DNA from: Rufibacter roseus
Lineage (GTDB): Bacteria; Bacteroidota; Bacteroidia; Cytophagales; Hymenobacteraceae
Reading direction: 5' to 3'
Assembly (NCBI RefSeq): GCF_001647285.1
Contig: NZ_LRML01000001.1
Span: forward strand, 434,001 to 498,000
Length of the DNA: 64,000 nucleotides
Part shown: one piece after another, positions 1 through 64,000 of the stretch
Layout: the number at the start of each line of letters is the position of its first letter
Numbering within the stretch: the stretch's first letter is position 1
Notes under the pieces: model-generated
Databases searched by the model: none
Seen by the model: only the letters and a program-made list of their open reading frames with translations
What the model was told of the DNA's origin: nothing
Made by a program: the position numbers and the translations under genes

Positions 1-444
1 GTGGTGGAAAGTCTGCGGTTCTGCCAAAAAGAAAAAGGACTGTTGCTGTATGGCTGGTGCCTAATGTCTAATCATCTGCACCTGATTGCCGCTGCCCAGG
101 AAGGATTCGCCTTGTCTGACATTCTGCGCGATTTTAAGAAATTCACGTCTTCTTCAATCATTAAAGCCATCGAAAACAACCCGCAGGAGAGCCGCAGAAA
201 TTGGATGCTCTGGATTTTCAGGTCGGCCGGGAAGAAGAATGGCAAGAATACACAGTATCAGTTTTGGCGGCAAGACAATCATCCCATTGAGCTGCTCTCA
301 AATAAGTTCAAGGAAGAAAAGCTGCAATACATGCACCAGAATCCGGTAGTGGCCGGTTTGGTAGCGGAGCCAGAGCATTACTTGTACTCCAGCGCGCTAG
401 ATTATGCCGGCGGAGAAGGTATGTTGCCGGTGTCTTTGCTGTAG
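1..444 (+). CDS. REP-associated tyrosine transposase (RAYT, Y1_Tnp family), 5' end outside window
   Basis: Single-strand DNA transposase-like enzyme of the IS200/RAYT group, which processes REP hairpins. The HUH metal-binding motif is visible in GWCLMSNHLHLI (HLH), and the usual downstream catalytic tyrosine context is in LQYMHQNPVVAGLV. About 147 residues are present. The family normally has some 20-40 more N-terminal residues, so the GTG at base 1 is probably internal and the gene starts before the window. Hairpins with identical arms lie just downstream (480-517, 1156-1192, 1280-1317), the expected partners of a RAYT. No IS-type terminal ends flank it, which agrees with a domesticated single-copy RAYT. 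Family assignment is firm; the start is unknown. Confidence 0.82.
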   Translation: MVESLRFCQKEKGLLLYGWCLMSNHLHLIAAAQEGFALSDILRDFKKFTSSSIIKAIENNPQESRRNWMLWIFRSAGKKNGKNTQYQFWRQDNHPIELLSNKFKEEKLQYMHQNPVVAGLVAEPEHYLYSSALDYAGGEGMLPVSLL

Positions 445-479
445 CCGGCAGGAAGTCGAAGACTTCCATTTCTATTTTA

Positions 480-517
480 AGTTTGGAGTCACCCTTCGGA
501 AGACTCCAAACAGCGGG
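480..517 (+). repeat. REP hairpin 1, beside the RAYT
   Basis: Perfect 10-bp stem GTTTGGAGTC (481-490) / GACTCCAAAC (502-511) with an 11-nt loop, followed by AGCGGG. It is the inverse orientation of REP copies 2 and 3 and starts 36 bp after the RAYT stop codon. Confidence 0.8.
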
Positions 518-536
518 AGAATGGTGAAATTTATTG

Positions 537-1103
537 TTATTCAAGCATAGGAAAAGAGCCTTGGTCTACAAACTTCAACTTACCATCTTCATAACGATAT
601 ACCCAAACAATTCTTCCTATTACAACTGGTGGCATTGGTGGAGTATTTTTATTTTTCAGCAAGCTTTGTTTTAAAGGATAATTAATTGAATCATTTTTAG
701 CTTCTGCAAAACATTGAAACTGCTTCGACTTCCCCGTTTCCACTTTGAAAAAAGGCTCTAGAATTTCGCCAAAAACAAAAACGTTTGAATTATTTGAATT
801 AAAATACCCTAGCGGCTTATCTTTCTTATTGCTTAGATAAGTACCAAAAGTGCTTTTCTCGAATAAAGCGAAACTCACTTCATACTGATTTCCCTCCCTA
901 TTAATCTTAATAAGGTACACAGTTTTAACTGGCACAAAAGTACCTTGTTGTGCTACCATTTGAATACTGTCAACAATATTAATTAATTGCTCATTTTTAA
1001 TTGAAAGTTTATTTATTAGATTGCTAGATTGGGTTCCACACTTCAAAGCCGTCAATCCAAAAGGTAGGAAAACGAATAATAAAAACTTAATTTTTAATTT
1101 CAT
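537..1103 (-). CDS. Hypothetical secreted protein, AT-rich
   Basis: 188 residues with a hydrophobic N-terminal segment (LKIKFLLFVFLPFGLTAL) that looks like a signal peptide or anchor. A cysteine follows at residue 22, but the preceding residues (ALKC) do not make a good lipobox. The rest is soluble, with many Asn, Lys and Ser. I recognise no domain. The gene is visibly more AT-rich than its neighbours and sits between REP hairpins beside a transposase, so recent acquisition is plausible. Expression and function are unknown. Confidence 0.6.
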   Translation of the reverse strand: MKLKIKFLLFVFLPFGLTALKCGTQSSNLINKLSIKNEQLINIVDSIQMVAQQGTFVPVKTVYLIKINREGNQYEVSFALFEKSTFGTYLSNKKDKPLGYFNSNNSNVFVFGEILEPFFKVETGKSKQFQCFAEAKNDSINYPLKQSLLKNKNTPPMPPVVIGRIVWVYRYEDGKLKFVDQGSFPMLE

Positions 1104-1155
1104 AAAGTGATTCTATTTTAAAGTTGGTTTGTGGTTATAGGTGTAAATTATAACC

Positions 1156-1192
1156 CCCGCTGTTTGAAGTCTACCAAAAGGTAACCCAAACT
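1156..1192 (-). repeat. REP hairpin 3 (degenerate)
   Basis: Matches REP copy 2 from CCCGCT through GTTTG and the final CCAAACT, but several stem pairs are broken (GTTTGAAGTC against AACCCAAAC). It is the first half of a tandem duplication. Confidence 0.6.
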
Positions 1193-1279
1193 CCCCATAA
1201 ACCAACCCGCACTCTATTCCGGCCAAACCACAACAACGCCAGCTATACAACCCAAACCTGTTTTAGCCCTACTTTCCCC

Positions 1280-1317
1280 CCCGCTGTTTGGAGTCTTCCA
1301 AAGGGCGACTCCAAACT
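1280..1317 (-). repeat. REP hairpin 2
   Basis: Perfect 10-bp stem GTTTGGAGTC (1286-1295) / GACTCCAAAC (1307-1316) with an 11-nt loop differing at two positions from copy 1. The flank CCCGCT matches the AGCGGG of copy 1 in inverse orientation. Confidence 0.8.
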
Positions 1318-1383
1318 AATAGTGAATCAGCAGGAACTCCGTTCCGGCCAATCCGCAACAACGCCAGCTACACAACCAAAACC

Positions 1384-1418
1384 GTTTTAGCCCTCTTTTC
1401 GCAAAAAAGCTCTAAAAC
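1384..1418. repeat. P palindrome copy 1
   Basis: First copy of the window-wide family: outer arms GTTTTAG / CTAAAAC pair perfectly and the inner part is imperfect. It lies 5 bp past the stop of the minus-strand porP gene. Confidence 0.7.
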
Positions 1419-1423
1419 GCCTC

Positions 1424-2461
1424 CTACCAATACTGAGATTTAGAGAACACGCCTTGCTTGTTAAACAGGGTGAGTCCCAGCATGATTTCATGGCTTCCGG
1501 TGCTTACGGTGTTTAGGGCGGAGGTAGTGAGGTCGTAGGCGTAGCCGAGGTGCATCTTGTTTTTCCAGTGGAAGCCTGCTGATGCGGTGACTGCGTCATT
1601 GTGTCGGTATGAGCCACCTAGCCACAGGAACTGGCGCAGGTACAGTTTAGCATTTACATCAAAAGACAAGGCCGTAGGGTCAGCGTATTTCACCACTACC
1701 GATGGAATAAAGTTGACATCTCTGGAGATAATGATACGGTAACCAGCGTGCCCATAAAAGTGGCGCTGCTGCTGGGCAGGTACCTCTGGGTCAGAGGTGC
1801 GGAAGGTATAGGGAGCCGGCAACACTTGCGCAAAAGAAACGCCCGCAAAAAAACGGGTGTCATAGGCCACCAAACCCACCGATAGGTTAGGCCTAATGCG
1901 GTGGTAACTTTCTTCGTTCACCACAGGGTCACTTGGGTCTATGAAACTGATCTGGTCGCGGTTGAGACCGTATTGGGTAATGCCGGCCGCTACGCCAGCG
2001 GCCAGTTTCATGGTGCCGGTTACGGGCAGGTGGTAGGCGTAGGTAGCCTGCACATCGGTGCGTTTCATTCCGCCAGCTTGGTCAACCTGCACCAATAGCC
2101 CAAGGCCATGGTTGGCTGGTATCTGCTGCGTAGTGTTGCGGTGGAACGGCCGCCAGTTATTCAGGTACTTAGACCGTTTGGGCTGCGGTTGCTGATGGTA
2201 AGACGAAGGCGGGTTCACATAATCTAAGCGGGCAATAGGCATGTGGGCACTCAGGTAAAAAGACTCTGGCGCGCCTTCCAACCCTGACCATTGGTTGCGG
2301 TAGCCGGTGCGTAAATCCAGATAGTTATCTACACCCGTTACCGCTGGGTTGAGCAGCAGCGGGTTCAGCATATAATTGCTGTAATGCGGTATTTGCTGCG
2401 CCCAGCCCAAGTAAGAGGCCAACACCAGGCAAACGAGAAGGAAGTTTTTCTTCATAGCCAT
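1424..2461 (-). CDS. PorP/SprF family type IX secretion outer-membrane protein
   Basis: 345 residues with a signal peptide (MKKNFLLVCLVLASYLGWAQ), then QIPHYSNYMLNPLLLNPAVTGVDNYLDLRTGYRNQWSGLEGAPESF, the hallmark start of PorP/SprF proteins. Alternating amphipathic strands follow, with the C-terminal HEIMLGLTLFNK typical of the family. These proteins form outer-membrane barrels that work with T9SS on large type-B-sorted cargo. The start is 3 bp after the stop of the upstream PKD-repeat protein, so the two are one operon and this is probably its dedicated SprF-like partner. A second such pair is at the right edge of the window. Confidence 0.92.
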   Translation of the reverse strand: MAMKKNFLLVCLVLASYLGWAQQIPHYSNYMLNPLLLNPAVTGVDNYLDLRTGYRNQWSGLEGAPESFYLSAHMPIARLDYVNPPSSYHQQPQPKRSKYLNNWRPFHRNTTQQIPANHGLGLLVQVDQAGGMKRTDVQATYAYHLPVTGTMKLAAGVAAGITQYGLNRDQISFIDPSDPVVNEESYHRIRPNLSVGLVAYDTRFFAGVSFAQVLPAPYTFRTSDPEVPAQQQRHFYGHAGYRIIISRDVNFIPSVVVKYADPTALSFDVNAKLYLRQFLWLGGSYRHNDAVTASAGFHWKNKMHLGYAYDLTTSALNTVSTGSHEIMLGLTLFNKQGVFSKSQYW

Positions 2462-2464
2462 GGT

Positions 2465-5400
2465 TTATCTTAATATGGTAACGGAGCCCGAGAATTTAGC
2501 CCTGCCGTTCTGTGGATCAATAATGTAGTAGTAAGCGCCAACGGGTAAATCTTTGCCGTTTCGTTTGCCATCCCAAGGAGTAGGGTAGCCGGTGGAAGTG
2601 TAAATCAACTCACCCCAACGGTTAAAGATTTCTACCCGCACGTTCGGATACTCCTCCACGCCTTCAATCACCCACGTGTCATTCACAAAATCTCGGTTTG
2701 GCGAAAATGCCTTGGGTATGTTCAGCCGTTTCATGACTTGCACTACCACGCTATCTACTGCATTGCAGCCTTCTGCAGAGGTTGCGGTCAGGTAATAGGT
2801 TGTTGTTTCCATGGGTGAGGCAATGGGGTTGGCAATGGCAGGGTCGCTTAATCCCGTAGCCGGAGACCATAAGAGCGTACCTTCGCCGCTTCCGCTTAAA
2901 GCAATATTCTCGCCCTGAACAATGGTGCCTCCCTCACCGGCCTCTACCAAAGGAGTAGTGGTGACGGTGATGTCTTGCATGGCTATTTGGGTACATCCGT
3001 TCGCCGCGGTGGCAACAAGGGTTACTGAGTAACTGCCAGTTTGGGTGTATGTATGGGTTGGGCTGGTGTCAGTAGAGGTAGTGCCGTCGCCAAAAGTCCA
3101 TAAAAAGGAGAGAGGGGCGCTGCCATTATCAGTTGATGTATTAATGAACTTAACCGGCTGGCCAGTACAGGCAGCAGAGGGGATGATAGCACCAGTAGAA
3201 GGGCTGGGAAGAACTTCAATAGATTTGGTGATGACGTCGGTGCAGATAATTCCGGACCAAACCCGCAATGTTACCTGATAAGTGCCCGCTGCCTCATAAT
3301 GATGCTGCGGATTTTGCTCAGTGGAGCTGGTGCCGTCTCCAAAGTCCCATTGCCACCGTACTATTTTACCAAACTGCACCTGGCTGGCATCTTGAAACGA
3401 AACAGACTCCTGCTGACAGAAAGAAGAAGCAGAAAAATTAGCTACGGGAGTAGCACCATTGACAGTGTAGGTGGTGGAGAGACTGTCGCTGCAGCCTTTG
3501 TCAGAGGTAACCACCAATTTTACCTCGTAGTTGCCCACTGAGGCGTACTGGTGCCGCGGATGCTGGTCAGTGGAAGTTCCGCCATCGCCAAAATCCCACT
3601 TATAAGTTAGAGTACCAGAGGAAATAGTGGAAGTATTCTGAAATACAGCTTCGTCGCGTACGCAAATGTCTGGTAATACAAAGCTTACCACCGGTTTAGG
3701 ATTCACCGTTATGTTGGTGAGTACAGAATCGGCGCAGCCGCCGGCGTTTATAGCTTTTAACTTTACCAGATAAGTGCCGGGGGCGGCGTAGGTGTGGCTG
3801 GGATTTCGGGCAGTACTTCGGGCAGTGCCGTCGCCAAAGTCCCATTGCCACCTGATAGTGCTTCCATTAGGTACTGGGGTGCTGTTCTGGAAAGTAGCGG
3901 CCATGCCACAGGCAACAGGCACAGTAAAACTGGGTTTGGGCGGATCGGTAACGACCACAGATTTTGTGATGTCGTTTACACAAAGTGCCTCCGTGACCAC
4001 AGACAAACGAACCGTATAGGTGCCGGGCGTTTTATATAAATGAGCAGGGTGCTGTTCCGTAGACATGGTGCCATCACCAAAATCCCAGAGCCAGCCCGTT
4101 ACTACCTCACGGGCATTTAAGCGGGTTTCATTTGTAAAACGGGTGCTGTCATTGGTACACGGACTGACAAACGAAAAATTAGCTATCGGGGTGTCATGCA
4201 CTTCTAATTCAATATATGTTGAATCTTTTGAATTACAGTCTATTGCGTTGGCTTTGGTGGTAACCAGTGAAATGGTATAGGTGCCGGCGTTGGCGAATTT
4301 GTGAGAGGGGTTCTGATCTGTGGAAGTGCTCCCGTCTCCGAAATACCACTTCCAGGCCAGTGGTTGGTAAGCTGCAAACCCCCTGAACCGCAGATTCCGT
4401 CCATCGCAGATACTATCAGAAAGCACCGTTATGTTCTGGTTCAGGTTAGTAACGTTAGCCCCCGCCGAATAGGCATAGGATTCGTATTCGGCAAAACCAT
4501 AGGCCATGGCGTTAAAACCGCTGTCTGCTGTTAGGGTGTGATTACCTCCTGCCACTTGGTTTTGGGAGTAGGCATAAGTTGTGTTTTGCGGAACTGTGAG
4601 GAACGGCACTTTGCGGCCATCAAGTCTAAAAGTGGCCGTGTCCTGCGCCTTCATGGTTACGTTGATAAAATGGCTTGAAATCTGGAAGTAGGGCGAGGAG
4701 TAAAGCGTGATATCTTTCAGGGTCTGCTCTACCGGGTTAATCAACACCATGTCGGGGTCACTGAGTACATCATCACAGTGCTGGCTTTTGGTGTACTGGG
4801 TTACCTGTACTGGTTTATCCGCTGAAATGTAGTTGGTGCCAGTATTTTCAAACTCATGGAATTGCCCTTTGTTGCGCGTAACGGTGGTGTTGTTAATAGT
4901 GATGGCTGTATTGTCTTCAGATGCAAGAACTCTGTAAATCTCACTTGAATTCCGGCTGGCAAAAGGCGCCGTCACAAAGTTTTTTCCCCAGGCAGTGATG
5001 GGGTATAGCTGTTGGTACAGATTGTCACCACTGGCTCTGAACGGACAGTTGAACGGCTGCGGAATGTAGGTGTAGGAACTTCCTGAAAAAACAGCAATCC
5101 GTTTGCAGGAAGCGTCAGAACCTGAGCTCACAGACTCAATTTTTGAGCCTGTTAAATCTTGGTAGGAACGCACTTGGTACACCTCGCCCCGCATGAGCGG
5201 CCTGGTGGGCGAAAACGTTCTACCGGCAGGATTTCCAGACAGGGTGGGAGCCGTGGGAGTGATTTCCACTACGGTATTGTCTTCCAGCGCCACCACCATA
5301 AACTGCGAGGTAGAGGTTCTGGGGTTAGAATCTAAATAGGTTTGATTATAGTTGATAGAGTAATAAGACCTACCTAACGTAGGCGTGGGCAGCACCAACG

Positions 5401-5830
5401 TAGCCCCAGATTTAGTTTGGTGATAAATGTGGGAGTACACCACCACCGGATGCAAAGAAGTAACATGAATGGCTTTTTTCTCAATCACTTCACTTGAACC
5501 TACATAAGCCAAAGTTGGTGATACTGAAATTACCGTGACCAAATTAGCTTTTACTTCATAAGATGTGGCTGCCCCGCTACCTACCGTAACTGAAACGGTG
5601 GTGTTCACATCTGAAGTAACGTAGAGGTTCATTCTAGATACCCCATTCTGAGGATTAACTACCTCATTTTCAATGTGAGCCATGTATCCAATCCAGAAGT
5701 CCCGACCTTTGTTTGATGTATTTTGTGCTGCTGCCAAAGCAGAGAAAGCCAAGAGCAGGCAAAAAGACAAAATGAACTTAAGGTAATAGAAAGGTTTCAC
5801 AGGAGACAGGCTAAGATGGACCACATTCAC
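2465..5830 (-). CDS. Giant secreted PKD-repeat protein with T9SS type-B C-terminal sorting domain
   Basis: 1121 residues. A signal peptide (to about residue 36, ALAAAQ) precedes an N-terminal region of about 420 residues starting GRDFWIGYMAH, resembling the IgGFc-binding-like head of Bacteroidota adhesins. Six PKD domains follow from about residue 480 to 960, each with the W-x-FGDG-x-S-T...HxY...GxYxVxL signature. A segment ending YYLTATSAEGC leads to the gliding-motility-associated type-B sorting domain (NIPKAFSPNRDFVNDTW ... FNRWGELIY ... WDGK ... LPVGAYYYII) at about residue 1035-1121. It should be exported by T9SS to the cell surface; adhesion or gliding is inferred. Six near-identical PKD repeats could recombine. 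Confidence 0.92.
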   Translation of the reverse strand: MNVVHLSLSPVKPFYYLKFILSFCLLLAFSALAAAQNTSNKGRDFWIGYMAHIENEVVNPQNGVSRMNLYVTSDVNTTVSVTVGSGAATSYEVKANLVTVISVSPTLAYVGSSEVIEKKAIHVTSLHPVVVYSHIYHQTKSGATLVLPTPTLGRSYYSINYNQTYLDSNPRTSTSQFMVVALEDNTVVEITPTAPTLSGNPAGRTFSPTRPLMRGEVYQVRSYQDLTGSKIESVSSGSDASCKRIAVFSGSSYTYIPQPFNCPFRASGDNLYQQLYPITAWGKNFVTAPFASRNSSEIYRVLASEDNTAITINNTTVTRNKGQFHEFENTGTNYISADKPVQVTQYTKSQHCDDVLSDPDMVLINPVEQTLKDITLYSSPYFQISSHFINVTMKAQDTATFRLDGRKVPFLTVPQNTTYAYSQNQVAGGNHTLTADSGFNAMAYGFAEYESYAYSAGANVTNLNQNITVLSDSICDGRNLRFRGFAAYQPLAWKWYFGDGSTSTDQNPSHKFANAGTYTISLVTTKANAIDCNSKDSTYIELEVHDTPIANFSFVSPCTNDSTRFTNETRLNAREVVTGWLWDFGDGTMSTEQHPAHLYKTPGTYTVRLSVVTEALCVNDITKSVVVTDPPKPSFTVPVACGMAATFQNSTPVPNGSTIRWQWDFGDGTARSTARNPSHTYAAPGTYLVKLKAINAGGCADSVLTNITVNPKPVVSFVLPDICVRDEAVFQNTSTISSGTLTYKWDFGDGGTSTDQHPRHQYASVGNYEVKLVVTSDKGCSDSLSTTYTVNGATPVANFSASSFCQQESVSFQDASQVQFGKIVRWQWDFGDGTSSTEQNPQHHYEAAGTYQVTLRVWSGIICTDVITKSIEVLPSPSTGAIIPSAACTGQPVKFINTSTDNGSAPLSFLWTFGDGTTSTDTSPTHTYTQTGSYSVTLVATAANGCTQIAMQDITVTTTPLVEAGEGGTIVQGENIALSGSGEGTLLWSPATGLSDPAIANPIASPMETTTYYLTATSAEGCNAVDSVVVQVMKRLNIPKAFSPNRDFVNDTWVIEGVEEYPNVRVEIFNRWGELIYTSTGYPTPWDGKRNGKDLPVGAYYYIIDPQNGRAKFSGSVTILR

Positions 5831-5995
5831 TCCTCAACAGAAAGCCGCAAGAAGAAAACAAGCTGCGCGGGAGCTATGGCAAAATAGTAATTTTAACCAA
5901 TAGATTAGCAGTTATTTCAGTAATTTGCAGTAGCAGGTCTTTTGCAGTTGCGCCAGGAAATGCAGGTGCAGTTACCAAGTTGATCGGTCCAGTCT

Positions 5996-6031
5996 GTTTT
6001 CGACCTCTTTTCTGAAAATCAGATCAAAAAC
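5996..6031. repeat. P palindrome copy 2
   Basis: Arms GTTTTCGACCTCTTTT and GAAAATCAGATCAAAAAC, 11 bp past the stop of the minus-strand Omp85-like gene. Confidence 0.7.
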
Positions 6032-6041
6032 AAACAGTGGC

Positions 6042-7964
6042 TTATCTGAACTCAGTTACCAGTGGTTGAGTAAACCGCAGATCATTGAAATCATAATACT
6101 GTCTACCCGTCTGGAACAGTTTAAGATCCTGTAGGTTATTCAGGTGCGGTACCCGCGGGTAATACCCTAAAAGCACTTGTATGGTGTTGAACGGCAGGTA
6201 TTCGTTCCGGAACCGTAGGCCTGCCCCGTAGCCTTGGTACGGTTTTGTCTTGAAGGGAGAGCCGTTTGGCCTATCCGTGATCCAGGCAATGTCTGCAAAG
6301 CCTATGAGGGCCAGCCGGAAGCCAAACAGGGTAAGCGGGGTGAAGAAGTTGGTTTCATAATTCAACACAAACTTACGGTAACCCCGTATGGAGCCTGAAC
6401 TGAAGCCTCTTATTCCTTGGTCGTTGTCAATGTTCAGGGCAAATAAATCGGGGCGGGTAAGCCCCAAAGTGGTTCTGTTCCAGAGAAACTGACGCCAGCG
6501 CCAGTTTCCAAAGCGATACAGGGGCGTGAAGTAAAGACCCTCTGCGGTTAGCACACCCTGTTCCCATGCATCTTTGTATCGGTAGCTGCCATACTCCAGA
6601 CCGCCGTAGAGATAGCCAAAGTTAGGGCGGTACTTCCCAAAGGCGCCCTTTGCCCCTAAATACAGCCTGTTCTTCTGTGAGCCATCTTCATAGCCGGCGG
6701 TAACGGCTAAAAGGTTTCCGGCCGGAATATCCTCCGTTCGCCCAAACCCGAACAGGTATTGGTCTTTATAATAGCGCCGGAAGCTGTGCCCAAAGCCAGC
6801 CAAGTACAACCGCGCGCTCTGTATGGTAGGCAGACTGGTGCCCTGTGTGTACTTTACATTCATGAAGCGCCCCGCGGCAATCAGTCGGCTGGGATTGTCA
6901 GCCGCTAAATCATATGATTTCATGCCGAAGGCCCTGCCCACCCAAATGTCCTGTATATTATAGTCTAATGGGGTAAACGTCATTTCCTCTCCTGGCTCAG
7001 GAGGCCCGTCTACATAATAGTTAGGTTGTAAGGTCTGGTACCAACCAGCCGTGGCGCCACCAGCATATTTGGTGTTGGTAGAGAAGAAATCGCGCCGGAA
7101 ACCAATACTCTCTTGCTTGTAATAGTAGGTGTTATGGTACACCACTTCTGCTGAAATGTAACTTCTTGAAATGTTCTCAATAAAGTAACTTCCCTGAAAC
7201 TGCCAGGGTTGAGGTTCATTCAAGCCAAAGCGATAAGTAGTTCTAATCTGGTGACCCACGCCCATGAAATTAATGTCGCGTAATGACAGGCGGGTGCCCG
7301 AGGTACTTGCCGAACCTGACCCGCTGATGCTGAACACATCTCTGGTAATGATCACAATGTCTATGCTGTCGCGGGTGGAAGTGGAGTCATTGACAAGAAT
7401 GCGGGCATCAAGAATATAGTCGGTCTGCCGCAAAAGGCGCTCTGACTCTGACAAAGCCAAAGGCTCTAGTAATTCGCCTTCTTTAAACAAAAGCGTATTG
7501 CTGATTCTGCCTTTCTTGGTACGCATGTGCAGCGCGTTCCCCAAGTTCTCCCACGGGTCATTAGGCACTTTTGAGGTGTCGTTCATGGAGTACCCGAAAG
7601 GCTCCAGCCGCTTGTAATATATTTTTCTGACTACTTTATAATTATGCTGCTCATGGTCTTGCGGTAATATTTCGGTGTCTAAAGGACCACCCGTTGTTCT
7701 GGGCTTAAATATGATCAGTTCCCTGACCAATCTACCGAAAATAGTTTTCTTCTGGCTTATCCGTCTTAGGGTTTGAAGAAACTTCTTTGGGTCGGTGGTG
7801 TCACGGGCAAGGGTATCAGCTGGTGGTTTAATTTGGGCTGGGTGAGTAGTGGGCGGTTCAGTCTGTGCCACCGCTACAAAAGAGCAGAAGCAGAGCAATA
7901 GCCCCAGCAGGGGCGGAAGAAGAAATCGCCCAATATGCTCTTTATATGCGTTTGCTGCTGTCAT
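6042..7964 (-). CDS. BamA/TamA-like (Omp85) outer-membrane beta-barrel protein
   Basis: 640 residues. A signal peptide ends near residue 34 (FVAVAQ). Residues about 100-215 look like a POTRA-like module (YKVVRKIYYKRLEPFGYS ... LFKEGELLEPLALSESERLLRQTDYILDARILV ... DIVIITRDVFS), the pattern of one POTRA domain feeding a barrel. The rest consists of alternating beta strands with aromatic girdles, including RGYRKFVLNYETNFFTP and a C-terminal strand ending LVTEFR. Omp85 proteins insert or translocate proteins in the outer membrane. With only one clear POTRA it is shorter than BamA (usually about 800 or more residues) and is probably an accessory paralogue. It is divergent from the radical-SAM gene. 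Confidence 0.75.
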   Translation of the reverse strand: MTAANAYKEHIGRFLLPPLLGLLLCFCSFVAVAQTEPPTTHPAQIKPPADTLARDTTDPKKFLQTLRRISQKKTIFGRLVRELIIFKPRTTGGPLDTEILPQDHEQHNYKVVRKIYYKRLEPFGYSMNDTSKVPNDPWENLGNALHMRTKKGRISNTLLFKEGELLEPLALSESERLLRQTDYILDARILVNDSTSTRDSIDIVIITRDVFSISGSGSASTSGTRLSLRDINFMGVGHQIRTTYRFGLNEPQPWQFQGSYFIENISRSYISAEVVYHNTYYYKQESIGFRRDFFSTNTKYAGGATAGWYQTLQPNYYVDGPPEPGEEMTFTPLDYNIQDIWVGRAFGMKSYDLAADNPSRLIAAGRFMNVKYTQGTSLPTIQSARLYLAGFGHSFRRYYKDQYLFGFGRTEDIPAGNLLAVTAGYEDGSQKNRLYLGAKGAFGKYRPNFGYLYGGLEYGSYRYKDAWEQGVLTAEGLYFTPLYRFGNWRWRQFLWNRTTLGLTRPDLFALNIDNDQGIRGFSSGSIRGYRKFVLNYETNFFTPLTLFGFRLALIGFADIAWITDRPNGSPFKTKPYQGYGAGLRFRNEYLPFNTIQVLLGYYPRVPHLNNLQDLKLFQTGRQYYDFNDLRFTQPLVTEFR

Positions 7965-8146
7965 GCCCTATGCTCCGTCCCTACAAATACGGCAAAATTC
8001 TGATACTAAAATATAAGCCAGTGCTAATGCTATTAAAATTAGTCTTTAAGATGCCTGCTTGAATTAAAATATACTAAAAATATTAGTTTTTAAGCCAGAT
8101 ACTTACTACCTTGCTAACGCATTCAGAACTAAAATTAGCATAGCAG

Positions 8147-9412
8147 ATGTCCACTCCTTTACTAGAAAAGCTAAGTATACTAGCCGATTCTGCTAAGTAT
8201 GATGTCTCTTGCTCTTCTAGCGGAGGTAAGCGCAAAAACGAGAACAAAGGTTTAGGCAACGCCGAAGGAATGGGTATTTGCCACAGCTATACGGAAGACG
8301 GCCGTTGCGTTTCACTGCTGAAGATTCTGCTCACCAACTTCTGCATATTTGACTGCGCCTACTGCGTGTCACGCAAGAGCAACGATGTAAAGCGGGCAGC
8401 TTTCACGGTGCAAGAAGTGGTAGACCTGACCATAAACTTTTACCGCCGCAACTACATTGAAGGGTTGTTTCTGAGCTCTGGCATTTTCAAGAATGCAGAC
8501 TATACCATGGAACGGTTAGTGCGTGTGGCCAAGAAACTGCGCCAGGAGCACAAGTTCAACGGCTATATACACCTGAAAACTATACCGGGCGCCAGTGAGG
8601 AACTGATAAAAGAAGCCGGATTGTATGCCGACAGGCTGAGTGTAAACATTGAACTGCCTTCTGAGCAGAGCCTGCAGACCTTGGCTCCTGAAAAGAATTT
8701 CAAAGACGTGCTCACGCCAATGGGCAATATAAAAGATCAGCTGGTACAGGTGAAAGAGGAGAAGAAATTGTTTAAATCTACTCCTGCCTTTGCCCCGGCT
8801 GGTCAGAGCACACAATTAATTGTGGGTGCCTCCGGCGAAAACGACCGTCAAATTCTAACCTTGGCCAGCGGCCTTTATCAGAATTACGAGTTAAAGCGTG
8901 TGTATTACTCAGGCTATGTGACCGTAACCACTGATTCCCGTTTACCGCTGATCAGCACACCGCCTATCATTAGAGAGAACCGTTTGTACCAGGCCGACTG
9001 GTTGGTACGCCTGTACGGTTTCAAAGTAAACGAACTTCTAGACGAGCAACAGCCGCACCTGGATCTGCAGGTAGATCCAAAATTGGCGTGGGCCTTGCGC
9101 AATCGTCAAGTGTTTCCTCTTGAAATCAATACCGCTGATTATGAAATGATTGTCCGGGTGCCGGGCATTGGCTTGAAATCAGCTAAGAAAATAGTGGCGG
9201 CTCGCCGCTTTGCCCACTTAACCTGGGAGCATTTGCGCCAGATAGGAGTGGTGCTGAAACGGGCCAAATACTTTGTTACCTGCGGGGGACGCAGTTTGGA
9301 GACGAGAGAATGGGACGAAGAAGCTATCCGGAGAAGAATTCTTTTCGGCGAAAAGGGTGGCCGCGCCAGTTTGTGGGGCAGCCAGCTCGATTTGTTTCAG
9401 CAGGCTGGCTGA
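8147..9412 (+). CDS. Putative DNA modification/repair radical SAM protein
   Basis: 421 residues. The radical-SAM cluster motif CX3CX2C is present as CIFDCAYC near residue 67, after the family-typical LEKLSILADSAKYDVSCSSSGGKR. The C-terminal part has a helix-hairpin-helix DNA-binding element (INTADYEMIVRVPGIGLKSAKKIVAARRF). The protein belongs to the family long annotated as a DNA modification/repair radical SAM protein, whose members are almost always next to a DUF4130 protein, as here (second gene downstream). The actual reaction is not established. The start ATG sits after an AT-rich leader containing TACCTTGC, close to a -7 element. Confidence 0.88.
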   Translation: MSTPLLEKLSILADSAKYDVSCSSSGGKRKNENKGLGNAEGMGICHSYTEDGRCVSLLKILLTNFCIFDCAYCVSRKSNDVKRAAFTVQEVVDLTINFYRRNYIEGLFLSSGIFKNADYTMERLVRVAKKLRQEHKFNGYIHLKTIPGASEELIKEAGLYADRLSVNIELPSEQSLQTLAPEKNFKDVLTPMGNIKDQLVQVKEEKKLFKSTPAFAPAGQSTQLIVGASGENDRQILTLASGLYQNYELKRVYYSGYVTVTTDSRLPLISTPPIIRENRLYQADWLVRLYGFKVNELLDEQQPHLDLQVDPKLAWALRNRQVFPLEINTADYEMIVRVPGIGLKSAKKIVAARRFAHLTWEHLRQIGVVLKRAKYFVTCGGRSLETREWDEEAIRRRILFGEKGGRASLWGSQLDLFQQAG

Positions 9413-9489
9413 ACAGCCGGAATCTGAAATACAGTACTAAACCATTTAGAAAAAGAATCGTTTTTATTCATACTCAAACCTTTACCACT

Positions 9490-9639
9490 ATGAAAAATGT
9501 AACTAGCCGCCAAACTGTCGCTCCGGTTTCTTTCCGTTGCAAATTGAGTACGTTGGTGCCTTACCTTCGTCAATTGTCGGCTCAGCGCCAGGCAGCAGCT
9601 ATGCAGCCCCGCATGTCCAATATCCGCATCGCCTCTTAA
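9490..9639 (+). CDS. Small basic ORF between the DNA-metabolism pair
   Basis: 49 residues: it starts MKNVTSRQTVAPVSF, ends ARMSNIRIAS-like (PRMSNIRIAS), is Arg/Gln rich, and has no signal peptide or membrane segment. It has its own ATG after an A/T-rich leader, fills the 314-bp space between the radical-SAM gene and its DUF4130 partner, and is in a different frame from the radical-SAM gene. Base composition is coding-like (GC at third positions), but there is no recognisable family. It could be a real accessory peptide or chance. Confidence 0.4.
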   Translation: MKNVTSRQTVAPVSFRCKLSTLVPYLRQLSAQRQAAAMQPRMSNIRIAS

Positions 9640-9726
9640 GTTTAAACGTTAGACGAAGCTTTACAGAAGTGGAAGGTAGGCTCTGCTATCTAACTTTTCT
9701 GTGTTTCTTGAAATTTACCTGCTCAA

Positions 9727-10563
9727 ATGCATTTTTACACTTACGACGGATCTTTTGAAGGTTTATTGACCGTTGTGTTTGAGGTATTTGAACGAAAAGC
9801 TTGGCCTAGCCAGATAGGAAAAGAAGGAGAAGCACCTGCAGGTCTCTTTGCCCAGCATTATTACATACCAACAGACGAAGCTAAAGCCACGCGGGTGTGG
9901 CAAGGTTTAGGAAAGAAACTTTCTAAGTCTGCTTGGGAAAACGTGTACAAGGCTTATCTCTGGGAGCAGCCAGGGTTTGAGATGCTAATTTTCCAGTTTG
10001 TACAGCTTGTATTTACATCAAAGCAAGAGGGAATAGAAGAGAACTTTGCTGAGCCATGTGTGCAGAAAATGGCGCAAGTAGGCAAACAAATGTTTCGGGA
10101 AGCCCACCGCATGGAAGCATTCATTCGTTTTCAGCGCACCCAAGATGGTTTGTACGTTGCTCCCATCAGTCCAGATTTCAATGTGCTGCCTCTGGTCATT
10201 CCTCATTTTGAAAAGCGCTACGCTGACCAGCCCTGGCTCATTTACGATGTGCGACGCCAGTACGGTGCCTATCATGACAAAGAGCAAGTGCAGTTGGTAT
10301 CATTAGAAAATGCGCCACAAGGCCTCCGGAAAGGACAGTTATCCCAGGAAATTTTAACTGAAGTAGAGCCTTTGTATCAGCAACTGTGGCAGGCCTATTT
10401 TGACCACGTGAACATACCCGAGCGTAAAAACAAAAAATTGCACCAGCGGCACATGCCCAAACGCTACTGGAAATACCTCACTGAAAAGCAGCCCCGTCTG
10501 CAAACTCACCAGCCCATTCAAAACAAACAAGTACCAGGGCACCAGTTCCGGTTAGGTGGGTAG
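9727..10563 (+). CDS. Probable DNA metabolism protein, DUF4130 family
   Basis: 278 residues starting MHFYTYDGSFEGLLTVVFEVFE, the family signature, and containing MVPF-like core text FIRFQRTQDGLYVAPISPDFNVLPLVIPHFEKRYADQPWLIYDVRRQYG. Members are the obligate partner of the radical-SAM protein encoded upstream; in other phyla the domain is fused to uracil-DNA-glycosylase-like domains, hence the DNA-repair prediction. Here it is the short stand-alone form without the glycosylase fusion; the tail from about residue 250 is basic and low in complexity. Function of the pair is inferred from family context only. Confidence 0.85.
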   Translation: MHFYTYDGSFEGLLTVVFEVFERKAWPSQIGKEGEAPAGLFAQHYYIPTDEAKATRVWQGLGKKLSKSAWENVYKAYLWEQPGFEMLIFQFVQLVFTSKQEGIEENFAEPCVQKMAQVGKQMFREAHRMEAFIRFQRTQDGLYVAPISPDFNVLPLVIPHFEKRYADQPWLIYDVRRQYGAYHDKEQVQLVSLENAPQGLRKGQLSQEILTEVEPLYQQLWQAYFDHVNIPERKNKKLHQRHMPKRYWKYLTEKQPRLQTHQPIQNKQVPGHQFRLGG

Positions 10564-10573
10564 AGAATTTCTA

Positions 10574-10608
10574 GTTTTGGCCTCTTTTTCAAAAACGAGC
10601 TGAAAAAC
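10574..10608. repeat. P palindrome copy 3
   Basis: Arms GTTTTGGCCTCTTTTT and AAAAACGAGCTGAAAAAC, 10 bp past the DUF4130 stop codon. Confidence 0.7.
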
Positions 10609-10765
10609 ATTCTTTTTTTGCTGTGACAATTTCCCGCAGAGTCTGCCATTGCTAGGGATATTTAACTACCTCTTCTAATCTGCAAGTGCTAAGCCAAGGA
10701 TGAAGAGTGGCGTGTCTGCAAACCTCAAATGGTAATCTGTGGTATTATTGGCAAAGGATTATCAA

Positions 10766-11321
10766 ATGGCGGAAACTACACCACAAACTATCTGGACAGT
10801 GGGGCATTCAACTCACCCCATGGAAGATTTCTTGGCCGCTCTTCTTTCATTTCAGATTGAGGTTTTGGTGGATGTGCGGCGCTATCCGGGGTCAAAGAAA
10901 TACCCTCAGTACAATGTAAAAGCGCTGCAAACGGCATTAGAAGAAGTTGGAATTGCCTACAGGCCGGCACTGGAATTGGGCGGCCGCAGAAAACCAAAAC
11001 CAGATTCAAAAAACACTGTCTGGAAAAGCGAATCGTTTAGAGGGTATGCAGATTACTCTGAGACAATGGAGTTCAAAAATGCTTTGACCAAATTAAAAGA
11101 GCTGGCGGAAGTGAAACGTGTTGCCTATATGTGTTGAAGCTGTTTGGTGGCGTTGTCACCGCGCCAATATTTCAGATGTTTTGAAAGAGCAGGGGTGGCA
11201 GGTGCAGCACATCATGAAAGAAGGAGCCGCTTCAGAGCATCCTTTTACCTCAGCGTACTTGGCCACGCATGCAAAGCAGAACTTACCTCGTCTATTCCAA
11301 CAGCCACAAAAGAGGCTCTAA
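10766..11321 (+). pseudogene. DUF488 family protein, frameshifted
   Basis: The first frame starts IWTVGHSTHPMEDFLAALLSF and has LVDVRRYPGSKKYPQYN, the DUF488 start and core. It stops at 11135-11137 just after RVAYMC. The conserved continuation EAVWWRCHRANISDVLKEQGW is in the +1 frame from about 11130 and ends at 11321. Intact homologues read through as MCAEAVWWRCHR, so two bases (GC) seem lost, or one gained, near 11133. The ATG at 10766 fits the family start better than the upstream GTG at 10739. It is either a pseudogene or a sequencing error. DUF488 function is unknown. Confidence 0.75.
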
Positions 11322-11369
11322 AAAAGATAAAACACCGCATAAAGTAATGGGCAGACAATAACTAAAAAC

Positions 11370-11405
11370 GTTTTTGACCTCCTTTTCAGAAATGAGGCCA
11401 AAAAC
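11370..11405. repeat. P palindrome copy 4
   Basis: Arms GTTTTTGACCTCCTTTT and AAATGAGGCCAAAAAC, between the DUF488 remnant and purN. Confidence 0.7.
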
Positions 11406-11440
11406 AGTATATTTGCTCTTCCATTGACGCACCGGCAGTT

Positions 11441-12052
11441 TTGGGTACCTCTTCAAATAAAAAGAATATTGTGATTTTTGCTTCCGGCTCCGGAAGCAAT
11501 GCCCAGCGTCTGCTGGAGCAGTTTGAGCACCATCCGCACATACAGGTGGTGGCGCTTTTCTCTAACAACCCAGAAGCCTTTGCCCTGCAGCGTGCCCAAA
11601 AGTTTGGTGTGCCTACCGCAGTGTTTGACCGGCCCATGCTCCGCGAGGGGAAAGTGCTGGAACTGCTGTTGCCGTATAAACCTGATTTGATTGTGCTGGC
11701 TGGTTTTCTGTGGCTCTTGCCCGCTAGTTTTGTACAAGCCTTCCCTGATAAAATCATCAACATACACCCATCTTTGTTGCCCAAGTTCGGGGGCAAGGGC
11801 ATGCACGGGCAGCACGTGCACCAAGCGGTAATAGATGCGAAGGAGGCCGAGACAGGTATTACCATTCACTACGTGAACGAGCATTATGATGAAGGTGCGC
11901 CTATTTACCAGGAACGTTGCCCCGTTGAGCCCAATGACACCTGTGAAACGCTTTCGGCACGGGTGTTGACCCTGGAGCACCGGCACCTTCCCAGAGTGGT
12001 GGAAGAACTCCTGCTGTCTGAGAAAAACAGTTCTAAAACACCGGCTGCCTAA
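11441..12052 (+). CDS. purN: Phosphoribosylglycinamide formyltransferase (GART 1)
   Basis: 203 residues. Transfers formyl from 10-formyl-THF to GAR in purine synthesis. NIVIFASGSGSNAQRLL is the N-terminal phosphate-binding motif. The catalytic Asn-His-Asp region appears as IINIHPSLLPKFGGKGMHGQHVHQAVI (INIHPSLLP, with the downstream GITIHYVNEHYDEGAPI carrying the Asp). No ATG exists between the preceding P palindrome and the motif, so the most upstream sensible start is TTG at 11441. It begins an operon with the retropepsin-like gene (12-bp gap) and purH. Confidence 0.9.
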   Translation: MGTSSNKKNIVIFASGSGSNAQRLLEQFEHHPHIQVVALFSNNPEAFALQRAQKFGVPTAVFDRPMLREGKVLELLLPYKPDLIVLAGFLWLLPASFVQAFPDKIINIHPSLLPKFGGKGMHGQHVHQAVIDAKEAETGITIHYVNEHYDEGAPIYQERCPVEPNDTCETLSARVLTLEHRHLPRVVEELLLSEKNSSKTPAA

Positions 12053-12064
12053 GCCAACACCAAG

Positions 12065-12454
12065 ATGAAGCGACTGACACGGCCTTTTCTTCTGCTCTTA
12101 TTGCTGCTGACGTGTCACCTGCGGGTTTTTTCTCAGGCCAAAATTCCACTGGAAGTTTACGTAGCTAACCTAAAAGCTATACATGTTGAGAGTCAAGGAA
12201 AGCCTTGCCGTTTTCTTTGTGACACCGGTGGAGGTGAAACCATTGTGTCTCAGGAAGTGGCGGGTGTTAAAACAACGGATACTGCAGGAGAGGAAGAATT
12301 GCCGAAGGTGCCTTTGGTGGTAGTATCTAATAAGACCTATGTGGCTCCTGTGCGGATGAAGGAAATACTGTACGATGGCGCGCTCAATTTTGACTTCATC
12401 CACGAGAATGTGTATTACCTGGACCTGAAGCGGCTTGAGGTTTGGAGGAAGTAG
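12065..12454 (+). CDS. Small secreted retropepsin-like (clan AA) protein
   Basis: 129 residues: a strong signal peptide (LTRPFLLLLLLLTCHLRVFSQ) and about 105 mature residues. CRFLCDTGGGETIVSQEV resembles the single-domain aspartic-protease motif (hydrophobic-DTG-(A/G)-xx-T). The C-terminal DGALNFDFIHENVYYLDLKRLEVW resembles the closing strand block of retropepsin-like domains. Such proteins act as dimers, one Asp per subunit. The gene lies between purN and purH with gaps of 12 and 36 bp, yet the product should be periplasmic, so co-transcription with purine genes may be accidental. The protease call is inference from two motifs. Confidence 0.62.
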   Translation: MKRLTRPFLLLLLLLTCHLRVFSQAKIPLEVYVANLKAIHVESQGKPCRFLCDTGGGETIVSQEVAGVKTTDTAGEEELPKVPLVVVSNKTYVAPVRMKEILYDGALNFDFIHENVYYLDLKRLEVWRK

Positions 12455-12490
12455 CTTTGAATTTTTAGAACCCAATCATTCTTAACCCAT

Positions 12491-14020
12491 ATGAATTCTG
12501 TTAAAATAAAATCTGCCCTTATCTCGGTGTACTACAAAGACGGTTTGGAGCCGCTGGTACGTGAGTTGCAGAAGCAAGGCGTCACCTTTTACTCCACCGG
12601 CGGTACTCAAACCTTTCTTGAGGGCCTTGGTGCTGACGTAGTGGCCGTTGACAAGGTGACAGACTATCCCTCTATTTTCGGGGGGCGCGTAAAAACCCTG
12701 CACCCTAAAATTTTCGGGGGGATTTTGCATCGTCGAAACCACGAGCAAGACCAGCAGGAGGTACAGCAATTTGAAATTCCGGCCATTGATCTGGTGATTG
12801 TGGACCTTTATCCTTTTGAGGAGACAGTGGCCGCCGGAGCCTCAGAGGAGGATACTATCGAGAAAATAGACATTGGAGGTATTTCTCTTATTCGTGCTGC
12901 AGCAAAGAACTTTCAGGATGTGTTGATTGTGTCTTCGCGTGAACAATACGGTGAGGTGGTGGAACTGCTTCAGGCCAAAGAAGGTAGCACTGACCTGACC
13001 GACCGTAAACGTTTTGCAGCCAAGGCCTTTGACGTTTCCTCACATTATGATACCCACATCTTCCGTTATCTAAGCCAAGAGCAGGAGTTAGCCCCGGCAT
13101 TTAAACAAAGTGAGCGCCAAAGCCAGACGCTGCGCTACGGCGAGAACCCACACCAAAACGGCACGTTCTACGGCAATTTAGAAGAGCTGTTTGATAAACT
13201 GAATGGCAAAGAGTTGTCTTACAACAACCTGGTAGATGTTGACGCCGCCGTATTGCTCATGGAAGAATTCTCTGAGCAACCAGCCGTGGCCATTTTAAAG
13301 CACACCAATGCCTGCGGAGTAGCCGTAGCTGATTCTCTGAACCAAGCCTACCTGAATGCACTGGCCTGCGACCCAGTATCAGCGTTTGGTGGAGTAATCA
13401 TCACCAACAAAACCGTTGATTTGGCTACCGCCGAAGAACTGAACAAACTATTTTTTGAAGTTCTGATAGCCCCAGCGTATGATCAAGATGCTCTTGACTT
13501 GCTGAAAGGCAAGAAAAACCGAATTTTGCTTCGCCAAAAGCCTTTTCAGTTGCCAAACAAGCTGTTCAAAACGTTGTTGAACGGTGTAATTGAGCAAGAT
13601 AAAGACGCTGCCACTGAAACCGCAGCTGATTTTAAAACGGTTACCGACCGTGCTCCAAGCCAAGAAGAGGTGGAAGGATTGGAATTTGCCTTAAAAGTCT
13701 GCAAGCACACCAAGTCTAACACCATTGTTTTGGCCAAGGGCAATCAATTGTTGGCCAGTGGAGTAGGGCAGACGTCAAGAGTAGATGCTTTGCGTCAAGC
13801 TATTGAGAAGGCCAAAAGCTTTGGGTTCAATCTACAAGGTTCAGTAATGGCTTCTGATGCTTTCTTCCCGTTCCCAGATTGTGTGGAAATAGCCGCTGAA
13901 GCTGGAATTACCGCTGTGGTACAGCCTGGTGGATCAATTAAGGACCAAGATTCAATTGACGCTTGCAACGCCCGTAACATGGCCATGGTTATGACCGGAG
14001 TGCGTCACTTCAAACACTAA
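12491..14020 (+). CDS. purH: Bifunctional AICAR formyltransferase / IMP cyclohydrolase
   Basis: 509 residues, the usual length. The N-terminal IMP cyclohydrolase (MGS-like) domain has ALISVYYKDGLEPLVRELQKQGVTFYSTGGT and GGRVKTLHPKIFGGIL. The transformylase half has LRYGENPHQNGTFYG, the KHTNACGVAVADSL motif (catalytic Lys-His) and SDAFFPFPDCVEIAAEAGITAVVQPGGSIKDQDSIDACN. It performs the last two steps of IMP synthesis. It is the last gene of the purN operon and is followed by a perfect 11-bp terminator stem. A TAGCTTTG promoter-like element overlaps the upstream stop codon (12452-12459) and may give it a second promoter. Confidence 0.96.
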   Translation: MNSVKIKSALISVYYKDGLEPLVRELQKQGVTFYSTGGTQTFLEGLGADVVAVDKVTDYPSIFGGRVKTLHPKIFGGILHRRNHEQDQQEVQQFEIPAIDLVIVDLYPFEETVAAGASEEDTIEKIDIGGISLIRAAAKNFQDVLIVSSREQYGEVVELLQAKEGSTDLTDRKRFAAKAFDVSSHYDTHIFRYLSQEQELAPAFKQSERQSQTLRYGENPHQNGTFYGNLEELFDKLNGKELSYNNLVDVDAAVLLMEEFSEQPAVAILKHTNACGVAVADSLNQAYLNALACDPVSAFGGVIITNKTVDLATAEELNKLFFEVLIAPAYDQDALDLLKGKKNRILLRQKPFQLPNKLFKTLLNGVIEQDKDAATETAADFKTVTDRAPSQEEVEGLEFALKVCKHTKSNTIVLAKGNQLLASGVGQTSRVDALRQAIEKAKSFGFNLQGSVMASDAFFPFPDCVEIAAEAGITAVVQPGGSIKDQDSIDACNARNMAMVMTGVRHFKH

Positions 14021-14043
14021 TTCTCACCTATATTGATTACTAT

Positions 14044-14074
14044 AAGCCCCAGCCGCCTCGTGTGGCTGGGGCTT
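14044..14074 (+). terminator. purH terminator hairpin
   Basis: Perfect stem AAGCCCCAGCC / GGCTGGGGCTT with a 9-nt loop, followed by CTGTTTT. The T-run is the left arm of P copy 5. Confidence 0.85.
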
Positions 14075-14076
14075 CT

Positions 14077-14112
14077 GTTTTAAGCTTGTTTTTAGAAAAA
14101 CAGCTTAAAAAC
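14077..14112. repeat. P palindrome copy 5
   Basis: Arms GTTTTAAGCTTGTTTTT and AAAAACAGCTTAAAAAC, nearly perfect, starting 2 bp after the purH terminator stem. Confidence 0.75.
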
Positions 14113-14210
14113 GAGTTTGGCGTTAGCCTGATGTGCTCATCAAATCTGAGGATGAAACAAGTTCTCTGAGCAGGAAGTGAAGCGGAGGTTTACCTATTGT
14201 ACCCATCCCT

Positions 14211-14765
14211 CCTGAATGAGTTCTGAGTCTTGAGTCGCGAGTCCTGAGTCAAAAGAAGTAATTAAAGACCACACTTTCCTTAGCCCATCCTGCGGGAGCG
14301 GGCAACGCAGTGCCAAGGGCACGCAGGCGCTTAGCGGGAGCAAGTAATGCAGGTTCAAGTCAGCAGTAGCCGCCTTTGCTATGGAACTTCGCACGCTGGC
14401 CAGGTGGTAAATTTAATGAAGCCCCTTTTGTCTGAGCGGCAGCGAGTCAGGGGCTTCTTGATTCTTTTGGTTACTTTTCTCATCAAGGAGAAAAGTGACA
14501 AACCTAAGCAGAATGAGAAGCAGCTAGAGGTGAGTGAGCAGCGGTTGTGAGAGCAAAAGCCGTAGAGGTTGTCCGTGAGAACACGCAACAACGGCAGGCG
14601 GTAAAGCGGGGGTGGGAGTGATAATTCTGTTAGAAGGACAGCGTCTTCGTTAGATCCTTCGGCTGCGCTCAGGATGACCACAAAAGAGTAGGATTAGAAA
14701 TGCATGGACTCCTGTGTAAACATCCCCTTCGCCCCTTTAAAGTGGGAGTGTCAAAAATGTATGAC
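14211..14765. repeat. L module copy A (~540-bp intergenic repeat)
   Basis: First of three copies. In order: GAGTC-type short repeats; GCGGGAGCGGGCAACGCAGT with the GTGCC/GGCAC hairpin; hairpin H1 GAAGCCCCT / AGGGGCTTC (14418-14426, 14449-14457); hairpin H2 GTTACTTTTCTC / GAGAAAAGTGAC (14470-14481, 14488-14499); GTTGTCCGTGAGAACAC; AGATCCTTCGGCTGCGCTCA; and AAACATCCCCTTCGCCCC. The small ORFs within are not conserved between copies. Fills most of the purH-mreB gap. Confidence 0.85.
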
Positions 14766-14833
14766 GTTGCTGGGGTATATGCAGAATGAAAACTTGTTGC
14801 AAACATCAATGATAGACACTGCTGATGCTTGCT

Positions 14834-14869
14834 GTTTTTAACTTACTTTCAGAAAAATAGCTTAAAAAC
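14834..14869. repeat. P palindrome copy 6
   Basis: Arms GTTTTTAACTTACTTTC and GAAAAATAGCTTAAAAAC. Unusual in lying upstream of mreB rather than beside a gene end. Confidence 0.65.
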
Positions 14870-14912
14870 AGAACTGCTTTTGCGTCAACAGAAATTATTA
14901 GCGGGAAATACT

Positions 14913-14920
14913 TAATTTTG
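14913..14920 (+). promoter_or_regulatory. Candidate -7 element for mreB
   Basis: TAATTTTG fits the Bacteroidota TAnnTTTG consensus, 78 bp before the mreB ATG. No convincing TTTG -33 box at the usual spacing. Confidence 0.4.
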
Positions 14921-14998
14921 CGAGGAAGTAGTACCTTGTAAAGAATTTATTTTTCAATAATATAGTACTCGCTCAGCAGAGTGCAATAAAGATACCCA

Positions 14999-16027
14999 AT
15001 GGGATTATTCAATTTTTTCACTGCCGATATTGCGATTGATTTGGGTACAGCCAATACCCTTATCATTCATAACGATAAAATAGTTGTAGACGAGCCCTCC
15101 ATCATTGCCATTGACCGCACTACGAATAAAGTATTAGCCGTAGGGCGTGAGGCCATGCAGATGCACGAGAAAACCCACGAGAACATTAAGACCATCCGTC
15201 CTTTAAAAGATGGTGTGATCGCTGACTTTACCGCGGCCGAGCAAATGATCAGGGGCATGATCAAGATGATAGACAAGGGAAAGAAACGTTTGTTTCAGCC
15301 ATCTTATCGCATGGTTATTTGTATTCCGTCGGGTATTACCGAGGTGGAGAAGCGTGCGGTAAAAGACTCTGCCGAGCACGCCGATGCCCGTGAGGTATGG
15401 ATGATTCAGGAGCCAATGGCCGCAGCCATTGGTATTGGCATTGACGTAGAGCAACCCGTGGGTACCATGGTGGTAGACATAGGGGGTGGTACAACAGAAA
15501 TTGCCGTAATCGCTCTTTCAGGAATTGTCTGCGACCAATCTATCCGCGTGGCGGGAGATGTTTTTAACAAAGATATTCTGGACCACATGCGCCGCCAGCA
15601 CAACCTGCTGATTGGTGAGCGTTCCGCGGAAAAAATCAAAATTGAGGTAGGGGCGGTGCTGACTGAACTTGACAACCCTCCTGCTGACTTTGAAATCCGT
15701 GGCCGTGACTTGATGACCGGAATCCCGAAGGTGATCAAAGTAACTTATCAGGAAATTGCCATTGCTCTTGATAAATCAGTGTCTAAAATTGAAGAGGCTG
15801 TTCTGAAAGCCCTGGAAATTGCCCCGCCAGAATTGTCTGCCGATATCTATGATAACGGAATTCACCTGATTGGTGGAGGTGCCTTGCTTAGAGGGCTTGA
15901 CAAACGGTTGGCTGCCAAAACAAAATTGCCCATTCATATTGCCGAAGACCCATTGAGAGCCGTGGTGCGGGGTACCGGTGCGGCGGTGAAAAATATTGAA
16001 GGTTTCCGAAATGTGCTATTGAGCTAG
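14999..16027 (+). CDS. mreB: Rod-shape-determining actin homologue MreB
   Basis: 342 residues, full length. Actin-fold nucleotide-binding motifs: phosphate 1 IAIDLGTANTLI, phosphate 2 VVDIGGGTTEIAVIALSG, and adenosine region HLIGGGALLRGLDKRLA. MreB filaments under the inner membrane guide the elongasome that inserts peptidoglycan along the cell side wall. First gene of the five-gene elongation operon, with mreC 15 bp downstream. The gap upstream (979 bp) holds repeat module L and a TAATTTTG element, so transcription probably starts just upstream of mreB. Confidence 0.97.
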   Translation: MGLFNFFTADIAIDLGTANTLIIHNDKIVVDEPSIIAIDRTTNKVLAVGREAMQMHEKTHENIKTIRPLKDGVIADFTAAEQMIRGMIKMIDKGKKRLFQPSYRMVICIPSGITEVEKRAVKDSAEHADAREVWMIQEPMAAAIGIGIDVEQPVGTMVVDIGGGTTEIAVIALSGIVCDQSIRVAGDVFNKDILDHMRRQHNLLIGERSAEKIKIEVGAVLTELDNPPADFEIRGRDLMTGIPKVIKVTYQEIAIALDKSVSKIEEAVLKALEIAPPELSADIYDNGIHLIGGGALLRGLDKRLAAKTKLPIHIAEDPLRAVVRGTGAAVKNIEGFRNVLLS

Positions 16028-16042
16028 TAAAGGCGAGCGCCC

Positions 16043-16909
16043 ATGCGGAAACTTTTTATTTTTATCTTCCGGATAAGGGCTTTTCTGGTGTTCCTGCTGC
16101 TAGAGGGTTTGTCTTTGTACTTGCTCTACCGAAGCAACAACTACCACAATGCCGCCTTTTACCAGTCTTCTAACTACTATGTGGGGCGGGTGCTGGAGTT
16201 CCAAAACGAAGTAGAGGATTATTTTAACCTTAACTCTGTTAACCGGTCTTTGGCTCAGGAAAACGCCCAGTTGCGGGCGCAGCTAACCCAGTTTCAGCGC
16301 CGGCAGTTAGATGATACCTTGGGTTCGGTAATGGATTCTACTTTCATTGCCACCGACTCATTGCCGGCCATGGTGTACACCTACAGGCCGGCGCGTGTCA
16401 TCAATAATTCTGTGAGGCGATTGAATAACCACTTAACGCTCAATATTGGTACCCAAGACGGAGTGCAACCCGGTATGGGGGTGATTACCTCTGATGGTGT
16501 TGTGGGCAGGGTGAAAGCCGTCTCCAGAAATTACGCCACCGTTACCTCCTTGCTGCATTCGCAGACTCTGGTGTCTGTACAGTTGAAGCGCAATAACACC
16601 TTTGGTACCATTAAATGGGACACCCGCAACCCCAGCACGGCTAGTCTGCACTATATTACGCTAAGTGAGAAAGTGATGAAGGGAGACACGGTGGTTACGT
16701 CTGGGTTTGGGGGCATATATCCGCAAGGCATCATGGTAGGTCGAGTAATAGATGTGCGCCGGGAGCTAGACAAGAGTTTCTTCACCATTACTGTTCAACT
16801 AGCCGTTGATTTTGAAAAGCTCGCCTACGTGTACGTGGTAGAAAACAAAAATCAGGCAGAGCTGGATTCACTTAAAGTAGCCTCCGGCATAACAGAAGAA
16901 GATGAATAG
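16043..16909 (+). CDS. mreC: Rod shape-determining protein MreC
   Basis: 288 residues. A short cytoplasmic start and one membrane helix (IRAFLVFLLLEGLSLYLLY) lead to a periplasmic coiled coil (about 55-95, SLAQENAQLRAQLTQFQRRQ) and the double beta-barrel MreC domain (ARVINNSVRRLNNHLTLNIGTQDGVQPGMGVITSDGVVGRV). It links MreB inside the cell to PBP2 outside. The gene overlaps mreD by 8 bp, implying translational coupling. Confidence 0.95.
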   Translation: MRKLFIFIFRIRAFLVFLLLEGLSLYLLYRSNNYHNAAFYQSSNYYVGRVLEFQNEVEDYFNLNSVNRSLAQENAQLRAQLTQFQRRQLDDTLGSVMDSTFIATDSLPAMVYTYRPARVINNSVRRLNNHLTLNIGTQDGVQPGMGVITSDGVVGRVKAVSRNYATVTSLLHSQTLVSVQLKRNNTFGTIKWDTRNPSTASLHYITLSEKVMKGDTVVTSGFGGIYPQGIMVGRVIDVRRELDKSFFTITVQLAVDFEKLAYVYVVENKNQAELDSLKVASGITEEDE

Positions 16910-17426
16910 TTTCCGGTTTGTCCATCTTGTACAGTTTGTGCTGCTCATGAGCCTGCAGGTTTTGCTCATGCGTAACCTGGTGCTCTGGCAAACTGGTTTT
17001 TGCTTTGTATACGTGGGGTTTATTCTGTTTCTGCCTATTGACATTGATAAGATCCTGCTGCTGGTTCTGGGCTTTATCTCAGGCATTACCATAGACTTGT
17101 TTTATGATACTGCCGGGGTGCATGCTGCCGCTACTGTGTTGGTAGCCTATTTGCGGCCATCTATGCTTAAAATACTCACCCCCCGCGATGGCTATGAAGT
17201 GACCGACACCCCTGCGCTACCTTCTATGGGTTGGCGTTGGTACCTGACCTATAGCGTTGTATTGCTGTTTGCGCACCACTTCACGCTATTTTTTCTGGAG
17301 CTCAATGGATTTAAATTGATTGGTTTTACGTTGGCCAAGATAATTGCCAGTACCCTGTTCACCGGAACTGTGCTGGTGATTCTGCAAATGTTATTTTTTG
17401 AAAAGAGGGCAAGAGGTTTTAGATGA
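16902..17426 (+). CDS. mreD: Rod shape-determining protein MreD
   Basis: 174 residues, almost entirely hydrophobic, with about five predicted membrane helices, as usual for MreD. Identification rests on hydropathy, length and position between mreC and the PBP2 gene (8-bp overlap before, 4-bp ATGA overlap after); MreD sequences are poorly conserved. It is the membrane scaffold of the elongasome. Confidence 0.88.
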   Translation: MNSFRFVHLVQFVLLMSLQVLLMRNLVLWQTGFCFVYVGFILFLPIDIDKILLLVLGFISGITIDLFYDTAGVHAAATVLVAYLRPSMLKILTPRDGYEVTDTPALPSMGWRWYLTYSVVLLFAHHFTLFFLELNGFKLIGFTLAKIIASTLFTGTVLVILQMLFFEKRARGFR

Positions 17427-19258
17427 AGTACTTAGAAGACCGCAAATACGTTATCCAGGCAATTTTCATAGCTATTGGTGCGGTTTATCTGATTAAACTT
17501 TTCTTTATACAGGTATTAGACGACAGCTATAAAACCGCTGCTGAAAACAATGCCATGCGTCGGATTATACAATACCCTTTTCGGGGGTTGGTGTATGACC
17601 GCGACGGTAAGTTGCTGGTGGAAAACACTCCGGTGTATGACCTGATGGTGGTGCCCAAAGAGGCGCGGGAGATTGACACCCTCAAGTTCTGCCGTTTGGT
17701 AGACATTACCCTGGAAGAGTACCGCGAGAAAATCAAAGCGGCCAAAACCTACTCCTACGTAAAATCATCTCCTTTTCTGCAGCGTCTCACAAACCATGAG
17801 TTTGCCGCTATTCAAGATAACCTGGTTGATTTTCCGGGGTTTTACATCAATGCCCGTACGGTTCGGGGCTATCCGCACCAAAGTTTATCACATGCTCTGG
17901 GTTATATTGGTGAGATAAGCCCCCGCCAGCTGGAAGACACCTCTTATCGAGGTTATCGCCAGGGTGACTACTTAGGAGTAAGTGGTTTAGAGCGCCAGTA
18001 TGAGAAGTTCCTCATGGGCAAGCGCGGCGTGAAGTTCAGAATGGTGAATGTAAACGGCATAGAGAAAGGAGCTTTCAAAGATGGAGCTTATGATACCCTT
18101 TCGGTGGCTGGGCAGAACTTGGTAAGCACAATTGACTTAGAGCTGCAGAAGTACGCGGAGAAAATGATGGAAGGGAAAGTGGGCAGTATTGTGGCCATAG
18201 AGCCTAAAACCGGTGAAGTTCTGACGCTGGTGTCTGCTCCGTATTATGACCCATCATTGCTAACTGGTAAGGAGTTGGGTAACAATTACATGAAACTGCT
18301 GAACGACCCAGTAAAGCCGCTGTTCAACCGCCCACTAATGGCCACCTACCCGCCGGGCTCTATCTTTAAATTGGCGCAGGCGCTCATTGCTATGCAGGAG
18401 GGAACTCTTACCCCCAACACCGGCTATCCGTGCAACTGGTCATTGGTTAAATGTTCGCACCGCCACGCGCATCCGTCTAACCTTGGTATTGCCATAGAAC
18501 AGTCTTGCAACCCTTATTTCTATCAAGTATTCCGGTCTGTGGTAAACAAAGGACGGTCACGGAATGTGTACCAAGATGCTAAGCTAGGTTTGGATATCTG
18601 GAACAACCATATCAAAAGCTTTGGTTTTGCCTCACAGTTGGGAATTGACTTGCCTAACGAAAAGAGAGGGTTGATGCCCAATGCAGCTTTCTATGATAAA
18701 ATATATGGCGCCAACGGTTGGAAGTTCCCAACTATTTATTCTGTTAGTATAGGCCAGGGAGAGACAGGGGTAACGCCGCTGCAAATGGCGAACTTTGCTG
18801 CTATTCTGGCCAACCGCGGGTTTTATTACACGCCGCACATTGTCAGATCTGTGGGTGAGAAAGGCAAACCACTGCCAGAATATTCGGTGAAGCACTATAC
18901 ATCAGTAGATCCCAAACATTTTCCGCCAGTTGTAGAGGGCATGCAGCGCGTGGTGGAGAGCGGTACTGCTCGTTATGCCAGACTTAATCATATTGGAGTA
19001 GTGTTGGCCGGGAAAACCGGTACGGTGCAGAACCCGCATGGTAAAGACCACTCGGTGTTTATTGCCTTCGCCCCGAAGGACGACCCTAAGATAGCCATTG
19101 CCGTGTACGTAGAGAATGCTGGTAGCGGGGCCATTGCCGCGGCGCCTATGGCTAGTTTAATTGTTGAAAAATATCTTACCGATACTATTACCACCGCCAA
19201 CCGCAAGCGCTGGGAGGCAGATATGATCAGTGGGGCATTCTACAAGTGGGGAAACTAG
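17423..19258 (+). CDS. mrdA: Peptidoglycan D,D-transpeptidase PBP2
   Basis: 611 residues, class B penicillin-binding protein. One N-terminal membrane helix, then the pedestal/dimerisation domain (GLVYDRDGKLLVENTPVYDLMVVP). The transpeptidase has all three motifs: SxxK in YPPGSIFKLAQAL, SxN as SCN in EQSCNPYFYQ, and KTG in LAGKTGTVQNPHG. It crosslinks side-wall peptidoglycan with its partner glycosyltransferase RodA, encoded next. The start overlaps the mreD stop by 4 bp. Confidence 0.96.
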   Translation: MKYLEDRKYVIQAIFIAIGAVYLIKLFFIQVLDDSYKTAAENNAMRRIIQYPFRGLVYDRDGKLLVENTPVYDLMVVPKEAREIDTLKFCRLVDITLEEYREKIKAAKTYSYVKSSPFLQRLTNHEFAAIQDNLVDFPGFYINARTVRGYPHQSLSHALGYIGEISPRQLEDTSYRGYRQGDYLGVSGLERQYEKFLMGKRGVKFRMVNVNGIEKGAFKDGAYDTLSVAGQNLVSTIDLELQKYAEKMMEGKVGSIVAIEPKTGEVLTLVSAPYYDPSLLTGKELGNNYMKLLNDPVKPLFNRPLMATYPPGSIFKLAQALIAMQEGTLTPNTGYPCNWSLVKCSHRHAHPSNLGIAIEQSCNPYFYQVFRSVVNKGRSRNVYQDAKLGLDIWNNHIKSFGFASQLGIDLPNEKRGLMPNAAFYDKIYGANGWKFPTIYSVSIGQGETGVTPLQMANFAAILANRGFYYTPHIVRSVGEKGKPLPEYSVKHYTSVDPKHFPPVVEGMQRVVESGTARYARLNHIGVVLAGKTGTVQNPHGKDHSVFIAFAPKDDPKIAIAVYVENAGSGAIAAAPMASLIVEKYLTDTITTANRKRWEADMISGAFYKWGN

Positions 19259-19268
19259 TTATTACATA

Positions 19269-20543
19269 ATGCGCAACACGTTTAACATTACCCGCAACAT
19301 AGACTGGATTACCATTGGCATTTACGCGTTAATGGTCACTATTGGGTGGATTAATATTTACGCCGCTGTCTACAACCCTGAGGAAGTGAAAAGTATGTTT
19401 GACTTTTCATTGAATTCTGGCAAACAGCTGTTCTGGATAGGCACCTCCGGCATCATTATCGTTATTCTGTTTGTGATTGACTACAAGGCCTATGATTCTC
19501 TAGCCTATGTCATTTACTGGTTTGTGATTCTGGTGCTGCTAGGCACATTGCTGTTGGCCTCACCCATAAAAGGGTCCCGTTCTTGGTTAGTGATTACAGA
19601 AACCATACGGTTACAGCCCGCAGAGTTTGCCAAGTTTGCCACGGCTCTGGCGGTGTCTAAGTTCATGAGCAGTATAAATTTACAGCAGCAGAACTGGAAA
19701 GACCAGGCGAAACTTGCCGCCCTTACGTTGTTGCCGCCGGCCATTATCATTCTTCAGAATGAAACTGGTTCTGCCTTGGTATTTGCCGCTTTTACATTGG
19801 CTTTCTTCAGAGAAGGTATGTCGCCGCTGATTCTGATTATAGGTGCTGCTGGTGTGGCTATATTTATTCTGACCCTTATAATTCCGCAGTGGTACCTCAC
19901 GGGTATTTTTACAGTGCTCATGGGGGCTTACCTGTGGTTTAACTTTTATAAAGTAAAACGCTACTTGTTTAGCTTCATAGGAGTATGGGCCGTGATAGTG
20001 GCCATGATTTTCAGTGTGAATTATTTCATTGAAGAAGTGCTTCAAACGCACCAACAGAACCGAATCAAAGTATTGGTAGACCCAGAAATTGACCCGCAGG
20101 GGGTTGGCTGGAACGTGCGGCAGTCTAAGATTGCTATTGGTTCTGGAGGCTTCCAGGGCAAGGGCTTTCTGGAGGGTACTCAAACAAAATTCAACTTCGT
20201 TCCGGAACAAAGTACCGACTTTATTTTCTGTACTGTAGGGGAGGAGCACGGTTGGATTGGCAGTTTGATTCTGATTTCTCTGTTTGTAGGGCTTTTGCTC
20301 CGAATTGTTTTCATAGCGGAGCGGCAACGGTCAGTTTTCGGGCGTACGTACGGGTATTGCGTGGCCTCTATTATCTTCTTCCATTTTCTGGTGAACATAG
20401 GCATGACCATTGGTCTGGCCCCGGTTGTGGGAATTCCGTTGCCTTTCTTTAGTTATGGCGGCTCCTCTCTCTGGTCTTTCACCATTTTGCTCTTTATTTT
20501 ACTGGCAATTGATGCGCACCGCAAACTAGATTTGAGACGGTAG
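19269..20543 (+). CDS. rodA: Peptidoglycan glycosyltransferase RodA (SEDS)
   Basis: 424 residues from the ATG at 19269 (MRNTFNITRNIDW); a longer reading from 19230 would overlap mrdA and adds no family residues. About ten membrane helices. SEDS motifs include RLQPAEFAKFATALAVSKF, the essential-Asp loop region WNVRQSKIAIGSGGFQGKGFLEGTQTKFNFVPEQSTDFIFCTVGEEHGW, and GIPLPFFSYGGSSLW near the C terminus. It polymerises lipid II for side-wall growth with PBP2. Last gene of the elongation operon, 10 bp after mrdA. Confidence 0.96.
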   Translation: MRNTFNITRNIDWITIGIYALMVTIGWINIYAAVYNPEEVKSMFDFSLNSGKQLFWIGTSGIIIVILFVIDYKAYDSLAYVIYWFVILVLLGTLLLASPIKGSRSWLVITETIRLQPAEFAKFATALAVSKFMSSINLQQQNWKDQAKLAALTLLPPAIIILQNETGSALVFAAFTLAFFREGMSPLILIIGAAGVAIFILTLIIPQWYLTGIFTVLMGAYLWFNFYKVKRYLFSFIGVWAVIVAMIFSVNYFIEEVLQTHQQNRIKVLVDPEIDPQGVGWNVRQSKIAIGSGGFQGKGFLEGTQTKFNFVPEQSTDFIFCTVGEEHGWIGSLILISLFVGLLLRIVFIAERQRSVFGRTYGYCVASIIFFHFLVNIGMTIGLAPVVGIPLPFFSYGGSSLWSFTILLFILLAIDAHRKLDLRR

Positions 20544-20589
20544 GGGCTTTCAGTTAACAGTTATTAGTAAACAGGAATCAGTGACAGGC

Positions 20590-20624
20590 GTTTTAGGGTT
20601 GTTTTTGAAAAGTAGGTCTAAAAT
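20590..20624. repeat. P palindrome copy 7
   Basis: Arms GTTTTAGGGTTGTTTTT and AAAAGTAGGTCTAAAAT, 46 bp after the rodA stop. The rest of the 523-bp gap to 21067 holds two D repeats and a hairpin, and no credible gene. Confidence 0.65.
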
Positions 20625-20647
20625 GTAAAGAAGCATGATCAAATGAC

Positions 20648-20673
20648 CTAGCAGTGTCTTCCAGACCTGCTAG
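20648..20673 (+). repeat. D repeat copy 1 (REP-like hairpin)
   Basis: Stem CTAGCAG-T-GTCT / AGAC-C-TGCTAG around TCC, one mismatched pair. Followed by TGTCTGCGCCATTAGC, also present after copy 3. Confidence 0.7.
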
Positions 20674-20834
20674 TGTCTGCGCCATTAGCCTACGTAGAAG
20701 TAAAAGTACCTTTGTAGCGACAAGAGCTAATTTCAGCCTTGGTGCAAGCACGTAACGCATCTCCAAACTATTAAACTTAAGCAGAATTTTTCAGAAGTAG
20801 AGTTGGAGCATAACCACTGCTAAAGATACAGACA

Positions 20835-20860
20835 TTAGCAGGTCTGCAAGACACTGCTAG
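20835..20860 (-). repeat. D repeat copy 2 (inverted)
   Basis: Reverse complement of copy 1 with small changes: TAGCAG-G-GTCT GCA AGAC-A-CTGCTA. With copy 1 it forms an inverted REP pair about 210 bp across. Confidence 0.7.
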
Positions 20861-20999
20861 GTCTTTGAGTATGCGCTGATATTGCCTCGCCTGTAAATTT
20901 CATTTTATAACTTAATAAGCCGGCTTTTAGCATTAGCCTCTACTAGGTAGCAAAATTCTCTTCCTCAGAGGAGTTGAGTTTGCTTCTGCTGAATAACAA

Positions 21000-21034
21000 A
21001 AACGCCAGCCCTTTCTACAAAGGCTGCGTTTTTG
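21000..21034. terminator. Bidirectional terminator-like hairpin
   Basis: AAAAACGCCAGCC ... GGCTGCGTTTTT: about 12 pairs with two bulges and T-runs on both strands. Its plus-strand T-run is the left arm of P copy 8. Serves the minus-strand gene ending at 21067. Confidence 0.6.
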
Positions 21035-21063
21035 CTATGTTTTCTGAAAATCAGGTCAAAAAC
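21028..21063. repeat. P palindrome copy 8
   Basis: Arms GTTTTTGCTATGTTTTC and GAAAATCAGGTCAAAAAC, 4 bp past the stop of the minus-strand gene. Confidence 0.7.
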
Positions 21064-21066
21064 AGG

Positions 21067-22191
21067 TTATGCGTATTTTCTTTCAATAAGCTTGGTGAGC
21101 TTTTGCACGTGGTCTTCCTTACGAGCCCAGTTATACTTGCTGCCCACCTCTTGCAACAGGTAGTTCTTGGCCGCGTCAGCACTGTCAAAAGTGTCTAACG
21201 TTTTGATGGCTTCGTGATAAGACATGTTATCGCCGTCAAATAACTCATTTATGAAAGAGAAGCGTTGGTTAATAGAGATGGCATCACGCAGCGAGCCTAT
21301 TTTCTGGTCTTGCTGACGGTCAGCGAGAGAGGCGTTGGCGGGTTGTTTTAACCGCTCATTCAAGGTTGGTTTTTGCTCCGTCTGAAAACGCTCATTCAGC
21401 TTTGGTTCATTTGAAATCACTGGTCTGAAGAAAGGAGCAGATTCAGTACTGGAAACGGCAGATCCGTTAGATCCGTACGTAGCCGGCGGGGTAACAGGAG
21501 GAGTAGCCAGAGCCGGAGCCGGAGTGGGTTCTGCGGGGGCAGGGGCAATAACCGTAGGTTGAGGTAAAAGCTCTGCCGCTGTAACAGGCTGTAGCTCATT
21601 GAATCTAGAAACCAATTCTTCCAGGCTGGTGCGCTCTTGCTCGTTTAGTTGTAAAAATTGCTCTAAACGGGAGGTAATACTGGTGCGCTCAAGGCTATCA
21701 TCAGAAAGGGTATCCAGGAAGCGGCGGTATAAGTCTTTGTCAATGTCCTGGTATTTCAGGGTTTCATGCAGTTTGGCAACAGAAAGCTCATCAAGCCGCA
21801 GAAACTTCTCCTCAAACACCGCTACGGGGTCAAGAGTTGCTCTGAACGTATCTTGAATTGCCTTCAGGAGCAAGGGCTCAAAATGAGGACGCCTGATAGA
21901 GATTTTCCGAGAAAGCACGTTCATGAACTGTACCAAAGCATCTTTTACCTCAGGGTGTTCAAAATCAAAGTACGGGCTGCGCAGGTTAGCCATTTCATGG
22001 TTCCAGAGCGTGAGCAACTCTCGGATCATGTACAAGTTCACCTGTTTTACAGGGGTAAAAGAAATCAATTGCTGGGCAGTGACCGTCTCGTGTTGGAGAT
22101 AGTGGTCTTGGCTAAGGCGCTGGGCCAGCTCTTGGCTGTACTGCCCAAGTTTAGTTTGATTATATTTGTCTTTCATCTGGAAGCGAAGCAT
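21067..22191 (-). CDS. Hypothetical protein, two-domain with Pro/Ala linker
   Basis: 374 residues, no signal peptide or membrane helix. An N-terminal helical domain (about 1-205, e.g. DLYRRFLDTLSDDSLERTSITSRLEQFLQL) is followed by a Pro/Ala/Thr-rich linker (about 210-260) and a short C-terminal helical block (LRDAISINQRFSFINELFDGDNMSYHEAIKTLDTF) ending in KLIERKYA. That C-terminal block resembles a sequence common in uncharacterised Bacteroidota proteins. I do not recognise a function. Starts at 22191 or 22176 are both possible; the divergent ferredoxin gene begins only 22 bp away, so the promoters must overlap. Confidence 0.75.
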   Translation of the reverse strand: MLRFQMKDKYNQTKLGQYSQELAQRLSQDHYLQHETVTAQQLISFTPVKQVNLYMIRELLTLWNHEMANLRSPYFDFEHPEVKDALVQFMNVLSRKISIRRPHFEPLLLKAIQDTFRATLDPVAVFEEKFLRLDELSVAKLHETLKYQDIDKDLYRRFLDTLSDDSLERTSITSRLEQFLQLNEQERTSLEELVSRFNELQPVTAAELLPQPTVIAPAPAEPTPAPALATPPVTPPATYGSNGSAVSSTESAPFFRPVISNEPKLNERFQTEQKPTLNERLKQPANASLADRQQDQKIGSLRDAISINQRFSFINELFDGDNMSYHEAIKTLDTFDSADAAKNYLLQEVGSKYNWARKEDHVQKLTKLIERKYA

Positions 22192-22213
22192 AAGCCCGTA
22201 AATATAAAGAATA

Positions 22214-22534
22214 ATGCCTGAATTAACCGTGCGGAATCTGGGAGATTTAAAGGTAAATGTAGAGGCCGGTCAATCTATTTTAGCGGCGCTGCAAGCCGTA
22301 GGCCAAGACTGGATGCACGCCTGCGGCGCCAAGGGCCGCTGCACAACCTGCAGAATTATTGTGCTGCAAGGTCAGGAGAATCTGGCGCCGGATACTGCTG
22401 CTGAGCTACGGTTTCGGAATAACGGAAGGCTTAAACCAAACGAGCGACTTATCTGTCAGGCCCAGATGACAGGACCTGTGGTAGGTCGGGTACCTGATCA
22501 AACAAAGCTTCCGCACCTGAGTTATAATGGGTGA
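22214..22534 (+). CDS. 2Fe-2S ferredoxin-like protein
   Basis: 106 residues with a plant/adrenodoxin-type beta-grasp fold. Cluster ligands are in HACGAKGRCTTCRI (CX5CX2C) and the fourth cysteine in ERLICQAQM. The N terminus LTVRNLGDLKVNVEAGQSILAAL is the usual strand-turn-helix start. A one-electron carrier; partner not identifiable from the neighbourhood. Confidence 0.88.
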   Translation: MPELTVRNLGDLKVNVEAGQSILAALQAVGQDWMHACGAKGRCTTCRIIVLQGQENLAPDTAAELRFRNNGRLKPNERLICQAQMTGPVVGRVPDQTKLPHLSYNG

Positions 22535-22537
22535 AGG

Positions 22538-22730
22538 ATTGAATGAGTGATTGAGTGAATATGGAAGCGGACTTTGAGGTGGAAATATTATATGTCTCTG
22601 ATAAACAGCGGGAAGAATAACTTTGTGGAAAAGTTGTGCATTAGAGAAGCGCCAGAGCCAAGTATCTTAGTGGTGTGTTCTGGCTGAAAAGCATTCACAC
22701 ATTCACTCAATCACACATTCACTCATTAAA
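22538..22730. repeat. Inverted low-complexity ATTGAGTGAAT / ATTCACTCAAT tracts
   Basis: GATTGAATGAGTGATTGAG at 22538 and CACATTCACTCAATCACAC near 22697 are inverted versions of each other, separated by about 130 bp in the gap before tdk. They could form a long imperfect cruciform. Similar decaying short repeats occur at many gene edges in this window. Confidence 0.5.
22618..22625 (+). promoter_or_regulatory. Candidate -7 element for tdk
   Basis: TAACTTTG, an exact TAnnTTTG match, 106 bp upstream of the chosen tdk ATG. No clear -33 box. Confidence 0.35.
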
Positions 22731-22731
22731 T

Positions 22732-23325
22732 ATGTTCATAGAGCCCCGGGTAGGAAACCGTCAGCAGGCCCAAAAGCGCGGTTGGATAGAAGTGATTTGC
22801 GGATCTATGTTCTCCGGCAAAACAGAGGAATTAATTAGGAGGCTTAACCGAGCCAAAATTGCCAAACAGCGCGTAGAGATTTTCAAGCCCGCCATAGATA
22901 CCCGTTACCATGACGAAGACGTGGTCTCCCACAATGCCACCGCCATCCGATCCACCCCCGTTCAGTTTGCCAACGACATGCTGCTCTTGGGCAGTGGCTG
23001 CGATGTGTTAGGCGTAGACGAGGCCCAGTTTTTCGACGATGCCATTACCGAGGTGTGTGTGCAACTGGCCAACAATGGCGTGCGCGTGATTGTGGCTGGC
23101 CTAGACATGGACTTTCAGGGTAAACCTTTCGGTCCTATGCCTGCGCTCCTGAGTGTGGCCGAGTACGTGACCAAAGTACACGCCGTTTGCGTACAATGCG
23201 GCGAAATTGCCTCTTATTCTTACCGCAACGCCGTCTCCAAAGAGAAAGTTTTGCTGGGCGAAACCGATAGTTACGAAGCCCGCTGCCGCCATTGCTTTGT
23301 GGAAGGCATGAAAGGGAAAATTTAG
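22732..23325 (+). CDS. tdk: Thymidine kinase (type II)
   Basis: 197 residues from the ATG at 22732 ([12 protein letters not shown]); earlier in-frame codons translate the low-complexity repeat and are not family-like. P-loop [21 protein letters not shown] Walker B with catalytic Glu, and [14 protein letters not shown] lasso region. The four Zn-binding cysteines are in CVQCG and CRHC. Phosphorylates thymidine in the salvage pathway. Confidence 0.94.
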
Positions 23326-23382
23326 TTCTGAGTCAGTAGTATTGAATGGATTTTAGCATAGGGCATCTATAGCTTCATTGTT

Positions 23383-23574
23383 GTGGAAATAGATTGGGAA
23401 AGCTTACTTGAAGGGCTAATCCTCTTTCTGATAGGTCTGATGTCTTTTGTCATGTGGTTCTCAGACAAAGACAAGAAGAGCAGGTATCGGTTTTCTTATG
23501 GAAACGTGCAACTTATTTCTGCTGGGTTGATGGGAATTGGCTTTGGACTTTACTTTCTCTTGAAGGCGTTATAA
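23383..23574 (+). CDS. Small membrane protein
   Basis: 63 residues starting at GTG: acidic start MEIDWESLLEG, helix LILFLIGLMSFVMWF, a charged loop SDKDKKSRYRF, then helix LISAGLMGIGFGLYFLL. Two membrane spans with the basic loop probably cytoplasmic. No family recognised. Followed directly by P copy 9. Confidence 0.6.
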   Translation: MEIDWESLLEGLILFLIGLMSFVMWFSDKDKKSRYRFSYGNVQLISAGLMGIGFGLYFLLKAL

Positions 23575-23579
23575 GCACT

Positions 23580-23614
23580 GTTTTAGAGCTGTTTTTGGGA
23601 AAGTGAGCAAAAAC
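23580..23614. repeat. P palindrome copy 9
   Basis: Arms GTTTTAGAGCTGTTTTT and GGGAAAGTGAGCAAAAAC, 5 bp after the small membrane gene; poorer inner pairing than most. Confidence 0.6.
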
Positions 23615-23645
23615 GGAAAGAACTAGCGGCCTATCAAAATTAAGC

Positions 23646-24086
23646 ATGAGAAAGGATGACATAATAAGTTTCAAAGCCCTTGTTTCAGCTATCATGCTGC
23701 TTATTTGTTCAAGCTGTCTGGTTTCAAACCATGAGTTTATTCCAATAACAGCTAAAAGCAAGGCTGAACCCATAGTGCAGGGTGATGGATACGCCTTTGA
23801 ATGCTATGCTCCAGCTTATTTAGAAGATAGGCTTATCATTGAGTTTAAATCCCAATTTCAGAAAAATGGGGTGAGGATTAAGGAGGTCGTTCCACATCTA
23901 CCTGATAAGAAAAGCCAACCTCAAGCTGTTTCAACCAAGCCCTATTATTTTCATATTCAAGATGTTAAAAAAGCAAAGCGGCTCACTGTTGTAGTTGCTT
24001 ATTTTGCGGTAGAAGGTGATTCAGTTACTGTGAAGCAAACTCATGAATTGAGAAAAGTAAAAGACAGATATTTTACAATTCATTAA
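23646..24086 (+). CDS. Hypothetical lipoprotein
   Basis: 146 residues. A signal sequence ends LLICSSCLVS, where Cys-24 follows a plausible lipobox (CSSC), suggesting a periplasmic lipoprotein. The mature part is Lys-rich with alternating beta-like segments (GYAFECYAPAYLEDRLIIEF; RLTVVVAYFAVEGDSVTV). No domain recognised. AT-rich relative to neighbours. Confidence 0.6.
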   Translation: MRKDDIISFKALVSAIMLLICSSCLVSNHEFIPITAKSKAEPIVQGDGYAFECYAPAYLEDRLIIEFKSQFQKNGVRIKEVVPHLPDKKSQPQAVSTKPYYFHIQDVKKAKRLTVVVAYFAVEGDSVTVKQTHELRKVKDRYFTIH

Positions 24087-24170
24087 GTGCTAGCGGCAAT
24101 CTGATTAGGGTTATAGCAGAGCACAGCTTGTTACCTTTCTTGCATTTTTGTAAACCATAGAAACACAATT

Positions 24171-24207
24171 ACGTTTTCATAGTTTATATCACATAAACTT
24201 AAAACGT
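24171..24207 (+). promoter_or_regulatory. Inverted repeat in the 5' leader of the 97-residue gene
   Basis: ACGTTTT CAT AGTTTAT, then ATCAC, then ATAAACT T AAAACGT: 14 pairs with a small internal loop, ending 8 bp before the ATG. A TTACCTTTC promoter-like sequence lies about 35 bp upstream. Could be an operator or a leader hairpin occluding translation. Confidence 0.45.
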
Positions 24208-24215
24208 ATAAAACT

Positions 24216-24509
24216 ATGGCAACAGCACAAGATTTAAAAAACAAAGCAGACAACGCCAACCCAGAACATAAAGAAGGGCCAGTGGCCAGAACCATTGAGG
24301 AGTATACCGCCAAATTGCCTTCAGACCTGTTCTTATGGGCAGCTTTAGGCTCAATGGCCGTATCAGCTACTTTGAAAATCATGAAGAAAGACGAAGAAGC
24401 TTTGTTCGTGGGTCAGTGGCCAGCACCATTTTTGCTGCTTGGCTTGTACAACAAAGTAGTAAAAGTAAAAGGCCACGAAGGAGAGAAAGAAGGCGGCAGC
24501 CGTCCTTAA
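24216..24509 (+). CDS. Small membrane protein of unknown function
   Basis: 97 residues. Hydrophilic, Lys/Glu-rich start (QDLKNKADNANPEHKEG), two probable membrane helices (DLFLWAALGSMAVSATLKIM and QWPAPFLLLGLYNKVVKV), and a charged Gly/Glu tail. It resembles short uncharacterised proteins I associate with Cytophagales, with no function I can name. It has its own leader inverted repeat and its own terminator, so it looks like a single regulated gene. Confidence 0.65.
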   Translation: MATAQDLKNKADNANPEHKEGPVARTIEEYTAKLPSDLFLWAALGSMAVSATLKIMKKDEEALFVGQWPAPFLLLGLYNKVVKVKGHEGEKEGGSRP

Positions 24510-24534
24510 TTTCCTTTCATTGGCATGAAGACGA

Positions 24535-24565
24535 AAAGGAGAGAGGCTACACGCTTCTCTCCTTT
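24535..24565 (+). terminator. Terminator hairpin after the 97-residue gene
   Basis: AAAGGAGAGAGG / CTTCTCTCCTTT stem (one G-U pair), followed by CTGTTTTTAGG; the T-run is the left arm of P copy 10. Confidence 0.75.
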
Positions 24566-24567
24566 CT

Positions 24568-24603
24568 GTTTTTAGGCCCTTTTTTCAAAAACATGCCGGA
24601 AAC
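24568..24603. repeat. P palindrome copy 10
   Basis: Arms GTTTTTAGGCCCTTTTTT and AAAAACATGCCGGAAAC, immediately after a terminator stem and 48 bp before rtcB. Confidence 0.65.
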
Positions 24604-24651
24604 GGCAAAGCATTTTCCGTATAGCAAAAGCTACCAACCACCAACGCTGCC

Positions 24652-25875
24652 ATGGCTACTGTAGAAAACAACATCACCATTTTTGGCGAAGAGATTATTG
24701 ACCAAAGCGCTATCGACCAGATAAAACGTTGCGTGTCAGAAGAAGACATTGGTGTGCTCACCGCCGATGCCCACTACGGTTATAACCACCCAATTGGCGG
24801 GGCGGTGGCGTACAAGAAACATGTGTCGCTGTCGGGGGTGGGGTTTGATATTGGCTGCGGAAACAAAGCAGTGCGTACCAATGTGCTGGCGCAAGACGTG
24901 AAAATTGCCCGCGTCATGGACCAGATCGTGAAGAACATCGGCTTCGGGGTAGGCAGGCCAAATCCTAAGCGGGTAGACCATCCGGTTATAGACCATATCG
25001 CCAAGGCTGAATTCAAACCCCAACGGGAATTAAGAAAACTAGCTGCGGAGCAACTAGGCACCGTAGGCAGCGGCAACCATTTCATTGATTTGTTTGAAGA
25101 CGAAGAAGGCTATCTCTGGATTGGCGTGCATTTCGGATCAAGGGGCTTCGGGCATAAAACCGCTTCGGGCTTTATTTCGCTTTCACAGGGGCTGGGTTTC
25201 ACTGACAAAGCCAAAGAAAGCGCTATGGATGGCCCACCCATTTTGTTCGATATCAATTCTGAAATAGGTCAAGATTACATTGCTGCCATGGCCTTGGCAG
25301 GTGAATACGCCTACGCCGGGCGCGATGTGGTAGTAGACTACGTGCTGGAGATTTTAGGCGCCCAGGCCACAGAAACCGTACACAACCACCACAACTTTGC
25401 ATGGTTTGAGCGGCACCAAGGCGAGGATTACTGGGTTGTGCGCAAGGGCTGCACTCCTGCTTTCCCTGGGCAGAAAGGCTTTATTGGAGCAAACATGTTT
25501 GATAACTCCGTCATTATTGAAGGCGTGGAAAGCGAGCTATCGGTGCTGGGGCTGTATTCTACCGTACATGGTGCTGGAAGAGTGTTGAGCCGCCGAGCCG
25601 CAGCCGGAAAAACAAAATGGATACGAGACGCTAAGGGCGTAAAACGTAAAACGGTGGTAAAACCAGGCATTGTTGATTTTGACGCCGTTCAAGCCCGCAT
25701 GAAAGCCAAAGGCATTGAACTGCGCGGAGCCGGCGCCGATGAAGCCCCCGAAGCCTACAAGAAACTGGAAGACGTGCTAAAATACCAAGGCAATACTATC
25801 CGGGTGCTGCATACTCTAAAGCCATTGGGTGTAGCTATGGCCGGAGATGATGTGTATGACCCGTATAAGGAGTAG
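24652..25875 (+). CDS. rtcB: RNA-splicing ligase RtcB
   Basis: 407 residues. Joins 2',3'-cyclic phosphate to 5'-OH RNA ends using GTP and Mn. Metal and guanylylation residues: VGFDIGCGNKAVRTN (Asp, Cys), GSGNHFIDLF, VHFGSRGFGHK, VHNHHNFAWFE, and YSTVHGAGRVLSRRAAAGK, whose His is the GMP-accepting residue. It is slightly shorter than some RtcBs. No archease or RtcA gene is next to it, so RNA repair or tRNA ligation with no local partner. Confidence 0.94.
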   Translation: MATVENNITIFGEEIIDQSAIDQIKRCVSEEDIGVLTADAHYGYNHPIGGAVAYKKHVSLSGVGFDIGCGNKAVRTNVLAQDVKIARVMDQIVKNIGFGVGRPNPKRVDHPVIDHIAKAEFKPQRELRKLAAEQLGTVGSGNHFIDLFEDEEGYLWIGVHFGSRGFGHKTASGFISLSQGLGFTDKAKESAMDGPPILFDINSEIGQDYIAAMALAGEYAYAGRDVVVDYVLEILGAQATETVHNHHNFAWFERHQGEDYWVVRKGCTPAFPGQKGFIGANMFDNSVIIEGVESELSVLGLYSTVHGAGRVLSRRAAAGKTKWIRDAKGVKRKTVVKPGIVDFDAVQARMKAKGIELRGAGADEAPEAYKKLEDVLKYQGNTIRVLHTLKPLGVAMAGDDVYDPYKE

Positions 25876-25959
25876 CTTTTATCGTTGCTCGTTACTTGTT
25901 GTTCGTTATTCGAAATATAATTTGACGGACAAACAAAATTCACTAACCACTCTATAAAA

Positions 25960-26003
25960 GATCATTTTTGGCCTGCTTTCCAGAAAATAGGCCAAAAATG
26001 ATC
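25960..26003. terminator. P palindrome copy 11 with gene-specific arms (convergent terminator)
   Basis: GATCATTTTTGGCCT / AGGCCAAAAATGATC pair perfectly (15 bp). The P core is extended outward by GATCAT. Sits between the convergent rtcB and mscS-family genes. Confidence 0.75.
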
Positions 26004-26019
26004 ATCGAATAACCATTAA

Positions 26020-27123
26020 CTAAATTGAGTCCATTGGAACAAAGGGAGACCTGCCGCTTTCGCCGGAGCCAACAGTGCGGGTAACTGGCAGACAGTGCGG
26101 GTAGTTTTGCTGCACAAAAGTAATAAGCTTTTCCCGAACCCAGCAGCGGAGGTCATAGGCGTTGCCAGAATCGGTGGCACTGACCAGAATCCTTATTTCC
26201 AAGGTGCGCTCTTTTGACTCAGTTACCTGCAATATGCCCACGCGGCCGTCCCATAGTTTAGTTTCTGGCAGTATACGATTTAACTCCTGGCGCAGTTCTT
26301 CCAGCGGAGCGGTATAATCCAAATAGATAAATACCGTACCTAAGAGCTCAGTGGTGGTGCGGGACCAGTTCTGGAAAGGCTTTTCAATAAAATAGTTCAG
26401 GGGCAGTACCAGGCGGCGCTGGTCCCAGATGCGCAGTACCACATATGTTAAGGTGATTTCTTCCACCCGGCCCCATTCGTTTTCTACCACCAGCACATCG
26501 TCAATTCTGATGGGTTGGGTGAACGCAATCTGGAAGCCAGCCAACAGGTTAGCTAATGACCTTTGCGCCGCAAAACCCACTATAACCCCTAGAATACCCG
26601 CTGAGGTAATCAAACCAGTTCCAATTTTACGTACCGTCGGGAAGCTCATTAAAATTAGAGCAACGGTAAAGAACACAATGAAGATGATGACCAACCTCTT
26701 TATGAACTGCAACTGAGTGAACAGTTTTCGCTCTCTTAAGTTGTCTGCCTTGTCTAGTTGGTATTTCTGGCGGATTCTGCTTTGTGCCACGTAAACCCAA
26801 CCTACCAGCAGCCAAGCAAAGGAGGAAGTAAGTGAAATTTCCACAATACGGCGCAATACCTCAAAAGGTCTGGGAGATAATGGTATTAACGGTAGCACCG
26901 TAGATAAAATCAAAAGAGGCAAGAAATTGGAAAGCGGGCGGCTCAGGTGTTTGATGATAGACTTAACCAACGGAGCAGGAAAGCGGTTGCTATATAGTGT
27001 TAAAAACTTGAAAAGCAGCCACTTCAAAACTGTTCCAAAGAGCAAGGCCCCAATGACAACCCCAAAACCCTGTAAAACCAACGGAAAATTCTCTTGTACT
27101 AACTCTGTTATTTTCTCAATCAT
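26020..27123 (-). CDS. MscS-family mechanosensitive ion channel
   Basis: 367 residues. About four N-terminal membrane helices up to about residue 165, then the pore helix and beta domain: RKIGTGLITSAGILGVIVGFAAQRSLANLLAGFQIAFTQPIRIDDVLVVENEWGRVEEITLTYVVLRIWDQRRLVLPLNYFI is the MscS signature. The C-terminal alpha/beta vestibule domain runs to about residue 350. Releases solutes on hypo-osmotic shock; a trehalose synthesis gene lies divergently next to it, which fits a shared osmotic theme. Confidence 0.9.
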   Translation of the reverse strand: MIEKITELVQENFPLVLQGFGVVIGALLFGTVLKWLLFKFLTLYSNRFPAPLVKSIIKHLSRPLSNFLPLLILSTVLPLIPLSPRPFEVLRRIVEISLTSSFAWLLVGWVYVAQSRIRQKYQLDKADNLRERKLFTQLQFIKRLVIIFIVFFTVALILMSFPTVRKIGTGLITSAGILGVIVGFAAQRSLANLLAGFQIAFTQPIRIDDVLVVENEWGRVEEITLTYVVLRIWDQRRLVLPLNYFIEKPFQNWSRTTTELLGTVFIYLDYTAPLEELRQELNRILPETKLWDGRVGILQVTESKERTLEIRILVSATDSGNAYDLRCWVREKLITFVQQNYPHCLPVTRTVGSGESGRSPFVPMDSI

Positions 27124-27399
27124 TATTCTTGAAAAAAAGCAAACGCAAGTTTTAGACTACTTGTGTCACCCATTAAATGTTTCCTGCAACGCAAAGGCAC
27201 AGGATAGGGTAAACATTTTAATATATAACTTATCTAATATTTACCAACCTAAACTGTCATTTTTGAGTAAATAATCAGATATTGAAACAACTGAGATGAA
27301 ATCAGCTAAGCGCTGGTCCAGTAGAATCTTTGAGTTCTAAGGAAGCATCTCAATATTTAAAATCCAATTTTTTTTTAAACATACTATTCCGAAAAAACA

Positions 27400-29571
27400 A
27401 TGCCCAAAACCATTATCATATCTAACCGACTTCCCATTAAAGTACAGCGTACCGAAGAAGGGTTAGCATACGAGACAAGCGAGGGAGGGTTAGCCACCGG
27501 ACTAGGCTCTATTTACAAAGAAGGCGATAACATCTGGATTGGCTGGCCAGGCACTTATTTTGATGACGAAGCTGAGCAGCAGCAAGTGCGCAAAGACCTG
27601 TCTAACCAAAGCATGAGGCCAGTTTTTTTGACCGAGGCTGAAATCAGAGATTTTTATGAAGGCTTCAGCAACGAGACCCTGTGGCCAACTTTTCACTATT
27701 TTACTCAGTACGCCATTTACGAAAGCGAATTCTGGGAGGCGTATGAAAGCGTAAACTTCAAATTCTGCAAAGCCGTAATGGAGAACGCCGAGCCCGGCGA
27801 CACCATTTGGGTGCACGACTACCAACTGCTGCTGCTGCCCTCGTTGATTAGAAAGGAGCTACCTGACAGCAGCATCGGATTTTTCCAGCACATCCCGTTC
27901 CCTTCTTATGAGGTGTTCCGGCTTCTGCCATGGCGAGAGCAGATATTGAAAGGAATGCTGGGCTCTGACCTGATCGGTTTCCATACCTATGATGATGCCC
28001 GCCACTTCCTCAGCGCCGTAAGCCGAATCGTAGGTTTGAACTCATCTCAGGGTGTAATTGACAACGGGTTCCGCAGTATCATGGTAGATGCCTTCCCGAT
28101 GGGCATTGACTATGAAAAATATGCCTCTATGGCAGCCTCAGAAGGTACCATTGCTAAAAAAGAAGAATACCGCCACGCTTTACCTGAGCAAAAAATTATT
28201 TTGTCTATAGACCGCTTAGACTATTCTAAAGGAATTCCGCAGCGGTTACTGGCCTATGAGCTGTTTCTGAAAGAGAATCCAGAGTTCCATGGAAGGGTTA
28301 CCCTCTCTATGGTAGTGGTTCCCTCACGTGATCAGGTGGAGCAGTACAAAGAACTCAAGGAAACCATAGATGAATTAGTGGGCCGCATCAACAGCTCCTA
28401 CCGTACCATCACTTGGAACCCCATTCAGTATTTTTACCGCTCGTTCCCGCTAGAAGATCTCTCGGCCATGTACTCTATCGCTGATATTGCCTTGGTGACC
28501 CCAATGCGTGACGGCATGAATTTAGTTTGCAAAGAGTATATAGCCAGCAAGCTAGATAAAAAAGGCGTTTTGATTTTAAGTGAAATGGCCGGCGCCTCAC
28601 GTGAACTGGCAGATGCGGTGCTCATCAACCCTAATGACCTGGGGCAAATGGTGCAAGCCATCCGCACGTCACTACTTATGTCTGAGGAAGAACAAATGCT
28701 GCGCATGGACCACATGCAGGACATTGTGCGGCGCTACAATATTCACCACTGGGTGAAAATTTTCATGAACCGATTAGAATTTATTAAAATGAAGCAACTC
28801 TCCATGGCCACCGAATACCTGTCTCAAGAAGAAAGCAATTTGCTGGTGAACAGTTTTCGGCAGGCGAACCAGCGTATGCTGTTTTTAGATTATGATGGCA
28901 CGCTTACCTCTTTTACCAAAGATCCTACCAAAGCCTTTCCCGATGCAGAGCTGCTTTCTACGTTAGAGTGCCTGATCAGTGACCCCAAAAACAGAGTGGT
29001 AATTGTGAGCGGCCGCGACCGGAACACCCTGCAAAAGTGGCTGGGTCATTTATCGGTTGATTTTATTGCCGAACATGGCGTTTGGTTTAAAGAGCGAAAC
29101 GGTGAGTGGGAGATGTCTCAGAACTTGTCTGACAGCTGGAAAGAAGAAGTGCGCCCCGTTATGGAGCTGCACGTAAGCCGAACCCCGGGTTCCTTTGTTG
29201 AGGAAAAAGATTACTCATTGGTGTGGCACTACCGCAAAGTAGACCGTACCCTGGCCGAGCTGCGTGCCCGTGAACTCAGCAACTACCTCATGTTCATGGC
29301 CTCTAACATCAACCTGCAGGTAATGGAAGGCGACAAAATTGTGGAGGTAAAGAACATTGAAATAAATAAAGGCATTGGCAGTACCAAATGGATGGAAAGA
29401 CATCCGCACGATTTTATCCTCTGCATTGGCGACGACCGTACCGACGAAGACATGTTCCGGGTTATGCCCGAAGATGCTTTCACCATCAAAGTAGGCAGTG
29501 AACGTTCACTTGCCCGCTTCAGCCTAGATAACTCCAAAGAAGTTCGCAAACTGCTCAAGTCTCTTTGTTAG
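27400..29571 (+). CDS. Fused trehalose-6-phosphate synthase / trehalose-6-phosphatase
   Basis: 723 residues. The N-terminal GT20 synthase (about 1-470) has IISNRLPI, WIGWPGTYFDD, WVHDYQLLLLPSLIRKELP, FFQHIPFPSYEVFRLLPWRE and DRLDYSKGIPQRL. The C-terminal HAD phosphatase (about 485-723) has LFLDYDGTLTSF and CIGDDRTDEDMF, both with catalytic Asps. The two-step route UDP- or ADP-glucose + G6P to trehalose is thus in one polypeptide, as in many Bacteroidota and eukaryotes, unlike separate OtsA and OtsB of E. coli. It faces a GH15 gene across module L copy B. Confidence 0.94.
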   Translation: MPKTIIISNRLPIKVQRTEEGLAYETSEGGLATGLGSIYKEGDNIWIGWPGTYFDDEAEQQQVRKDLSNQSMRPVFLTEAEIRDFYEGFSNETLWPTFHYFTQYAIYESEFWEAYESVNFKFCKAVMENAEPGDTIWVHDYQLLLLPSLIRKELPDSSIGFFQHIPFPSYEVFRLLPWREQILKGMLGSDLIGFHTYDDARHFLSAVSRIVGLNSSQGVIDNGFRSIMVDAFPMGIDYEKYASMAASEGTIAKKEEYRHALPEQKIILSIDRLDYSKGIPQRLLAYELFLKENPEFHGRVTLSMVVVPSRDQVEQYKELKETIDELVGRINSSYRTITWNPIQYFYRSFPLEDLSAMYSIADIALVTPMRDGMNLVCKEYIASKLDKKGVLILSEMAGASRELADAVLINPNDLGQMVQAIRTSLLMSEEEQMLRMDHMQDIVRRYNIHHWVKIFMNRLEFIKMKQLSMATEYLSQEESNLLVNSFRQANQRMLFLDYDGTLTSFTKDPTKAFPDAELLSTLECLISDPKNRVVIVSGRDRNTLQKWLGHLSVDFIAEHGVWFKERNGEWEMSQNLSDSWKEEVRPVMELHVSRTPGSFVEEKDYSLVWHYRKVDRTLAELRARELSNYLMFMASNINLQVMEGDKIVEVKNIEINKGIGSTKWMERHPHDFILCIGDDRTDEDMFRVMPEDAFTIKVGSERSLARFSLDNSKEVRKLLKSLC

Positions 29572-29604
29572 ATTGTTGATTGTTTATTGAAGATTGTTTT
29601 TATC

Positions 29605-29644
29605 AGGAATCCCTGTGAAGATTAGATCCTTCTCAGGGATTCCT
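29605..29644 (+). terminator. Terminator of the trehalose synthase/phosphatase gene
   Basis: AGGAATCCCTG / CAGGGATTCCT, 11 perfect pairs continued inward by GAAG / CTTC, followed by GTTTTTAGCC, the left arm of P copy 12. Confidence 0.82.
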
Positions 29645-29680
29645 GTTTTTAGCCTACTTTCTGAAAACCAAACCAAAAAC
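29645..29680. repeat. P palindrome copy 12
   Basis: Arms GTTTTTAGCCTACTTTC and GAAAACCAAACCAAAAAC, abutting the terminator stem. Confidence 0.65.
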
Positions 29681-29695
29681 GCCTGCTCAAAAGAC

Positions 29696-29721
29696 CTCTC
29701 AGTGTCTCCAAGACCTGCGAG
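29696..29721 (+). repeat. D repeat copy 3
   Basis: CTCTCAG-T-GTCT CCA AGAC-C-TGCGAG, same internal GTCT/AGAC as copies 1 and 2, followed by TGTCTGTGCCAGTAGC. Changes in the outer arm (CTCTCAG against CTAGCAG) are partly compensated. Confidence 0.65.
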
Positions 29722-29847
29722 TGTCTGTGCCAGTAGCTTTTGCCGTAAGTATGAAATCAATAGTAGGAGGAAAAGCTTTAGCGGATCAAAAGAATCCACC
29801 CCCGTCTCTCCAAGGAGGGGAGCTATCTGCACGAGAATTAAGCTCTG

Positions 29848-30385
29848 AATCGCGAGTCATTTAAAACAGTCCTAATTGTCACTACAAAACAACACCCTCC
29901 TTAGCGTTTCATGCGGGAGCGGGCAACGCAGTGCCAAAGGCACGCAGGCGCTTAGCGGGAGCACGAGGTACAGGTTCAAGTCAGCAGTATCCGCCGAGAC
30001 TATGGAACAGCGCACATTAGCCAAGTGGTAAATTAACTGAAGCCCCTCCTGTCAGAGCGGCAGCGAGTCAGGGGCTTCTTGATTCTTTTGGTTACTTTTC
30101 TCATCAAGGAGAAAAGTGACAAACCTCGGCAGAAAGAAACGCAGCTAGAGGTTTAGCAAGAAAGGCAGTGGGAGCAAAAGCTGTTTAGGTTGTCCGTGAG
30201 AACACACAACAACGGCGGAGGGTAAAGCGGGGGTGGAGGCAAAATCTAGGCAGAAGCAAAAGTCTTCGTTAGATCCTTCGGCTAGCGCTCAGGATGACCG
30301 CAAAAGAGTAAGATCAGGAATGCGTGGACCGGCAGGTGTAAACATCCCCCTTCGCCCCCTTTAAAGGGGGAATATCTGGAATGTG
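29848..30385. repeat. L module copy B
   Basis: Same segment order as copy A. H1 is GAAGCCCCT / AGGGGCTTC (30039-30047, 30070-30078). Ends with ACATCCCCCTTCGCCCCC. Lies in the 949-bp convergent gap between the trehalose gene and the GH15 gene. Confidence 0.85.
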
Positions 30386-30428
30386 TGCGGACACAAGCGG
30401 ACGCTAGCGCCAGTGAATGATTTCTTGT

Positions 30429-30461
30429 GTTTTAACCTGTTTTTTTAATCATTGCTAAAAC
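30429..30461. repeat. P palindrome copy 13
   Basis: TTGTGTTTTA / TAAAACACAA arms extend beyond the core; the inner part is degenerate. Directly follows the GH15 terminator in the minus direction. Confidence 0.6.
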
Positions 30462-30469
30462 ACAAAGTA

Positions 30470-30496
30470 AAAGGCTCACCAATCTGGTGAGCCTTT
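30470..30496 (-). terminator. GH15 gene terminator hairpin
   Basis: Perfect AAAGGCTCACC / GGTGAGCCTTT stem (11 bp) with a 5-nt loop, 23 bp beyond the GH15 stop codon. Confidence 0.85.
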
Positions 30497-30519
30497 CCTT
30501 TTATCAGGTCTAATCTTCC

Positions 30520-32301
30520 TTACAAGAACGAAGGAACATCCAGGCGTTTTGAAATACGATAGGCAGCGTTGAGCAGCCCCACGTGACTGTATGCCTGCGG
30601 GAAGTTACCCCACTGGCTACCGTCTTTAGAGTCCACGTCTTCACTTAGGAGCCCCAGGTGATTAGTATATTGTAGAATATTTTCAAATTCATGGATGGCC
30701 TCATCTACACGACCTACACAGGCCAGGGCCTCAATGTACCAGAATGCGCAGATCAGGAAGGTGCTTTGCGGCACGCCAAAATCATCGGCATGTTTGTAAC
30801 GATAGAAAAGGCCTTCCGGCGTTTTCAGCTCACGTTCCATGGCGGCTAAGTGCGTTTTTGCGCGCTCTGAAGCCGGATCTAAGTAGTGCATCATGATCAG
30901 CTGCAGTGTGCTGGCGTCCATGTGGTTTTTGCCGATGGCTTGCGTGTACACCCCTTGGGCTGGGTCAAAGCATTCTTCAATCTTGGCTGCAGCCTGACCC
31001 ATCAACTGTGAGGCCAGCTGTCCCAACTGTTCATCACCCATGTAGCGGGCGGCGCTGCGGGCCGCGGCGGCTCCTGCCCAATGGAACAGGTAGGTATAGC
31101 AGTGGTATTGCGCAAAGTCACGGAACTCCCACAGACCCGCATCGGGCTCATTCATGGTCTGCTGAATCTTGTACAGCGTCTTATAAATGAGTTTCTGAGA
31201 TTCAATGCGTTCGCTGTCGTTGAAGCGGCGGTCTACGTAAAGCGGCAACAGAGCTACCAGAATCTGACCGTATACATCGTTCTGAATGTGGGTGTAGGCA
31301 TCGTTTCCAATCCGGACAGGCTTGTTGCCTAAATATCCGTCAAGGTCCAGTTCTAATTCAGTGAGTTTACTTTGCGCGCTGATAGAATACAGCGGCTGGT
31401 AGCGCTCAGTGTCTTTGGCCGTAATGTTGGCAATGAAGTGGAAGTAGCGCTCCATTTCTTCAAAGTGGCCAATGTTGTTGAACGCGTTCAGAATATAATA
31501 AGTGTCACGCATCCAGCAGAAGCGGTAATCCCAGTTACGGCCGCTGCCTGGGTGCTCCGGTAAGCTGGTAGTAGGCGAGGCAATAATGGCTCCGGTGTCT
31601 TCGTACTGGTGAATCTTGAGAGCCAAAGCACTTCTGATCACCTGTTCCTGGAAAAAATTGCTGATGCTGGTGTTCTTTACCCACATGCGCCAGTAGCGGG
31701 TGGTCTGGCTCAGGAACTCCTCAGCGGTGCTTTCTAAACGGGCCTCTAGCGGAGCGCCATAGGTAAGCACCAGATAAATAGTCTCATTCAAGACAAAATG
31801 CTCGTCTTCCAGAATGTAGCTGAGCGATGCGTTAGTGGTAAGGCGCACTTCTTCGTCAAGTCCCCGGAAAGAGATGTGGTTGCTGCTGCGCCGACGAGAC
31901 AATTCTAGCTGTCCGTAATTGCCCACAGGGCGGCAGGTTACCTTAATTCGCGGTGAACCGGCCAGGGGCTCTACTTTTCTGATGAGCATGAGCGGCTTAT
32001 AGTACCGTTGGTGCTGCCTGAAACGCGGAGCAAAATCAGTTACACGGTAAGTACCTTCTTCAGAGGAGATTTCAGTGCAGAGAATATTCGTATTCTCTAC
32101 ATAATATTGGTTTGAGGTGAAATGCTCCGCGTCGGGCTTTATGGAGTACTCGCCACCTTTCTGCCGGTCCATCATAGGGCCAAACACAAAAGAGCTGTCA
32201 AAGCGGGGCCAGCAGAGCCATTCAATGTTGGTGTCTTTGTGAATAAGGGCAAGATAGGCGCAATTGCCAATCAAACCCATGTCATAAGTATGTTTTGCCA
32301 T
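30520..32301 (-). CDS. Glycoside hydrolase family 15 protein (glucoamylase- or trehalase-like)
   Basis: 593 residues, no signal peptide, so cytoplasmic. N-terminal beta-sandwich starts HTYDMGLIGNCAYLALIHKDTNIEWLCWPRFDS; the (alpha/alpha)6 catalytic domain has SPTTSLPEHPGSGRNWDYRFCWMRDTYYILNAF and the C-terminal catalytic region LLSEDVDSKDGSQWGNFPQAYSHVGLLNAAYR. GH15 includes glucoamylases and bacterial/archaeal trehalases with this architecture. The neighbouring trehalose gene makes a trehalase role attractive, but the motif set alone cannot separate the substrates. Confidence 0.9.
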   Translation of the reverse strand: MAKHTYDMGLIGNCAYLALIHKDTNIEWLCWPRFDSSFVFGPMMDRQKGGEYSIKPDAEHFTSNQYYVENTNILCTEISSEEGTYRVTDFAPRFRQHQRYYKPLMLIRKVEPLAGSPRIKVTCRPVGNYGQLELSRRRSSNHISFRGLDEEVRLTTNASLSYILEDEHFVLNETIYLVLTYGAPLEARLESTAEEFLSQTTRYWRMWVKNTSISNFFQEQVIRSALALKIHQYEDTGAIIASPTTSLPEHPGSGRNWDYRFCWMRDTYYILNAFNNIGHFEEMERYFHFIANITAKDTERYQPLYSISAQSKLTELELDLDGYLGNKPVRIGNDAYTHIQNDVYGQILVALLPLYVDRRFNDSERIESQKLIYKTLYKIQQTMNEPDAGLWEFRDFAQYHCYTYLFHWAGAAAARSAARYMGDEQLGQLASQLMGQAAAKIEECFDPAQGVYTQAIGKNHMDASTLQLIMMHYLDPASERAKTHLAAMERELKTPEGLFYRYKHADDFGVPQSTFLICAFWYIEALACVGRVDEAIHEFENILQYTNHLGLLSEDVDSKDGSQWGNFPQAYSHVGLLNAAYRISKRLDVPSFL

Positions 32302-32407
32302 ACGGTTTCTACGGTATCAAGATTGCCAGAAGATGTCTGAACTTACATGTACCGTATTACACGTATAGAGGTTTCCTGATTTTTACTCAGGCAGAAGAAT
32401 AGCTGCT

Positions 32408-32443
32408 GTTTTAGGGCAGTTTTCCTGAAATCAGGCCCAAAAC
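32408..32443. repeat. P palindrome copy 14
   Basis: Arms GTTTTAGGGCAGTTTTC and GAAATCAGGCCCAAAAC; AGCTGCTG and CAGTAGCT flanks weakly extend it. Between the LRR-kinase stop and the GH15 start, both minus strand. Confidence 0.65.
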
Positions 32444-32577
32444 AAAGTACAGTAGCTGTTTTCTTCCCTTGCTCGTTAAAGGTATTTTTTGTGAGTAGAA
32501 CAGTTTGTTGCAGAAGCAGGCTTGCGTACTTTAGGAAGAGTAACGTTGCAAAAATTTAAAGTAGTTGCCCCAACCGG

Positions 32578-33906
32578 TTAGGTATGGCTGAGTAAGTTCT
32601 GCAACGAAGTGGAAACAGTTGCAAAGTCAGGTCTACATAGTGTTTCTGTCTGCAGGCAGTCTTGCCTGAGTTGTTGAAGAGCAGAAACAGCGGCATAAAG
32701 TTCCTCTTCAGGAGCTAGATGTGTGAGTAAATCATCTAGAAAATAGCCAAAGGCTCTCACTTCTATTCTTTCTAAGGCCGCGGCTTGGGCAGAAGTTGTG
32801 GTGCGGTAAATAGTGGCTGCTCCAAAATCGCCGAAGAGCGAGTGACCGGCATCGTTTATGAGGGTGTTGTGGGCGTACAGGTCGCCGTGCATAATGCAGC
32901 GGGCGTGCAGGTGTGCGGCGGCAGAGGCAATGCCTGCACTTATGGAGATGACTTCTTTTAAAGAGAAAGTAGTGCCAATTGGAAAGGTGTCACGGGTGCA
33001 GGTCTCAAAGCTTGGTGAGCCGCCTAAGTTGAGGTAGCCTGCAGGAATCAGCTCAAACACCAAACCCTGCTTCTGCTCTGGGTGCTGGCTTATTTTCCCA
33101 AGTGCCTGCACCAGATTTGGATGGGCCCCCGCGGCTAAACTGGCCTGCATTTCATCTTGCGGCAGTCCGTCGCTGGTTACCTCACCTTTGAAAATTTTCA
33201 CCGCCACTTCCTGTGTTAGCTTTTCTGAGACGGATTTGATCCAGCGCGCTTTAGAAATTACACCTGAGGCGCCTTCGCCTAGCTGTTCTTCTAGCTCTAG
33301 GTCAGCCCAGTTTATTTCTACAAGGTCTTCTTTTAATTCGGTAGGGGCGCTGCAGGGGTTTCCGGAGAAGGCCAGCCAAGACAGGCGAGGAAGAGAAAGT
33401 AACCACTGGGGGAATTGCTCTATCTGGTTAGCAGATATTCTGAGCAGTTCCAGGTTTTGGCAATTAGCCATTTCTGCCGGAAGCATTTTTAGTTTGTTAC
33501 CCGCCAGCATCAACTTCTGAATGCGGGAGCATTTTCCAATGGAGGTTGGTAAAGCCTCTATTTGGTTATCGGTGAGAATAAGCCAGCGGGTGTTTAAGGG
33601 AATAGCGCCTTCCGGAATGGTTCTGATTTTACACGCCTTAAAGCCAATCATTTCCAAAGCCGGACATTTGCCTAAAACAGCCGGAAATTCTACAAAGTTA
33701 TTGTTCGAGAAAAAGGCAATCTTTAGCTTTTTGAGCTGCACAAACCACTCAGGCAGGTCTGTAAGTTGATTACCAGAAACATCCAGCAATTCTAAGGTGT
33801 CTGCTAGCTCTAAAATTTCCTCCGGTAGCTTAGTTAGTCCGCAAGAGAGTTTGAGTGTTTTAGTGCCTGATAACTGCCCTGACTGTAGTTGGTGTAGCGT
33901 GTGCAT
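32578..33906 (-). CDS. Leucine-rich-repeat protein kinase-like protein
   Basis: 442 residues from the ATG at 33906 (MHTLHQLQSGQLSG), which matches the family start; a longer start at 33942 is possible. About eight LRRs (LELLDVSGNQLTDLPEWF-type) cover residues 20-200. A kinase-like domain follows: Gly loop LGEGASGVISKAR, Lys in EVAVKIF, catalytic loop IMHGDLYAHNTLIN (HGD in place of HRD, Asp and Asn kept), and DFG in LFGDFGAATIY. All catalytic residues are present, so it should be active on Ser/Thr or Tyr. No membrane segment. Substrate unknown. Confidence 0.88.
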   Translation of the reverse strand: MHTLHQLQSGQLSGTKTLKLSCGLTKLPEEILELADTLELLDVSGNQLTDLPEWFVQLKKLKIAFFSNNNFVEFPAVLGKCPALEMIGFKACKIRTIPEGAIPLNTRWLILTDNQIEALPTSIGKCSRIQKLMLAGNKLKMLPAEMANCQNLELLRISANQIEQFPQWLLSLPRLSWLAFSGNPCSAPTELKEDLVEINWADLELEEQLGEGASGVISKARWIKSVSEKLTQEVAVKIFKGEVTSDGLPQDEMQASLAAGAHPNLVQALGKISQHPEQKQGLVFELIPAGYLNLGGSPSFETCTRDTFPIGTTFSLKEVISISAGIASAAAHLHARCIMHGDLYAHNTLINDAGHSLFGDFGAATIYRTTTSAQAAALERIEVRAFGYFLDDLLTHLAPEEELYAAVSALQQLRQDCLQTETLCRPDFATVSTSLQNLLSHT

Positions 33907-34040
33907 GAAGCCTATAGAAGATGAAGCCGCAAAGCTACGCATTGCAACTCAGGGCATAGGCGCCTTTTGTAAAGAAGGTGCTGTCAAAATATTTATCAGA
34001 ATGAATCCTAGTTTTTTGTCTTGACTGGGAACAATTTCCT

Positions 34041-34076
34041 GTTTTCAACCTGTTTTTTAAAAATCAGAGGGAAAAT
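34041..34076. repeat. P palindrome copy 15
   Basis: Arms GTTTTCAACCTGTTTTTT and AAAAATCAGAGGGAAAAT, in the divergent gap between the LRR-kinase gene and the sulfur cluster; one of the few copies not at a gene end. Confidence 0.55.
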
Positions 34077-34195
34077 GAAAACTCAGTTGTTGTGAAAGCG
34101 TTAAACCTTTAGTGTAATCTTTAACAGAACGTTAACTAACAGGTGTTTGTGCTGTCAAATTTCTAGTTTAAATCTCTACTAATTTGATAGGAAAA

Positions 34196-34226
34196 CTTGA
34201 TTTGTAAAAAATGGTGCCTATCTTTG
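34196..34226 (+). promoter_or_regulatory. Bacteroidota-type promoter of the sulfate-assimilation cluster
   Basis: CTTG (34196-34199), exactly 19 nt, then TATCTTTG (34219-34226), an exact TAnnTTTG -7 element. The start point would be near 34230, about 30 nt before the Cys-rich leader ORF. GGTGC / GCACC around the -7 element is a small inverted repeat that a regulator could read. Confidence 0.65.
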
Positions 34227-34261
34227 CACCATCTTAATTAACAGCCAGAAAAAAGACTAAC

Positions 34262-34330
34262 ATGGTCTACTCTTCTTACATAATGCGAATGCGCTTCTGC
34301 TGTTGCAGCACCTGCTGCTGTTGTTGCTAG
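34262..34330 (+). CDS. Cysteine-rich leader peptide upstream of cysH
   Basis: 22-residue ORF with its own ATG, starting MVYSSYIMRMRF and ending CCCSTCCCCC then TAG: eight of the last ten codons are Cys (TGC/TGT). It lies about 32 nt after the predicted transcription start and 81 nt before the cysH ATG. Runs of the end-product amino acid codon in a short leader ORF are the hallmark of attenuation, where ribosome stalling reports low charged tRNA-Cys. Cys-rich leader ORFs are established upstream of sulfur genes in mycobacteria. No classical terminator hairpin is seen after it; GCAGCA/TGCTGT within the Cys codons and TGCC/GGCA with a T6 run (34355-34374) are only weak stems, so the mechanism is open. 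Confidence 0.72.
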   Translation: MVYSSYIMRMRFCCCSTCCCCC

Positions 34331-34411
34331 TACCTCTGGCTTCAACAAATTTCTGTTTTTTGCCCTTAGTGGCACTCTTAAATCAAATTTCTTACTACGT
34401 ATTTTCTTGCC

Positions 34412-35152
34412 ATGGCCTCTTCTAAACAAGAGCATGTGTCTCAATTGATACAAGAGACAGAAGGCTTAACCATAGATCAAACTTTCGCGTTGCTGCTGAG
34501 CCGTTACCCCGGTGAAGTGACGTTCTCATCAAGCTTCAGTTTTGAAGATCAGGTGATCACGCACCAAATTCTGGAGAATAATTTCCCCATCAGCATCTTC
34601 ACGCTAGATACTGGCCGCCTGTTCCCAGAGACTTACTCCGTCTGGAACAAGACCAACGATGCCTATAACACCCGCATCAAGGCCTATTATCCTAAAGCTG
34701 ATCTGATTGAAGACTATGTGACGGATAGAGGCCCTAATGCTTTCTATGAGTCGGTGCAGAACCGCAAAGACTGCTGCTTCATCAGAAAAGTGGAGCCTCT
34801 GAAACGGGCACTGGCAGGGCAGGCCATCTGGATTACCGGCCTTCGGGCTGAGCATTCTCAGGGTCGTGGCGATTTGCCTAAGTTTGAGTGGGACGAGGGA
34901 AACCAGTTGATCAAGTTTCACCCGGTGCTGCATTGGACAACTGATGAGGTAAGGGCTTTTGTGAAGCAACACAACATTCCTTACAACCACCTGCACGACA
35001 AAGGCTTTATCAGTATTGGCTGTGCGCCGTGTACCAGAGCCATTCAGCCGGGTGAAGATTTCAGAGCCGGCCGCTGGTGGTGGGAAGACAGCAGCAAAAA
35101 AGAGTGTGGTTTGCACGTAACGGAGTCAGTAGCTCCAGAAGTAGCTTCTTAA
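34412..35152 (+). CDS. cysH: Assimilatory adenylylsulfate (APS) reductase, 4Fe-4S type
   Basis: 246 residues, PAPS-reductase fold: SSSFSFEDQVITHQIL phosphate-binding loop and TLDTGRLFPETY. Cys pairs CC (121-122) and CAPC (204, 207) are the 4Fe-4S ligands that distinguish APS reductases from cluster-free PAPS reductases. The catalytic Cys is 232 in KKECGLH. This fits a cluster with no APS kinase: sulfate to APS to sulfite directly. cysD follows after 26 bp. The thioredoxin donor is not in the window. Confidence 0.95.
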   Translation: MASSKQEHVSQLIQETEGLTIDQTFALLLSRYPGEVTFSSSFSFEDQVITHQILENNFPISIFTLDTGRLFPETYSVWNKTNDAYNTRIKAYYPKADLIEDYVTDRGPNAFYESVQNRKDCCFIRKVEPLKRALAGQAIWITGLRAEHSQGRGDLPKFEWDEGNQLIKFHPVLHWTTDEVRAFVKQHNIPYNHLHDKGFISIGCAPCTRAIQPGEDFRAGRWWWEDSSKKECGLHVTESVAPEVAS

Positions 35153-35178
35153 ATTAAGTATAGATAGTAACACCGAGT

Positions 35179-36087
35179 ATGGGTTCATATAAATTAGATT
35201 ACCTAGATCAGTTAGAATCAGAGGCGATTCACATTTTTAGAGAGGTTGCGGGTCAGTTTGAGCGTCCGGCTTTGTTGTTCTCCGGCGGAAAAGATTCTAT
35301 TGTGCTGGTGCATCTGGCATTGAAAGCCTTTAGACCTGGCAAATTCCCTTTCCCGCTGGTACACGTAGATACCGGTCATAACTTTCAGGAAGCCCTTGAT
35401 TTCAGAGATTACCTGGCCAACAAACTGGGTGAGAAGCTGATTGTGCGCAAGGTAGAAGATACCATTAAAGCCAAAGGCCTTACTGAGCAAAAAGGTAAAC
35501 TGCCTAGCCGTAACGGTTTGCAGACTTACACGCTTCTAGACACCATTGAAGAGTTTGAGTTTGACGCCTGCATTGGCGGTGCCCGCCGTGACGAGGAGAA
35601 AGCCCGCGCCAAAGAGCGTATCTTCTCCGTGCGTGACGAGTTCGGCTCTTGGGATCCTAAGTTGCAGCGCCCTGAGTTGTGGAACACCTACAACGGAAAG
35701 ATAAACAAAGGCGAAAACGTGCGCGTGTTCCCTATCAGTAACTGGACTGAGCTGGATATCTGGAACTACATCCGCCGCGAGAAAATTGAGCTGCCTTCTA
35801 TCTACTTTGCCCATGAGCGCGAGGTGCTGGAGTTTGATGGTCGTTTGGTGGCCACGAATGAATTCATCCAGCTAATCGATACTGATGTAGTGAGCCGCAA
35901 AGTAGTACGTTACCGTACTGTGGGCGACATGACCTGTACCGCCGCTGTTGAGTCTACCGCTTCAACCTTAGACGACATCATCAACGAAATCATTGCTACT
36001 AACACCAGCGAGCGTGGACAAACCCGCATTGACGACCGCGTGTCAGAAGCCGCCATGGAAGACCGCAAGAAGAACGGGTATTTCTAA
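35179..36087 (+). CDS. cysD: Sulfate adenylyltransferase subunit 2
   Basis: 302 residues, the typical size. ATP-PPase loop PALLFSGGKDSIVLVHLALKAF, then FPLVHVDTGHNFQEALDFRD, CIGGARRDEEKARAKERIFS and FPISNWTELDIWNYIRREKI. Forms APS from ATP and sulfate with the GTPase subunit CysN. The two subunit genes are usually adjacent with little gap; here 303 bp of repeats separate them. Confidence 0.96.
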   Translation: MGSYKLDYLDQLESEAIHIFREVAGQFERPALLFSGGKDSIVLVHLALKAFRPGKFPFPLVHVDTGHNFQEALDFRDYLANKLGEKLIVRKVEDTIKAKGLTEQKGKLPSRNGLQTYTLLDTIEEFEFDACIGGARRDEEKARAKERIFSVRDEFGSWDPKLQRPELWNTYNGKINKGENVRVFPISNWTELDIWNYIRREKIELPSIYFAHEREVLEFDGRLVATNEFIQLIDTDVVSRKVVRYRTVGDMTCTAAVESTASTLDDIINEIIATNTSERGQTRIDDRVSEAAMEDRKKNGYF

Positions 36088-36140
36088 GACATTAGACACA
36101 AGATTTAAGACACAGGATTTTTTATCACCCTAATCTTACC

Positions 36141-36240
36141 TCTTTTGTCATCCTGAAAAGATCTCGGTAGCGAACGGTAATAGCAATTGCTAAAAAGCTT
36201 TTCTAGTACGCCCACAAGATCTTTCCAAGATGACAAAAGA
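36141..36240. mobile_element. MITE-like 100-bp element (M repeat, full length)
   Basis: Exactly 100 bp between TCTTTTGTCATC ... (36141-36164) and its inverse ending ... GATGACAAAAGA (36217-36240): 24-bp terminal inverted repeats with 22 matches. Interior CGGTAGCGAAC and TAGCAATTGCTA. No coding capacity. Left-half copies occur at 37744 and 40634. Confidence 0.75.
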
Positions 36241-36313
36241 GAGAAGAGATGAAAGGAATGGAAACCTGAATCAATAAAATATCAAAGAGTACTTCAGACA
36301 GGAGCCCAAACGT

Positions 36314-36350
36314 GTTTTCCGCCTGTTTTTCTAAAAACAGCACCAAAAAC
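36314..36350. repeat. P palindrome copy 16
   Basis: Arms GTTTTCCGCCTGTTTTT and AAAAACAGCACCAAAAAC, in the cysD-cysN gap, 41 bp before cysN. Confidence 0.65.
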
Positions 36351-36390
36351 AACTCTGGACTCAGAACTCAAGACTCAGAACTACTTCAAA

Positions 36391-37668
36391 ATGGATATTC
36401 TAAGATTTTTAACCGCCGGTAGCGTAGACGATGGCAAAAGTACCCTGATTGGTCGCTTGTTGTATGACAGCAAATCCATCATGGTGGACCAGCTGGAAGC
36501 CATTGAGCGAAGCACCAAGAACAAGGAAGAAGGCAAAGTAGATTTGGCTTTGCTGACCGATGGTTTACGGGCCGAGCGGGAGCAGGGCATCACCATAGAC
36601 GTGGCCTACAAATACTTCTCTACGCCGAAGCGCAAGTTTATCATTGCCGATACTCCGGGGCACATTCAGTACACCCGTAACATGGTGACCGGCGCGTCTA
36701 ACTCAGACTTGGCCATTATCTTGATTGATGCCCGCCACGGGGTGGTAGAGCAAACTCGTCGTCACTCCATTATTGTGTCATTGCTGAACCTGCCGCACGT
36801 GGTAGTAGCCGTGAATAAAATGGACCTGGTGGAGTTCTCACAAGATGTATACAACAATATTGTGATTGAGTATGCCCAGGTAGCTAAGTCATTAGGCCTG
36901 AAAAACGTAACCTTCATTCCTATCAGTGCCTTGAACGGCGACAATATTGTCGACAAATCATCGGCTATGCCTTGGTACGAGGGTGAGTCTTTGTTAGGAG
37001 TTCTGGAGACGGTAGAAGTACATGAAGACATTAACCTGACCGAGGGACGTTTCCCGGTGCAGTACGTGATTCGCCCTCAGACTGATGAACTGCATGATTA
37101 CCGTGGCTACGCTGGTAAAATCATCAGCGGTATCTACAAAAAAGGTGATAAGGTCGTGGTACAGCCATCGGGTGTGGAGAGTACTATTTCTGCCGTGGAA
37201 GTAGCCGGAGAAGAAGTAGAAGAAGCTTTCGCGCCGCAAAGCGTGGTGCTGCACTTAGCCGATGACGTGGACATTAGCCGCGGCGACGTGATTGTTAAGC
37301 AAGACGCGCCGGTACAGGTGGCCCAGGAGTTTGAAGTGGTACTGTGCTGGATGAGTAACACTCCGCTGTTACCCCGTAACAAGTACTTGCTGCAAATCAA
37401 CAGCCGCACCGTGCGGGCCGTGGTAAAAGAACTGCACTACAAACTGAATGTGAACACACTGGAGAAAGAGCTTTCTCCGGTTTCAGCAGGCCTGAACGAT
37501 GTGGTGAAAGCTGTGATCAAAACAGCTTCGCCCGTGGTGTTTGACACTTACCAAAAGCTGAGAGCTAACGGCGGCGCCATCTTAATTGACGAAACCAGCA
37601 ACGTAACCGTAGGCGCCTGTATGATTACCACAGAAGCGAAAGAAAAGCCTTTTTGGCCTGAAATTTAA
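36391..37668 (+). CDS. cysN: Sulfate adenylyltransferase subunit 1 (GTPase)
   Basis: 425 residues. EF-Tu-like GTPase: G1 AGSVDDGKSTLIGRLLYD, switch EREQGITIDVAYKYF, G3 ADTPGHIQYTRNM, G4 VNKMDLV. Two beta-barrel domains follow. The protein ends at the barrel, with no CysC (APS kinase) fusion, consistent with the APS-type CysH. The last six codons (PFWPEI and stop) are also the left arm of P copy 17, so the repeat reaches into the coding end. Confidence 0.96.
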   Translation: MDILRFLTAGSVDDGKSTLIGRLLYDSKSIMVDQLEAIERSTKNKEEGKVDLALLTDGLRAEREQGITIDVAYKYFSTPKRKFIIADTPGHIQYTRNMVTGASNSDLAIILIDARHGVVEQTRRHSIIVSLLNLPHVVVAVNKMDLVEFSQDVYNNIVIEYAQVAKSLGLKNVTFIPISALNGDNIVDKSSAMPWYEGESLLGVLETVEVHEDINLTEGRFPVQYVIRPQTDELHDYRGYAGKIISGIYKKGDKVVVQPSGVESTISAVEVAGEEVEEAFAPQSVVLHLADDVDISRGDVIVKQDAPVQVAQEFEVVLCWMSNTPLLPRNKYLLQINSRTVRAVVKELHYKLNVNTLEKELSPVSAGLNDVVKAVIKTASPVVFDTYQKLRANGGAILIDETSNVTVGACMITTEAKEKPFWPEI

Positions 37669-37684
37669 AAAACAGGCTGAAAAC
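37649..37684. repeat. P palindrome copy 17, overlapping the cysN stop codon
   Basis: Arms CTTTTTGGCCTG and AACAGGCTGAAAAC; the cysN TAA (37666-37668) is inside the loop region. Confidence 0.6.
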
Positions 37685-37743
37685 GGAAAGTAAAGTTTGT
37701 TTCTGCCTTTGGATAAACTGCTTTGCCTCTTGGCGTTTCTCCC

Positions 37744-37785
37744 TTTTGCCATCCTGAAAGGACCTTGTGGGCGAACTAGGAAAGC
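37744..37785 (+). repeat. M repeat, left half
   Basis: TTTTGCCATCCTGAAAGG then ACCTTGTGGGCGAACTAGG: the left end and interior of the M element without the right inverted repeat. Confidence 0.6.
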
Positions 37786-37814
37786 ATCAGTTTAATTTAA
37801 AAATGTCACTTCTT

Positions 37815-37859
37815 CGTCCCCCTTTGGAGGGGGTAGGGGGAGGACAAAGCCGGTGGAGG
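37815..37859 (+). repeat. CCCCCTTT-AGGGGG hairpin repeat
   Basis: CGTCCCCCTTTGGAGGGGG then TAGGGGGAGGACAAAGC. Follows the M half-copy here and again at 40702, so the two travel as a composite. Confidence 0.6.
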
Positions 37860-37906
37860 AATTAAAAGCCTCAATCATATAAAGAAATAATGAACCCTAA
37901 ACCGCT

Positions 37907-38041
37907 CTTCCGGATTTGTAATCCGGAAGTACCGTACTCGTCGGATTTGCAATCCGACACGCATAGCTGATAAAATAGTTAGCAATGCAAAAGGGATTAA
38001 AAATCCCCAGCTACCCAAGTTCGGGATTGCAAATCCCGAAC
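37907..38041. repeat. Array of four AATCC-type palindromes
   Basis: Four hairpins with different stems and 3-nt loops: CTTCCGGATT/AATCCGGAAG (37907-37929), GTCGGATT/AATCCGAC (37940-37958), GGGATT/AATCCC (37993-38007), GTTCGGGATT/AATCCCGAAC (38019-38041). All share GGATT or GGGATT next to the loop. Ends 29 bp before cobA. REP-like; the local RAYT uses a different sequence. Confidence 0.8.
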
Positions 38042-38070
38042 AGCAAAAGAAAGAACACAGCATTAATCAA

Positions 38071-38892
38071 ATGAACCCAGCACAAACAGCAGCCAAAGTA
38101 ATCATAGCAGGCGCCGGTCCCGGTGACCCTGATTTGGTTACCGTGAAGACGGTGAAAGCCTTGCGCTGGGCCGAAGTGATTTTGGTGGACCGGCTAGTGA
38201 GCGAGGAGATTCTGGAAAGCTATGCCTCACCCAATGCCGAGATTGTGTACGTGGGCAAGCAGTGCCGCAAAGAGGGCACCACGCCTCAGGCTACTATAAA
38301 CGAGCTGCTACTGGAGTATGCGCTGCTTGGCAAAAAAGTGCTCAGGTTGAAAGGCGGAGATGTCTCCATCTTCTCCAACGTGCTGGACGAGCTGCAGACC
38401 CTGGTAAAGCACGAGATTGCCTACGAAATCATTCCGGGCATTACGGCAGCCTTGGGGGCGGCGGCGTACGCGGGCATTCCGCTTACGGCCCGTCAGCATT
38501 CTACGGCAGTTCGCTTCCTTACCTTTTACACCTACAGCAAACTCACCGAGGAGTATTGGCAGGAGCTGGCCCAGACCGAAGACACGCTGGTATTTTACAT
38601 GAGCAGTGAGCGCCTGGGCGAGGTGGTTGAGAAACTGACCCGCCATGGCATCTCTGAAGAGAAGCAGCTGGCAGTAGTGGAGCAGGCTACTACGCCGTTG
38701 CAGCACGTGCAGACCAGCAGCTTGTACGACTACCAAAAGAACCTGGGTGACAAAACGTTTGTCTCGCCCAGCCTCGTGATTATTGGCAAAGTGGTGCACC
38801 TGCACCAGCAATATAAGTGGTTCACAAACAACCCAACCAGAGAACATTACTTCAAGCCTATTTCTGAACAAGTAGGTTTGGTACTTCAATAA
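38071..38892 (+). CDS. cobA: Uroporphyrinogen-III C-methyltransferase
   Basis: 273 residues. SAM-dependent methyltransferase making precorrin-2: VIIAGAGPGDPDLVTVKTVKAL, VILVDRLVSEEIL, LRLKGGDVSIFSN and EIIPGITAALGAAAYAGIPLTARQ are the tetrapyrrole methyltransferase motifs. First step to siroheme, the cofactor of CysI; the next enzymatic step is in the Met8-TSUP fusion downstream. Stand-alone SumT rather than fused CysG. cysJ follows after 12 bp. Confidence 0.92.
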   Translation: MNPAQTAAKVIIAGAGPGDPDLVTVKTVKALRWAEVILVDRLVSEEILESYASPNAEIVYVGKQCRKEGTTPQATINELLLEYALLGKKVLRLKGGDVSIFSNVLDELQTLVKHEIAYEIIPGITAALGAAAYAGIPLTARQHSTAVRFLTFYTYSKLTEEYWQELAQTEDTLVFYMSSERLGEVVEKLTRHGISEEKQLAVVEQATTPLQHVQTSSLYDYQKNLGDKTFVSPSLVIIGKVVHLHQQYKWFTNNPTREHYFKPISEQVGLVLQ

Positions 38893-38904
38893 TTTTTCAA
38901 AGCG

Positions 38905-40614
38905 ATGTTAGCAGAAGTTAAGTTAAAGACCCTACAGGAACTGGTAAGTCAGTCATCTAAAGAAGACCTGATTTGGATGAGCGGCTACTTGGCCGGCCTT
39001 GCGGCGCACCAGAGCGGCACTGTCGCTGCGCCAGCAGTGGCTGAGGCCGCAAAGCCCGCCGTGGGGCGCATTACCATTGCCTACGGCACCGAGACCGGCA
39101 ACTCCAAGCGCGTGGCTACTGACTTGGCTAGCAAAGCGAAGAAAACCGGCATCAACGCCAAAGTAGTCAACCTGGACCAGTACCGGGTGACAGACCTGGA
39201 AAAGGAAGAATACTTCCTAACCGTGATCAGCACGCAGGGCGAGGGAGATCCACCAGCGGGTGCCCAGAAGTTCTATGATTACGTGCACCAAACCGATAAG
39301 CAGTTGCCAAAGCTGAAATACAGCGTACTGGCTCTGGGGGACACCTCATACCCGCTGTTCTGCAAAGCCGGTGAAGACGTAGACGCCCAGCTGAAGCGTT
39401 TAGGCGGCAGCCCACTGGTGCCTATCCAGAAGTGCGATGTTGATTACGAAGACGAGGCCAATGCCTGGTTCCAGAACGTAATGCAAACCCTGACCAGCGC
39501 CGGTTCTTCTGCAGCAGCTGCACCAACTGCCGCGCCAGCTGCAGCTAAAAAAACGGGCAAGAAAATCTACTCCGGTACCATTCTCACCAACATTATTTTG
39601 AATGATGTTGGCTCCAATAAAAAAACGCACCACATAGAAATAGAGGCCGAAGACTTGGCCTACGAGCCCGGCGATGCTTTGGGTGTGGTGCCTAAAAACA
39701 GACCAGCCACGGTAGAGGCCATCCTGAAAATAACCGGCATCTCAGCCGAGGAGAAGCTGACGCACCGCAACAGCGAGGCCACGGTGCAGGAGCTGCTGCA
39801 GGACAAGCTGAACATCACTTACCTGCCGGAGCGCGTGGTGAAGAAATACGCCGAGGTGGTGGAGCAAGACATTCCGGCTACCCGCATTGATTTGCTGGAC
39901 CTGTTGAGAATCTATCCAGTCAAAGACGCGGCTCAGTTCAGAGAAGTGCTGCAAGTGCTGGAGCCCATTGCGCCCAGGCTTTATTCAATCTCTTCGTCTC
40001 TGGAGGCCCATTCCGGTGAAATACACGTGACCGTGGCGCGGGACGAGTTCAGAATAAACGAAGAACTGCTTTGCGGCCACTGCTCAGATTACCTGTCAGA
40101 GCTGCCCGAGGGAACTGCCGTGGAATTCTATATCCACAAGAACAGCCAATTCAAGTTACCGGCCGCTGATAAAGATGTGATCATGATCGGACCGGGTACG
40201 GGCGTGGCGCCGTTCCGCTCATTCCTGGCCGAGCGTGACGCCGTGGGTGCCGATGGCCGCAACTGGCTCTTCTTCGGAGACCAGCACTTTGTAACCGACT
40301 TCCTGTACCAAACTGAGATACAGAGCTGGTTTGAGACGGGCGTATTGACCAAGTTCAACGCAGCTTTCTCAAGAGACCAAAAGGAGAAAGTGTACGTGCA
40401 GCACAAAATGCTGGAGAACGCCAAAGACTTCTACGAGTGGCTGAACTCAGGAGCCTACGTGTACGTGTGCGGTGCCAAAGAACCTATGAGCGTGGACGTG
40501 GAGAACACCCTGCTGCAGATCATTGGCCTGGGTGCCGGCTCAAGCCCTGAAGAAGCTGCCGTTTACCTAGAGCAGCTGAAAGAGGAGGGCCGTTACCTGA
40601 AAGATGTGTATTAA
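38905..40614 (+). CDS. cysJ: Sulfite reductase [NADPH] flavoprotein alpha-component
   Basis: 569 residues. FMN flavodoxin domain at about 50-195 (ITIAYGTETGNSKRVATDLA, STQGEGDPPAGAQKFYDY, LALGDTSYPLFCKAGEDVD), an Ala/Pro linker, then the FAD domain (RLYSISSSLEAHSGEIHVTVARDE) and the NADPH domain (MIGPGTGVAPFRSFLAERD, YVYVCGAKEPMSVDVENTL). Passes electrons NADPH to FAD to FMN to CysI. The initial 45 residues are a short helical extension. Confidence 0.94.
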   Translation: MLAEVKLKTLQELVSQSSKEDLIWMSGYLAGLAAHQSGTVAAPAVAEAAKPAVGRITIAYGTETGNSKRVATDLASKAKKTGINAKVVNLDQYRVTDLEKEEYFLTVISTQGEGDPPAGAQKFYDYVHQTDKQLPKLKYSVLALGDTSYPLFCKAGEDVDAQLKRLGGSPLVPIQKCDVDYEDEANAWFQNVMQTLTSAGSSAAAAPTAAPAAAKKTGKKIYSGTILTNIILNDVGSNKKTHHIEIEAEDLAYEPGDALGVVPKNRPATVEAILKITGISAEEKLTHRNSEATVQELLQDKLNITYLPERVVKKYAEVVEQDIPATRIDLLDLLRIYPVKDAAQFREVLQVLEPIAPRLYSISSSLEAHSGEIHVTVARDEFRINEELLCGHCSDYLSELPEGTAVEFYIHKNSQFKLPAADKDVIMIGPGTGVAPFRSFLAERDAVGADGRNWLFFGDQHFVTDFLYQTEIQSWFETGVLTKFNAAFSRDQKEKVYVQHKMLENAKDFYEWLNSGAYVYVCGAKEPMSVDVENTLLQIIGLGAGSSPEEAAVYLEQLKEEGRYLKDVY

Positions 40615-40629
40615 GTAATTATACTCTTC

Positions 40630-40679
40630 TCCGCTTTGTCATCCTGAAAGGATCTTGTGAGCGAACTAGAAAAGCGGAG
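40630..40679 (+). repeat. M repeat, left half, with its own 9-bp flanking inverted repeat
   Basis: CTTTGTCATCCTGAAAGGAT and CTTGTGAGCGAACTAGAAAAG, bounded by CTCCGCTTT (40630) and AAAGCGGAG (40671-40679), so this truncated copy has acquired new matching ends. Confidence 0.6.
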
Positions 40680-40701
40680 ATGTAGTGTTTTGCACGCATT
40701 T

Positions 40702-40726
40702 CGTCCCCCTTTGAAGGGGGTAGGGG
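40702..40726 (+). repeat. CCCCCTTT-AGGGGG hairpin repeat, copy 2
   Basis: CCCCCTTTGAAGGGGG then TAGGGG, 23 bp after an M half-copy, as at 37815. Confidence 0.6.
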
Positions 40727-40743
40727 ATAAAACAAAAGCACCT

Positions 40744-40779
40744 GTTTTAGGCTTGTTTTCTGAAAAATAGCCCCGAAAC
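40744..40779. repeat. P palindrome copy 18
   Basis: Arms GTTTTAGGCTTGTTTTC and GAAAAATAGCCCCGAAAC, between cysJ and cysI. Confidence 0.65.
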
Positions 40780-40834
40780 AGAATATAAAAATAGAACAGG
40801 AGAGATCCTGCCCAACATATTAAGACCAGTTCAC

Positions 40835-42517
40835 ATGTCAACTGAGAAACAGAACCTGTCGCCGGTAGAGCGCATCAAAGAAACAAGCCAAGGGTTACGG
40901 GGAACATTAAAAGACAGCCTGAAAGACGAAATCACCGGCGCCATCCGCGAGGATGATACCAACTTGGTGAAGTTTCACGGCATGTACATGCAAGACGACC
41001 GCGATCGCCGCGAGGAAAGAGCTGCCAAAAAACTGGAGCGCCTTTATTCGTTCATGATCCGGTTGCGCCTGCCAGGTGGTTTCCTGACTCCGGAGCAGTG
41101 GGTGGCTACGCACCACATTGCCGGCGAGAATTCTACGGGCGTGATCAAAATCACCACGCGCCAGACGCTGCAGTTGCACGGCATTGTGAAGTCGAAGACC
41201 AAGCCTACCATTAAGGCGTTCAACCAGGTGGGGCTGGATTCTATTGCTGCCTGCGGCGATGTGAACCGCAACGTGGTGGCCACGGCCAATCCGCTGGAGT
41301 CGCCGTTGCACGAGCGCATTTACCAGTACGCCGACCGCATCAGCGAATACCTGCTGCCCAAAACCCGCTCGTATTATGATGTGTGGCTGGACGAGGAGAA
41401 AATCTACGACAAAGTAGAAGAGGAAGATCCGCTGTACCAAGACCGGTACCTGCCCCGCAAGTTTAAGATAGGTTTGGTGATTCCGCCCAATAATGATTCT
41501 GACGTTTTTGCGCAGGATTTGGGCTTAATTGCCATCATTGAGAACAACGAGCTGAAAGGCTTTAACATCGCCGTAGGCGGAGGACTTTCCTTCACCCACG
41601 GTAACCCTGATACCTACGCACGTCTGGCCTCTATTCTTGGGTTTGTGAGCACCGAGGAGTCTGATGAAAAGCTGTTTAAAACAGTTTATGAGGTGCTGAC
41701 CGTACAGCGCGATTTCGGGAACCGGTCTGACCGCAAACGCGCCCGCGTGAAATACACCATTGACAACCTGACCGTTGAGGGTTACCGGAAAGAGCTGGAA
41801 AGCCGCATCGGGTTCGAGCTGGAAGAGGCTCGTCCGTACCAGTTGACCACTCGCAAAGATCACTACGGATGGGTGCAGACCGATAATGGGGCCTGGCATT
41901 ACACCGTGTTTGTGGAGAACGGTCGCGTGCTGGATCTGGAGAACGGAGCCGCACTGAAAACCGCCCTCTTAGAGGTAGCCGAAACGGGCAAAGCCAACTT
42001 TAGGTTTACTTGTAACCAAAACGTGATCCTGAGCGATATCACCCCAGAGGATAAAGCTTTAATTGAGCAGATTCTGGTGAAGCACAATGTGATTCCGCAC
42101 ACTGAGGCTGCCTCTCTGCTACGTAAGAATGCCATGGCCTGTGTGGCGCTTCCTACCTGTCCACTGGCCCTGGCCGAAGCCCAGCGGTATCTGCCGGAGC
42201 TCATCACTAAGGTAGATGAAGTAGTAGCGAAACACGACCTGCAAGACGAGGAAATCATCATTAGAATGACCGGTTGCCCCAACGGCTGCGGCCGTTCGGT
42301 ACTGTCAGAGATTGGCTTTATTGGTACCGCTCCCGGTCACTACAACCTCAACCTGGGCGGTGATCATGAGGGCGAGCGCCTGAACAGAATTTACAGAGAG
42401 AACATCGACGAAGCCACTATTCTACAGGAGCTTGATCTGGCATTCGCCAACTTCAAAGAGAACCGTCTGGCGGGCGAACGCTTCGGTGATTTCGCTAACC
42501 GCGTGCTGCTGAACTAA
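40835..42517 (+). CDS. cysI: Sulfite reductase [NADPH] hemoprotein beta-component
   Basis: 560 residues, normal length. Two sulfite-reductase ferredoxin-like repeats: RLPGGFLTPEQWVATHHIAGENSTGVIKITTRQTLQLHGIVKS and YGWVQTDNGAWHYTVFVENGRV. The siroheme/4Fe-4S ligands are the four Cys in CVALPTCPLALAEAQRYLP and MTGCPNGCGRS. Reduces sulfite to sulfide with six electrons supplied by CysJ. Confidence 0.95.
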   Translation: MSTEKQNLSPVERIKETSQGLRGTLKDSLKDEITGAIREDDTNLVKFHGMYMQDDRDRREERAAKKLERLYSFMIRLRLPGGFLTPEQWVATHHIAGENSTGVIKITTRQTLQLHGIVKSKTKPTIKAFNQVGLDSIAACGDVNRNVVATANPLESPLHERIYQYADRISEYLLPKTRSYYDVWLDEEKIYDKVEEEDPLYQDRYLPRKFKIGLVIPPNNDSDVFAQDLGLIAIIENNELKGFNIAVGGGLSFTHGNPDTYARLASILGFVSTEESDEKLFKTVYEVLTVQRDFGNRSDRKRARVKYTIDNLTVEGYRKELESRIGFELEEARPYQLTTRKDHYGWVQTDNGAWHYTVFVENGRVLDLENGAALKTALLEVAETGKANFRFTCNQNVILSDITPEDKALIEQILVKHNVIPHTEAASLLRKNAMACVALPTCPLALAEAQRYLPELITKVDEVVAKHDLQDEEIIIRMTGCPNGCGRSVLSEIGFIGTAPGHYNLNLGGDHEGERLNRIYRENIDEATILQELDLAFANFKENRLAGERFGDFANRVLLN

Positions 42518-42551
42518 ATCTTACCCCCAGCCACGGAGAATTCTGAAAAGC

Positions 42552-42587
42552 GTTTTGAGCCTGTTTTACAAAAAGCAGGCTCAAAAC
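42552..42587. terminator. P palindrome copy 19 (cysI 3' hairpin)
   Basis: GTTTTGAGCCTG / CAGGCTCAAAAC pair perfectly, 34 bp past the cysI stop. Confidence 0.7.
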
Positions 42588-42722
42588 ATAGTAACACAGC
42601 AGCGCATTAATTTTGCTAGCTCAGGTCTACAGAACGTTTAGCGCTAGGGGGCAAGAAGCTTCTGTCTTGCTCAATCATACTGATAAAAGAACAATCATCA
42701 ATCAACAATCAGCCATTCTAAA

Positions 42723-44225
42723 ATGCCTGCTGCCGCTGTAATTAAAGAGCAAAATGAGCTGTTTCCGGTTTTCCTGAAACTGGAGCACCTGCGTGTGCTG
42801 GTGGTGGGCGGCGGCAACGTGGGACTGGAGAAATTGACGGCGCTGCTGCAAAACTCTCCTACTATAACTATAAAAGTTGTGGCTATACAGTTCAACGAGG
42901 CGGTGCTGCAACTGGCTCTGAACCACGACAACATTTCGCTGGTGCCCAAAGCGTTCAACCCGGAAGATGTGGCTGGTTCTGATATAGTCATAGTGGCCGT
43001 AAATGACCGTGAGGCTAGCCGCGCTATCAGTCTAGAGGCCAAACGGCAGGGCAAACTGGTAAACGTAGCTGACACTCCTGACCTCTGCGATTTCTACCTG
43101 AGCTCAGTAGTGCGCAAGGGCAACCTGAAAATTGCCATCTCTACCAACGGCAAGTCACCTACCATGGCCAAGCGCCTGAAAGAGACTTTTAATGAGGTGC
43201 TGCCCGATGAGCTAGATCAGGTGCTGGACAATCTGCAGCAAATCCGGAACCGCCTGAAAGGTGATTTCGCCTCCAAAGTGACCCAACTAAATGATATTAC
43301 CAAAGTGTTAGTGACCTCTGCCCCAGAAAAGAAAAAGGCAGCAAAGAAAAAGCAATCTGTTCTTTTTTATGCTTTTCTGGCTGTTGTCTTCACCTTGTTG
43401 GGTGTAGTACTCTCTTCTTTTGCGCCTGTGCAGGAAGTTTTGGTGCAGGCCCAGGAATACGGAAAGTCCATTGACAAACTGTTTTACTGGATGATCTTGG
43501 CCGGTTTTGTGGCCCAAATGGTAGATGGAGCCTTGGGTATGGGCTACGGCGTTACCAGCACCACCATTCTCATGTCATTGGGCGTGAACTTGCCGGCCAT
43601 CAGCGGGAGTATCCATACCGCTGAAGTTTTTTCCAGCGGGGCTTCGGGCTACAGCCACTACAAGTATGGCAATGTAAACAAGAAGCTGTTCAAGGTGCTG
43701 CTCATTCCAGGGGTGATTGGGGCTATTCTGGGCGCGTATTTGCTAAGTGTGGTGGGCGAGGAGTACGGTAGTTCTGTGCGCCCTTTCTTAGCGAGTTATA
43801 CGCTTGTGTTGGGGGCTAGAATTTTCTACGCAGCCTTCCGGAAAACCAAAGCCCGTAAAAAGATTAAAAAAGCAGGCTGGCTAGCTGGCGCTGGTGGATT
43901 CTTAGATTCCTTTGGCGGCGGCGGTTGGGGACCATTGGTGGCTAGTACTCTTATTTCAAAAGGCCGTACTCCGCGCTTCGTGATAGGATCGGTTAGCATC
44001 ACTGAGTTTTTTGTGGCTCTGGCTAGTTCCCTAACTTTCTTTGTAATGCTCGGATTGAGCCACTTACATATCATTCTGGGCCTGGTGATAGGAGGTGTTA
44101 TTGCGGCTCCCATAGCTGCCCGCCTGGCTGGTAAATTACCTGTGAAAACTATGTTCATAGCAGTAGGTTCGCTGGTGATCATCTGGAGCCTCAGGATTCT
44201 GCTGAAAGCGGTAGGCCTGTTTTAA
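42723..44225 (+). CDS. Fusion: Met8-like precorrin-2 dehydrogenase + TSUP (TauE/SafE) transporter
   Basis: 500 residues. Residues 1-195 are the NAD-binding siroheme-synthase domain (LFPVFLKLEHLRVLVVGGGNVGLEK, VVAVNDREASRAISLEAKRQGKLVNVADTPDLCDFYLSSVVRKGNLKIAISTNGKSPTMAKRLKE), which oxidises precorrin-2 and may insert iron. A Lys-rich linker (201-212) leads to about eight membrane helices from 213. From about 254 these form a TSUP permease (GFVAQMVDGALGMGYGVTSTTILMSLG; GAGGFLDSFGGGGWGPLVASTLI). TSUP proteins move sulfite, sulfate or organosulfonates. Joining siroheme synthesis to a sulfur-anion transporter suits the cluster, which has no separate sulfate permease. I regard the fusion as real: one uninterrupted frame. 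Confidence 0.9.
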   Translation: MPAAAVIKEQNELFPVFLKLEHLRVLVVGGGNVGLEKLTALLQNSPTITIKVVAIQFNEAVLQLALNHDNISLVPKAFNPEDVAGSDIVIVAVNDREASRAISLEAKRQGKLVNVADTPDLCDFYLSSVVRKGNLKIAISTNGKSPTMAKRLKETFNEVLPDELDQVLDNLQQIRNRLKGDFASKVTQLNDITKVLVTSAPEKKKAAKKKQSVLFYAFLAVVFTLLGVVLSSFAPVQEVLVQAQEYGKSIDKLFYWMILAGFVAQMVDGALGMGYGVTSTTILMSLGVNLPAISGSIHTAEVFSSGASGYSHYKYGNVNKKLFKVLLIPGVIGAILGAYLLSVVGEEYGSSVRPFLASYTLVLGARIFYAAFRKTKARKKIKKAGWLAGAGGFLDSFGGGGWGPLVASTLISKGRTPRFVIGSVSITEFFVALASSLTFFVMLGLSHLHIILGLVIGGVIAAPIAARLAGKLPVKTMFIAVGSLVIIWSLRILLKAVGLF

Positions 44226-44264
44226 TTTCACACTGAGTATCTCACCCATATTGATGTTGGTCTG

Positions 44265-44314
44265 TCTGTTTGTTTTGAGGCTGCTTTTTCCAAAACAGCT
44301 CCAAAACAAACAGA
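44265..44314. terminator. P palindrome copy 20 with gene-specific arms
   Basis: TCTGTTTGTTTTG / CAAAACAAACAGA, 13 perfect outer pairs, enclosing GAGGCTG / CAGCTC; 39 bp past the fusion gene stop. Confidence 0.75.
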
Positions 44315-44400
44315 TGACGTTTTAACTATTTCTTTACCGCGCACCAATAAGAAGATTTGTAACTTAGGGGCAATTGTATACCAAAGGCTCCTGCGTACCT

Positions 44401-45270
44401 ATGTATAATCTTCTCTCTCTTCGGCGGTTCTTCTGCTTTCTACTGTTTGTCTGCCTTTTTGTAACCGTGGGCGTTGCCCAGGCCCAAACTCTTAAAATTG
44501 CAACCTACAACATCAGGTATGATGAAAAGCGCGATACTGCAAATGCCTGGGTTAACCGCTTGCCGTACATAACTGATTTAATTCAGTTTCATGAGCTGGA
44601 TATTGTGGGCACGCAGGAGGGGCTGCACCACCAGCTGCAGGATTTAGATAAGGCTCTGGAGAAGTATGCCTATATAGGTGCTGGCCGCGATGACGGAAAA
44701 GAGAAAGGGGAGTTTGCCGCCATCTTTTACCGGAAAGACAAATTTCAGCTGCTGGAATCGGGCACGTTCTGGCTATCGCCCACACCCGAAAAGCCCAGCA
44801 AGGGTTGGGATGCTGCCTTGAACAGAGTCTGTACCTGGGGACACTTTAAAAATAAAACTACTGGTAAAAGCTTTTTGGTGTACAACATCCACTTTGATCA
44901 TCGTGGGATAGAGGCCCGAAAAGAAAGCTCCAAGCAACTGTTAGCGTTGATTAAGGCAAAGGCTGTTAAAACACCTGTGGTGCTGATGGGTGATTTCAAC
45001 TTCGACCAGAACCACGAGAACTATGCGCTGCTGAATCAGTCTGTCCTTGTGAAGGACGCCTTTGACTTGGCTCCGATTAAGTTTGCCCCTAAGGGCACAT
45101 TCAATGGCTTTGACGTGACCCGTAACTCAGACCAGCGCATTGACCACATCTTCTTGACCCAGCAGTTTCAGGTGAAGAAATACGGTATTCTCACTTATAC
45201 CTACGGCTCTGGCAAACTGCCCTCAGACCATTATCCGGTGGTGGTGGAGCTGGCATTAAAAGGCAAGTAG
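44401..45270 (+). CDS. Secreted endonuclease/exonuclease/phosphatase-family hydrolase
   Basis: 289 residues from the ATG at 44401 (a TTG at 44374 would only add residues before the signal peptide). The signal peptide ends VGVAQAQ. EEP fold motifs: IATYNIRYDEKRDT (Asn), GTQEGLHHQL (metal Glu), YNIHFDHRG (His/Asp), LMGDFNFDQNHENY (Asp/Asn) and SDHYPVVVELAL (C-terminal Asp-His). Substrate may be a phosphodiester or sugar phosphate; it cannot be told from the motifs. The stop codon TAG is also the first three bases of the next inverted repeat. Confidence 0.88.
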   Translation: MYNLLSLRRFFCFLLFVCLFVTVGVAQAQTLKIATYNIRYDEKRDTANAWVNRLPYITDLIQFHELDIVGTQEGLHHQLQDLDKALEKYAYIGAGRDDGKEKGEFAAIFYRKDKFQLLESGTFWLSPTPEKPSKGWDAALNRVCTWGHFKNKTTGKSFLVYNIHFDHRGIEARKESSKQLLALIKAKAVKTPVVLMGDFNFDQNHENYALLNQSVLVKDAFDLAPIKFAPKGTFNGFDVTRNSDQRIDHIFLTQQFQVKKYGILTYTYGSGKLPSDHYPVVVELALKGK

Positions 45271-45407
45271 GGACAGGTCGCGACCTGTCCTGATGCGGTT
45301 GCCGGAACCAATCTCCTCTCAGCTGGGGAAGAGAGCCTATGGAATCTTTCCATAGCTGGGGCAGTCTTCTGCGCCAAAAACTTTGGTCAGGACGCCACCT
45401 GTCCCTA
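45268..45407. repeat. REP doublet with TAGGGACAGGT ends
   Basis: Left part has a perfect 20-bp palindrome, GGACAGGTCGCGACCTGTCC (45271-45290), then GTCCTGA. The right part (45387-45407) is TCAGGAC ... ACCTGTCCCTA. The ends TAGGGACAGGT / ACCTGTCCCTA are inverse. A second hairpin CTATGGAA TCT TTCCATAG (45337-45355) is inside. Lies between convergent genes, replacing the usual P copy. Confidence 0.75.
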
Positions 45408-45418
45408 CACTAAAAAGC

Positions 45419-46474
45419 TTAAACAGACAGAAACTTGCCTGAAACGGAATTACGTTTCTCTACCTCGGCCAACCAACTGGTGAAGTGTCTGGAGATTTCC
45501 TCGCCCTCAATAATGAACCCGTCGTGCCCGTAGTTGGAGTCAATTTCCACGTAAGTAGAATTAGGGAGGTGCTGGGCCAGAAACTGCTGCTCCTGTACGG
45601 GGCACAGAATATCACTGCTGATACCGATGACGAGCGTTTTCTGGGCTATTTTTTCCAAAACAGCCTCTAAACGTCCGCCCCTGCCCCGAGCAAGGTGATG
45701 GCTGTCCAGTGCTTTGGTCAGGAACCAATAGCTGTAGGCATTGAAGCGGGCCACCAACTTATCTCCCTGGTAATTGAGGTAAGACGAGACGCGGTAATTG
45801 TCCAGCTTCTCCGGGTCAGGATCGGTCTGGTTTTGGGCCAGGATCTGGTAATTGCGGTAAGTGAGTATACCCAAGGCACGGGCTGCCTTTAAGCCTTTGC
45901 TACCGGCGGCAGGGCTAGGTTCGCCCCAGGTGCCATCTGCTTCCAGCATGAGGCGTTGCGTGGTATGAATACCTATGCCCCAAGTGCTTTCTGCGGCGGA
46001 GGTAGCCAACAGGAAAAGGTTCTCTGCCACATCAGGTTCGGTATAGGCCCATTCCAGAACCTGATAGCCGCCACAGCTGCCGCCTCCCAGGATATGGATT
46101 TTCTCCAACCCCAAATGTTCGCGCAACAACTTATGCGCTTTCACCATATCTCTGATGGTTACCTGCGGGAAGGTATTGTAATAAGGCTGTTGGGTCTCGG
46201 GGTTTATGCTCAGGGGGCCGGTGCTGCCGTAGCAGGAGCCCAAAATGTTGGCGCAGACAATGAAATGTTTTTCAGGGTCTATGACTTTACTTTCCCCCAC
46301 TATACCGTCCCACCAGTCCAGCACATTGGAATTAGCAGTTAGGGCATGGCAAATCCAGACCACATTGCTTTTCTTTGCGTTCAGTTGCCCAAACGTGTGG
46401 TAAGCAATAGTAATTTCTGGAAGTGTTTGCCCCCCCTCTAATAAAAAAGGCTGGGTATATTGAAAATAATTCAT
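45419..46474 (-). CDS. metX: Homoserine O-acetyltransferase
   Basis: 351 residues, alpha/beta hydrolase fold. Nucleophile elbow GGGSCGGYQVLEWAY, catalytic Asp in VIGISSDILCPVQEQQFLA, His in NYGHDGFIIEGEEI; FIVCANILGSCYGSTGPLSINPETQ is the MetX-specific segment. It activates homoserine for direct sulfhydrylation, using sulfide from the cys cluster, with metZ as the likely next enzyme. Bases 45636-45672 match the P palindrome while encoding a conserved-looking stretch (LEAVLEKIAQKT). Divergent from the OsmC gene over a shared 56-bp promoter region. Confidence 0.93.
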   Translation of the reverse strand: MNYFQYTQPFLLEGGQTLPEITIAYHTFGQLNAKKSNVVWICHALTANSNVLDWWDGIVGESKVIDPEKHFIVCANILGSCYGSTGPLSINPETQQPYYNTFPQVTIRDMVKAHKLLREHLGLEKIHILGGGSCGGYQVLEWAYTEPDVAENLFLLATSAAESTWGIGIHTTQRLMLEADGTWGEPSPAAGSKGLKAARALGILTYRNYQILAQNQTDPDPEKLDNYRVSSYLNYQGDKLVARFNAYSYWFLTKALDSHHLARGRGGRLEAVLEKIAQKTLVIGISSDILCPVQEQQFLAQHLPNSTYVEIDSNYGHDGFIIEGEEISRHFTSWLAEVEKRNSVSGKFLSV

Positions 46475-46484
46475 GTAGTACCTT

Positions 46485-46500
46485 TATCTTTTGCAAAGTA
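46485..46500. promoter_or_regulatory. Overlapping divergent promoter elements, metX and the OsmC gene
   Basis: TATCTTTTG on plus and TACTTTGC on minus overlap around CTTTTGCAAAG. Both are near-consensus -7 elements, so the two genes probably compete for or share control. Confidence 0.35.
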
Positions 46501-46530
46501 AATAGCTAGAGGCGTAAAACCGTAATAAAA

Positions 46531-46953
46531 ATGATAAGAATTGAGATGAACCGCGTGGGTGGCGACTATGGCTTCGAGGCCAGAGACGCCAACGGACATG
46601 TGATAGGTACCGATACCAGCCCCGAAAGCGGCGGCCAAAACTTTGGCGTACGCCCTATGCAAATGCTGTTGATGGCTTTAGGCGGCTGCAGCGGTATAGA
46701 TGTGGTGATGATTTTAAAGAAGCAACGGCAGGAGTTGTTGGGCTTCAAGATGGACATATCCGGCGAACGCGAATCTGGCAAAGAGCCATCGCTCTGGAAG
46801 CAGGTACACGTGGTGTTTGAACTGCAAGGCAACATTGACCCCGCCAAAGCCGAACGCGCCTGTGAGCTGTCAATGGAGAAATACTGTTCCGTAGCCGAGA
46901 CCTTACGCAGAGCCGGTGCGGAGATTACTTGGGAAGTGAGAATCACAGAGTGA
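46531..46953 (+). CDS. OsmC family protein
   Basis: 140 residues. The two redox/catalytic Cys positions of the OsmC/Ohr fold are present: GGCSGIDVVMILKKQRQ and KYCSVAETLRRAGAEI. The family includes organic hydroperoxide reductases and less defined members; this is the YhfA-like short form with SPESGGQNFGVRPMQMLLMALGGCSG. Detoxification of peroxides is likely but not proven. Confidence 0.88.
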   Translation: MIRIEMNRVGGDYGFEARDANGHVIGTDTSPESGGQNFGVRPMQMLLMALGGCSGIDVVMILKKQRQELLGFKMDISGERESGKEPSLWKQVHVVFELQGNIDPAKAERACELSMEKYCSVAETLRRAGAEITWEVRITE

Positions 46954-46960
46954 TTTAGTC

Positions 46961-47495
46961 CTGAGTTCTGAGTCGCGAGTCTTGAATCATTTAAATTAAA
47001 TAAAGACCACATCCTCCTCCTTGGCGTTTCCTGCGGGAGCGGGCAACGTAGTGCCAAGGGCACGCAGGCGCTTAGCGGAAGCACGAGACGCAGGTTCTAG
47101 TTAGTAGTAGCCACAGAAGCTATGGAACAGCGCACGGTGGCCAGGTGGTAAATTTAATGAAGCCCTTACTGTTTGAGCGGCAGCGAGTTTAAGGGCTTCT
47201 TGATTCTTTTGGTTACTTTTCTCATCAAGGAGAAAAGTGACAAACCTAAGCAAGGAGAGAGGCAGACTGGAATAAGACAGAAGCAGTGGTGGGAGCAGAA
47301 GGCATTATAGGTTGTCCGTGAGAACACACAACAACGGCGGGGGGTACAGCGGGAGTAAAAGTGCTGGTAGAAGAAATGCGTCTTCGTTAGATCCTTCGGC
47401 AGGCTCAGGATGACCGCAAAAGAGAGGAATCAGGAAAGAGTGGATCTACTCGTGTAAACATCCCCCTTCGCCCCCTTCAAAGGGGGAGTATCTTC
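46961..47495. repeat. L module copy C
   Basis: Same order as copies A and B. H1 here is GAAGCCCTTA / TAAGGGCTTC (47159-47168, 47190-47199): a C-G pair of A and B is replaced by T-A, with one extra pair. Fills the 626-bp gap between the OsmC gene and metZ; the last ~85 bp before metZ are A-rich with GCACAT repeats. Confidence 0.85.
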
Positions 47496-47579
47496 TTTTG
47501 TAAGGGAGGGACAGAAAATAAAGTTGATGAGCAATTGATAGCACATCAGCACCTTGAAAAAAATTAGCACATTAACATT

Positions 47580-48749
47580 ATGGAATACAACCCGCTTACC
47601 CAAGCTATTAGAATACAAACGGAACGCACCAGTGAGATGGAGCACTCCACGCCCATGTTCCTGACCAGCAGCTTTATGTTTGAGAACGCCGAGGACATGC
47701 GTGCGGCCTTCGCCGATGAAACAGATGACAATATTTACAGCCGCTTCAGCAACCCAACCGTGCAGGAGTTTACGGATAAAATGTGTGCCTTAGAGGGAGC
47801 GGAGGCTGGGCATGCCACGGCCTCGGGCATGAGCGCGGTGTTCGCTTCTTTTATGGCGCTGCTCAAGAAAGGCGACCACTTGTTGGCTTGTAACTCCATC
47901 TTCGGGAGCACGCATACCATCATCACGAAGTATTTGCCCAAGTACGGCATTGAGTACACGTACGTGGCGGCAGACAAGCCCGAGGAGTGGGAGGCGGCCA
48001 TTAAGCCTAACACCAAAATGTTTTACCTCGAAACGCCTACCAATCCCGGACTAGATATCATTGACCTGGAGGCGGCCGGTAAGCTGACTAAAAAGCATAA
48101 CCTCATCCTGAACGTAGACAACTGCTTCGCCACGCCGGTGAACCAGCGCCCTATAGAATATGGTGCCGACATTGTGGTGCACTCCGCCACCAAATGGATT
48201 GACGGGCAAGGCCGCGTGTTGGGCGGTGTGGTAGTGGGCAAGAAAGAACTGGTAAAGGAGATTTTCCTGTTCTGCCGCAGCTCCGGCCCTGCGTTATCAC
48301 CCTTCAATGCTTGGGTGCTGAGCAAGAGCCTGGAGACGTTGGATGTGCGCATGGAGCGTCACGCCAAAAATGCGCTGGGGCTAGCCACCAAACTGCAAGA
48401 CCACGCTAAGCTGAACTGGGTGAAATATCCGTTCCTGCCTACGCACCCCAGCGTGGAGATAGCTAAGAAACAGATGAAGAACGGCGGCGGGCTTTTCTGC
48501 TTTGAGCTGAAAGGCGGCTTGGAGAGCGGCCGTAAGTTCCTGGACAGCCTGCAGCTGATGTCGCTCACCGCTAACTTGGGAGACACCCGCAGTATCGCCT
48601 CGCACCCCGCTAGCACCACCCATGCCAAACTTACCGAAGAAGAGCGCCAAGCTGTCGGTATTACTCCCGGCCTAATTCGTATTTCTGTAGGCCTTGAGTA
48701 CGCTGATGATATTCTGAACGATATTCTGCAGGCGCTGGAGAAGTGCTAA
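47580..48749 (+). CDS. metZ: O-acetyl/O-succinylhomoserine sulfhydrylase-type PLP enzyme
   Basis: 389 residues, Cys/Met-metabolism PLP family. PLP lysine in VVHSATKWIDGQGRVLGGVV; YSRFSNPTVQEFTDKMCALEGAEAGHATASGMSAVFASFMAL near the N terminus; and GDTRSIASHPASTTHAKLTEEERQAVGITPGLIRISVGLEYADDI near the C terminus. With metX present, direct sulfhydrylation of O-acetylhomoserine to homocysteine is the likely reaction. Close paralogues are cystathionine gamma-synthases, so the substrate is inferred. Confidence 0.9.
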   Translation: MEYNPLTQAIRIQTERTSEMEHSTPMFLTSSFMFENAEDMRAAFADETDDNIYSRFSNPTVQEFTDKMCALEGAEAGHATASGMSAVFASFMALLKKGDHLLACNSIFGSTHTIITKYLPKYGIEYTYVAADKPEEWEAAIKPNTKMFYLETPTNPGLDIIDLEAAGKLTKKHNLILNVDNCFATPVNQRPIEYGADIVVHSATKWIDGQGRVLGGVVVGKKELVKEIFLFCRSSGPALSPFNAWVLSKSLETLDVRMERHAKNALGLATKLQDHAKLNWVKYPFLPTHPSVEIAKKQMKNGGGLFCFELKGGLESGRKFLDSLQLMSLTANLGDTRSIASHPASTTHAKLTEEERQAVGITPGLIRISVGLEYADDILNDILQALEKC

Positions 48750-48864
48750 AGGGGTAGTTAATAATGATTAGTGGTTAGTTTTTAGAGATTGGAAAAGTAA
48801 GGGCACCTTATGTGACTTTCCCTACCGCGGTGGTTAAACATTACAAAGGTTGTTCCTTCAACAT

Positions 48865-48916
48865 AAAAGGCTGTTTTTAATCTGTTTTTTATAAAACAGG
48901 TTAAAAACAGCCTTTT
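48865..48916. terminator. P palindrome copy 21 with gene-specific arms (convergent terminator)
   Basis: AAAAGGCTGTTTTTAA and TTAAAAACAGCCTTTT pair perfectly around CTGTTTT / AAAACAG; more than 20 pairs. Between convergent metZ and the deacetylase gene. Confidence 0.8.
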
Positions 48917-48952
48917 CTCTAAACACTAAACACTACCAACTAAACACTGAAA

Positions 48953-49867
48953 TCAAAAGCTATTCTGAATACTATTGTATAAGCCTTTGGTGCTCCAGTA
49001 GCCGCTGGCTATTATGCGCCGGATGGTAAAAAGTGGATCTTGCTCGTCTCGTTTGGTGGCTAAGATAAAGGCAGCATCAAACCCTCTCTTTTTTAGCTCC
49101 GGTATGGCAGGCGGGTTCCAGAGCCCGAACGGGTAAGCGAAGTACTTTACCGGCTGACCAGTTATGGCCTGCAGTTGCTGCGTGGGCTTCTCAATCTGCC
49201 GTACCCAGTCTTTTCCCTGATACTTCTTCACGTTGTGGTGGTCATAAGTGTGCGAGCCAATGACGTGCCCTTGGTCTGACAGTTCTTTTATTTGTTCTTT
49301 AGTCATGTAGTTGGGCCGGCCAATGGAAACGGTCATGATAAAGAACACGCCTTTGAAACCATATTTGTCCAGCTCAGGCTTGGCAACGGTGTACTGATCC
49401 AGTTTGGTGTCATCAAAGGTGAGCATGATAGGCTTAGAGGGTAGGGGAGTGCCTTTCACCAGGTAAGCCATGAGTTGGTCGGGCAGAATGGTGTGGTAGC
49501 CGCTGTCGGCCAGCATTTTCATCTGGGCTATGAACTCCTCGGGCTTCACAATGTAGTCTTTTCCCACTTTGCCGTCTTTGGCAGTCCACTCCCTGATCTG
49601 GTGGTAACACAGAATAGGCACCTGCTTACGGGCCAGCACCGTTGCCGCAGTTACGTTGGCTAAATCAGCAGTGGTAAGGGAAACTGGTGCTTCGGGGCCA
49701 GGCTCTGGAGCGGGCGTAGCTTCTTCAGGGGGCGCAGCAGCGGTAGTAGCCTCAGAAGAAGCTACCTTGGCGGCTTGGGCTTCGGTCTGGTCTGAGGAGG
49801 AACAGGAAGAAAAGCTGAAACTAAATGCGGCAACCAACAGTGGTGCTGCCCAACGGCGGAAATTCAT
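48953..49867 (-). CDS. Polysaccharide deacetylase (NodB homology) lipoprotein
   Basis: 304 residues. Lipoprotein signal ending FSFSSCSSSD, then a Pro/Glu/Ala-rich linker to about residue 60. NodB motifs: MLTFDDTKLDQY (motif 1, Asp-Asp), VIGSHTYDHHNVKKY (motif 2, HxxxH metal His), YFAYPFGLWNPPAI (motif 3). It removes acetyl groups from a surface glycan such as peptidoglycan or exopolysaccharide; substrate unknown. Confidence 0.9.
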   Translation of the reverse strand: MNFRRWAAPLLVAAFSFSFSSCSSSDQTEAQAAKVASSEATTAAAPPEEATPAPEPGPEAPVSLTTADLANVTAATVLARKQVPILCYHQIREWTAKDGKVGKDYIVKPEEFIAQMKMLADSGYHTILPDQLMAYLVKGTPLPSKPIMLTFDDTKLDQYTVAKPELDKYGFKGVFFIMTVSIGRPNYMTKEQIKELSDQGHVIGSHTYDHHNVKKYQGKDWVRQIEKPTQQLQAITGQPVKYFAYPFGLWNPPAIPELKKRGFDAAFILATKRDEQDPLFTIRRIIASGYWSTKGLYNSIQNSF

Positions 49868-49950
49868 GTACTGCGAAAGATAAAGGGTAGTAAGAGACAG
49901 AGAAGTTTTCCCTGCATCTAATCTACTGAAAAACAGATTACCGTATGTCA

Positions 49951-49986
49951 GTTTTCGGCCTGATTTTTTAAAAATAGCCCTAAAAC
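49951..49986. repeat. P palindrome copy 22
   Basis: Arms GTTTTCGGCCTGATTTTT and AAAAATAGCCCTAAAAC, directly following the csp terminator in the minus direction. Confidence 0.65.
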
Positions 49987-49988
49987 AA

Positions 49989-50018
49989 AAAGGGCCTCAC
50001 ATGTTAGTGAGGCCCTTT
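49989..50018 (-). terminator. Cold-shock gene terminator hairpin
   Basis: Perfect 12-bp stem AAAGGGCCTCAC / GTGAGGCCCTTT with a 6-nt loop, followed on the minus strand by TTGTTTTAGGG. Confidence 0.88.
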
Positions 50019-50043
50019 CATGAGGACTGATGTATATTAAAAC

Positions 50044-50235
50044 TTAAGCAAGTTTCACATTTACAGCGTTCAAACCTTTGCGGCCTTCTTTCAGCTCAAA
50101 AGTTACGTCATCGTTTTCTCTGATTTCGTCAACCAAATTAGTTACGTGTACGAAATACTCTTCGTTTGTTTCTGCGTCTTTAATGAAACCAAAACCTTTG
50201 GAATCGTTAAAGAATTTTACTTTACCGTTTTTCAT
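50044..50235 (-). CDS. Cold-shock domain protein (CspA family)
   Basis: 63 residues, single OB-fold. RNP1 KGFGFI and RNP2 YFVHV are intact; starts KNGKVKFFNDS. Binds single-stranded RNA and acts as an RNA chaperone or antiterminator. It has its own strong terminator and a TACCTTTG promoter element 22 bp before the ATG. Confidence 0.94.
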   Translation of the reverse strand: MKNGKVKFFNDSKGFGFIKDAETNEEYFVHVTNLVDEIRENDDVTFELKEGRKGLNAVNVKLA

Positions 50236-50256
50236 TATGTGATGTTAATAGATAGT

Positions 50257-50264
50257 CAAAGGTA
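50257..50264 (-). promoter_or_regulatory. -7 element of the cold-shock gene
   Basis: TACCTTTG on the minus strand, exact TAnnTTTG match, very close to the start codon (short leader). No good -33 box. Confidence 0.5.
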
Positions 50265-50510
50265 CAGGAATAAACCATATGGCCTACACTTTCCATAATA
50301 TTTATTTTAAAATATAGGTAAAAAAAAGCCTTGTAACCTGCTGTTAATCAGTATTAATTCAAATAAAAACTGAGTTATGCGGTATTTCTCTGTTATTAAA
50401 TCCGTATTTGTTCAGGGAAAAGGCGCAGCGGCAAAAGACCCTTTTCTGAGTTATTTTCGGACCGGCTCAAGCCTTTTTTGTAAGTTTAAGGCAGACGCAA
50501 ACCAGAGGTA

Positions 50511-51584
50511 ATGATTGAAAGCAAAGACAAAATTTTTAAAGTAGGACTTATTGGGTATGGTATGGCGGGGCAGGTTTTCCATGGTCCGTTCATTCATAGT
50601 GTAGAGGGGCTGGAGCTAACCAGAATCCGGGAATCAAGAGCGCCCAATATTGCCTTAGCTCAAAGCCGGTACCCAAACGCCACCTTCACTGCCCAGGTAG
50701 AAGACATATTTTCTGATCCGCAGATTGACTTGGTGGTAGTGGCTACGCCGAATGCATCGCACTACGAACTTTCCAAAAGAGCCTTGGAGGCCGGCAAGCA
50801 CGTGGTGGTGGAGAAGCCCTTCACTGCCACTTCAGCCCAGGCAGATGAGCTGATTCAATTGGCGCAGGAAAAGGGCAGAGTACTGACTGTGTACCACAAC
50901 CGCCGCTGGGACAGTGATTTCAAAACTGTACAGAAAATAGTGAAGGGTGAGGTGCTGGGGAAACTGGTGGAATACAAAGCCCACTTTGATCGCTTTCGGC
51001 CGGCGCTGCGCGAAAACACCTGGAAAGAAGAAGACGCTCCCGGCTCCGGTATTGTCTTCGATTTAGGTTCGCACCTCATTGACCAGGCGCTGGTGCTGTT
51101 TGGGTTGCCACAGGAAGTCTCCGCAGATGTGCGGGTGCAGCGGCCGAATAGTCAGATTGCAGATAAATTTGAAGCCACTTTGTATTATGACAACCTCACC
51201 GTCACTTTATCGGCTGGATTGTTGGTGCGCGAACTTAGCCCCCGCTACACCTTGCACGGCGACAAAGGTTCGTTTTTAAAGTACGGCATGGATGTGCAGG
51301 AAGAAGCTCTTAAGAACGGCCAATTCCCAGACCAGAACCCGAGTTGGGGCGTAGAGCCGGAGAGTATGTATGGTAACTTAAATACAGAACTACAAGGCCT
51401 GCATTTTGAGGGAAAAATTGAAAGCGAGCGCGGCGACTACCGTGACTACTACCGGAATGTGTATGAAGCAATTTCTGGGCAAGGGGCGCTGGCAGTAAAG
51501 CCTGAACAAGCCCGAAATGTGATAAAGGTGGTGGAGTTAATCATGCAGAGCAGCCAAGAGAAAAAGAGAGTAGTTTTCCAATAA
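50511..51584 (+). CDS. Gfo/Idh/MocA family oxidoreductase
   Basis: 357 residues. N-terminal Rossmann fold VGLIGYGMAGQVFHGPFI, then LVVVATPNASHYELSKRALEAGKHVVVEKPFTATSAQADELI with the EKP motif, and GIVFDLGSHLIDQAL with the active-site Asp/His. NAD(P)-dependent dehydrogenase acting on a sugar, inositol or biliverdin-like substrate; substrate unknown. A P palindrome starts 2 bp after the stop. Confidence 0.9.
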   Translation: MIESKDKIFKVGLIGYGMAGQVFHGPFIHSVEGLELTRIRESRAPNIALAQSRYPNATFTAQVEDIFSDPQIDLVVVATPNASHYELSKRALEAGKHVVVEKPFTATSAQADELIQLAQEKGRVLTVYHNRRWDSDFKTVQKIVKGEVLGKLVEYKAHFDRFRPALRENTWKEEDAPGSGIVFDLGSHLIDQALVLFGLPQEVSADVRVQRPNSQIADKFEATLYYDNLTVTLSAGLLVRELSPRYTLHGDKGSFLKYGMDVQEEALKNGQFPDQNPSWGVEPESMYGNLNTELQGLHFEGKIESERGDYRDYYRNVYEAISGQGALAVKPEQARNVIKVVELIMQSSQEKKRVVFQ

Positions 51585-51586
51585 CT

Positions 51587-51622
51587 GTTTTAGGCTTGTT
51601 TTTCTAAAAACAGGTCTAAAAC
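51587..51622. repeat. P palindrome copy 23 (best match)
   Basis: Arms GTTTTAGGCTTGTTTTT and AAAAACAGGTCTAAAAC pair along all 17 positions if two G-U pairs are counted; the wobbles favour the plus-strand RNA. Two bases after the oxidoreductase stop. Confidence 0.75.
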
Positions 51623-51691
51623 AAGGCAATGGCCTCAGATTAGCCACGTTGTTCATGTGAGTAATGTGGTGTATCTGAGGCCATTGCTTTG
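51622..51691 (+). terminator. Long 70-nt hairpin after the oxidoreductase gene
   Basis: Outer stem CAAGGCAATGGCCTCAGAT (51622-51640) pairs with 51673-51691 at all 19 positions (one G-U). Inner stem CCACGTT / AATGTGG with one G-U. No T-run follows, so it may stabilise the 3' end or be a small RNA rather than a simple terminator. The remaining ~230 bp to 51921 are A/T-rich with no gene seen. Confidence 0.65.
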
Positions 51692-51920
51692 TTGAAGAAT
51701 ATAATCTGCCCTAGGCAATTTATTCCTGAAAAATACTACCTAAAAAGAAAGGAGTAGTGTCTTTGTTAGTTATGCAGGCATTGGGGAATGAGGTATGCTT
51801 AACTTTAAGAAAAACAGGTTATTAAAAAATATTAAAAATATTTTCTATCTGGGTGTATAAAGAGTTGGTTCTGTAGAAAATTATATGAACTTGCGGAATA
51901 ATTATTAAAAGTCAAAAGTA

Positions 51921-52664
51921 ATGGCCAGAGGCTTTTTCTTGCTTTTGGTAGTCTCAGGGCTCATGCTCATATCAGAGGCTGCCAACTCCCAGGCAAGTAG
52001 TACCCCAGCGGTTCCCCCAGCAGACTCCTCTCAAATATCACTTCAGCCTATTGCTGCGCTTTACCATGCTGCCATGGGGCAGCAGGCCCATGTGTTTAAT
52101 GGCAGCGAGTATTTTGGCTACACGCTACGCACCAAAGGGCACCAGTTCTTCGGTTCAGATGTCTGGGCAGATGCCGTAGTTACCTATGATGGTATTGCCT
52201 ACAGCGGCATTCCATTCATGTATGACATTGTCAACCAAGCCTTGATAGTGGTACGTCCCGACGAGAAAGGCACTCCCATCAAAACTCAGATCGATGCCAG
52301 TAGAGTGAGCCAGTTTACACTGCAAGGGCATAGGTTTATGAAAGTAAATAAGGCTGAGAATTTGGCATCTGGGTTCTACGAGGTGTTGTACAGCGGCAAC
52401 GTGCAGGTCTTGGCCCGCCGCGAAAAGACTTCTCTGAAGCAGAACGCAGAAATTTCCTTTTCAGATAAAAATACTTATTACATCCTCAAAGACGGACAAT
52501 ACCATCAGGTTAAAAGCAAAGGTTCGGTGCTGAAGGTGTTGTCTGACCAGAAAGCCGAACTGAACAAAAGCCTGAAAGAGCGCTCCATCAGTTTCGGGCA
52601 GAACCGTGAGTTGGCGTTGGTGACCATGGCGCAGGTGTACGACTCCTTAACGAAAGGACAATGA
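51921..52664 (+). CDS. Hypothetical secreted protein, first gene of the TonB cluster
   Basis: 247 residues; signal peptide up to about ANSQA. The mature part looks mostly beta (GSEYFGYTLRTKGHQFFGSDVWADAVVTYDGIAYSGIPFMYDIVNQALIVV), then FTLQGHRFMKVN. No family name I can give. Its stop overlaps the start of the TonB-dependent receptor by 4 bp, so it is translationally coupled and probably serves the same surface system. Confidence 0.78.
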   Translation: MARGFFLLLVVSGLMLISEAANSQASSTPAVPPADSSQISLQPIAALYHAAMGQQAHVFNGSEYFGYTLRTKGHQFFGSDVWADAVVTYDGIAYSGIPFMYDIVNQALIVVRPDEKGTPIKTQIDASRVSQFTLQGHRFMKVNKAENLASGFYEVLYSGNVQVLARREKTSLKQNAEISFSDKNTYYILKDGQYHQVKSKGSVLKVLSDQKAELNKSLKERSISFGQNRELALVTMAQVYDSLTKGQ

Positions 52665-55435
52665 GAAAGTACGCGTTACTATGCCTGATGCTGGCCCTGC
52701 TAGTATTACCATTCACTTCAGTATTTGCCCAAACATCAGCTACCCAAACAGTTTCTGGTAGTTTCTCAAAAATCTCTTTTGAGCAGTTTGTGAAACAAGT
52801 GGAGGCCCAGACAACCTATCGTTTCTATTTCAACCCTGCCCAGACCGATAGCCTGACCGTTTCTTTAGAAGCAAACCAGCAGCCTTTGCCAACAGTACTG
52901 GAGCAGTTGTTCAGAAACACTGACTATCGCTTTGCCATTGATGGGGAGCAGCGGGTTTTCGTTACAAAAGGTGCTCCTTTGCAGGCGAAACTTCCGGCTG
53001 ATTTTCTGAATGTAGAAGGCGAGGATTCCGGAGATGAGGTGATTCCGGGCTATATTTCCGGAAACAGGCAAAAAACGCAAGCGGTGGGGTCTGAGACCAA
53101 ACTATATGAAATCGGCATCAAGACGAATAAAATCACTCCCGGCAATGCCACGTTGAGAGGTACTGTACGTGATGCAGCTTCTGGTGAGCCTGTGATTGGT
53201 GCGGTGGTCATGATTGAAAACCCACTCACGGCCACCAATACCGATGAGAACGGAAATTACGCCATTAGCTTACCCAAAGGCCGGCATACCCTGAAGATTA
53301 GGAGTGTGGGAATGCGCGAGACCAAGCGCCAACTAATGCTTTACTCAGACGGCAGACTGTCGGTAGACCTGATCAGCAGCATTGTGTCGTTGAATGAGGT
53401 GTTGGTGAAAGGCAACCGCGACCGTAACGTAGCGAGTACCGCCATGGGCGTGGAGAAACTGGGTATAAGTACCATCAAGCAAGTACCCACGGCCTTCGGC
53501 GAAGCCGATGTGCTGAAAGTGGTGCTGACGCTGCCCGGGGTGAAGTCAGTAGGCGAGAGCTCTACCGGTCTGAACGTGCGGGGCGGTGCCACTGACCAAA
53601 ACCTGATTCTGCTGAACGATGCCACCATTTTTAACCCTTCGCACCTGTTCGGGTTTTTCTCAGCTTTCAACCCAGATGTGGTGAAGGGTATAGAGCTGTA
53701 CAAGAGTACTATTCCGGCTAAATACGGCGGCAGACTGGCTTCGGTGCTGGATATTTCTACCCGTGAGGGCAACAAGCAAAAGTTTGCCGGAGCCGGTGGA
53801 ATCGGTCTTATTGCCAGTCGCCTGATGCTGGAGGGGCCAATCGTCAAAGACAAAACTTCGTTTTTGATTGGCGGCAGGGCTTCGTATTCTGATTGGCTCC
53901 TGGCGCAACTGCCTAACGAAAACCTAAGCCGAAGCAAAGCCTCTTTCTATGACCTGAACCTGGGCCTTAACCATACCATTAATGAGAACAACACCCTCAG
54001 TTTAACTGGCTACTTCAGCAACGATAATTTTAAACTGGCCAGTGATACGCTCTACAAGTATCAGAATCAGAGTTTAGTAGCTAAATGGGGGCATGCCTTC
54101 ACAGATAAACTGTACAATGTGCTGACAGCTTCTTACAGCGGCTACAACTACAATGTAACCAGCGATAAAAATGAGGTGAACGCTTATGAGTTAGCTTATG
54201 ACCAAAAGCAAGTCAGCATGAAAACTGGCTTCACGTACAACTACAACCACCAGCACACGGTGGAGTTTGGTGGCAGCACAATGCTACACCAGATGAGCCC
54301 TGGTTCTTATAAACCTTTAGGCGAAGAGTCATTGGTGATTCCTGACGAGGTGGAGCAGGAGCAGGGGCTGGAGAGCGCTTTGTACCTGAGTGACACCTAT
54401 GAGGTTTCACCCCGCTTTTCGGTGTCGGTTGGTTTGCGTTATTCCTTTTTCCAGTACTTGGGTAGTAAAAGCGTAACTACCTATGCCGAGGGAGTGCCGA
54501 AAGATGAAACAACGGAGATTGAGACCAGAGAATTTGGTGCCGGAGATGTTATCAAAACTTATCACGGACCAGAGTACAGGGCATCAGCCAGGTTCAGTTT
54601 TACAGAAAGCTTCTCAGTGAAAGCCGGATATAACCGCACCCGCCAATATCTGCACATGCTCACCAACACCGCCATGATTTCGCCTACTGATATCTGGAAA
54701 CTAAGTGATTCGCACATTCAGCCGCAGATAGGTGACCAGGTGTCACTAGGTTTGTTCAAGAACTTCAAGAACAACACCGTAGAGGCGAGTGTGGAGGTGT
54801 ACCACAAAACCATGCAGAACATGCTGGACTACAAGAGCGGAGCGCAGTTGCTGCTCAACCACCACATTGAAACCGATGTGATCAACTCCAAAGGCAAAGC
54901 ATATGGCATAGAAACCATGCTCCGTAAGCAGGAAGGCAAACTCAACGGCTGGCTAAGCTACACCTATTCGCGTTCTTTGCTGCAAAGTAATGGTGCGGAG
55001 TATGAGCAGAAAATAAATGAAGGAGCCTTCTACCCCAGCAACTTTGACCAGCCGCACAATTTAACCATGGTGGGTAACTACCGCTTTAGCCGCCGAATTA
55101 GCACCTCTCTCAATTTTGTGTACAGCACGGGTCGCCCTATCACGCTGCCCTTGTCTATTTATGAAGTGGGCGGCGGCAAACGGATTTACTACTCAGACCG
55201 CAACCAATTCCGAGTGCCCGATTATTACCGTGTAGATTTCTCTTTGAACCTGGAAGGTGGTCATAAGGCCAAAAAGCTGGCGCACAGCTCCTGGACACTG
55301 GCAGTGTACAACCTGACGGGTCGCAGGAACCCTTATTCCATCTATTTTAAATCAGAAGAAGGCGTGATTAAAGGCTACAAGATGTCAGTTTTTGGCCGCC
55401 CTATTCCAACTGTCACTTATAATTTTAAATTCTGA
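52661..55435 (+). CDS. TonB-dependent receptor with STN and carboxypeptidase-like domains
   Basis: 924 residues. Signal peptide to about 24; STN (secretin/TonB N-terminal short) domain at about 35-105 (FSKISFEQFVKQVEAQTTYRFYFNP); CarboxypepD-regulatory-like domain at about 165-240 (LRGTVRDAASGEPVIGAVVMIENP); plug at about 275-375 (GLNVRGGATDQNLILLNDATIFNPSHLFGFFSAFNPD); then the barrel to a terminal VTYNFKF. An STN domain usually means signalling to a FecR-type anti-sigma factor, but no fecI/fecR pair is adjacent. Imports an unknown ligand across the outer membrane. Confidence 0.92.
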   Translation: MRKYALLCLMLALLVLPFTSVFAQTSATQTVSGSFSKISFEQFVKQVEAQTTYRFYFNPAQTDSLTVSLEANQQPLPTVLEQLFRNTDYRFAIDGEQRVFVTKGAPLQAKLPADFLNVEGEDSGDEVIPGYISGNRQKTQAVGSETKLYEIGIKTNKITPGNATLRGTVRDAASGEPVIGAVVMIENPLTATNTDENGNYAISLPKGRHTLKIRSVGMRETKRQLMLYSDGRLSVDLISSIVSLNEVLVKGNRDRNVASTAMGVEKLGISTIKQVPTAFGEADVLKVVLTLPGVKSVGESSTGLNVRGGATDQNLILLNDATIFNPSHLFGFFSAFNPDVVKGIELYKSTIPAKYGGRLASVLDISTREGNKQKFAGAGGIGLIASRLMLEGPIVKDKTSFLIGGRASYSDWLLAQLPNENLSRSKASFYDLNLGLNHTINENNTLSLTGYFSNDNFKLASDTLYKYQNQSLVAKWGHAFTDKLYNVLTASYSGYNYNVTSDKNEVNAYELAYDQKQVSMKTGFTYNYNHQHTVEFGGSTMLHQMSPGSYKPLGEESLVIPDEVEQEQGLESALYLSDTYEVSPRFSVSVGLRYSFFQYLGSKSVTTYAEGVPKDETTEIETREFGAGDVIKTYHGPEYRASARFSFTESFSVKAGYNRTRQYLHMLTNTAMISPTDIWKLSDSHIQPQIGDQVSLGLFKNFKNNTVEASVEVYHKTMQNMLDYKSGAQLLLNHHIETDVINSKGKAYGIETMLRKQEGKLNGWLSYTYSRSLLQSNGAEYEQKINEGAFYPSNFDQPHNLTMVGNYRFSRRISTSLNFVYSTGRPITLPLSIYEVGGGKRIYYSDRNQFRVPDYYRVDFSLNLEGGHKAKKLAHSSWTLAVYNLTGRRNPYSIYFKSEEGVIKGYKMSVFGRPIPTVTYNFKF

Positions 55436-56613
55436 TGAAACGTTTCTGCCTGAATGTATGGCTTTGCCTGAGCCTGTGGGCTATGGCCAGCTGTGTGGAG
55501 GAATATGAGCTGCCAGAAACCGCCAACGGAGAAGGTTTACTGGTGGTAGACGGAGGGATGAACGTGGAGGAGGGTACTGCCCAGGTGAAGCTGACCCGTA
55601 GCCAAAGCTTAGCGGATAAAACGCCCCCTAAACCTGAAACAGGAGCCAATGTTTGGATTGAGTACGGCCAGGGCGCTAAAATAAATCTGACGGGCAACAG
55701 CAGCGGTATGTACTCGGCCAACGGACTTTCTCTGGACTATGGTACTAAGTATAAGCTCCGCATCAAAACCAAAGTGGGCAAAGAATACGCTTCTACCGAA
55801 GTGTCTACCGTTAAAACTCCGCCTATTGATGAGATCACTTGGGATGTGGAAGGCGAGAATGTGAATATTAGAGTAACCACCCATGACCCTACCAACGCCG
55901 CCAGATACTACCGCTGGGAGTTTGAAGACACGTACGAGTACAGCGTCCCCTATTTTACGCGCTACATTCTGGATGAAAACGGAAAGCTTAAAGTACGCAC
56001 TGAATCTGACAGTACCTATCAGAACTGCTGGAAATATGGTGCATCTTCAAACATTCTGGTAGGCTCTACCACTCAGCTAGAGAATGCCGTGGTGAACAAA
56101 GTAAGAATTGCCACCATTAACGGTAACTCTCAGAAGCTAAGCATGCGGTACAGCATGTTAGTAAAACAGCACGCTATTAGCCGTGAAGAACACCAATACT
56201 GGCAAATTTTGAGAAAAAACACCGAAGAAGTAGGCTCACTCTTTGATGCGCAGCCATCGGAAATAAAAGGAAATGTTAGCAACCTGAACGACCCTAATGA
56301 GCCGGTGCTTGGGTATTTTAGTGTCCGCTCTGTTACCACTAAACGCTTTTTCCTTAGCAAAGCTCAACTGGCACAGTGGAATTTCAGGTTCCAGAAAGAC
56401 TGTCCATTTATAAAGGTGCCCATTTCAGCTGATGGTGTTATTGATTCAGGCTTTTTGTACAGCTTTGTTCATGCCAGATATGTAGTAGTAGACTGGAAAG
56501 ATGAATTTGAAGATAATCCGGCTAAGGCTCCGAACAACCCGTGGATGCTTTCTTTTAGTTGCTCAGATTGCCGTGAGATGGGCGGTACCGGCAAGAAACC
56601 TGCATTTTGGTAA
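55435..56613 (+). CDS. DUF4249 lipoprotein, TonB-receptor partner
   Basis: 392 residues. Lipoprotein signal ending LWAMASCVEEYELPE; body with NGEGLLVVDGGMNVEEGTAQVKLTRSQSL and the C-terminal CSDCREMGGTGKKPAFW, as in DUF4249 proteins that accompany TonB-dependent receptors in Bacteroidota. Probably a surface lipoprotein that captures the receptor's ligand. The start ATG overlaps the receptor stop by one base. Confidence 0.88.
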   Translation: MKRFCLNVWLCLSLWAMASCVEEYELPETANGEGLLVVDGGMNVEEGTAQVKLTRSQSLADKTPPKPETGANVWIEYGQGAKINLTGNSSGMYSANGLSLDYGTKYKLRIKTKVGKEYASTEVSTVKTPPIDEITWDVEGENVNIRVTTHDPTNAARYYRWEFEDTYEYSVPYFTRYILDENGKLKVRTESDSTYQNCWKYGASSNILVGSTTQLENAVVNKVRIATINGNSQKLSMRYSMLVKQHAISREEHQYWQILRKNTEEVGSLFDAQPSEIKGNVSNLNDPNEPVLGYFSVRSVTTKRFFLSKAQLAQWNFRFQKDCPFIKVPISADGVIDSGFLYSFVHARYVVVDWKDEFEDNPAKAPNNPWMLSFSCSDCREMGGTGKKPAFW

Positions 56614-56623
56614 AACCTGTAAC

Positions 56624-59023
56624 ATGAGGTATAATTTATTCAGAAGAGTTTTGCCCCTGTTAGGGCTTTGCCTTCTACTTTCTTTCCGGGGCCAAAGTCA
56701 ATCTGAGGGTGCTAAGGCACTAGCCCAAAGTGTTAGCACCTACTCGCAACTACACCTGCAGGAAAAAGTCTACCTGCACACCGACCGCTCTTCTTATCTG
56801 GCGGGCGAAACCATGTGGTTTAAAGTGTACAAAGTAGACGCCATGCATCACCAGCCGGTTGAACTGAGCAAGGTGGTGTATGTAGAGCTGCTGAACAACG
56901 AGCAAGTGCCTATGGCGCAGGCTAAAATTGACGTAGAAGCTGGAACCGGAAATGGCTATCTGGAGCTGCCTACTTCGCTGAATTCTGGTAATTATGTTTT
57001 ACGAGCCTATACCAACTGGATGAAGAACGCCGGCGAAGGGTTCTTTTTTGAGAAACCTCTCTCTATTGTCAACACTTTCAAGAAGTTGAATGCGCAGAAG
57101 GTGGAGCCATCAGTGGAGTATGATATTCAGTTCTTCCCGGAAGGCGGGCAATTGGTAAATGGTCTGCAAAGCAAAGTGGCGTTTAAGGCGGTAGACAAAA
57201 CAGGTCAGGGCGGCAGCTTTGTAGGGACTGTGATAGACCAGAAGAATGATACGGTGGCCAGGTTCTATACGTACAAGTTTGGTATAGGTAGCTTTCTGTT
57301 TACCCCAGCCTCCGGCAGTACCTACCGTGCTATCTTTAAAGGTCCCAACGGACAAATTTTCACCCGCTCCTTACCCACCGCGCAGGAGATAGGCACTGTA
57401 ATGCAGGTAACCAACACCGAGCCAGAGCAGGTGCGGGTGAATGTGCAGACAAAAGGTACTGGAACGCAGCGGGTGTATCTGCTGGTGCATTCGCGGCAAG
57501 ATGCCAAGTTGGCTCAAGCTGCTTCAGTAGATGCAAATGGCCAAGCCGTCTTTACCTTGGCTAAAGAGATATTGGGAGAAGGTATTTCTCACTTCACGGT
57601 CTTTAATGACCAGCGCCAGCCAGTGAGCGAACGGTTGTATTTTAAACGCCCGCAGCAACAGACATTTCATTTAAAAGCTACCACAGCACAGCGGCAATAT
57701 TCACCACGTACCGAGGTAAATGTAGAGGTACAGGCGCAGGATTTCAAAGGAGCTCCAGCACTGGCAAATTTATCCATGGCGGTGTATCGGTTAGATTCTC
57801 TTCAGACCCCGGAGGCCGAGGATATACTTAGCTACCTTTTCCTAAGCTCAGACTTAAAAGGGCAGGTGGAGAATCCGCAGTATTACGTGTCTTCTCCTAG
57901 TCTTGATGTAGAAACGGCCACAGATAATCTAATGCTCACCCACGGCTGGCGGCGCTTTACCTGGCAAGATGTGCTGCAACCATCTTTCGCCCAAGTAGCC
58001 CATCTGCCCGAAATTGGAGGTCATTTAGTATTGGCGAAAGTAATGAACCGCCAGACAGGACAGCCTGCGCAAAATGTGCTTACATATTTATCGGCTCCAT
58101 CTTTAAAAGTAGCGCTGTACGGGTCGCGGTCTGATGCCAACGGTAGAGTGCTCTACGACGTGAAAGACTTTTACGGCACCCGTGATTTAGTACTGCAAAC
58201 TGATACCCGCCAAGACAGCACGTACCAGTTTGAAATCATTGACCCGTTCTCTACAGAACCTCCGGTGCTAAGGCCACAACCTTTACAGTTTCAGCCTTCG
58301 TTGCTTCATAAACTGGGGTCAAACAACATTCATTTACAGGTGCAGAGCTATCATACTCCTCCTTCGGCGTATAGCTTTACCGGTCCTGTTTTAGATAGTG
58401 TCGCTTTCTATGGTCAACCAGACAGGCAGTTTTTGTTAGATGAATTTACCCGCTTCCCGCTAGTAGAAGATGTGCTGCGGGAGTACGTGCCAAATGTACA
58501 GGTTCGTAAGCGGGGTAAAAGATTTCAGTTTGCGGTGGTAGACCAGTTCCGGAAAGAATCTTATCGTGAAGAGCCGCTGGTGCTGCTAGATGGGGTGCCT
58601 ATTTTCAACACAGACTCCATCATGACCTATGACCCTAAAAACATTCGGAAGCTTGATGTGGTAGCGAGAAAATACTACTTGGGGCCAATGGCCTTTCATG
58701 GCATTGTCTCGTTCAGCACCTATGCCGGTAACCTAAAAGGATTTCCGGTAGATCCTAGAGCTTTACTAGTAGAATACCAAGGCCTGCAGATGCACCGTGA
58801 ATTCTACAGCCCTGTCTACGAAACCCAAGAGCAGCAAAATAGCCGAATACCTGATTTGCGAACGCTCTTGCACTGGGAGCCTTATGTGCAGACAGGAGAC
58901 GATGGCAAGAAGCAGGTACGCTTTTTCTCTTCAGACCAGAAGGGGCGTTATCAGGTAGTACTGCAAGGCATCACTAATGACGGAAAAGCAGGAAGTGCCA
59001 CGTATCAGTTCTCGGTTCAGTAG
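56624..59023 (+). CDS. Large secreted protein with macroglobulin (MG2)-like and plug-like domains
   Basis: 799 residues from the ATG at 56624, 10 bp after the DUF4249 stop; earlier in-frame codons overlap the DUF4249 gene. Signal peptide ends FRGQSQ. About residues 40-130 are MG2-like (LQEKVYLHTDRSSYLAGETMWFKVYKVDAM ... NSGNYVLRAYTNWM), and more Ig-like domains follow. About 680-740 is TonB-plug-like (YREEPLVLLDGVPIFNTDSIMTYDPKNIRKLDVVARKYYLGPMAFHGIVSFST). Lacks a barrel, so it acts in the periplasm or on the surface. Third member of the receptor/DUF4249 set. Confidence 0.85.
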   Translation: MRYNLFRRVLPLLGLCLLLSFRGQSQSEGAKALAQSVSTYSQLHLQEKVYLHTDRSSYLAGETMWFKVYKVDAMHHQPVELSKVVYVELLNNEQVPMAQAKIDVEAGTGNGYLELPTSLNSGNYVLRAYTNWMKNAGEGFFFEKPLSIVNTFKKLNAQKVEPSVEYDIQFFPEGGQLVNGLQSKVAFKAVDKTGQGGSFVGTVIDQKNDTVARFYTYKFGIGSFLFTPASGSTYRAIFKGPNGQIFTRSLPTAQEIGTVMQVTNTEPEQVRVNVQTKGTGTQRVYLLVHSRQDAKLAQAASVDANGQAVFTLAKEILGEGISHFTVFNDQRQPVSERLYFKRPQQQTFHLKATTAQRQYSPRTEVNVEVQAQDFKGAPALANLSMAVYRLDSLQTPEAEDILSYLFLSSDLKGQVENPQYYVSSPSLDVETATDNLMLTHGWRRFTWQDVLQPSFAQVAHLPEIGGHLVLAKVMNRQTGQPAQNVLTYLSAPSLKVALYGSRSDANGRVLYDVKDFYGTRDLVLQTDTRQDSTYQFEIIDPFSTEPPVLRPQPLQFQPSLLHKLGSNNIHLQVQSYHTPPSAYSFTGPVLDSVAFYGQPDRQFLLDEFTRFPLVEDVLREYVPNVQVRKRGKRFQFAVVDQFRKESYREEPLVLLDGVPIFNTDSIMTYDPKNIRKLDVVARKYYLGPMAFHGIVSFSTYAGNLKGFPVDPRALLVEYQGLQMHREFYSPVYETQEQQNSRIPDLRTLLHWEPYVQTGDDGKKQVRFFSSDQKGRYQVVLQGITNDGKAGSATYQFSVQ

Positions 59024-59041
59024 TTTTAAAATTTGTTCTGA

Positions 59042-59080
59042 ACGGCAAAGCCAGCGGAGAGTACCCGCTGGCTTTGCCGT
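59042..59080 (+). terminator. Terminator of the TonB cluster
   Basis: Perfect 16-bp stem ACGGCAAAGCCAGCGG / CCGCTGGCTTTGCCGT, 18 bp after the MG2 gene stop. Followed by P copy 24 sharing its last two bases. Confidence 0.88.
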
Positions 59081-59114
59081 TTCTTGCCTGTTTTTGAAAA
59101 AGGAGACCGAAAAC
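59079..59114. repeat. P palindrome copy 24
   Basis: Arms GTTTCTTGCCTGTTTTT and AAAAAGGAGACCGAAAAC; G-C changes at the outer arm weaken pairing. Confidence 0.6.
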
Positions 59115-59304
59115 AGTCTCAATAAGATCAGCCTCATCTGCCTATGCTACCCAGAAAGGCAATGAGGGATGTTCACATCTGCGGGTCATGGTGTTTCTAA
59201 TCCTAAACAGGTTTATTGTGAATACACTAACAAGGGCAGCAGTTATTGTAATTTCACCAAGACTATATAGCTTACAGTAAAAGAAGAATAAGGATAATAG
59301 TCAC

Positions 59305-59859
59305 ATGGCCATGAAGAAAATAGGATCGTTATTATTTTTTCTTTCTCTTTTTGTTTGCTCAGTGCAGGCTCAAGATTTGCTTGTTTATGAGAGCGAATCG
59401 AAATTGGTGTGGGCAGACTTCAAAGGGGAGCCTCCAAAATTTGATTCAGCAGGAGCAAGAATCTCTACAACCATTCAAATGAAAGCTGGCAAAGTAAATA
59501 TTTGGACAGGGAGTACAACCTATTCAGCCTGGGGAATTATGTTTCCAAGGCATTCATGGGTGAAGAAAGAATATAAAGATGATTACACGCTGAACCATGA
59601 ACAACTACATTTCGATATTTCAGAACTAGTGGCCAAACGCTTAAAAATCTTTATAAATCAGCAAAAAGTCAATTCTGGTAAAAAGGTGGCCACCGAAATT
59701 TTTAACAGATATTAAAAAATGTTATTTGACCTTCAAGATCAGTATGATTTAGAAACCTCGGGAGCAAATAAGAAAGATAAGCAGGCGGAATGGGATAAAA
59801 AGATTCGAGATGAATTAAAGGAGTTGGAGGAGTACGCACTAAGAGGGAAGAAGCGCTAA
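59305..59859 (+). pseudogene. DUF922 (putative secreted Zn protease) gene split by an in-frame stop
   Basis: Reading frame 59305-59715 (136 residues): signal peptide to SVQAQ, then KLVWADFKGEPPKFDSAGARISTTIQM and LNHEQLHFDISELVAKRL with the HExxH-like HEQLH motif of DUF922. It ends at TAA (59713-59715). The same frame continues to 59859 with MLFDLQDQYDLETSGANKKD and QAEWDKKIRDELKELEEY, which matches the family C terminus (YDxET ... QxxW). So a single base change has split a gene of about 184 codons. The first part keeps the motif and might still function. AT-rich compared with flanks. Confidence 0.75.
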
Positions 59860-59907
59860 ATATCTGTTTCTGATATTTAAGTCAATCTGAAGTAAGAATA
59901 AAAGCTT

Positions 59908-59944
59908 GTTTTTAGCCTCATTTTTTCAAAAACAGCTCCAAAAC
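59908..59944. repeat. P palindrome copy 25
   Basis: Arms GTTTTTAGCCTCATTTTTT and AAAAACAGCTCCAAAAC, immediately beyond the typA terminator on the minus strand. Confidence 0.65.
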
Positions 59945-59947
59945 ACC

Positions 59948-59993
59948 CATAAACAAAATAGCCCGACCATTTGGTCGGGCTATTTTGTTTATG
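59948..59993 (-). terminator. typA terminator hairpin
   Basis: CATAAACAAAATAGCCCGACC pairs perfectly (21 bp) with 59973-59993 around ATTT; 15 bp beyond the typA stop on the minus strand. Confidence 0.88.
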
Positions 59994-60007
59994 GAAATTA
60001 CTAAGAA

Positions 60008-61813
60008 TTAACCTTGAGAGTTTCCGTAGCGCTTGCGCTCGTTCTCATCTAAATAAATCTTACGCATTCTAATGCTCTTTGGCGTTACTTCCAGTAATTC
60101 ATCCTTCTGGATGTATTCCATGGCTTCTTCCAGCGAGAATTGTTTTTTAGGTACAATCTTCACGTTGTTGTCAGAGCCTGAAGCACGCATGTTGGTCAGC
60201 TGCTTTCCTTTCTGAATGTTTACGGTCAGGTCGTTCTGGCGAGAGTGCTCTCCAATTACCTGGCCCATGTACACATCCTCACCTGGATCAACAAAGAATA
60301 CACCGCGGTCCTGCAATTTATCAATAGAATAAGCAGTACCAGGACCCGTCTCCATAGAGATCAATGAACCGTTGATACGACCTGGGATAGCACCTTTGAA
60401 CGGCTCATAGCTTACAAAGCGGTGGTTCATGATAGCTTCACCGGCAGTAGCTGTCAACACGTTGTTACGAAGGCCAATCAAACCACGCGCTGGAATGTTA
60501 AATTCCAAATGCTGCAAGTCACCTTTCGGCTCCATAATAGTCAGGTCACCTTTACGCTGTGTTACCAGTTCAATCACCTTACCGGCAGATTCTTCCGGAA
60601 CGTCCACTACCAGGTGCTCAACCGGCTCGTATTTCTGTCCGTCAATTTCTTTGAAGATTACCTGCGGCTGGCCTACCTGTAATTCGTAGCCCTCGCGGCG
60701 CATGGTTTCAATTAAAACTGACAAGTGAAGGATACCACGTCCGTACACCAAGAAGGTGTCTTCTTTGTCGGTTTCATCCACTCTTAGAGCTAGGTTTTTC
60801 TCCATCTCTTTGAACAAGCGGTCACGCAGGTGACGAGATGTTACAAATTTGCCCTCTTTCCCGAAGAAAGGAGAGTTATTGATGGTGAACAACATGTTCA
60901 TGGTAGGCTCATCAATGGCGATGCGCTCCAATGGCTCTGGGTTTTCAAAATCGGCAAGCGTATCGCCAATCTCGAAACCTTCAATACCGGTTACGGCGCA
61001 GATCTCGCCAGCAGAAACAGACTCTACCTTTACGCGGCCCAAGCCTTCAAAAACCTGAAGTTCTTTGATTCTTACTTTCTTGATAGAGCCATCACGCTTG
61101 CAAAGGCTCATTTGGGCACCTTCTTTCAATGTTCCGCGTTTTACACGGCCAATGGCGATACGGCCCACAAAAGAAGAGTAATCTAATGAAGTAATTTGCA
61201 TCTGCGGTGTTCCTTCTTCTGAAGGAGCCGGAGGAATTACGTCAATGATGGCGTCTAACAACGGAATGATGTTGTCAGTTGGTTTCTGCCAGTCAGTGCT
61301 CATCCAGCCATGCTTGCTGGAACCATAGATGGTCACGAAGTCTAACTGTTCTTCGGTAGCATCAAGGTTGAACATCAGGTCGAACACCATTTCGTGTACT
61401 TCGTCCGGACGGCAGTTTTCTTTGTCTACTTTGTTTACTACCACAATTGGCTTAAGGCCTAAAGAGATAGCTTTTCCTAGCACGAAGCGGGTCTGTGGCA
61501 TAGGGCCTTCAAAGGCATCTACCAGCAAAAGAACGCCGTCGGCCATTTTCAAAACGCGCTCAACTTCACCTCCGAAGTCAGCGTGACCAGGGGTGTCAAT
61601 GATGTTGATTTTAACGTCTTTGTAACGCACCGATACGTTTTTAGAAACGATGGTGATGCCGCGTTCTCTTTCCAGGTCATTGTTATCCAGGATAAGGTCG
61701 TCGAACTGTTGGTGCGCGTCAAATATCTTTGAGGCGTGGATGATTTTGTCTACCAGCGTGGTTTTACCGTGGTCCACGTGGGCAATAATCGCGATGTTGC
61801 GGATACTTTGCAT
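60008..61813 (-). CDS. typA: Ribosome-associated GTPase TypA/BipA
   Basis: 601 residues, full length. G1 AHVDHGKTTLVDKIIHAS, ERERGITI switch, G3 DTPGHADFGGEVERVL, G4 VNKVDKENCRP. Domain II, EF-G-like domain III and V (RREGYELQVGQPQVI), then the BipA-specific C-terminal domain (LQDRGVFFVDPGEDVYMGQVIGEHSRQNDLTVNI; KIVPKKQFSLEEAMEYIQKDELLEVTPKSIRMRK). Binds ribosomes under stress and aids 50S assembly. TACCTTTG promoter 22 bp upstream and strong terminator: single-gene unit. Confidence 0.97.
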   Translation of the reverse strand: MQSIRNIAIIAHVDHGKTTLVDKIIHASKIFDAHQQFDDLILDNNDLERERGITIVSKNVSVRYKDVKINIIDTPGHADFGGEVERVLKMADGVLLLVDAFEGPMPQTRFVLGKAISLGLKPIVVVNKVDKENCRPDEVHEMVFDLMFNLDATEEQLDFVTIYGSSKHGWMSTDWQKPTDNIIPLLDAIIDVIPPAPSEEGTPQMQITSLDYSSFVGRIAIGRVKRGTLKEGAQMSLCKRDGSIKKVRIKELQVFEGLGRVKVESVSAGEICAVTGIEGFEIGDTLADFENPEPLERIAIDEPTMNMLFTINNSPFFGKEGKFVTSRHLRDRLFKEMEKNLALRVDETDKEDTFLVYGRGILHLSVLIETMRREGYELQVGQPQVIFKEIDGQKYEPVEHLVVDVPEESAGKVIELVTQRKGDLTIMEPKGDLQHLEFNIPARGLIGLRNNVLTATAGEAIMNHRFVSYEPFKGAIPGRINGSLISMETGPGTAYSIDKLQDRGVFFVDPGEDVYMGQVIGEHSRQNDLTVNIQKGKQLTNMRASGSDNNVKIVPKKQFSLEEAMEYIQKDELLEVTPKSIRMRKIYLDENERKRYGNSQG

Positions 61814-61834
61814 TCAGAGGTTGTTTTCAGCCCG

Positions 61835-61842
61835 CAAAGGTA
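61835..61842 (-). promoter_or_regulatory. -7 element of typA
   Basis: TACCTTTG on the minus strand, exact TAnnTTTG match, 22 bp before the ATG. Confidence 0.5.
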
Positions 61843-62050
61843 GGGTTTTTCTTATGCTTTTCTATGTTAAATAATAAAAAAGCCTTGAACCCAATAACTT
61901 ACGGTCATTTTATTGTGAAGGGCTAACAGAAAGCCCCTTAGCTAAGTTCCTAAACCGCATTTTCACAACGCTGATGTAGGTGGAAAACGAAGTGACAGAC
62001 GCGGCTTTTGGTAGGAGAGCAGCTAATATAGATGGCGTTTAAGCAAAAAA

Positions 62051-62102
62051 CTCTAGCCGTTTTAGAGCCGCTTTTTGAAAAACGGCTCTAAAACGGCTAG
62101 AG
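62051..62102. terminator. P palindrome copy 26 with gene-specific arms
   Basis: CTCTAGCCGTTTTAGAGCCG pairs perfectly (20 bp) with 62083-62102 and continues as TTTTT / AAAAA: the most stable copy, 31 bp beyond the porP stop. The remaining ~200 bp towards typA show no gene. Confidence 0.82.
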
Positions 62103-62132
62103 AGTTATAACTCAAGAAGGTGAAAATGTAAA

Positions 62133-63143
62133 CTACATCTGATCAGGAGAGGAAGCCGTGTTCTGCCCAAGCCACTTATAGCCTTTCGTTTTCTTAATTC
62201 TGAAGCCCAGCATCAACTCATGTGAGCCAGCGCTATGGTGTCTTAGTGGTGATACTGTAATGTCATAAGAGTAAGAAAATTGGTACTGTTCCTTAAACTG
62301 CAAGCCAACTAGTCCTACCAACGCGTCTTGGGTGCGGTAAGAAACAGCTGTCCACACGTGGTCATCATAGGCAGTACGGCGTCGTTTGGTAAAGTAGTAG
62401 GTGCCCTTCATGTTCAGGTCTGCCTGCAACGGGGCTGGCCCCGCATACTTGAGCAAGACGGAGGGAGTGAGGGTAATGTTTCTTCTCACATCAAAGTTGT
62501 AGCCACCCGACATAAACAAATGTTTAGAAAGATAACTTGCGGCATCAGCGTTTTCGGCACTAACATATTTGTTGTCCAGGAGCTGAAAAAGGGAAATACC
62601 CACATAAAACCTGTTGCTGTGTAAATAGGTGCCCACGCTTAAGTCAGGCACGAAGGCATTTAATACTCCATTTCTGGTGACAGGATCAATACCATTAGAA
62701 TTATCTGCCATTACTACTTTGTTGGGATCAAACCGGAACTGCTGAAACCCCGCAAAAACACCCGATGAAAAATAGATTTCCCGGTTCAGGGGAATGTGGT
62801 AGGCATAAGACAAGAGAGCAGCGGTGCGGGTGGTGGGGCCGGTGTTGTCAGTATACGCGTAGCCGCCCGCGCCGTGGTATGCCTGAACGCCTCTCCTGCC
62901 TTTCTTGCGTTGGTTTTGGAACAGGGCTGTTTCTGCGCTTAGGTAAAAAGTTTTAGGGGCTCCTTCAAATCCTACCCATTGGTTTCGGAACCCAGCCTTT
63001 AGGTTCAGGTCTTTCTCAAAGCCTGCCACCGCCGGATTAACAAGATAATAATTGGTCATGTACTGGCTGTACAAGGGCTGCTGTTGGGCTGTTGCCATAA
63101 GGCTACACAGCAGAAGTAAAATGATTGATATATACTTTTTCAT
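62133..63143 (-). CDS. PorP/SprF family type IX secretion membrane protein (second copy)
   Basis: 336 residues. Signal peptide ending LMATAQ, then QQPLYSQYMTNYYLVNPAVAGFEKDLNLKAGFRNQWVGFEGAPKTFYLSAET, aligning with the first PorP at 1424-2461 in the start motif and with HELMLGFRIKK at the end. Internal region VTRNGVLNAFVPDLSVGTYLHSNRFYVGIS. Encoded 30 bp after the SprB-like gene, so it likely exports that protein, parallel to the left-hand pair but only moderately similar in sequence. Confidence 0.92.
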   Translation of the reverse strand: MKKYISIILLLLCSLMATAQQQPLYSQYMTNYYLVNPAVAGFEKDLNLKAGFRNQWVGFEGAPKTFYLSAETALFQNQRKKGRRGVQAYHGAGGYAYTDNTGPTTRTAALLSYAYHIPLNREIYFSSGVFAGFQQFRFDPNKVVMADNSNGIDPVTRNGVLNAFVPDLSVGTYLHSNRFYVGISLFQLLDNKYVSAENADAASYLSKHLFMSGGYNFDVRRNITLTPSVLLKYAGPAPLQADLNMKGTYYFTKRRRTAYDDHVWTAVSYRTQDALVGLVGLQFKEQYQFSYSYDITVSPLRHHSAGSHELMLGFRIKKTKGYKWLGQNTASSPDQM

Positions 63144-63173
63144 AAGATGCGGTTAAGGTGTTTTGAGAAAAAA

Positions 63174-64000
63174 CTAGCGCATTATGGTTATTGACTTCTT
63201 AAGCAGGGGTTGGGCGTTCCCCAGATCAATGGTGCAGTAGTAGGTGCCATTTGGCAACGGCTGGCCATTGTAAGTTCCGTCCCATGGTTTCCTATATCCC
63301 TTCGATTCAAACACTGGGCTTCCCCAGCGGTTGTACACTGTGATTTTGCAGTTAGGGTATAGGGTGGAGATATTCTTGATTTCCCACAGGTCATTCAAAC
63401 CATCACCGTTTGGAGAGAAACCGGTAGGGATTTCAAAGTCTTGGCTGGCTTCAATAGTGAAGTTGACCTCAGTAGTACAACCGTTTTTGTCTTTCACCAC
63501 TAGCAGGTGGGTACCTTCACTCAGGTTGTGAAAGACAGAGTCAGTGGTAAATCTTCCCTTGTCTAGCTGGTAGGTGTAAGGAGCGGTACCGCCGCCAACA
63601 AAAGTAACCGCAGCGCTGCCTGTTGAGCTGGCGGCAACGGTATTAGATAAGGCGGTTACTTTTACTTGAATAGGCTTAGGCTCTTTGATCTCTACTGTGC
63701 CAAGGTTAACTGTACACTCTGGAGAGAATCTGACAAGAACCTGATAACTGCCGCCTGCCAAGTTTGTAAACACAGAATCTTTCAGGAAAGTACGGCCGTT
63801 GTCAATGCTGAATTCTGCTTTGCCTTCTCCGCCTTTGGTAGTTACTGAAATGGAACCATTGGCCTGACCTGAGCAGAGTGCATCCTGCACTAAAGCTATT
63901 TTGCTTTCTACTTTCTTGATCAGAACCGAGGTGGAGTAGGTGCAGTTATTGGCGTCTTTCACCGTTAGTTGGTAGGTGCCAGGTGCCAACCCAGTAAGGG
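63174..64000 (-). CDS. SprB-repeat protein with T9SS type-B sorting domain, 5' end outside window
   Basis: The frame is open to the right edge (about 275 residues visible, the last read LTGLAPGTYQLTVKDANNC). Three SprB-type repeats (GTYQLTVKDANNCTYS; GSYQVLVRFSPECTV; GTHLLVVKDKNGCTTEVNF) lead to the gliding-motility-associated sorting domain IPTGFSPNGDGLNDLWEI ... VYNRWGSPVFESKGYRKPWDGTYNGQPLPNGTYYCTI. Surface adhesin of the SprB class carried by T9SS; size unknown because the start is beyond 64000. Confidence 0.9.
   Translation of the reverse strand, partial: LTGLAPGTYQLTVKDANNCTYSTSVLIKKVESKIALVQDALCSGQANGSISVTTKGGEGKAEFSIDNGRTFLKDSVFTNLAGGSYQVLVRFSPECTVNLGTVEIKEPKPIQVKVTALSNTVAASSTGSAAVTFVGGGTAPYTYQLDKGRFTTDSVFHNLSEGTHLLVVKDKNGCTTEVNFTIEASQDFEIPTGFSPNGDGLNDLWEIKNISTLYPNCKITVYNRWGSPVFESKGYRKPWDGTYNGQPLPNGTYYCTIDLGNAQPLLKKSITIMR

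Follow-up and report, generated by a model that had tools for sequence, protein, structure and literature searches.

Upstream of cysH in the sulfate-assimilation cluster of Rufibacter roseus lies a short open reading frame (ORF) that ends in a run of cysteine codons, and this leader is very probably a ribosome-mediated attenuator, in which cysteine is sensed through translation of the leader itself. To judge from sequence comparison, it is one member of a wider set of Cys-run leaders in Bacteroidota, in which the run lies mostly at the stop codon or next to it. Premature termination of the Rho type before cysH, at plentiful cysteine, appears to be the most likely output, an assignment that we make tentatively. 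A sequence-only reading of this DNA had already proposed a cysteine attenuator, and the proposal is now supported by conservation of the ORF in every genome of the genus with cysH, by different Cys-run ORFs in other genera and by a second such leader before metY. Positions given below refer to the window, that is, the whole stretch of 64,000 nucleotides that was analysed.

The leader ORF before cysH and its conservation

A promoter matching TTG-N19-TAnnTTTG, a 22-codon Cys-run ORF and 81 nt without a gene, followed by cysH, had been read from the sequence, and each of these elements was confirmed (Table 1). The ORF contains eight Cys codons, starts with ATG and ends just ahead of the gene-free stretch; the TTG and TAnnTTTG elements, which we take to be a Bacteroidota-type promoter motif, are readable by eye in all 14 rows of the alignment of the genus. 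Amino-acid attenuators are characterized by a short leader ORF in which codons for the amino acid of the pathway form a run, and this arrangement is found here for Cys. The genes from cysH to 44225 are probably co-transcribed, as gene order and strand suggest; their NCBIfam matches are strong for cysN, cysJ and some others, yet below some equivalog cut-offs. The upstream neighbour (32578-33942, minus strand) is divergent, so the gap of about 320 nt holds the sulfate operon's own leader.

Table 1. Positions of the leader, its predicted RNA elements and the adjoining genes in the window
Feature	Position	Strand	Basis
Palindrome-like box CTACTAATTTGATAG, 5' of the promoter, possible operator	34176..34190	+	conserved block, 14-genome alignment
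Promoter: TTG (34197-34199), 19 nt, TATCTTTG (34219-34226)	34197..34226	+	direct reading
P0: 5' UTR segment AACAGCCAGA, predicted to pair with first Cys codons (34295-34304)	34240..34249	+	RNAalifold; nearly invariant
Cys-run leader ORF MVYSSYIMRMRFCCCSTCCCCC (ATG at 34262, stop at 34328-34330)	34262..34330	+	ORF listing; kept in 14/14 genus genomes with cysH
Putative regulatory Cys codons 13-15 and 18-22	34298..34327	+	codon table, 14 genomes
H1: predicted hairpin within Cys codons (GCAGC/GCTGC)	34305..34318	+	hairpin scan, RNAalifold; never varies
H2: 34319-34323 and 34326-34330 with 34336-34340 and 34343-34347	34319..34347	+	compensatory changes, codon 22
Spacer from leader to cysH, 81 nt, 20 C and 9 G	34331..34411	+	base composition
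H3: predicted hairpin in spacer (TGCC 34361-34364/GGCA 34371-34374), without adjacent T run	34361..34374	+	moderate support
cysH, (phospho)adenylylsulfate reductase	34412..35152	+	NCBIfam PRK02090 above cut-off
cysD, cysN, uroporphyrinogen-III methyltransferase, cysJ, cysI, CysG N-terminal-domain protein	35179..44225	+	NCBIfam

Conservation of the ATG, the Cys run and the stop, which had been named as the check on the proposal, was assessed in 16 genomes of Rufibacter/Sabulibacter, the window's own included; a cysH match is present in 14 and none in G007 and G013. In all 14 cysH upstream regions the ATG, the frame, the run and the stop are kept, and the ORF aligns without an indel, with the consensus MVxxSxxxRMRFCCCSxxCCCx. 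Codons 13, 14, 15, 19, 20 and 21 specify Cys throughout, codon 18 in 13 genomes and codon 22 in 10 (Phe in two, Leu and Arg in one each). Five of these codons (14, 15, 19, 20 and 21) are invariant even at the wobble position, which suggests that the RNA is under selection in addition to the codons. A Cys-rich small ORF (sORF) is found in 14 of 14 upstream regions; dinucleotide shuffles give one in 0.33 of 14 on average, and the reverse strand gives none. Because these loci are related they do not count as 14 independent events; independence of evidence comes from other genera, which carry unrelated Cys-run ORFs.

Several minor features of the surroundings were noted. The palindrome-like box upstream of the promoter may serve as an operator. 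When its pattern CTAYTAAAYTGATAG was searched with at most one mismatch, the genome gave two matches, one of which is the box itself; the other is not at an obvious sulfur promoter, and the idea of an operator regulon was dropped. An inverted repeat like GTCTATC-N5-GATAGAC, which resembles the box, is seen near the inferred cysH transcript start, just after the cysH promoter, in L049, L052, L065 and other Chitinophagaceae-type loci, and from this similarity a sulfur regulator common to those loci and the window is possible. The divergent neighbour shows leucine-rich-repeat and kinase-like parts (NCBIfam matches weak, below cut-off), and at 42723-44225 the siroheme-synthase N-terminal domain is fused to a C-terminal half that by eye resembles a permease of the TauE/SafE type.

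Cys-run ORFs before cysH in other Bacteroidota

We scanned the 600 nt before each cysH match (less at contig ends) for ORFs of 8-60 codons that start with ATG, GTG or TTG, contain at least four Cys in 10 codons and end at most 450 nt before the match; 11 weaker cysH matches and L078, which has only 56 nt of upstream sequence, were left out. Such an sORF is present at 10 of 16 cysH loci of other relatives (shuffle mean 0.25; reverse strand 0), at 21 of 40 named non-Rufibacter loci of Bacteroidota (shuffle mean 0.75; reverse strand 1), one of which, L080 with a TTG start, looks spurious, and at 10 of 68 loci of a class sample that takes in nine distant matches of at most 44% identity and leaves out three loci already counted among the relatives (shuffle mean 0.53; reverse strand 0). 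Cys-run ORFs before cysH in other Bacteroidota are therefore well above shuffles, with a patchy distribution. Homologous upstream regions lacking the ORF had been named as evidence that would speak against an attenuator: none was found within the genus, but outside it the ORF is absent at 6/16, 19/40 and 58/68 loci, counted whatever the place of cysH in its operon.

With a stricter filter (ATG-only, intergenic ORFs; 73 named loci with flanks of up to 6 kb), a Cys ORF lies at most 450 nt before cysH in 28 of 51 Bacteroidota loci, including 10 from the genus, only three occur elsewhere in the 577,577 bases of these loci and none before cysH in 22 loci from other phyla. Genome-wide counts of Cys5-stop strings were set aside as evidence and kept only for contrast, since out-of-frame TGCTGC runs abound in other genes and make such counts noisy: among the matches listed for Bacteroidia, 36 were examined, 32 of which lie inside larger ORFs, and of the other four two have an in-frame ATG, one of them the window's leader.

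The leader peptides of other genera are unrelated, as in MFISASIKYIFSCCCNNKCCCQ at L048 and MTIPNLSYIIVHKCCCCCSMRCC at L056; their N-terminal parts have nothing in common and vary in length, and what persists is mainly the Cys run close to the stop. This bears on the idea that the product is a functional Cys-rich micropeptide, binding a metal or acting in redox chemistry, with codons that sense nothing. The peptide is indeed conserved within the genus, but the divergence among genera and the five wobble-invariant Cys codons, for which a peptide alone has no need, make this explanation very improbable.

Two further ORFs were seen by the way. In another Bacteroidia genome a short ORF ending in MHAMMRMCCCCCCC lies 52 nt before a gene of the phytanoyl-CoA-dioxygenase family (L218), and in Mucilaginibacter (L073:9244) a Cys-rich leader-like ORF ending in MCCCCQ lies 80 nt before a gene whose product looks secreted, some 2.5 kb downstream of cysH.

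Folding of the leader RNA and the likely output

The leader RNA is predicted to be more stable than its shuffles (-47.8 kcal/mol, z -2.35), as would be expected of a structured RNA whose open frame is incidental or due to chance. That explanation is extremely improbable in view of the 14/14 conservation with its shuffle controls, the unrelated Cys-run ORFs at the same site in other genera and the in-frame length changes of the metY leaders described below. RNAalifold on the 14 rows returned four consensus elements, P0, H1, H2 and H3. The covariation term was +0.11 and so brought no gain, to which a misalignment of the window's row in the spacer contributed. P0 and H1 give no covariation evidence because they hardly vary, and H3 has weak to moderate support, each of its pairs being broken in one or two rows of that alignment.

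H2, in which the last Cys codons and the stop would pair with the spacer, was examined in a second, shorter alignment of 13 rows (L042, a near copy of L040, was left out; the window's row is one column off, so that several of its pairs were scored as unpaired). The 12 pairs of H2 are formed in 89.6% of the cells and three of them change on both sides; when the partner is slid by 1-3 columns, pairing falls to 23-53%. Out of 500 shuffles, seven reached the covariation score and 14 the percentage paired, whereas the numbers of pair types (186) and of pairs (36) and cells (31) with double changes were not striking. In an alignment-free comparison of all 14, pairing the native leader ends with their own spacers gives a total of -150.2 kcal/mol, a value reached by 9 of 20000 permutations of the spacers. 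Neither the shuffle nor the permutation controls remove the relatedness of the sequences. The compensation is visible in single species: with the consensus arm in place of the native one, the predicted energy of H2 weakens from -10.7 to -4.4 in L012 and L017 (TTC species) and from -12.4 to -8.6 in L015 (CTC species), and the opposite is seen in L016 (-8.6 native, -11.0 with the consensus arm). Taken together, the pairing predicted between the spacer and the end of the leader (last Cys codons and stop) is conserved, with compensatory changes.

We then folded only the RNA downstream of a ribosome whose edge was assumed to lie 15 nt downstream of the point where the A-site codon begins. When the ribosome occupies the first Cys codon, H2 is part of the minimum-energy fold in 12 of 14 species (the exceptions being L014 and L016); with the ribosome on the second Cys run or at the stop it is absent from the predicted folds, by construction, because its 5' arm is covered. 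In the proposed model the leader would work as follows. The operon transcript would start about 30 nt before the leader ORF, as placed from the promoter, and ribosomes on the leader would sense charged tRNA-Cys at the eight Cys codons. At scarce cysteine they would stall on the first Cys run, leaving the last Cys codons and the stop free for H2, which together with H3 would close the spacer. At plentiful cysteine they would reach the stop and leave, H2 would be kept open and the C-rich, G-poor spacer would be exposed.

The composition of the spacer fits Rho, as composition and not as a rut site. Its mean content over the 14 loci is 0.293 C and 0.112 G, against 0.146 C and 0.196 G in 31 cysH upstream regions without a leader ORF (Mann-Whitney U test, 1.5e-6), a comparison among related sequences in which the 31 controls were hand-picked from the negatives. 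In leaders linked to SAM-I riboswitches (see below), the 80 nt before the gene are biased alike relative to SAM loci without a Cys leader (Mann-Whitney U test, 6.7e-8, again among related sequences), and the first 80 nt after the stop are no different from these controls (p = 0.15).

In attenuators of the trp and his type, a leader ORF carries a codon run for the amino acid that the pathway makes, and antiterminator and terminator alternatives follow. The run and the matching pathway are shared by the Rufibacter leader; the intrinsic terminator with an exclusive antiterminator before the first gene that trp-type attenuation requires was not found in the window. The earlier observation that the 81 nt hold no obvious terminator was upheld: a hairpin scan of 34000-34500 gave no canonical terminator in the spacer, and the single terminator-like hairpin of that interval is H1, inside the Cys codons. 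A hairpin-plus-T scan likewise gave no terminator in the three of the 14 genus loci that it covered (L009, which is the window's, L014 and L022). The same sensor could still act by trp-type attenuation if H3 were a weak intrinsic terminator and spacer segment B part of the antiterminator. The RNA allows alternatives A:B, B:C and C:D on paper, and in some species B:C is predicted when the second Cys run is occupied by the ribosome (e.g., L011, L013, L018 and L021); however, no T run directly follows H3 and B:C is not predicted in L012, L015 and L017, the species with a compensated H2, so that we regard this mechanism as distinctly unlikely in Rufibacter.

Such a device is predicted in three relatives, L083 and L084 (Chitinophagales MAGs) and L060 (a Bacteroidetes MAG), in which a Cys-run or Cys-rich leader is followed by an intrinsic terminator. 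Over 40 loci, the hairpin-plus-T scan gave matches between leader and cysH in L083 and L084 only, the other matches overlapping the leader's end (L034) or lying upstream of the leader (L112 and L060); the scan missed the spacer terminator of L060, which was recognized by eye. If the stretch from the ribosome to the 5' arm of the terminator is folded, this arm is paired upstream when the ribosome occupies the final Cys codon of the run (-26.2, -24.7 and -14.4 kcal/mol in L083, L084 and L060, respectively) and also without a ribosome, and is unpaired upstream with the ribosome at the stop (-4.8, -2.5 and 0.0), where the terminator forms. The completed terminator is the minimum-energy fold in every ribosome state; the antiterminator would therefore need a kinetic advantage, as it has in known attenuators. 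In these models the three loci have both the terminator and the antiterminator of the trp type, and they qualify as such attenuators where the window does not.

A further alternative keeps the cysteine sensor and makes translation of cysH its output, leader translation or stalling altering the folding around the start in the ermC-like or mycobacterial manner. The spacer without a terminator, the strong conservation of the segment just before the cysH ATG and the translation attenuation described for M. smegmatis cysteine genes in an excerpt of PMC13236596 all agree with it. Against it, the predicted accessibility of the cysH start shifts modestly between ribosome positions and in no common direction (0.37-0.52 in the window), and three relatives carry a transcription terminator. 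We consider a translational output rather unlikely; sequestration of the start codon, the specific form tried, was rejected since the predicted change is only modest.

The preferred output, Rho-type termination, has a partial parallel in tnaC of Escherichia coli, where a ribosome sits at the end of the leader and Rho acts downstream. The likeness holds if the Rho reading is right; the difference is that tnaC stalls and senses through its peptide and tryptophan, whereas in Rufibacter the codon run is the likely sensor. The tna operon is also named in an excerpt of PMC1262725, which, for want of terminators, suggests Rho for the mycobacterial cys leaders.

SAM-I riboswitches and the relation to known leaders

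At the window's cysH there is no SAM match (33900-34500, even with E up to 5), and in a search of the leader region Rfam gave nothing at gathering score (best E 0.52). The SAM-I riboswitch (RF00162) does occur at two other places in this genome, before metY and before metH. Elsewhere, RF00162 (64-79 bits) lies upstream of the Cys-run ORF in 15 of 30 non-Rufibacter cysH loci scanned (14/20 and 1/10), and SAM-I directly precedes the Cys leader at metY, at some cysH loci and at other genes.

To relate the two elements we took 59 Cytophagales genomes with 117 SAM-I places, of which 115 were examined (two, in G359 and G056, were left out), and counted ORFs with at least four Cys in 10 codons that start from -45 to +120 of the aptamer end; the target classes were named by sequence motifs and not by family search. 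A Cys-run ORF follows SAM-I before metY at 20 of 31 places and before metH at none of 30, or of 32 with L236 and L242 assigned by hand (metY against metH, Fisher p = 6.3e-9, uncorrected for relatedness). The counts are 0/4 for metX, 0/3 for other PLP lyases, 0/2 for nifS-like genes, 1/5 for cysH and 13/38 for other genes, and two places have no gene in the stretch. Of the cysH loci with a SAM riboswitch, L026, L029, L030 and L036 score 0/4 by the start-window rule, and the first three count as having a Cys sORF under looser start rules. Among the 34 SAM-linked leaders, 31 start 7-14 nt after the aptamer (about 9 nt), 32 start with ATG and in 25 the Cys run abuts the stop, which is a further difference from trp/his-type leaders. 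Pfam matches were obtained for 12 of the 13 "other" targets (none for L271): amino-acid permease (2), sulfite/nitrite reductase (1), PAPS reductase (1), Cys/Met PLP enzyme (1), TonB plug (3), RimK ATP-grasp (2), AhpC/TSA (1) and Na/H antiporter family (1).

The 16 genomes of the genus hold 46 SAM-I places above cut-off (one below it was dropped). Before metY, 15 of 16 leaders have at least four Cys in 10 codons, the sixteenth (L375) having three and ending in GCCCR; none of the 16 metH loci with SAM-I has a Cys-run ORF; of the 14 other loci, nine pass the threshold and all have at least three Cys. The metY leaders are 43-49 codons long and their Cys run stays in frame, as expected of a translated leader. 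That of the window's own genome, MEKQIQPTSDNSKPYKRMATYVTPSIAMDSISMRMCGCCCCCL (43 codons, contig C8, L275/L354), follows SAM-I at 85666-85777 on the minus strand; by eye, the MRM before its Cys run recalls MRMRFCCC of the cysH leader.

A two-input device in Bacteroidota is a real possibility, if still conjectural, in which the output of the SAM-I riboswitch is a Cys leader ORF that in turn reads charged tRNA-Cys. SAM binding would close P1, which ends on its 3' side about 9 nt ahead of the leader start, and would thereby gate leader translation; metY, cysH and transporters, which serve cysteine and methionine supply, would be expressed only if SAM and cysteine were low together. The metH gene would keep the riboswitch alone, and the window's cysH leader would be the riboswitch-free form. 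One genome thus offers a natural comparison, with the Cys leader only at cysH, both elements at metY and the riboswitch only at metH, and lets one test whether a leader ORF can be the output of a riboswitch.

Among known systems, Canestrari et al. in 2020 reportedly studied a Cys leader of M. smegmatis with a leaderless start; here, 35 nt separate the end of TATCTTTG from the ATG, with the transcript start placed from the promoter, and such a start would not apply. In actinobacterial cys operons (Mycobacterium, P. acnes), as an excerpt of PMC1262725 describes them, leader ORFs likewise carry a Cys run near their end, with the cys operon downstream and no conserved terminator; mycobacterial Cys sORFs also appear in excerpts of PMC9094748 and PMC13236596. 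Those leaders belong to another phylum, with no sequence likeness noticed, and the Rufibacter leader differs in the conserved pairing predicted for its last Cys codons and stop with the spacer, and in that many of its relatives stand behind a SAM-I riboswitch. The uORFC-8-2 motif before cysS of Rhodobacterales, read as ribosome-mediated attenuation in an excerpt of PMC8632094, also has its leader Cys codons within a paired region, but differs in having two tandem Cys codons, cysS as target, an intrinsic terminator and an alphaproteobacterial host.

Attenuators as such are not new to Bacteroidota (excerpt of PMC9723704), and sORFs in 5' UTRs are reported for B. thetaiotaomicron (excerpt of PMC7366714). 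On the riboswitch side, SAM-II is treated in S. meliloti (excerpt of PMC9373788) and contiguous riboswitches in PMC12452182, the main text of which contains neither "Bacteroid-" nor "leader peptide". The open literature searched, including an excerpt of PMC2965389, gave no description of such leaders for Bacteroidota cys genes; subscription papers were mostly outside its scope. If the attenuator reading is true, cysteine would be sensed by leader translation on the main sulfate-assimilation genes of a phylum for which we found no such description, and a SAM riboswitch would often be linked to it at an almost constant distance. This suggests that short intergenic Cys-run ORFs in Bacteroidota are worth examining as regulators and that some SAM riboswitches may have a second input.

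Five of the 16 genomes of the genus have two or three extra SAM-I riboswitches, each followed by a leader ORF ending in Cys (L343, L346, L347, L348, L358-L361, L372-L374, L378, L381 and L385); judged by eye, the genes behind them seem to encode outer-membrane or ATP-grasp proteins.
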